From Armatimonadaceae bacterium (GTDB lineage: Bacteria; Armatimonadota; Armatimonadia; Armatimonadales; Armatimonadaceae), in assembly GCA_030446525.1 (NCBI GenBank), contig JAUJNC010000096.1, forward strand, positions 2,109-15,639: 13,531 bases of DNA. The letters run 5' to 3'. Position numbers and translations under genes: made by a program. This document shows, in pieces, positions 1 to 13,531 of the stretch. Position 1 is the first letter of the stretch. The number at the start of each line of letters is the position of its first letter. The notes under the pieces are model-generated. The model was not told the DNA's origin. It was given only the letters and a program-made list of their open reading frames with translations, and did no database searches.

Positions 1-227
1 AGACCCTCGACCTCGTCGGCCAGCGCGTCCCGCGTGAACGCTGGGAGATGCTGAAGGGCGCCCTGGGCGGCGAGCCCGGTGAGCGCGTCGCCAGCCTCGT
101 CGGCGAGCTGGGGCTACCGAGCCGCCTCTCGGAGGTTGGGGTGCCGGAGGAGGACCTCGACGCCATCGCCGAAGAGTTCGGGGAGCGGGCGGACGTCGCC
201 CGCGAGATCCTGCGCCGGGCCTACTAG
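1..227 (+). CDS. Iron-containing alcohol dehydrogenase / maleylacetate reductase-like protein, C-terminal fragment
   Basis: This is the end of a gene whose start lies to the left of the window. The frame beginning at base 3 is open to a TAG at 225-227 and encodes about 74 residues. The fragment includes LGLPSRLSEVGVPEEDLDAI, an acidic helix, and the end EILRRAY. The short helix carrying a 'GLPxRLxxVGVPxEDL' pattern matches, from memory, the C-terminal helical domain of group III Fe-dependent alcohol dehydrogenases and maleylacetate reductases. Those enzymes use NAD(P)H on alcohols/aldehydes or on maleylacetate. The metal-binding and nucleotide-binding parts lie outside the window, so neither the substrate nor catalytic competence can be judged. 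It is the only plus-strand gene here and converges on the patatin gene, with 28 nt between the two stop codons. I saw no convincing terminator hairpin in that gap. Confidence 0.6.
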   Translation, partial: TLDLVGQRVPRERWEMLKGALGGEPGERVASLVGELGLPSRLSEVGVPEEDLDAIAEEFGERADVAREILRRAY

Positions 228-255
228 CTCCCGCGCTCCGACGCTATTTGCGGCG

Positions 256-3200
256 CTAGCCGCGGTCCAGAAGCTCGTAGGCCGCGCTCGTGGCCGCGAC
301 GTAGACTGCGTGGTGGAAGGCGTCTATGGCGACCTCCTTGGCGCCCCAGGTCCAGAAAGGCGGCGCGACGCCGAGGGAGGGGAGCATGACCTGCTCGGAG
401 CCCCATACCGCCCCGAAGTGCGCGGCTGCGGCGCCGGTGCCCGAGAGGCCCACCGCGCCGAGAGCCCCGCGCGCCGCGCCCCTGCCAGACGGCATTCTCC
501 GCGAGTGCCTCGGCGAGCACGATCGGCACCTCCTCATGGACGATCTCGTACTGCTGCCGCCGGAGCAGCAGGTCACGCAGCCTTTCCAGACACGGGTCGG
601 CCCCCGGTACGAAGGGCGCGGTTCCGCAGGCCCCGCGTAGCCACGCCCGCAGATCCTCCCGAAGCGCGAAGTACGGATCGAGCAGGAGCCGGCCGAAAGG
701 GTCCGCCCCGGCATGGGCCGCCTCCCGGTTCGGCGCCAGCGGCTGCTCCGAGCCGACGGCATCGCCCCGGAGCACATAGCCTTCGATCGCCGCCAGCACG
801 CGCTCCCATGCCGATCCGTCCACCTGGAGAAGTCGCTGGAGGCGGCTGCGGTCGAGAAGGGTGTCAATGATCGCCCCCGCACCGTCCAGCCGGCCCCACA
901 AGATATCGTTGGCACGCCAGGAACGCTTGAAAAAGCCGCCCAGGTTCGCCAGAACGTCCCCAGCGACCTTGTAGCGCGGGTCCTCCTCGGAAAGCGCCGT
1001 CTGCACGTCGCGCGGGCTGATGTGCACCAGCTCGATCTGGTAGCGACTCTTCAGGTCGGCGGCCTCCTCAACAGGGAAAAGAAAAACGTCCATGTGGCGC
1101 AGCGCATCGCCGACCGCGGAGACGTCGGCCATCTCGCCGTTGTCGCCCAGCGCCCAGGTGAGCGGGACGGGCGCGCCGCCCGTATGGCTTCCGCCGCGGG
1201 AGCGCAGTTCCCGCAGCACCGGCGCAAGCAGGTCAGCCGCCTCGTGTACCACCTGATCGACGCGTCGGCTGATCTGCTCCACAATCAGGATCGGTGTCCC
1301 AGCGCGAACGGCGTTCCGTCCTATCTCAACCCAGGTATTCCGCTGGTCACGCTGGCACCGGAGGCGCTCGATCTTCTGGTCGTCTGCTTCCGCAGGGTCC
1401 TCCCCGTCCGGCGTGCCCCGCAGCGTCGCACAGATGCCGCGGCTCCGGTCTCCCATCTCCTTTCTGAAGTCTTTTTTGAAGCCGCTCATCTCCGCGCTTG
1501 TCGCCGCGTCGAACGGATCGTAATGGCGGAGGAATTGCCGCAAACACCCTACCAACAGATACCAGACGCGGTCCACAGCGCTCTCGGCGTCTGGCGTATC
1601 GGGAGCCGCCGTGTTCATCGCTATTTTGAACTCGTCGGACTCCGCAATCGTGGCCGCGACCAGAGCCAGGTTCTCGTCCACGATCTCGCCCAAGTCGCGC
1701 AGGTGGTACAGGTCTCGCAGCCGCTGCTTCACCGCGTCGTAGACACCCGCGCCTTCCATTTCCAGTCTAGCGCGGGCGTCTTGGCGGCGCTGCTGCGTGT
1801 CCTCCGGGGTGGAGGCCTCCGCGTATAGCGCCCGGTATACCTCATCGACGGCGTTCATGATCTTGCGCTTCAGGAACCCGGTATCCACATCATCCAGCTT
1901 AAAGATCGCGTCAGGGTGCGCGGGTTCGGGAGCCTTAGCCTCGTTGACGAAGTCCCGGCAGCTGTCCAGCATCCGCTGGAACAGCCGTGTACGCACCCAC
2001 CGCAGGGCCTCCGCGCGCGCGCGGCGTTTTCGCTCCGCCGCCTCGGTGAGCCCGTCACCTTTTTCCGCACCGCCGAAACCCTCTAGCCCCAGGCTTTGCT
2101 CCCACAGGCCCACCAGCTGGTTGCGCATGTCGCGAAGGCACACGTCGACCCAGAGGTTATGCTGCTGCGCCTGAGGCCGGATGCCGCTCCCCAGCATCCG
2201 CTGCACGGCTTCCAGGGTTTCATGTACCCGCCGCGCCCGCTTGTTGTGGTCGGCCACGGACTGCAGCGCCGCGCTCAGGCTCTGCCGGCCCGGGACATCC
2301 TTGTAGAACCACAGGTTCTGTAGCGCGTTCGGCGCCTTGGCAATGCGCGAGGTCCGCAGCGCCTCCGGCTGCGGCTCGACGAAGAAGACCTTGCGCAGCA
2401 CTTCCCGTTCGGCAGGCCGCCGGTAAATTTCGCCCAGTACCAGATCGACCGGCTTGTTGTTGAGAAAGCCACCGTCCAGCATAAAGCTGGTCTCCGATTC
2501 CCGCCCCCGTGGCAGCTCGATGATCCCGTTCATCAGGTCCGGAGGCACCGCGGACGGTTCGAAGATGGCTGGCAGCGACGAGGTTGTCCGCGCCACCCGC
2601 GCCAGCCGTTGACTGACCGCCGCTCGGCGTCGAGCATCGTTCGGGGGCGCGCCCGGCCAGGGAGCGTCTTCGGATGGCGGTCTCATAGCCGCCACGTTCG
2701 GCTCCCGCATTCCGGCGGCGAAGTGGCTTTCACCCCGATGCGCGCGGTGCTTCAGTGCGAAGATGCCACCGTAATCGTAGGTGAAGATCGGCTTGGTGCG
2801 CGTGTCGAAGTAGGCGCGCGGCCGGCCGTCATAGTAGGTGCCGGTTACGAAAAGGTCGAGGTCGATGCAGATCTCCGTTCCGGGCGCACCCGACGGGATG
2901 CCGGGCTTCCAGCGCGGCACTTCCAGCGGGTCTGTCAAGCGTTCGAACTCCCGCGTCAGTGTCTCCAGGTAGTAGCCATTGCCACGCAGCAATGCCGTGA
3001 CGCTTCGGTCGGTCGGGCTTTGCAGCAGGGCATCGATCCCCGCCAAATTGATCCAGGTCTCCCGCAACGGTCGGAAATCTGTCCCGTTGCTCAGGGCAGC
3101 ACTCAGACAGATCGTATTGATGCCTCCCGCCGAGGTCCCGGACAAGATGTCGATATAGGCGTGTGACTGGGTAAGGCGCTTGAGCAAGCCGTAGAGCCCT

Positions 3201-3448
3201 TGTCCGTGGACCATGCGGAACAGCTCCTGGGCGACGCCGCACTCGTACACGGCCAGCGACGTGCCACCGACCATCGTCACCGCGACCCGCACCTCGCGCA
3301 CCGGCACGCGGCTCTCCTCGAACAGAGCGAACCTTCCCAGCCCATCCGCCAGCTCTCGCGCAAGCCTCTTCGCATCCTGCGCTGTCTGCTGCTTGTCCTG
3401 CGCTCCTTTGCCGTTGTCGTCGATAGGCGGCAGAGAAACAGCCTGCAT
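256..3448 (-). CDS. Patatin-like phospholipase with large C-terminal region (DUF3376-type), frameshifted near the 3' end
   Basis: This is a predicted serine acyl hydrolase acting on membrane lipids or other acyl esters. Counting from the ATG at 3448, the N-terminal patatin domain has a GGTSLAVYECGV oxyanion-type loop near residue 62, the nucleophile elbow GTSAGG (Ser about 106) and the dyad Asp in MLDGGFLNNKP (Asp about 325). About 700 further residues follow, rich in charged helices. This layout matches the family of long bacterial 'patatin-related' proteins (TIGR03607 with DUF3376). The 3448 start is preferred because GAGGTGG sits 3 nt upstream; an in-frame ATG at 3484 would add 12 residues and has no comparable site. 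Near 464-484 the frame must change. Left of there the main frame becomes Arg-rich nonsense to a stop at 224, while the next frame encodes a coherent tail (EVAIDAFHHAVYVAATSAAY) ending at a TAG at 256-258. No signal peptide or membrane segment is seen. It lies 68 nt downstream of the P450. Confidence 0.85.
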
Positions 3449-3451
3449 GAT

Positions 3452-3458
3452 CCACCTC
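3452..3458 (-). promoter_or_regulatory. Ribosome binding site of the patatin-like gene
   Basis: GAGGTGG on the minus strand, 3 nt before the ATG at 3448. It decides the start in favour of this internal ATG over the in-frame ATG at 3484. The old-yellow-enzyme gene has a similar AGGTGG site 4 nt before its start. Confidence 0.6.
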
Positions 3459-3516
3459 ACTGTGGCCCTGGTTTCCATTGCCACACTCCGAGATCACGTA
3501 CTTGTTGGCGGAACGG

Positions 3517-4836
3517 TCAGTGCGGAGGGTGGGCAAAGACGACGTCGAAGTAGTTGAACCGGTCAGGCAAGGGCCGACCGGGGTCCAGGACCGGCTTTCG
3601 CAGCAGGTACCGGTCCCGTTGGAGCAGCGTCGCCAGGAAGGCCTTGGCGAGAAATAAAGCGAGCTCCTTGCCGGCGCATCCTTGGGGTCCGTTGCTGAGG
3701 TGGTTGAAACGGTAGTCGACCCCGCCGCCGTCCAGCCACAGCTCCGGCCGGAAGGTGTCCGCGTCGGGGTACCTTTCCCGGTCGCGATGGTTGAAGCTGT
3801 TGAGGATGACCACCTGCGTCTTCGGAGGCAGGGGCATGCCTCCCAGAACGTCCTGGGCCACGGTCTCCCGGATCAGCCAGGGCGTGGTCGGCCACAGGCG
3901 CATCGCCTCCTGGACGCACCCTTCCAAATATTTGAGTCCGTCGACGCCCTGCGCGGAGGACAGATCGGCCCTCGCCATCTCCGCGCGCACCCGCTCCTGT
4001 GCCGGCGGGTAGGAGGCGATGAGCGCCAGGGCGCGCGCGGTGTTCGCGGAAAGGGTCTCGTTCATCGCGAACATCCAGTGCGGGATCTGGTTCTCCATGC
4101 GGGTCGTCTCGGTGGACGGCGCCTGCGCGCACAGGGCCACGAGGCTGTGCTCCTCCGGGGAATGAAGGTAGCCCCGTATCCGGTCGTAGAAGCCGTCGAA
4201 ATGCCGGGACTTACGCAGACCAAACGCCCGGTTGCTCTCCCGCATCATCTTCTTCAGCGTCCCCATCAGGGCGGCATCGTCCCGCGCCGCCTGGCCGAAG
4301 ATGATCCGCACACTGATCTTATCGAACAGGGCTTCGAAGTCCGCCCAGGAGCGGCAGGGACCCTCCTCCCGCCGGGAGTCGATCTCGCTCCGGATGATCG
4401 ACAGGAAATAGTCCGCATACCGGTGCGCCCCCCGGCCCGCGTCCAGGACCGCCTCGTTGAACTGTCGGCGGTCCCGCCACTCGGCGCCCCGGGAGATGGT
4501 GACGGCGCCCGGCTGGAAGTGCGACATGCCGTCGCGCTTGAGCCGGGCATCGGCGTAGATGTCCGGCGAGCGGTCCAGCACGCGCCGGATTCCGTCCGGG
4601 TCCAGGACCAGCAGGGACCGGGTGGTGAGCATGCGGATGTAGAGATAGTCGCTCCCGTACTTCCGGCGCAGGCGACGGCCGAACCGGACCGACAGGGGAT
4701 CCGGGTGGAACTTCGTCCAGAAGGAGACCCAGGACCGGTTCCGGGTGAAGAGCCCCTGCAGGTACGCGGGGACCACCTGGCCCAGGTTATAGGAGAGGCT
4801 GTCCAGCAGCGATACGGTAGGAATATTCCGGGACAT
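3517..4836 (-). CDS. Cytochrome P450
   Basis: A heme-thiolate enzyme of about 439 residues, a normal length for a soluble bacterial P450. Visible signatures, counted from the ATG at 4836, are the C-helix WRDRR (Trp 120, Arg 124), the I-helix AMNET (257-261), the K-helix ExxR as EAMR (310-313), the aromatic region FRPELW, and the heme loop LSNGPQGCAGKE with axial Cys 387. In the I-helix the usual Gly of A-G-x-[DE]-T is Met, but the acidic-Thr pair is kept. No N-terminal membrane anchor is evident. The frame stays open to 4974, but that extension is basic and low-complexity; AGAGG 9 nt before 4836 supports the shorter start. No ferredoxin or reductase gene is in the window. It sits 201 nt after the PEP-CTERM gene and 68 nt before the patatin gene. 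The substrate cannot be named. Next to a peroxidase-type dioxygenase, a hydroperoxide-using P450 (isomerase, lyase or peroxygenase) is as plausible as a monooxygenase. Confidence 0.93.
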   Translation of the reverse strand: MSRNIPTVSLLDSLSYNLGQVVPAYLQGLFTRNRSWVSFWTKFHPDPLSVRFGRRLRRKYGSDYLYIRMLTTRSLLVLDPDGIRRVLDRSPDIYADARLKRDGMSHFQPGAVTISRGAEWRDRRQFNEAVLDAGRGAHRYADYFLSIIRSEIDSRREEGPCRSWADFEALFDKISVRIIFGQAARDDAALMGTLKKMMRESNRAFGLRKSRHFDGFYDRIRGYLHSPEEHSLVALCAQAPSTETTRMENQIPHWMFAMNETLSANTARALALIASYPPAQERVRAEMARADLSSAQGVDGLKYLEGCVQEAMRLWPTTPWLIRETVAQDVLGGMPLPPKTQVVILNSFNHRDRERYPDADTFRPELWLDGGGVDYRFNHLSNGPQGCAGKELALFLAKAFLATLLQRDRYLLRKPVLDPGRPLPDRFNYFDVVFAHPPH

Positions 4837-4921
4837 TGCTCTGTGCCTCTGGCGTACGCTCCGGGCGGGTGAACCTCCCCGCTCCCATCCGTTACGCCGA
4901 AACCGGGATTTGATTTCAGGA

Positions 4922-4948
4922 GTCCTGCTCCTCCGGGAGGAGCAGGAC
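4922..4948 (-). repeat. 27-nt near-perfect palindrome between the PEP-CTERM and P450 genes
   Basis: Bases 4922-4948 form an inverted repeat with arms GTCCTGCTCCTC and GAGGAGCAGGAC, 12-13 pairing positions around almost no loop. It lies in the 201-nt gap, 90 nt after the PEP-CTERM stop and 86 nt before the P450 start. No T-run follows on either strand, so it is not a textbook intrinsic terminator. It could be an attenuating or RNA-stabilising hairpin, or a protein-binding site. The rest of the gap shows nothing I can assign. Confidence 0.6.
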
Positions 4949-5037
4949 GAGAAGAATGCTCTGGACAATGCCAAAGCTCAGGTCAACCGAACTAAAAGCG
5001 AGGCTATGGATTTCGTCGCGTTGTGCCGATACCCGGG

Positions 5038-5697
5038 TCAGGCCCGGAGGCGCCGCCCCACTATTCCCAGCACGGGCAACAACCCTGAGACGACCAGAGC
5101 GGCCGTGCCCGGCTCCGGTATAAGGATCGTTGGCGCGGGGATCGAGAGCGCCGTCCCACCACCGGCCGGTGCCTGCCTCGGATCGCTGGCAAACGTCTGG
5201 ATCGTCGGGCTTGCTCCCGTGACGTCGATCCGCAGAAAGACGTCGGAAGGGCTTCGGGTCGGCAGTTCCGAAGCCGTGTTGTCCAGAATCGCCAACGTGA
5301 AGCTGTCCGGCGTCCCTCCCGCGAAGTTCGTCGTCATCTGCACGTCGAAGGAGAGCAGGCTGCCCGGCGTGAAGCCTTGCTCGAACTCCGCCAGGAACGA
5401 GCTGCCCGGGAGCGTCACCCCGCCGGTCAGGCTGCCCGAGGTGCCGCCCAGGAGCGTCAGCGGACTTCCCGTGGCGCTGCCACCTGCGAAGGCAAAGTTC
5501 GTGAGGGTGACGGTGTTGTTGGCCGCGCCGTCGCCGTCGGTGAATTGAAAGTCGAGTGAGAAGGGGCCCGCCCCGTGTCCCACCAGCGCGGCGGTGCTCA
5601 TCTGGACGTTAAAGCCCAGGTCCGCCTGCGCCGCCGGCGCCGTGAGCAGGGCGCAGGCCAGCAGTCCGGCCAGGATCGAGAATTTCGTGTTGCGCAT
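5038..5697 (-). CDS. PEP-CTERM sorting-domain protein
   Basis: A secreted protein of 219 residues. It begins with a Sec signal peptide (positive MRNTK, hydrophobic core, probable cut after AQA at about residue 25). The mature part is beta-rich, with many Gly, Thr, Ser and Asn and few charges. The last 26 residues are a canonical PEP-CTERM tail: PEPGTAALV, a hydrophobic stretch, then the basic end GRRLRA. Such tails are recognised by an exosortase (EpsH/XrtA type), which cleaves them and delivers the protein to the envelope or matrix. No exosortase gene is in the window. The start at 5697 is secured by AAGGAGGAA 5 nt upstream, abutting the stop of the GMC gene, so the two are probably co-translated. 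The mature domain's function is unknown. The longer open frame running up to 6279 is only the out-of-frame shadow of the GMC gene's 3' end. Confidence 0.9.
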   Translation of the reverse strand: MRNTKFSILAGLLACALLTAPAAQADLGFNVQMSTAALVGHGAGPFSLDFQFTDGDGAANNTVTLTNFAFAGGSATGSPLTLLGGTSGSLTGGVTLPGSSFLAEFEQGFTPGSLLSFDVQMTTNFAGGTPDSFTLAILDNTASELPTRSPSDVFLRIDVTGASPTIQTFASDPRQAPAGGGTALSIPAPTILIPEPGTAALVVSGLLPVLGIVGRRLRA

Positions 5698-5702
5698 GTG
5701 GG

Positions 5703-5711
5703 TTCCTCCTT
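5703..5711 (-). promoter_or_regulatory. Strong ribosome binding site of the PEP-CTERM gene
   Basis: AAGGAGGAA on the minus strand, 5 nt before the ATG at 5697 and directly adjoining the TAG stop of the GMC gene (5712-5714). The arrangement suggests translational coupling and fixes the start codon. Confidence 0.75.
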
Positions 5712-7982
5712 CTACCGCATCCCCGTGCCCGCCAGCACGCGCACGCCGTACAGGTAGTCGATCGCGGTGTCGGCAGGGTTGACGAACTCCAGCACCACCG
5801 TGATCGACTCGCCCGGACTGAGAATGTCGTTCCCGCCTGGATCCACATCCAGGAACGGGCTGCCGAGCGGGGCGAGGGTGCTGGTGACGCTGGCTGCACC
5901 AAACAGGGAAGCGTTGCCGCTCAGTCCGTCCAGTACGAGCGACACCGGGCCGGAGATAGGACTGCCGCCGGTGTTGGTCAGCGTGACCTCCTGCAGGTAC
6001 CGTCCCGTCGCCCGGTCGCGCCGGAAGCCGCCGCGCGTGACGCTGACCTGGTGGGTCACGTCGGTGGCGGAGCCGTGATCCGCGAGGATAACGTCGCTCG
6101 CCTTTTCGCTGATCATATAGATCGGCGTGAGGATGAAGTATCCGGGGATGCGCGGGAAGACGGAAGCGTCGACGATACGCAGGTTCTGCGTTCCATGGAC
6201 CCGGAAGTTCGTGTCTACCACCGCCATCGGGTCGGTTGCGGGGCCCATCTTGTTGCTGCACGAAGCATGATGACCCCACGCCTCGTTTTGAACGAATTCC
6301 GCGAGTTCCTCACGCGTGTCCACCTCTGGACCGGGAATCAGCTCACCGTTTGCGATGTCCGTGAGGTGTGAGTTCATCTGCCGGAGGATCTCGATGCCGT
6401 CCACCACCGAATTCAGGTCTTCGAGATTCGTGTCGGTGCCTTCCTCGAAGTAGTGGAAGTTGATCAGGGGCGTGTCCCGTGGATCGGCGGAGCGCAGCTT
6501 CACGGTTCCGCCGCGGTTGACCGTGTGCGCCGCGAGGACCGCCCAGGTGTACTGGTTTCTTATTGTGGCGACCTCGAGGGAATAGCCGGGAAAATACCCG
6601 GAGAAGCGAGCGGGCCCGCCCAGGATGCAGATGTCGGGATCAGGGCGATTGTTGCTGATCGCGGTGTTCGTCTTCTTCAAGACGAAGTTGAGTACGCCGG
6701 TGGACGTGTAGGGTCCCCCGCCTTGCAGCCATTGGCTAAGGCAGGGATCATCCGCCTGCCCCGGTCTGCAGGTGCTGCCGAACGTGAAGTCGGAGTTCAT
6801 CTCCGTGATTACGACCGCTTCGTAGCGGTCCTGCAAGTTCTCGCCCACGCCCGGTCGGTCCACGATAGTCGGAATGCCAAGCGCGCTCAGCTCGGCCGCC
6901 GGCCCGATTCCCGACAGCTTGAGGAGCTGCGGGCTGTTGAAGGCTCCCCCCGCCAGGATCACCTCGCGTGTAACGCGCATCGTTTGTCTGGGTACCGGCT
7001 CCTCTCCCTGCTGGCTGGCATTCGGGTCGGCGCGGTAGAGATGGGGGCTTTCCAGGAACTCGACGCCCACCGCCGTCGTGCCTTCAAACAGCACGCGCGT
7101 CACCAGGGTATGCAGCTTGACGATTAGATTGTTGGGAAACGCGGCTGCGGTTTGCCGGATCAACTGGCGCGGCCCCACCCGCCGACCGTTTTGCATGAAC
7201 AGCGGGGTGTTGTAAAGCCCCTCGCGGTTCTCCAGCACGCGCCAGTCGTTCGGGTCAAGCTGCGCACTGAAGTACCGGTTGATGGTCCCAGGATCCAATC
7301 CTAGTGCCTGAACCTCGGATTGCAGAACGCGCTGAAGCTTTTCGTCCTCGGCGAAGACTTGCGGATTCGTGAACTCCGCCGGTTGCCAGCCATGAAACCC
7401 ATGCCGTGAGGGGTTCCCGCGCTGCGGAACGGCGTAGCGGCACTGCTCGAATCGTTCATAGTACCTCCGCATGTTCGTGGCGCGCCAGCTGGAGTCGCCG
7501 GTAAGGGCAGCGATGTCATCCCAGTTCGAGTTGCTCGGATACATCTCGACCAGGGCGCTGTGCACCGTGCATCCGCCCAGCCCTCCGACGCGCGGATAAT
7601 ACACGCCGTCTCGTTCTGCGACAAACTTGGTATCTTTGAGCTGGCGTTCATCGTTTGCGTAGTGACGGACGAAAAACGCCCAGCTGATGCGGGGGTCTTC
7701 GCTAGTCAACGTGTGGAAAGCGGGGAACGCGGCGATATCATCGGCCTCATCGCCTCCGGCCTCGATCAGGACGACCTTGTGGCCCGCCTTCGCAAGATTG
7801 CAGGCCAGAGGCCCCCCGCCCGCGCCGGAACCGACCACGATAAATTCGATGGGATCATCCGAACTCCGCCGGAGTGATCGGCTGCCCCCTCCAAAAACAT
7901 CTTCCGGCTTCACTGCCAAGCTGGCAAGAAGACCACCTGCGCCAATTTTCAGCAAATCTCTGCGAGAAAGTCGGGTTCTCAT
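5712..7982 (-). CDS. Tat-exported GMC-family FAD oxidoreductase with C-terminal beta-sandwich-like module
   Basis: A predicted periplasmic or surface flavoenzyme of 756 residues oxidising an alcohol or related hydroxyl group. The N-terminus has a twin-arginine signal (SRRDLLKIG, residues 6-14, then a hydrophobic stretch). The FAD-binding motif VVGSGAGGGP is at about 49-58, ending in the acidic VLIEAGG. The GMC signature GAFNSPQLLKLSGIGP follows, and the C-terminal GMC domain has the active-site HHASCSNKMG (His about 571/572). The second catalytic residue, usually His or Asn two places before a Pro, appears to be Leu (GYFILTP, about 618). Residues 636-756 form an extra beta-rich module with an LTNTGG...GPVSLVLDGL...LSPGES pattern, not part of standard GMC enzymes, which are typically about 500-600 residues. 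GGAG lies about 8 nt before the ATG at 7982. The substrate is unknown; choline-, glucose- or sterol-type assignments are not supported. Confidence 0.92.
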   Translation of the reverse strand: MRTRLSRRDLLKIGAGGLLASLAVKPEDVFGGGSRSLRRSSDDPIEFIVVGSGAGGGPLACNLAKAGHKVVLIEAGGDEADDIAAFPAFHTLTSEDPRISWAFFVRHYANDERQLKDTKFVAERDGVYYPRVGGLGGCTVHSALVEMYPSNSNWDDIAALTGDSSWRATNMRRYYERFEQCRYAVPQRGNPSRHGFHGWQPAEFTNPQVFAEDEKLQRVLQSEVQALGLDPGTINRYFSAQLDPNDWRVLENREGLYNTPLFMQNGRRVGPRQLIRQTAAAFPNNLIVKLHTLVTRVLFEGTTAVGVEFLESPHLYRADPNASQQGEEPVPRQTMRVTREVILAGGAFNSPQLLKLSGIGPAAELSALGIPTIVDRPGVGENLQDRYEAVVITEMNSDFTFGSTCRPGQADDPCLSQWLQGGGPYTSTGVLNFVLKKTNTAISNNRPDPDICILGGPARFSGYFPGYSLEVATIRNQYTWAVLAAHTVNRGGTVKLRSADPRDTPLINFHYFEEGTDTNLEDLNSVVDGIEILRQMNSHLTDIANGELIPGPEVDTREELAEFVQNEAWGHHASCSNKMGPATDPMAVVDTNFRVHGTQNLRIVDASVFPRIPGYFILTPIYMISEKASDVILADHGSATDVTHQVSVTRGGFRRDRATGRYLQEVTLTNTGGSPISGPVSLVLDGLSGNASLFGAASVTSTLAPLGSPFLDVDPGGNDILSPGESITVVLEFVNPADTAIDYLYGVRVLAGTGMR

Positions 7983-8019
7983 TCTTTTCTCCGCCTGCCC
8001 CTTGAAGCAAGGTAGATTG

Positions 8020-8078
8020 ACTATTCTCGTGCCAGCGGGGCAGTTTTGGGCACGAATAGTTTTCCCCCTTCTTGGGGG
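8020..8078. repeat. Two inverted repeats in the gap before the GMC gene
   Basis: In the 138-nt gap between the second cytochrome copy and the GMC gene, ACTATTCTCGTGCC (8020-8033) pairs with GGCACGAATAGT (8049-8060), leaving a two-base bulge. Immediately next to it, CCCCC (8064-8068) and GGGGG (8074-8078) form a small hairpin with loop TTCTT. On the plus strand the first hairpin is followed by TTTT, but no plus-strand gene needs a terminator here. On the minus strand no T-run follows. A processing site or operator upstream of the GMC gene is possible; function unproven. Confidence 0.4.
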
Positions 8079-8120
8079 CTCCCACGTGTTCTTCAGCGAT
8101 ATAGTAGGAATACTCTGCCT

Positions 8121-9605
8121 TCACAAGGATTTCAGGTATTCCAGGAGCGCGCGCTTTTCCGCCTCGGGGAGGCGCGTGCCGTACAGGTGCCCCTGGTTCC
8201 CATTCCCCGGCTCCGACGTGTCGAACCGGGTCCCGAATCGCTCGGCCTGCTCGCCGGTGGAGACGAACCCGACGTTCTCGAAGTCGTACACGTCGTAGCC
8301 GCGGTAAAACAGGCGGGGCCTGTCCTTCGGGGATTTCAGCAGGTCCCGGAGGGTGGGCACCGAGCCGTTGTGCAGATAGGGCGCGGTCAGCCACAGGCCG
8401 TACAGGGGGATCGCGGTGTAGCCCGGCATGTCCCGGAACGCCCGGAAGCGCCAATCCGGGTTGCGCACGTAGCCGTTGTACGCTTTCGCCGCCTTCGCGG
8501 TCCACATCTCCAGCCGGTGCTCGTCCGTGCCCAGCTCTTTCTCCCGGACCGGGATCACCTGCCGGAACCGCTTGCCGCCGGCGTCGTGGCAGGTTCCGCA
8601 GTTTTCGCGCTGGTAGATCCGCTTCCCGGCCTGCCGCAGCGCCACCGCCTCCGGCGTTTGCGACAGCCGGGGATAGGGAGGGGGTGACAGCCGAGCAAGG
8701 TATTTCTGGAGCCGATTCAGATCCTCCAGTGGGATGGAGTGCTCCGTGGCGCCGTCCCCGAGCGCCGAGCTGCGCACGACCTCGGTGAGCGACGTGTTCA
8801 GCCCGTCCAGGTGATACGACCAGCCCTCTTTGTCCGCCATCTCCCAAAGGGGCATCATGTCCGAGTTGCCGATGGTGTGGTCCACGGGCTGGTTCAGGAG
8901 GCCGAACTTGACGGGGTTGAACGGATCGATGCGGCCGCGGCCCCAGCGCGGGCGGGTATCCATCCAGGCGGAGCGCCGCTTCTGCTCCAGCAGGCCCTGT
9001 CGAGGTCTGAGGGATGATCACGAAGCGATACAGGGCACTCTCCACGGGCGAAGGCTTCGTATGCTTGCCGATCTCGCGCAACAGGTTGTCCGCCGTGAAG
9101 CGCGGATCATCGGCGCACTCGTACAGGAAGCGGAGATAGGCCTGCGCGTCGAACCGCTGGCCGGGCATGCCGAGCACCAGCGTGGGCTTCGCATCCTCGG
9201 AGGTCCGGTAGGTGGCGACGTGGCACGTCGCGCAGTTGATGCCCACGCGCGGGAAGCCGATCGTCTTGACGGAGAAGCCGACGGGCGTTTCGTACTTTTT
9301 CCCGCCGGTCCGGTCCCAGCGGAAGGTGTCGCCGGTGTCATCGAGGAAGCCGACACCGTCGAGTGCTTCCGTCCGCGCCGGCGCTCAGGTGCTCCGGAAA
9401 AAGCGCGGGCGGCGCCGCCACACCCAGTAGGGGATGCCGGCCTGCGCCTCGGTCCCCACGGAGCCGTACTTGTAGTACTCGTCCTCGCTGGCGTAGGCGA
9501 CGGGGACCTCACGGAACAGGTGGTACCAGCCGGCCGCGAGGATGACGATCAGCACGCCCGTGGCGCTAGAAAAGCGCCGAGGATGCGTTTCCGGGCGGAC
9601 AGTAC
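8121..9605 (-). pseudogene. Second membrane-anchored di-heme cytochrome c (RoxA-like/CytoC_perox), reading frame broken
   Basis: A paralogue of the cytochrome at 9997-11565. It is recognisable throughout but split over frames. The pieces are: an N-terminal membrane segment (ATGVLIVILAAGWYHLF) and EYYKYGSVGTEAQAGIPY, ending at an in-frame TGA at 9385-9387; a short PEHLSAGADGS stretch in another frame that restores the family's 'FPE(Y/H)L' motif; then PVGFS and heme site 1 CATCH (9234-9220) back in the first frame; then, after a shift near 9005-9020, heme site 2 CGTCH (8600-8586), APYLHNGSVPTL and the family end LLEYLKSL. Both heme sites survive. The first break sits on an A5/T5 run (9398-9402), where one extra T would restore the motif. 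The start is unresolved: an N-terminus SARKRILGAFL lies in yet another frame with no clear ATG/GTG, so the right boundary is approximate. An intact gene would encode about 490 residues. It may be a real pseudogene or sequence error. Confidence 0.75.
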
Positions 9606-10000
9606 CGGCGCGCCCCCAGGCCGCTCCCCGGCGCGGAAGGCGAGCAGCAGCAGCATGCCCTCGGAGACCGCGAACGTCAACTCCATCGCCCGAACAGGAA
9701 ATACCGGAGGAAGGCGGCGAAGAAGAAAACCGCGCCCGCCACGCGCGCCAGCACGGGGAGCCATGCGGCGGCGCGGTAGCGGAACGGATCGCGCCCGACG
9801 GGAAGTAGAAAAGGCTCATCAGGATCAGAGGAGCGCGGCCAGGCGCAGCCCATCGCATCCCGTGTGAGTGGCAGGCCGAACCATCCCAGAAGCGTATCGG
9901 GCGCAATCAGGAGGAAAACGCCGAGCGCGATGTTGACGATCGCGCCCAGCCACCACGACGCGACGAACCAGACAGCGTAAAGTTCATCTTGCAATCTCAC
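9549..10000 (-). pseudogene. Small multi-pass membrane protein, reading frame broken
   Basis: This probably starts with GTG at 10000, overlapping the stop of the upstream cytochrome by 4 nt (GTGA), a typical coupled arrangement. The first segment carries WWLGAIVNIALGVFLLIAP, a clear membrane helix, then LLGWFGLPLTRDAM. From about 9840 to 9803 the coherent reading is in a second frame (APLILMSLFYFP), then returns (VGRDPFRYRAAAWLPVLARV, and a helix AGAVFFFAAFLRYFLFGR). Near 9690 a third shift leads to MELTFAVSEGMLLLLAFRAG. Together these would give a protein of about 145 residues with four hydrophobic segments. No enzymatic motif is seen. I do not recognise the family by name. Its place between two anchored di-heme cytochromes suggests a membrane partner or assembly protein, by position only. 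The true C-terminus is uncertain because the second cytochrome appears to begin inside the last segment. Confidence 0.6.
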
Positions 10001-11565
10001 AGCGTCTTCATGTACTCGATCAGCGCCCACTTGTCCGCGTCCGGCAGCTCCGTCCCATACTCCTTGCCGGTATGGCCTTTGTTGCTGTTGCTGATCGCCG
10101 TGACGTCCAAGACGTAGGACGGGCGGCCCCCGATCTCTTTCACGTCGGTCCGGAAGCCGACGTTCTTGGGGTCGTAAACGCCGTGCCCGATATAGAAGAA
10201 CGGCTTGCCCCCCGACGAAAGCAGGCGGCTTGACCGCTTCGCCTCCGGCAGCAGCAGATCCCACAGGGTCGGGACCGAGCCGTTGTGCAGGTACGGCGCG
10301 CGCGCCCAGATCCCGTCCAGGGGCGCGTTCGCGTACCCGTCGGTCTTGCGGAAGTTCTTGAACTGCCAGGGGTACCCTTTGCCGTACTCCAACTGCAGGT
10401 TACGCAGCTTTTCCGTGTAGGAGTTCAGCCGATAAGGGTCGGTCCGGATCTGTCCTATCGGGTCCACCCTGCCGACATATTTGCCGATCTCGGTTTTGCC
10501 GCCCTCCTGCCGTACGCCGTGGCAGTCGAAGCAGTGCCGATCGTAGATCGCCTCACCCCGCCGGGCCAGCGCCTGGTCGATGGGAAAGGGGTACTTGGGC
10601 GGCGGCAGAGCGTCCATCCACCCCTCGATGCGGGCGATGGACTGCAAGTCGACGTTCTCACGGGTCGCCCCGGCGCCGAAGGCGGCGCTGAGGTTGCGCT
10701 CGCGGACCGAGGTGTTGTTGCCGTCCCAGTGCAGCTGCATTCCATGGCGGATCTTCTGGTTCCAGATCGAGGGGAAGTCCACTGTCCCGAAGCACTCCTC
10801 GTTGGGCACGCCGCCCCGGTAGTGCTCGGCGAACTGGTTCACCTTGTAGGGGTTAAAGGTGTCCACCCGCCCGGGGCCGAACCCGGGATGGCCGGGGGCG
10901 CTGAGGAAGCCACTCAACTGCGCTTGCCGGACCAGAAGCCCGGTCCGCAGCTCGGAAACCGCGCGCTTGTTGATCAGGCGCTCCAGCGGGAACAGGCGCC
11001 CGTCCTTGTCCATCTCGGCCAGCACTTTCTCCGGCGTGAAGCGCTTGTCGCCCGCGCACTTAAAAAGGAACTGGAAGAAGCCGAGCACGTCCACCGTGTT
11101 GGAGGGCATGGCCAGATAGCGCTTGGGGGCGTCCCGCTCCGAGGCGCGCACCACGCCGACGTGGCAGGCAGAGCAGTTGAGCCCGACCAGGTCGACGATC
11201 CGCCGCCGGGTGGAGAAGCCCACCGGCATCTCGCGGCCGGGCTCCTGGATGAACCCGAACGCCGTGTAGTCCCGGGGCGCGCCTGAGGGGAGATACTCCG
11301 GGAACATGCGCGGCAGGACCTTGATGATCCGCAGCGGCAGGCCGTTTTCGATATCACTGCCGATCGAGCCGTACTTGAAGTGCTCCTCGATGTTGGCGTA
11401 GGTGACCGGCCGGTTGGGAGCATACCGGTAGGCCAGGTAGATCGCCAGGAGCAGGACTATGGCCCCCAGCAGGTAGCGGCGCCGGGTCGCCCGCCGGTTC
11501 CGTTCGGCTTCCACCGGCGTGAGACGTTCTTGATAGTCGCGGTAGGTGGTGCGCGTGATCGCCAT
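9997..11565 (-). CDS. Membrane-anchored di-heme cytochrome c, RoxA-like / CytoC_perox family
   Basis: A predicted envelope c-type cytochrome of 522 residues. After a basic, cytosolic N-terminus (RRATRRR) comes one membrane helix (YLLGAIVLLLAIYLAYRYA, about residues 31-50), placing the rest outside. Heme site 1 is CSACH (131-135) and site 2 CFDCH (345-349). Between them lies FPSIWNQ...HWDGNN, and near the end APYLHNGSVPTLWDLL. The sequence resembles the di-heme family that includes the rubber oxygenase RoxA and the 'di-heme cytochrome c peroxidase' group. RoxA cleaves polyisoprene with O2, while classical CcpA enzymes reduce H2O2. Sequence alone does not choose between oxygenase, peroxidase and electron carrier. 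The ATG at 11565 is chosen because AGGAAA lies 5 nt upstream; an in-frame ATG at 11628 lacks a site. It follows the flavin oxidoreductase by 71 nt and overlaps the next gene. Confidence 0.88.
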   Translation of the reverse strand: MAITRTTYRDYQERLTPVEAERNRRATRRRYLLGAIVLLLAIYLAYRYAPNRPVTYANIEEHFKYGSIGSDIENGLPLRIIKVLPRMFPEYLPSGAPRDYTAFGFIQEPGREMPVGFSTRRRIVDLVGLNCSACHVGVVRASERDAPKRYLAMPSNTVDVLGFFQFLFKCAGDKRFTPEKVLAEMDKDGRLFPLERLINKRAVSELRTGLLVRQAQLSGFLSAPGHPGFGPGRVDTFNPYKVNQFAEHYRGGVPNEECFGTVDFPSIWNQKIRHGMQLHWDGNNTSVRERNLSAAFGAGATRENVDLQSIARIEGWMDALPPPKYPFPIDQALARRGEAIYDRHCFDCHGVRQEGGKTEIGKYVGRVDPIGQIRTDPYRLNSYTEKLRNLQLEYGKGYPWQFKNFRKTDGYANAPLDGIWARAPYLHNGSVPTLWDLLLPEAKRSSRLLSSGGKPFFYIGHGVYDPKNVGFRTDVKEIGGRPSYVLDVTAISNSNKGHTGKEYGTELPDADKWALIEYMKTL

Positions 11566-11570
11566 CGTCG

Positions 11571-11576
11571 TTTCCT
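11571..11576 (-). promoter_or_regulatory. Ribosome binding site of the intact di-heme cytochrome gene
   Basis: AGGAAA on the minus strand, 5 nt before the ATG at 11565. It supports this start, which places a basic segment and one membrane helix at the N-terminus, over the upstream in-frame ATG at 11628. Confidence 0.5.
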
Positions 11577-11636
11577 GTGTTTCCGCAAGGCCCTCCGACC
11601 TGCCCCTGGGGACGAGAGAGGGCGCCAAAGGGCCAC

Positions 11637-13028
11637 TTACTTGATCGACCTCGGATTCATGAACGGTCTCGGATTATAGAACGGCCTGGGATGATAGACA
11701 GACATGACCTCGTCAATCATGGCGTCGTAGTCGCCGTCATAACGGGACAGCTCGTAGCAGCCGAGCGGGTTTTCGAGCACGTTAAGCAGGCATTTGTTGC
11801 AGTAGGTACAGCGCTTCGCCTGGGGTATCTCCTCCCCGCGCGCGAAGTACCTTTCGACCATGTCGGGGTTGGCGACCAGGGGCCGGCCGATCGAGACGGC
11901 GTCGCAGTCGCCCTGCTCGATCACCTGGCGGATCTTGCTGGCGGTCTGGAAGCCCCCCGTGCAGATGACCGGCACGTCCCTGCCGCCGTCCATCTGCCGG
12001 ATCGCGTCACGGATCGCATGCGCGTGCGGCGCGTTGGCGCCCTCGATCTTGTCCGCGGGCTCCTGGGTCCGGCGCCAGAAATACTTAAACACCCGTTTCA
12101 GCACCGGGTTGCGGAAGAACAGGTAGTTGCGGTACGTGTGGACGCCGCTGGAAAGCATGATGTCGTACCAGCGCACGGCGTGCTCGACCGGGAAATCGCC
12201 CATCGGGTTGCGCGGATGGGGGAACATGTTGCCGGTCGAGACGTGCAGAGCGTCGACGCCGTCCTGCACCAGCCATTTGCAGACCTGGATCGACTCCGCC
12301 AGCGTCGTGCCCTTCTTCTCCCAGGGGAACAGGGCGTTGCCGTAGTCCACCGCGCTGATCTTGACCTGGAGATGAAAGTCCTCCCCCGCCTCCTTGCGGA
12401 TCGCGGCAACGATCTCGCGGACGAAGCGGGCTCGGTTTTCCAGCGACCCGCCGTATTGGTCCCGGCGGTCGTTGATCGCGGAGCTGAGGAACTGGGTGAT
12501 CAGGTAGCCGTTGGCCCCGTGCAGCTCCACGCCGTCGAGCCCGGCCTCGCGGGCGCGGCGCGCCCCCTGCGCGAAGTCGTTCACGGTCTGCTGGATCTGC
12601 TCGATCGTCATCGCCCGGGCGACCAGCCCGTGGAACGACTCGGTCTCGCTGGTCGAGCTCAGGGCCGGCTTGTACTGGTTCTCGACGCCCGCGACATCCT
12701 GCTGCCGCCCGGAGTGGCTGAGCTGAAGGATGAACTTGCAGTCGTACTCGTGGACCGACTCGCCCACGGCGCGCCAGAAGGGGATCTTGTCGTCGCCGTC
12801 GATCATGGCGTAGTTGGGGATGATCCGGCCGCGGACGTGGACCGGCACGAAGGAGCTGACAATGGCCCCGACGCCGCCGCGCGCGAACTTGGTCTCCCAG
12901 TTGATCCGGGCCTGGTTGCCGGAACCGTCATAATTATCGAACCGTCCCGAGATGTTGGACCGGAAGATGCGGTTCTTGACCTCCAACTTGCGAAACGAAA
13001 GCGGCTGAAAGATTGTGTCGAAACTCAT
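11637..13028 (-). CDS. NADH:flavin oxidoreductase, old yellow enzyme-like, with C-terminal Cys cluster
   Basis: An FMN TIM-barrel enzyme of 463 residues. The old-yellow-enzyme core is clear: FQPLxFRKLEVKNRIFRS at the N-terminus, QLSHSGRQ (102-109), the active-site VELHGANGYLITQFLS (HGAN at 170-173), then INDRRDQYGGSLENRARF and the phosphate-binding ICTGGF and SIGRPL. Family members reduce activated C=C bonds of enones or enoyl thioesters. Four Cys near the end (407, 410, 413, 424; CTYCNKC) recall the Fe-S site of 2,4-dienoyl-CoA reductase-type members, but the NAD(P)H/FAD domain of those longer enzymes is missing. About 60 residues around 268-335 look like an insertion relative to the basic barrel. 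The protein ends in three degenerate hexapeptide repeats. AGGTGG 4 nt before the ATG supports the start. It is 70 nt downstream of the heme peroxidase. An OPR-like enone reductase role is inference. Confidence 0.9.
   Translation of the reverse strand: MSFDTIFQPLSFRKLEVKNRIFRSNISGRFDNYDGSGNQARINWETKFARGGVGAIVSSFVPVHVRGRIIPNYAMIDGDDKIPFWRAVGESVHEYDCKFILQLSHSGRQQDVAGVENQYKPALSSTSETESFHGLVARAMTIEQIQQTVNDFAQGARRAREAGLDGVELHGANGYLITQFLSSAINDRRDQYGGSLENRARFVREIVAAIRKEAGEDFHLQVKISAVDYGNALFPWEKKGTTLAESIQVCKWLVQDGVDALHVSTGNMFPHPRNPMGDFPVEHAVRWYDIMLSSGVHTYRNYLFFRNPVLKRVFKYFWRRTQEPADKIEGANAPHAHAIRDAIRQMDGGRDVPVICTGGFQTASKIRQVIEQGDCDAVSIGRPLVANPDMVERYFARGEEIPQAKRCTYCNKCLLNVLENPLGCYELSRYDGDYDAMIDEVMSVYHPRPFYNPRPFMNPRSIK
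11643..11696 (-). repeat. Three tandem 18-nt repeats encoding (Y/M)-(H/N)-P-R-(P/S)-(F/I)
   Basis: The last codons before Lys-stop of the flavin oxidoreductase are three in-frame 18-nt units (11679-11696, 11661-11678, 11643-11660), encoding YHPRPF, YNPRPF and MNPRSI. The units differ from each other at several bases, so this is a diverged tandem duplication within the coding sequence and not a recent slippage array. Confidence 0.7.
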
Positions 13029-13098
13029 GGGACCACCTGTGAAAGCCTGTCTTACCCAAAGAGCCGAGGAGCGGACCCGCGCGGCCGCCGCGGCGGAT

Positions 13099-13531
13099 CT
13101 ACATGACCCGATTCCAGGGCGCGAACGCGTTCTGGACGCCCCGAAGCGCTGGAGCGAGCTCAGGATAGTGCCGCAGCAGGACGCTGGACATGTCGTTGTC
13201 GTTGATCCAGTCCATACCTACCTGCGTGTAAACCCGCGGCGTGTAGTCCGTCGTGAAGAACCGGTCGCTCTTGAGCCGTCGGGGCGCCATCAGGGTGAAG
13301 ACGCGGAAGGCCGTGTCCGAGAAGCCGAAGCCGGGCGGCAGCGGCTCGGCGTACATGCCGATCTGCAGGTCCACCTTGTCGAGGTCGTTGTTGTAGACGC
13401 GGCGGATCTGCTCGGCCCATTCCTTGTTGGGGGTGAGCTCGTCGAACGACCGCACGCGCGGCATCCGCATCTCCTCGCGGAAGTCGTTGTAGCGCAGCAC
13501 GCCGCGCTCGCGGTCGCGCAGGATGTCCATC
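13099..13531 (-). CDS. Animal-type heme peroxidase / fatty-acid dioxygenase family protein, C-terminal fragment
   Basis: The last 143 residues of a gene that continues beyond the right edge; the Met at 13530 is very likely internal. The fragment opens with DILRDRERGVLRYNDFR, matching the animal peroxidase motif 'IQRGRDHGxPxYN' near the heme. It continues with KVDLQIGMYAEPLPPGFGFS, TAFRVFTLMAPRRLKSDRFF and DYTPRVYTQVG, a pattern I associate with bacterial members related to prostaglandin synthase-like and linoleate dioxygenase-type enzymes (PF03098). The proximal and distal His, and the Tyr that separates dioxygenases from plain peroxidases, lie outside the window. So the choice between fatty-acid dioxygenase and peroxidase rests on family resemblance. 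It is the most upstream gene of the minus-strand run that is visible, 70 nt before the flavin oxidoreductase; the promoter of the run is probably beyond the window. Confidence 0.82.
   Translation of the reverse strand, partial: MDILRDRERGVLRYNDFREEMRMPRVRSFDELTPNKEWAEQIRRVYNNDLDKVDLQIGMYAEPLPPGFGFSDTAFRVFTLMAPRRLKSDRFFTTDYTPRVYTQVGMDWINDNDMSSVLLRHYPELAPALRGVQNAFAPWNRVM

Follow-up and report, generated by a model that had tools for sequence, protein, structure and literature searches.

The run of genes in the window (the whole stretch of Armatimonadaceae DNA analysed here, 13,531 nucleotides) is best explained as a cluster for fatty-acid oxygenation or lipid oxidation made up of known kinds of enzyme, a reading to which we give a probability of roughly 0.55. 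A single run on the minus strand encodes the C-terminus of a haem peroxidase, an OYE-type flavoenzyme, two RoxA-like di-haem cytochromes (cyt1 and cyt2), a GMC oxidoreductase, a PEP-CTERM protein, a cytochrome P450 and a patatin (Table 1). Pfam and family-model matches confirm the peroxidase C-terminus, OYE-like reductase, P450 and patatin that a preliminary description had placed on one strand with short gaps. The six gaps between called genes measure 70, 71, 138, 14, 201 and 32 bases (the start of the small protein is uncalled), the 201-base gap preceding the P450. The same description had seen no redox partner for the P450, and when the eight main proteins were searched against Pfam, with short open reading frames outside the scope, neither a ferredoxin nor a P450-reductase domain turned up. 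The cyt2 frame contains an in-frame stop and shifts once, and the patatin frame seemingly changes near its 3′ end (overlapping open reading frames 224–3484 and 256–915); frame changes in the run could mean decay. Rfam families gave no match; promoter-like sites number 2 (1.5 expected) and terminator-like sites 11 (7.2 expected, s.d. 2.8).

Table 1 Coordinates of the features in the window and the matches that define them
Feature	Position	Strand	Basis
α-Dioxygenase-type haem peroxidase, C-terminal 143 residues, cut by window edge	13099..13530	-	PF03098 E 8.3e-30
OYE-type flavoenzyme, 463 residues	11637..13028	-	PF00724 E 4.4e-63
RoxA-like di-haem c-type cytochrome 1 (cyt1)	9997..11565	-	NF040606 194.8 bits (cut-off 150), PF21419
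Small hydrophobic protein between cytochromes, matched part only	9713..9952	-	Rhizobium protein, equivalent position
RoxA-like di-haem cytochrome 2 (cyt2)	8121..about 9580	-	Similarity to Rhizobium cyt2; NF040606 on ORF 8121-8963
GMC oxidoreductase	5712..7982	-	PF00732, PF05199
PEP-CTERM protein	5038..5697	-	NF038129 77.9 bits (cut-off 65)
Cytochrome P450	3517..4836	-	PF00067 E 7.6e-32
Patatin-like phospholipase	about 224..3484	-	TIGR03607 325.4 bits (cut-off 262.45), PF01734, PF11856
Convergent fragment at left edge	3-227	+	Sub-threshold Fe-ADH match

The haem peroxidase is, as judged by sequence comparison, closer to fatty-acid α-dioxygenases (α-DOX) than to cyclooxygenases (COX) or mammalian peroxidases. 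With the fragment as the only query, its best solved relatives are α-DOX chains (fatty acid α-oxidase 4kvl, E 1.1e-34; another, E 1e-33); COX-2 follows at E 1.1e-3, the remaining COX and mammalian peroxidase matches are weaker and fungal linoleate diol synthases (LDS) are absent among the chains listed. Four of the five substrate-site residues that fall within the fragment (from the available text of PMC8720084, rice numbering) are kept (F549, F552, A556 and R559), among them the carboxylate-binding Arg559 and the Tyr-stacking Phe552, and I553 is replaced by Thr. The catalytic Tyr and His positions lie beyond the window edge, and a search for the enzyme's own complete protein gave no match; Tyr and the proximal and distal His are conserved in all eight full-length cluster homologues and in 120 of 120 Calothrix-type relatives among the matches listed. 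Of the closest relatives, 20 were set aside as shorter than 600 residues, and 99 of the remaining 100 conserve the motif EEFxxxYRxH. In these respects the enzyme resembles plant α-DOX and the cyanobacterial CalDOX and LepDOX; it differs in that it sits among a lipase, cytochromes, a GMC enzyme and a P450, with its catalytic half outside the window. Thermoleophilaceae are its closest named relatives (83%), and the Calothrix homologue shares 64.7% identity with the fragment. In genome searches the fragment was matched in one of two genomes; dioxygenase queries gave 0 of 141 and 0 of 395 genomes at E 1e-20, zeros that carry no weight in the absence of a positive match. According to the available text of PMC8720084, bacterial α-DOX are known biocatalysts and α-oxidation outside plants is scarcely described.

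The di-haem cytochromes are RoxA-related and form part of a conserved core. The preliminary description had treated them as an added oxidative branch, a view that their place in this core contradicts. Both cytochromes contain two CxxCH motifs and PYxHNGSVP, as read in the sequence; cyt1 (522 residues) has PYLHNGSVP and, by eye, an N-terminal hydrophobic anchor. Among solved structures, cyt1 matches RoxA (4b2n) best (E 2.2e-11). Since RoxA itself oxygenates rubber, the substrate cannot be read from the cytochromes. Cyt1 is 47–49% identical to the Qingshengfaniella protein and 42% to that of Rhizobium, cyt2 matches Rhizobium cyt2 at 51% over 307 residues and 41% over 189, and the open reading frame at 8121-8963, part of cyt2, scores 150.4 bits with NF040606. 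The small hydrophobic protein is 35% identical over 85 residues to its Rhizobium counterpart. In two genomes NF040606 gave a single match, and one of 14 control genomes was matched as well, all of these scores staying below the cut-off. The pair also resembles the Pseudomonas aeruginosa tandem fatty-acid oxygenases PA2077/PA2078 (oleate diol synthase, FadCcp), which are described in the available text of PMC4496055 as RoxA-related, with two CxxCH each and PYFHNGSVP. This likeness is by description rather than by direct alignment; cyt1 is shorter than those proteins (624–634 residues), and the window has extra partner genes.

The OYE-type enzyme, which shares 59% identity with its counterpart in the Rhizobium operon, is shorter than FadH/BaiCD-type models (about 640 residues) and has, by eye, a C-terminal Cys cluster. 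All model scores fall below cut-off (TIGR03997, 180.7 bits; bilirubin reductase, 179.7; BaiCD, 178.5; NamA, 169.9; N-ethylmaleimide reductase, 150), the Fe–S-type models (178–181) lying slightly above NamA (170) in a comparison without an OPR model. By eye, the GMC enzyme has a signal resembling the twin-arginine type; it is extended at its C terminus and shares 47–48% identity with its Calothrix and 42% with its Rhizobium homologue.

Parts of the run recur in other bacteria. The Rhizobium operon has the order OYE, cytochrome, small protein, two cytochromes, GMC and patatin, as in the window; on R. johnstonii 3841 pRL11 it is annotated as NADH:flavin oxidoreductase, hypotheticals, GMC and patatin. 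OYE, cyt1, small protein, cyt2 and GMC share order and strand with the window at 32–59% identity, whereas pRL11 has a third, 929-residue cytochrome and a different patatin, and the 28 kb examined there gave no match to the dioxygenase or the P450. Calothrix, the top plasmid match of the window GMC, carries dioxygenase, GMC and patatin genes together, its α-DOX gene being about 2.5 kb from the GMC gene across a hypothetical gene, a transposase and another hypothetical gene. Qingshengfaniella, the top plasmid match of cyt1, has α-DOX about 2 kb from the cytochrome, and dioxygenase and P450 occur together on a Desulfuromonadales contig and in a Streptomyces cluster. Within 15 kb, dioxygenase and cyt1 are co-located in 11 of 23 dioxygenase records (two lineages after by-hand dereplication), cyt1 and GMC in 18 of 30 (one rhizobial clade) and dioxygenase and GMC in 1 of 23 (one lineage), against a chance expectation of 0.002–0.003 per pair. 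Five of seven hand-dereplicated dioxygenase lineages, with one representative each, have a patatin or α/β hydrolase in the examined stretch. The lipases of other clusters differ from the window patatin (Phyllobacterium, E 0.18; Calothrix, E 7e-4; Rhizobium, no match). The conserved neighbourhood anticipated in the preliminary description thus holds for parts of the run, in Rhizobium, Calothrix, Qingshengfaniella and Desulfuromonadales, but not for the whole: the examined stretches of three Rhizobium and Sinorhizobium core operons gave no dioxygenase or P450 match, so the core (OYE to GMC) can occur without α-oxidation.

From the families, the residues and the recurring neighbourhood we infer the reactions, the substrate, the order of steps, their compartments and the role of the P450 as follows. 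The patatin would release a fatty acid from lipid, and the α-DOX-type peroxidase would attach O2 to the α carbon by way of a Tyr radical; the resulting 2-hydroperoxide would yield a 2-hydroxy acid or an aldehyde one carbon shorter. The P450, as a conventional monooxygenase served by a general redox partner, would hydroxylate the chain. On the envelope side, the two cytochromes may oxygenate unsaturated chains or handle peroxides of these, the exported GMC enzyme may oxidize an alcohol and the OYE-type enzyme may reduce an activated C=C bond.

The role of the P450 is where the main competing account departs. Its Cys loop is divergent (NGxQxCAG), with Gln for the usual Arg in 37 of 37 aligned P450s. 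The acid of the O2-activating acid–threonine pair is E or D in all 37 and the alcohol T in 36 and S in one; the residue preceding the acid is Asn in eight (I-helix alignment by reading, no CYP74 sequence included). The predicted model (pLDDT 91.9) matches ordinary P450s best, with CYP184A1, CYP97, CYP51, CYP3A and BM3 as the best Foldseek matches; CYP74 and CYP152 structures are absent among the 50 fold matches listed and from a second look at the Foldseek matches, an absence that does not rule them out. Three assignments were rejected on residues. For CYP74, the I-helix Asn that is conserved in that clan (PMC8124189, available text) is not conserved here and the pair of O2-activating monooxygenases is kept. 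For a CYP152 peroxygenase, the acid–alcohol pair is present throughout, a pair that P450 peroxygenases lack according to the available text of PMC10988616. A Ppo-type filing fails on the retained acid–threonine pair.

The run might instead be an oxylipin pathway whose P450 acts, without a redox partner, on the hydroperoxide that the dioxygenase makes, as in CYP74 or fungal Ppo/LDS enzymes; we regard this as unlikely. The replaced Cys-loop Arg speaks for it, as does gene order: on the Desulfuromonadales contig the P450 frame opens 13 bases past the stop codon of the dioxygenase (6628) or overlaps this codon, depending on whether Met 6642 or Met 6621 is the start, and the Streptomyces cluster also holds a P450. 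In four of the seven dioxygenase lineages the dioxygenase instead carries a catalase-like domain in the same protein (Pfam Catalase, 4 of 4). As the available text of PMC13049297 describes a Nostoc hydroperoxide lyase that is a catalase-related protein encoded by a separate gene, one kind of second haem enzyme might stand in for another. Like that 10S-DOX system, the window has, by description, a bacterial COX-superfamily dioxygenase with a second haem enzyme, but this is a P450, alongside cytochromes, and there is no catalase-related gene. The intact acid–threonine pair, the scarcity of the Asn and the fold matches weigh against the account, and the Streptomyces P450 (30% identical) also aligns D–T, after a one-residue gap. 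The suggestion in the preliminary description that the run could make or remodel oxygenated fatty acids stands in so far as the peroxidase is of fatty-acid-dioxygenase type, has the carboxylate-binding Arg and accompanies a lipase-family gene, but its analogies do not. The jasmonate parallel fails on the P450 residues and on the α-DOX-like dioxygenase. Fungal Ppo/LDS enzymes share the pairing of haem dioxygenase and P450, but the window genes are unfused and about 8.3 kb apart, the dioxygenase is α-DOX-like rather than COX-like, and the P450 retains the acid–threonine pair, with QxC where the fungal enzymes have HxC (PMC13049297, available text).

That the substrate is an isoprenoid or other hydrophobic chain, the run degrading terpenoid material, seems a good deal less plausible than a fatty acid. 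RoxA-like enzymes cleave polyisoprene, RoxA itself being the strongest solved match of cyt1, and the fold of the P450 recalls that of carotenoid hydroxylases: CYP97 and CYP175A1, which act on carotenoids, rank high among the matches of its model. We consider it improbable that the run consists of two or three unrelated units, namely the core, a separately acquired P450–patatin pair and a laterally gained dioxygenase. The differing nearest relatives of the dioxygenase (Thermoleophilaceae) and the P450 (Chthonomonadaceae, 68%) and the 201-base gap would fit such an origin; the shared strand, the short gaps and the occurrence of dioxygenase with cyt1, GMC or P450 in separate lineages argue against it. 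A broader proposal, advanced only tentatively, is that the fatty-acid cluster belongs to a modular bacterial oxylipin system spanning at least four phyla, in which a lipase and an α-DOX-type dioxygenase would be joined by an exchangeable second haem enzyme (a P450 or a fused catalase-like domain) converting the hydroperoxide, coupled in some lineages to a conserved envelope module in which an OYE enzyme and a GMC dehydrogenase accompany tandem di-haem oxygenases.

No title listed by searches of the open-licence PMC literature showed the window's gene set, a scope that is no proof of novelty; on our best reading, the enzyme kinds are known and the arrangement was not met in the literature searched. 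A recurrent association with lipases, GMC enzymes, P450s and RoxA-like di-haem proteins would put bacterial α-DOX in a pathway, and the cluster would link two bacterial fatty-acid oxygenation chemistries until now described apart. The run, parts of which recur in distantly related bacteria, hints at a little-known bacterial route to oxidized fats, and the recurring cluster would offer a tractable genetic test in Rhizobium.

Relatives of the P450 are sparse in the genomes searched (1 of 297 at E 1e-30; 2 of 277 at E 1e-50), and the nearest one examined has no dioxygenase on its contig, with none found in its genome. DyP and catalase-like genes from a P450-bearing locus served solely as BLAST queries. 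A P450 of broadly this kind accompanies the dioxygenase in only one of the seven lineages of the plasmid set. Plasmid relatives comprise 196 records, all below 60% identity (the 20 best listed, co-location with dioxygenase being uncounted across the 196). Five plasmid loci (29–32% identity) were inspected: in two of them the P450 neighbours a catalase, in a third a flavodoxin is close by, the fourth carries no annotation and the fifth, from Streptomyces, has a dioxygenase next to it. The Streptomyces locus serves here as context and not as an orthologue.

The main gene run of the window lies on the minus strand and opens with the C-terminal 143 residues of an α-dioxygenase-type haem peroxidase (DOX), which is cut by the window edge. 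It continues with an OYE-type enzyme, the first of two RoxA-like di-haem cytochromes (cyt1), a small hydrophobic protein, the second cytochrome (cyt2), a GMC enzyme, a PEP-CTERM protein, a P450 and a patatin. The GC content of the window is 61–71%. The patatin shows an apparent frame change near its 3' end and is shared by two overlapping open reading frames.

Coordinates of features in the window and in loci fetched from relatives
Feature	Sequence	Coordinates	Strand	Remark
DOX, C-terminal part	window	13099–13530	−	
cyt2, frame change	window	about 9003	−	
cyt2, in-frame stop	window	9385–9387	−	
Patatin	window	224–915 (region of the apparent frame change)	−	
Convergent gene, C-terminal fragment	window	3–227	+	Fe-containing alcohol dehydrogenase match below threshold (18 bits; cut-off 27)
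Dioxygenase gene set	L011, Streptomyces NBC_00069 plasmid	2682–10653		
Catalase-like/α-DOX fusion	L014	6762–9590		Pfam
Catalase-like/α-DOX fusion	L015	6783–9632		Pfam
Catalase-like/α-DOX fusion	L016	6657–9611		Pfam
Catalase-like/α-DOX fusion	L024	10477–13611		Pfam
Third protein of rhizobial operon	L019, pRL11	11240–14029		929 residues; cytochrome match only sub-threshold
DyP-type peroxidase and Pfam-unmatched protein	L002, Desulfuromonadales	9864–12468		
RoxA-like cytochrome, catalase-family protein and peroxidase	L020, Paracoccus yeei	7274–11750		
Catalase-to-patatin run	L023, pNGR234a	10108–16161		

The 143-residue DOX fragment matches two α-dioxygenase structures with E values of 1e-34 and 1e-33, versus 1e-3 for cyclooxygenase-2. 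Its homologue on the Calothrix plasmid pCAL6303.01 is 64.7% identical to it across the C-terminal part and matches 4kvj over its length (E = 1e-120); we take 4kvj and 4kvl to be structures of the rice α-dioxygenase. In the alignment of the Calothrix protein, the catalytic Tyr was located by a Tyr/Phe difference between two deposited chains. This Tyr, the proximal His and the distal His are retained in all eight full-length cluster homologues and in 120 of 120 Calothrix-type relatives among those listed. When relatives were ranked on the window fragment, the best 120 of 7,227 were at most 83% identical to it, and some are named Thermoleophilaceae; 100 of these 120 are 600 residues or longer, and all but one of them (99 of 100) carry the motif EEFxxxYRxH, the exception retaining the Tyr and having Pro in place of His. 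PMC8720084, in which 4HHS is called a rice structure, lists substrate-site residues in rice numbering. The five that fall within the fragment all fit at the offset fixed by the catalytic Tyr, and four are retained in the window fragment (F549, F552, A556 and R559), I553 being replaced by Thr.

Both window cytochromes are members of the RoxA-like family, each with two CxxCH motifs and the sequence PYLHNGSVP; cyt1 matches RoxA with an E value of 2e-11. A tandem pair in P. aeruginosa, PA2077 and PA2078, is described in PMC4496055 as RoxA-related and periplasmic, with two CxxCH motifs and PYFHNGSVP, and as having 10S-dioxygenase and 7,10-diol synthase activities. Going by the published description, the window cytochromes resemble this pair in their RoxA kinship and two CxxCH motifs. 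The frame change and in-frame stop in cyt2 reflect either sequencing error or decay.

The core of the run recurs in rhizobia. On pRL11 of Rhizobium johnstonii, the genes for OYE (59% identity), cyt1 (42%), the small protein (32%), cyt2 (51%), GMC (42%) and patatin follow the order and orientation of the window, with a putative third cytochrome between cyt2 and GMC. The same operon is found in Sinorhizobium sp. B11, where the annotated stretch contains no patatin, and in S. fredii CCBAU 45436.

DOX neighbourhoods were viewed in seven lineages, dereplicated by hand from 19 plasmid records of at least 50% identity, with one representative each; the remaining 4 of the 23 DOX plasmid records (Acaryochloris and Paracoccus) are at 26–30% identity. 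In Calothrix, DOX is followed by two hypothetical genes and a transposase, and then by GMC (47%) and patatin. In Qingshengfaniella, cyt1 (49%) and an α/β hydrolase are divergent from DOX. A catalase-like/DOX fusion occurs with a cytochrome in R. phaseoli, with patatin and a ThDP enzyme in Phyllobacterium and Rhizobium NXC24, and also in Nonomuraea; the Nonomuraea and NXC24 stretches are unannotated, and the search for further genes there covered a set of query sequences only. Streptomyces NBC_00069 carries a ThDP enzyme, an FAD-linked oxidase, a P450, an α/β hydrolase and DOX. At the level of records, co-location within 15 kb was counted 11 times for DOX and cyt1, once for DOX and GMC, and 18 times for cyt1 and GMC, with 0.002–0.003 expected per pair under uniform placement. 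The plasmid records are highly redundant, and these counts therefore represent few independent events.

The enzymes of the window are of known kinds, and parts of their arrangement are found again in different phyla; our search of open-licence literature found no description of this gene arrangement. We infer every reaction in the window from gene families and residues: release by the lipase would be followed by α-oxygenation and then by further oxidation, over two compartments. The Streptomyces set, with its DOX, FAD-linked oxidase and ThDP enzyme (annotated as benzoylformate decarboxylase), looks like an α-oxidation route and, by analogy only, backs the route proposed here. The preliminary description had suggested an oxylipin-type cluster, likened to plant jasmonate synthesis and fungal Ppo enzymes. 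Its theme and the importance it gave to the neighbourhood hold; its named analogues give way to closer ones.

Several further arrangements were observed in the fetched loci. Downstream of the catalase-like/DOX fusions stands a conserved protein about 450 residues long; in L014, where a cytochrome and a hypothetical gene separate the two, it has no Pfam match. The two L002 genes lie 3' of a dioxygenase–P450 pair, and the Pfam-unmatched protein resembles the catalase-like part of the DOX fusions (25–26%, tblastn). The Paracoccus yeei peroxidase is just 24–26% like α-DOX. Finally, pNGR234a encodes a catalase, a hypothetical protein, a di-haem cytochrome peroxidase and a patatin in a run.
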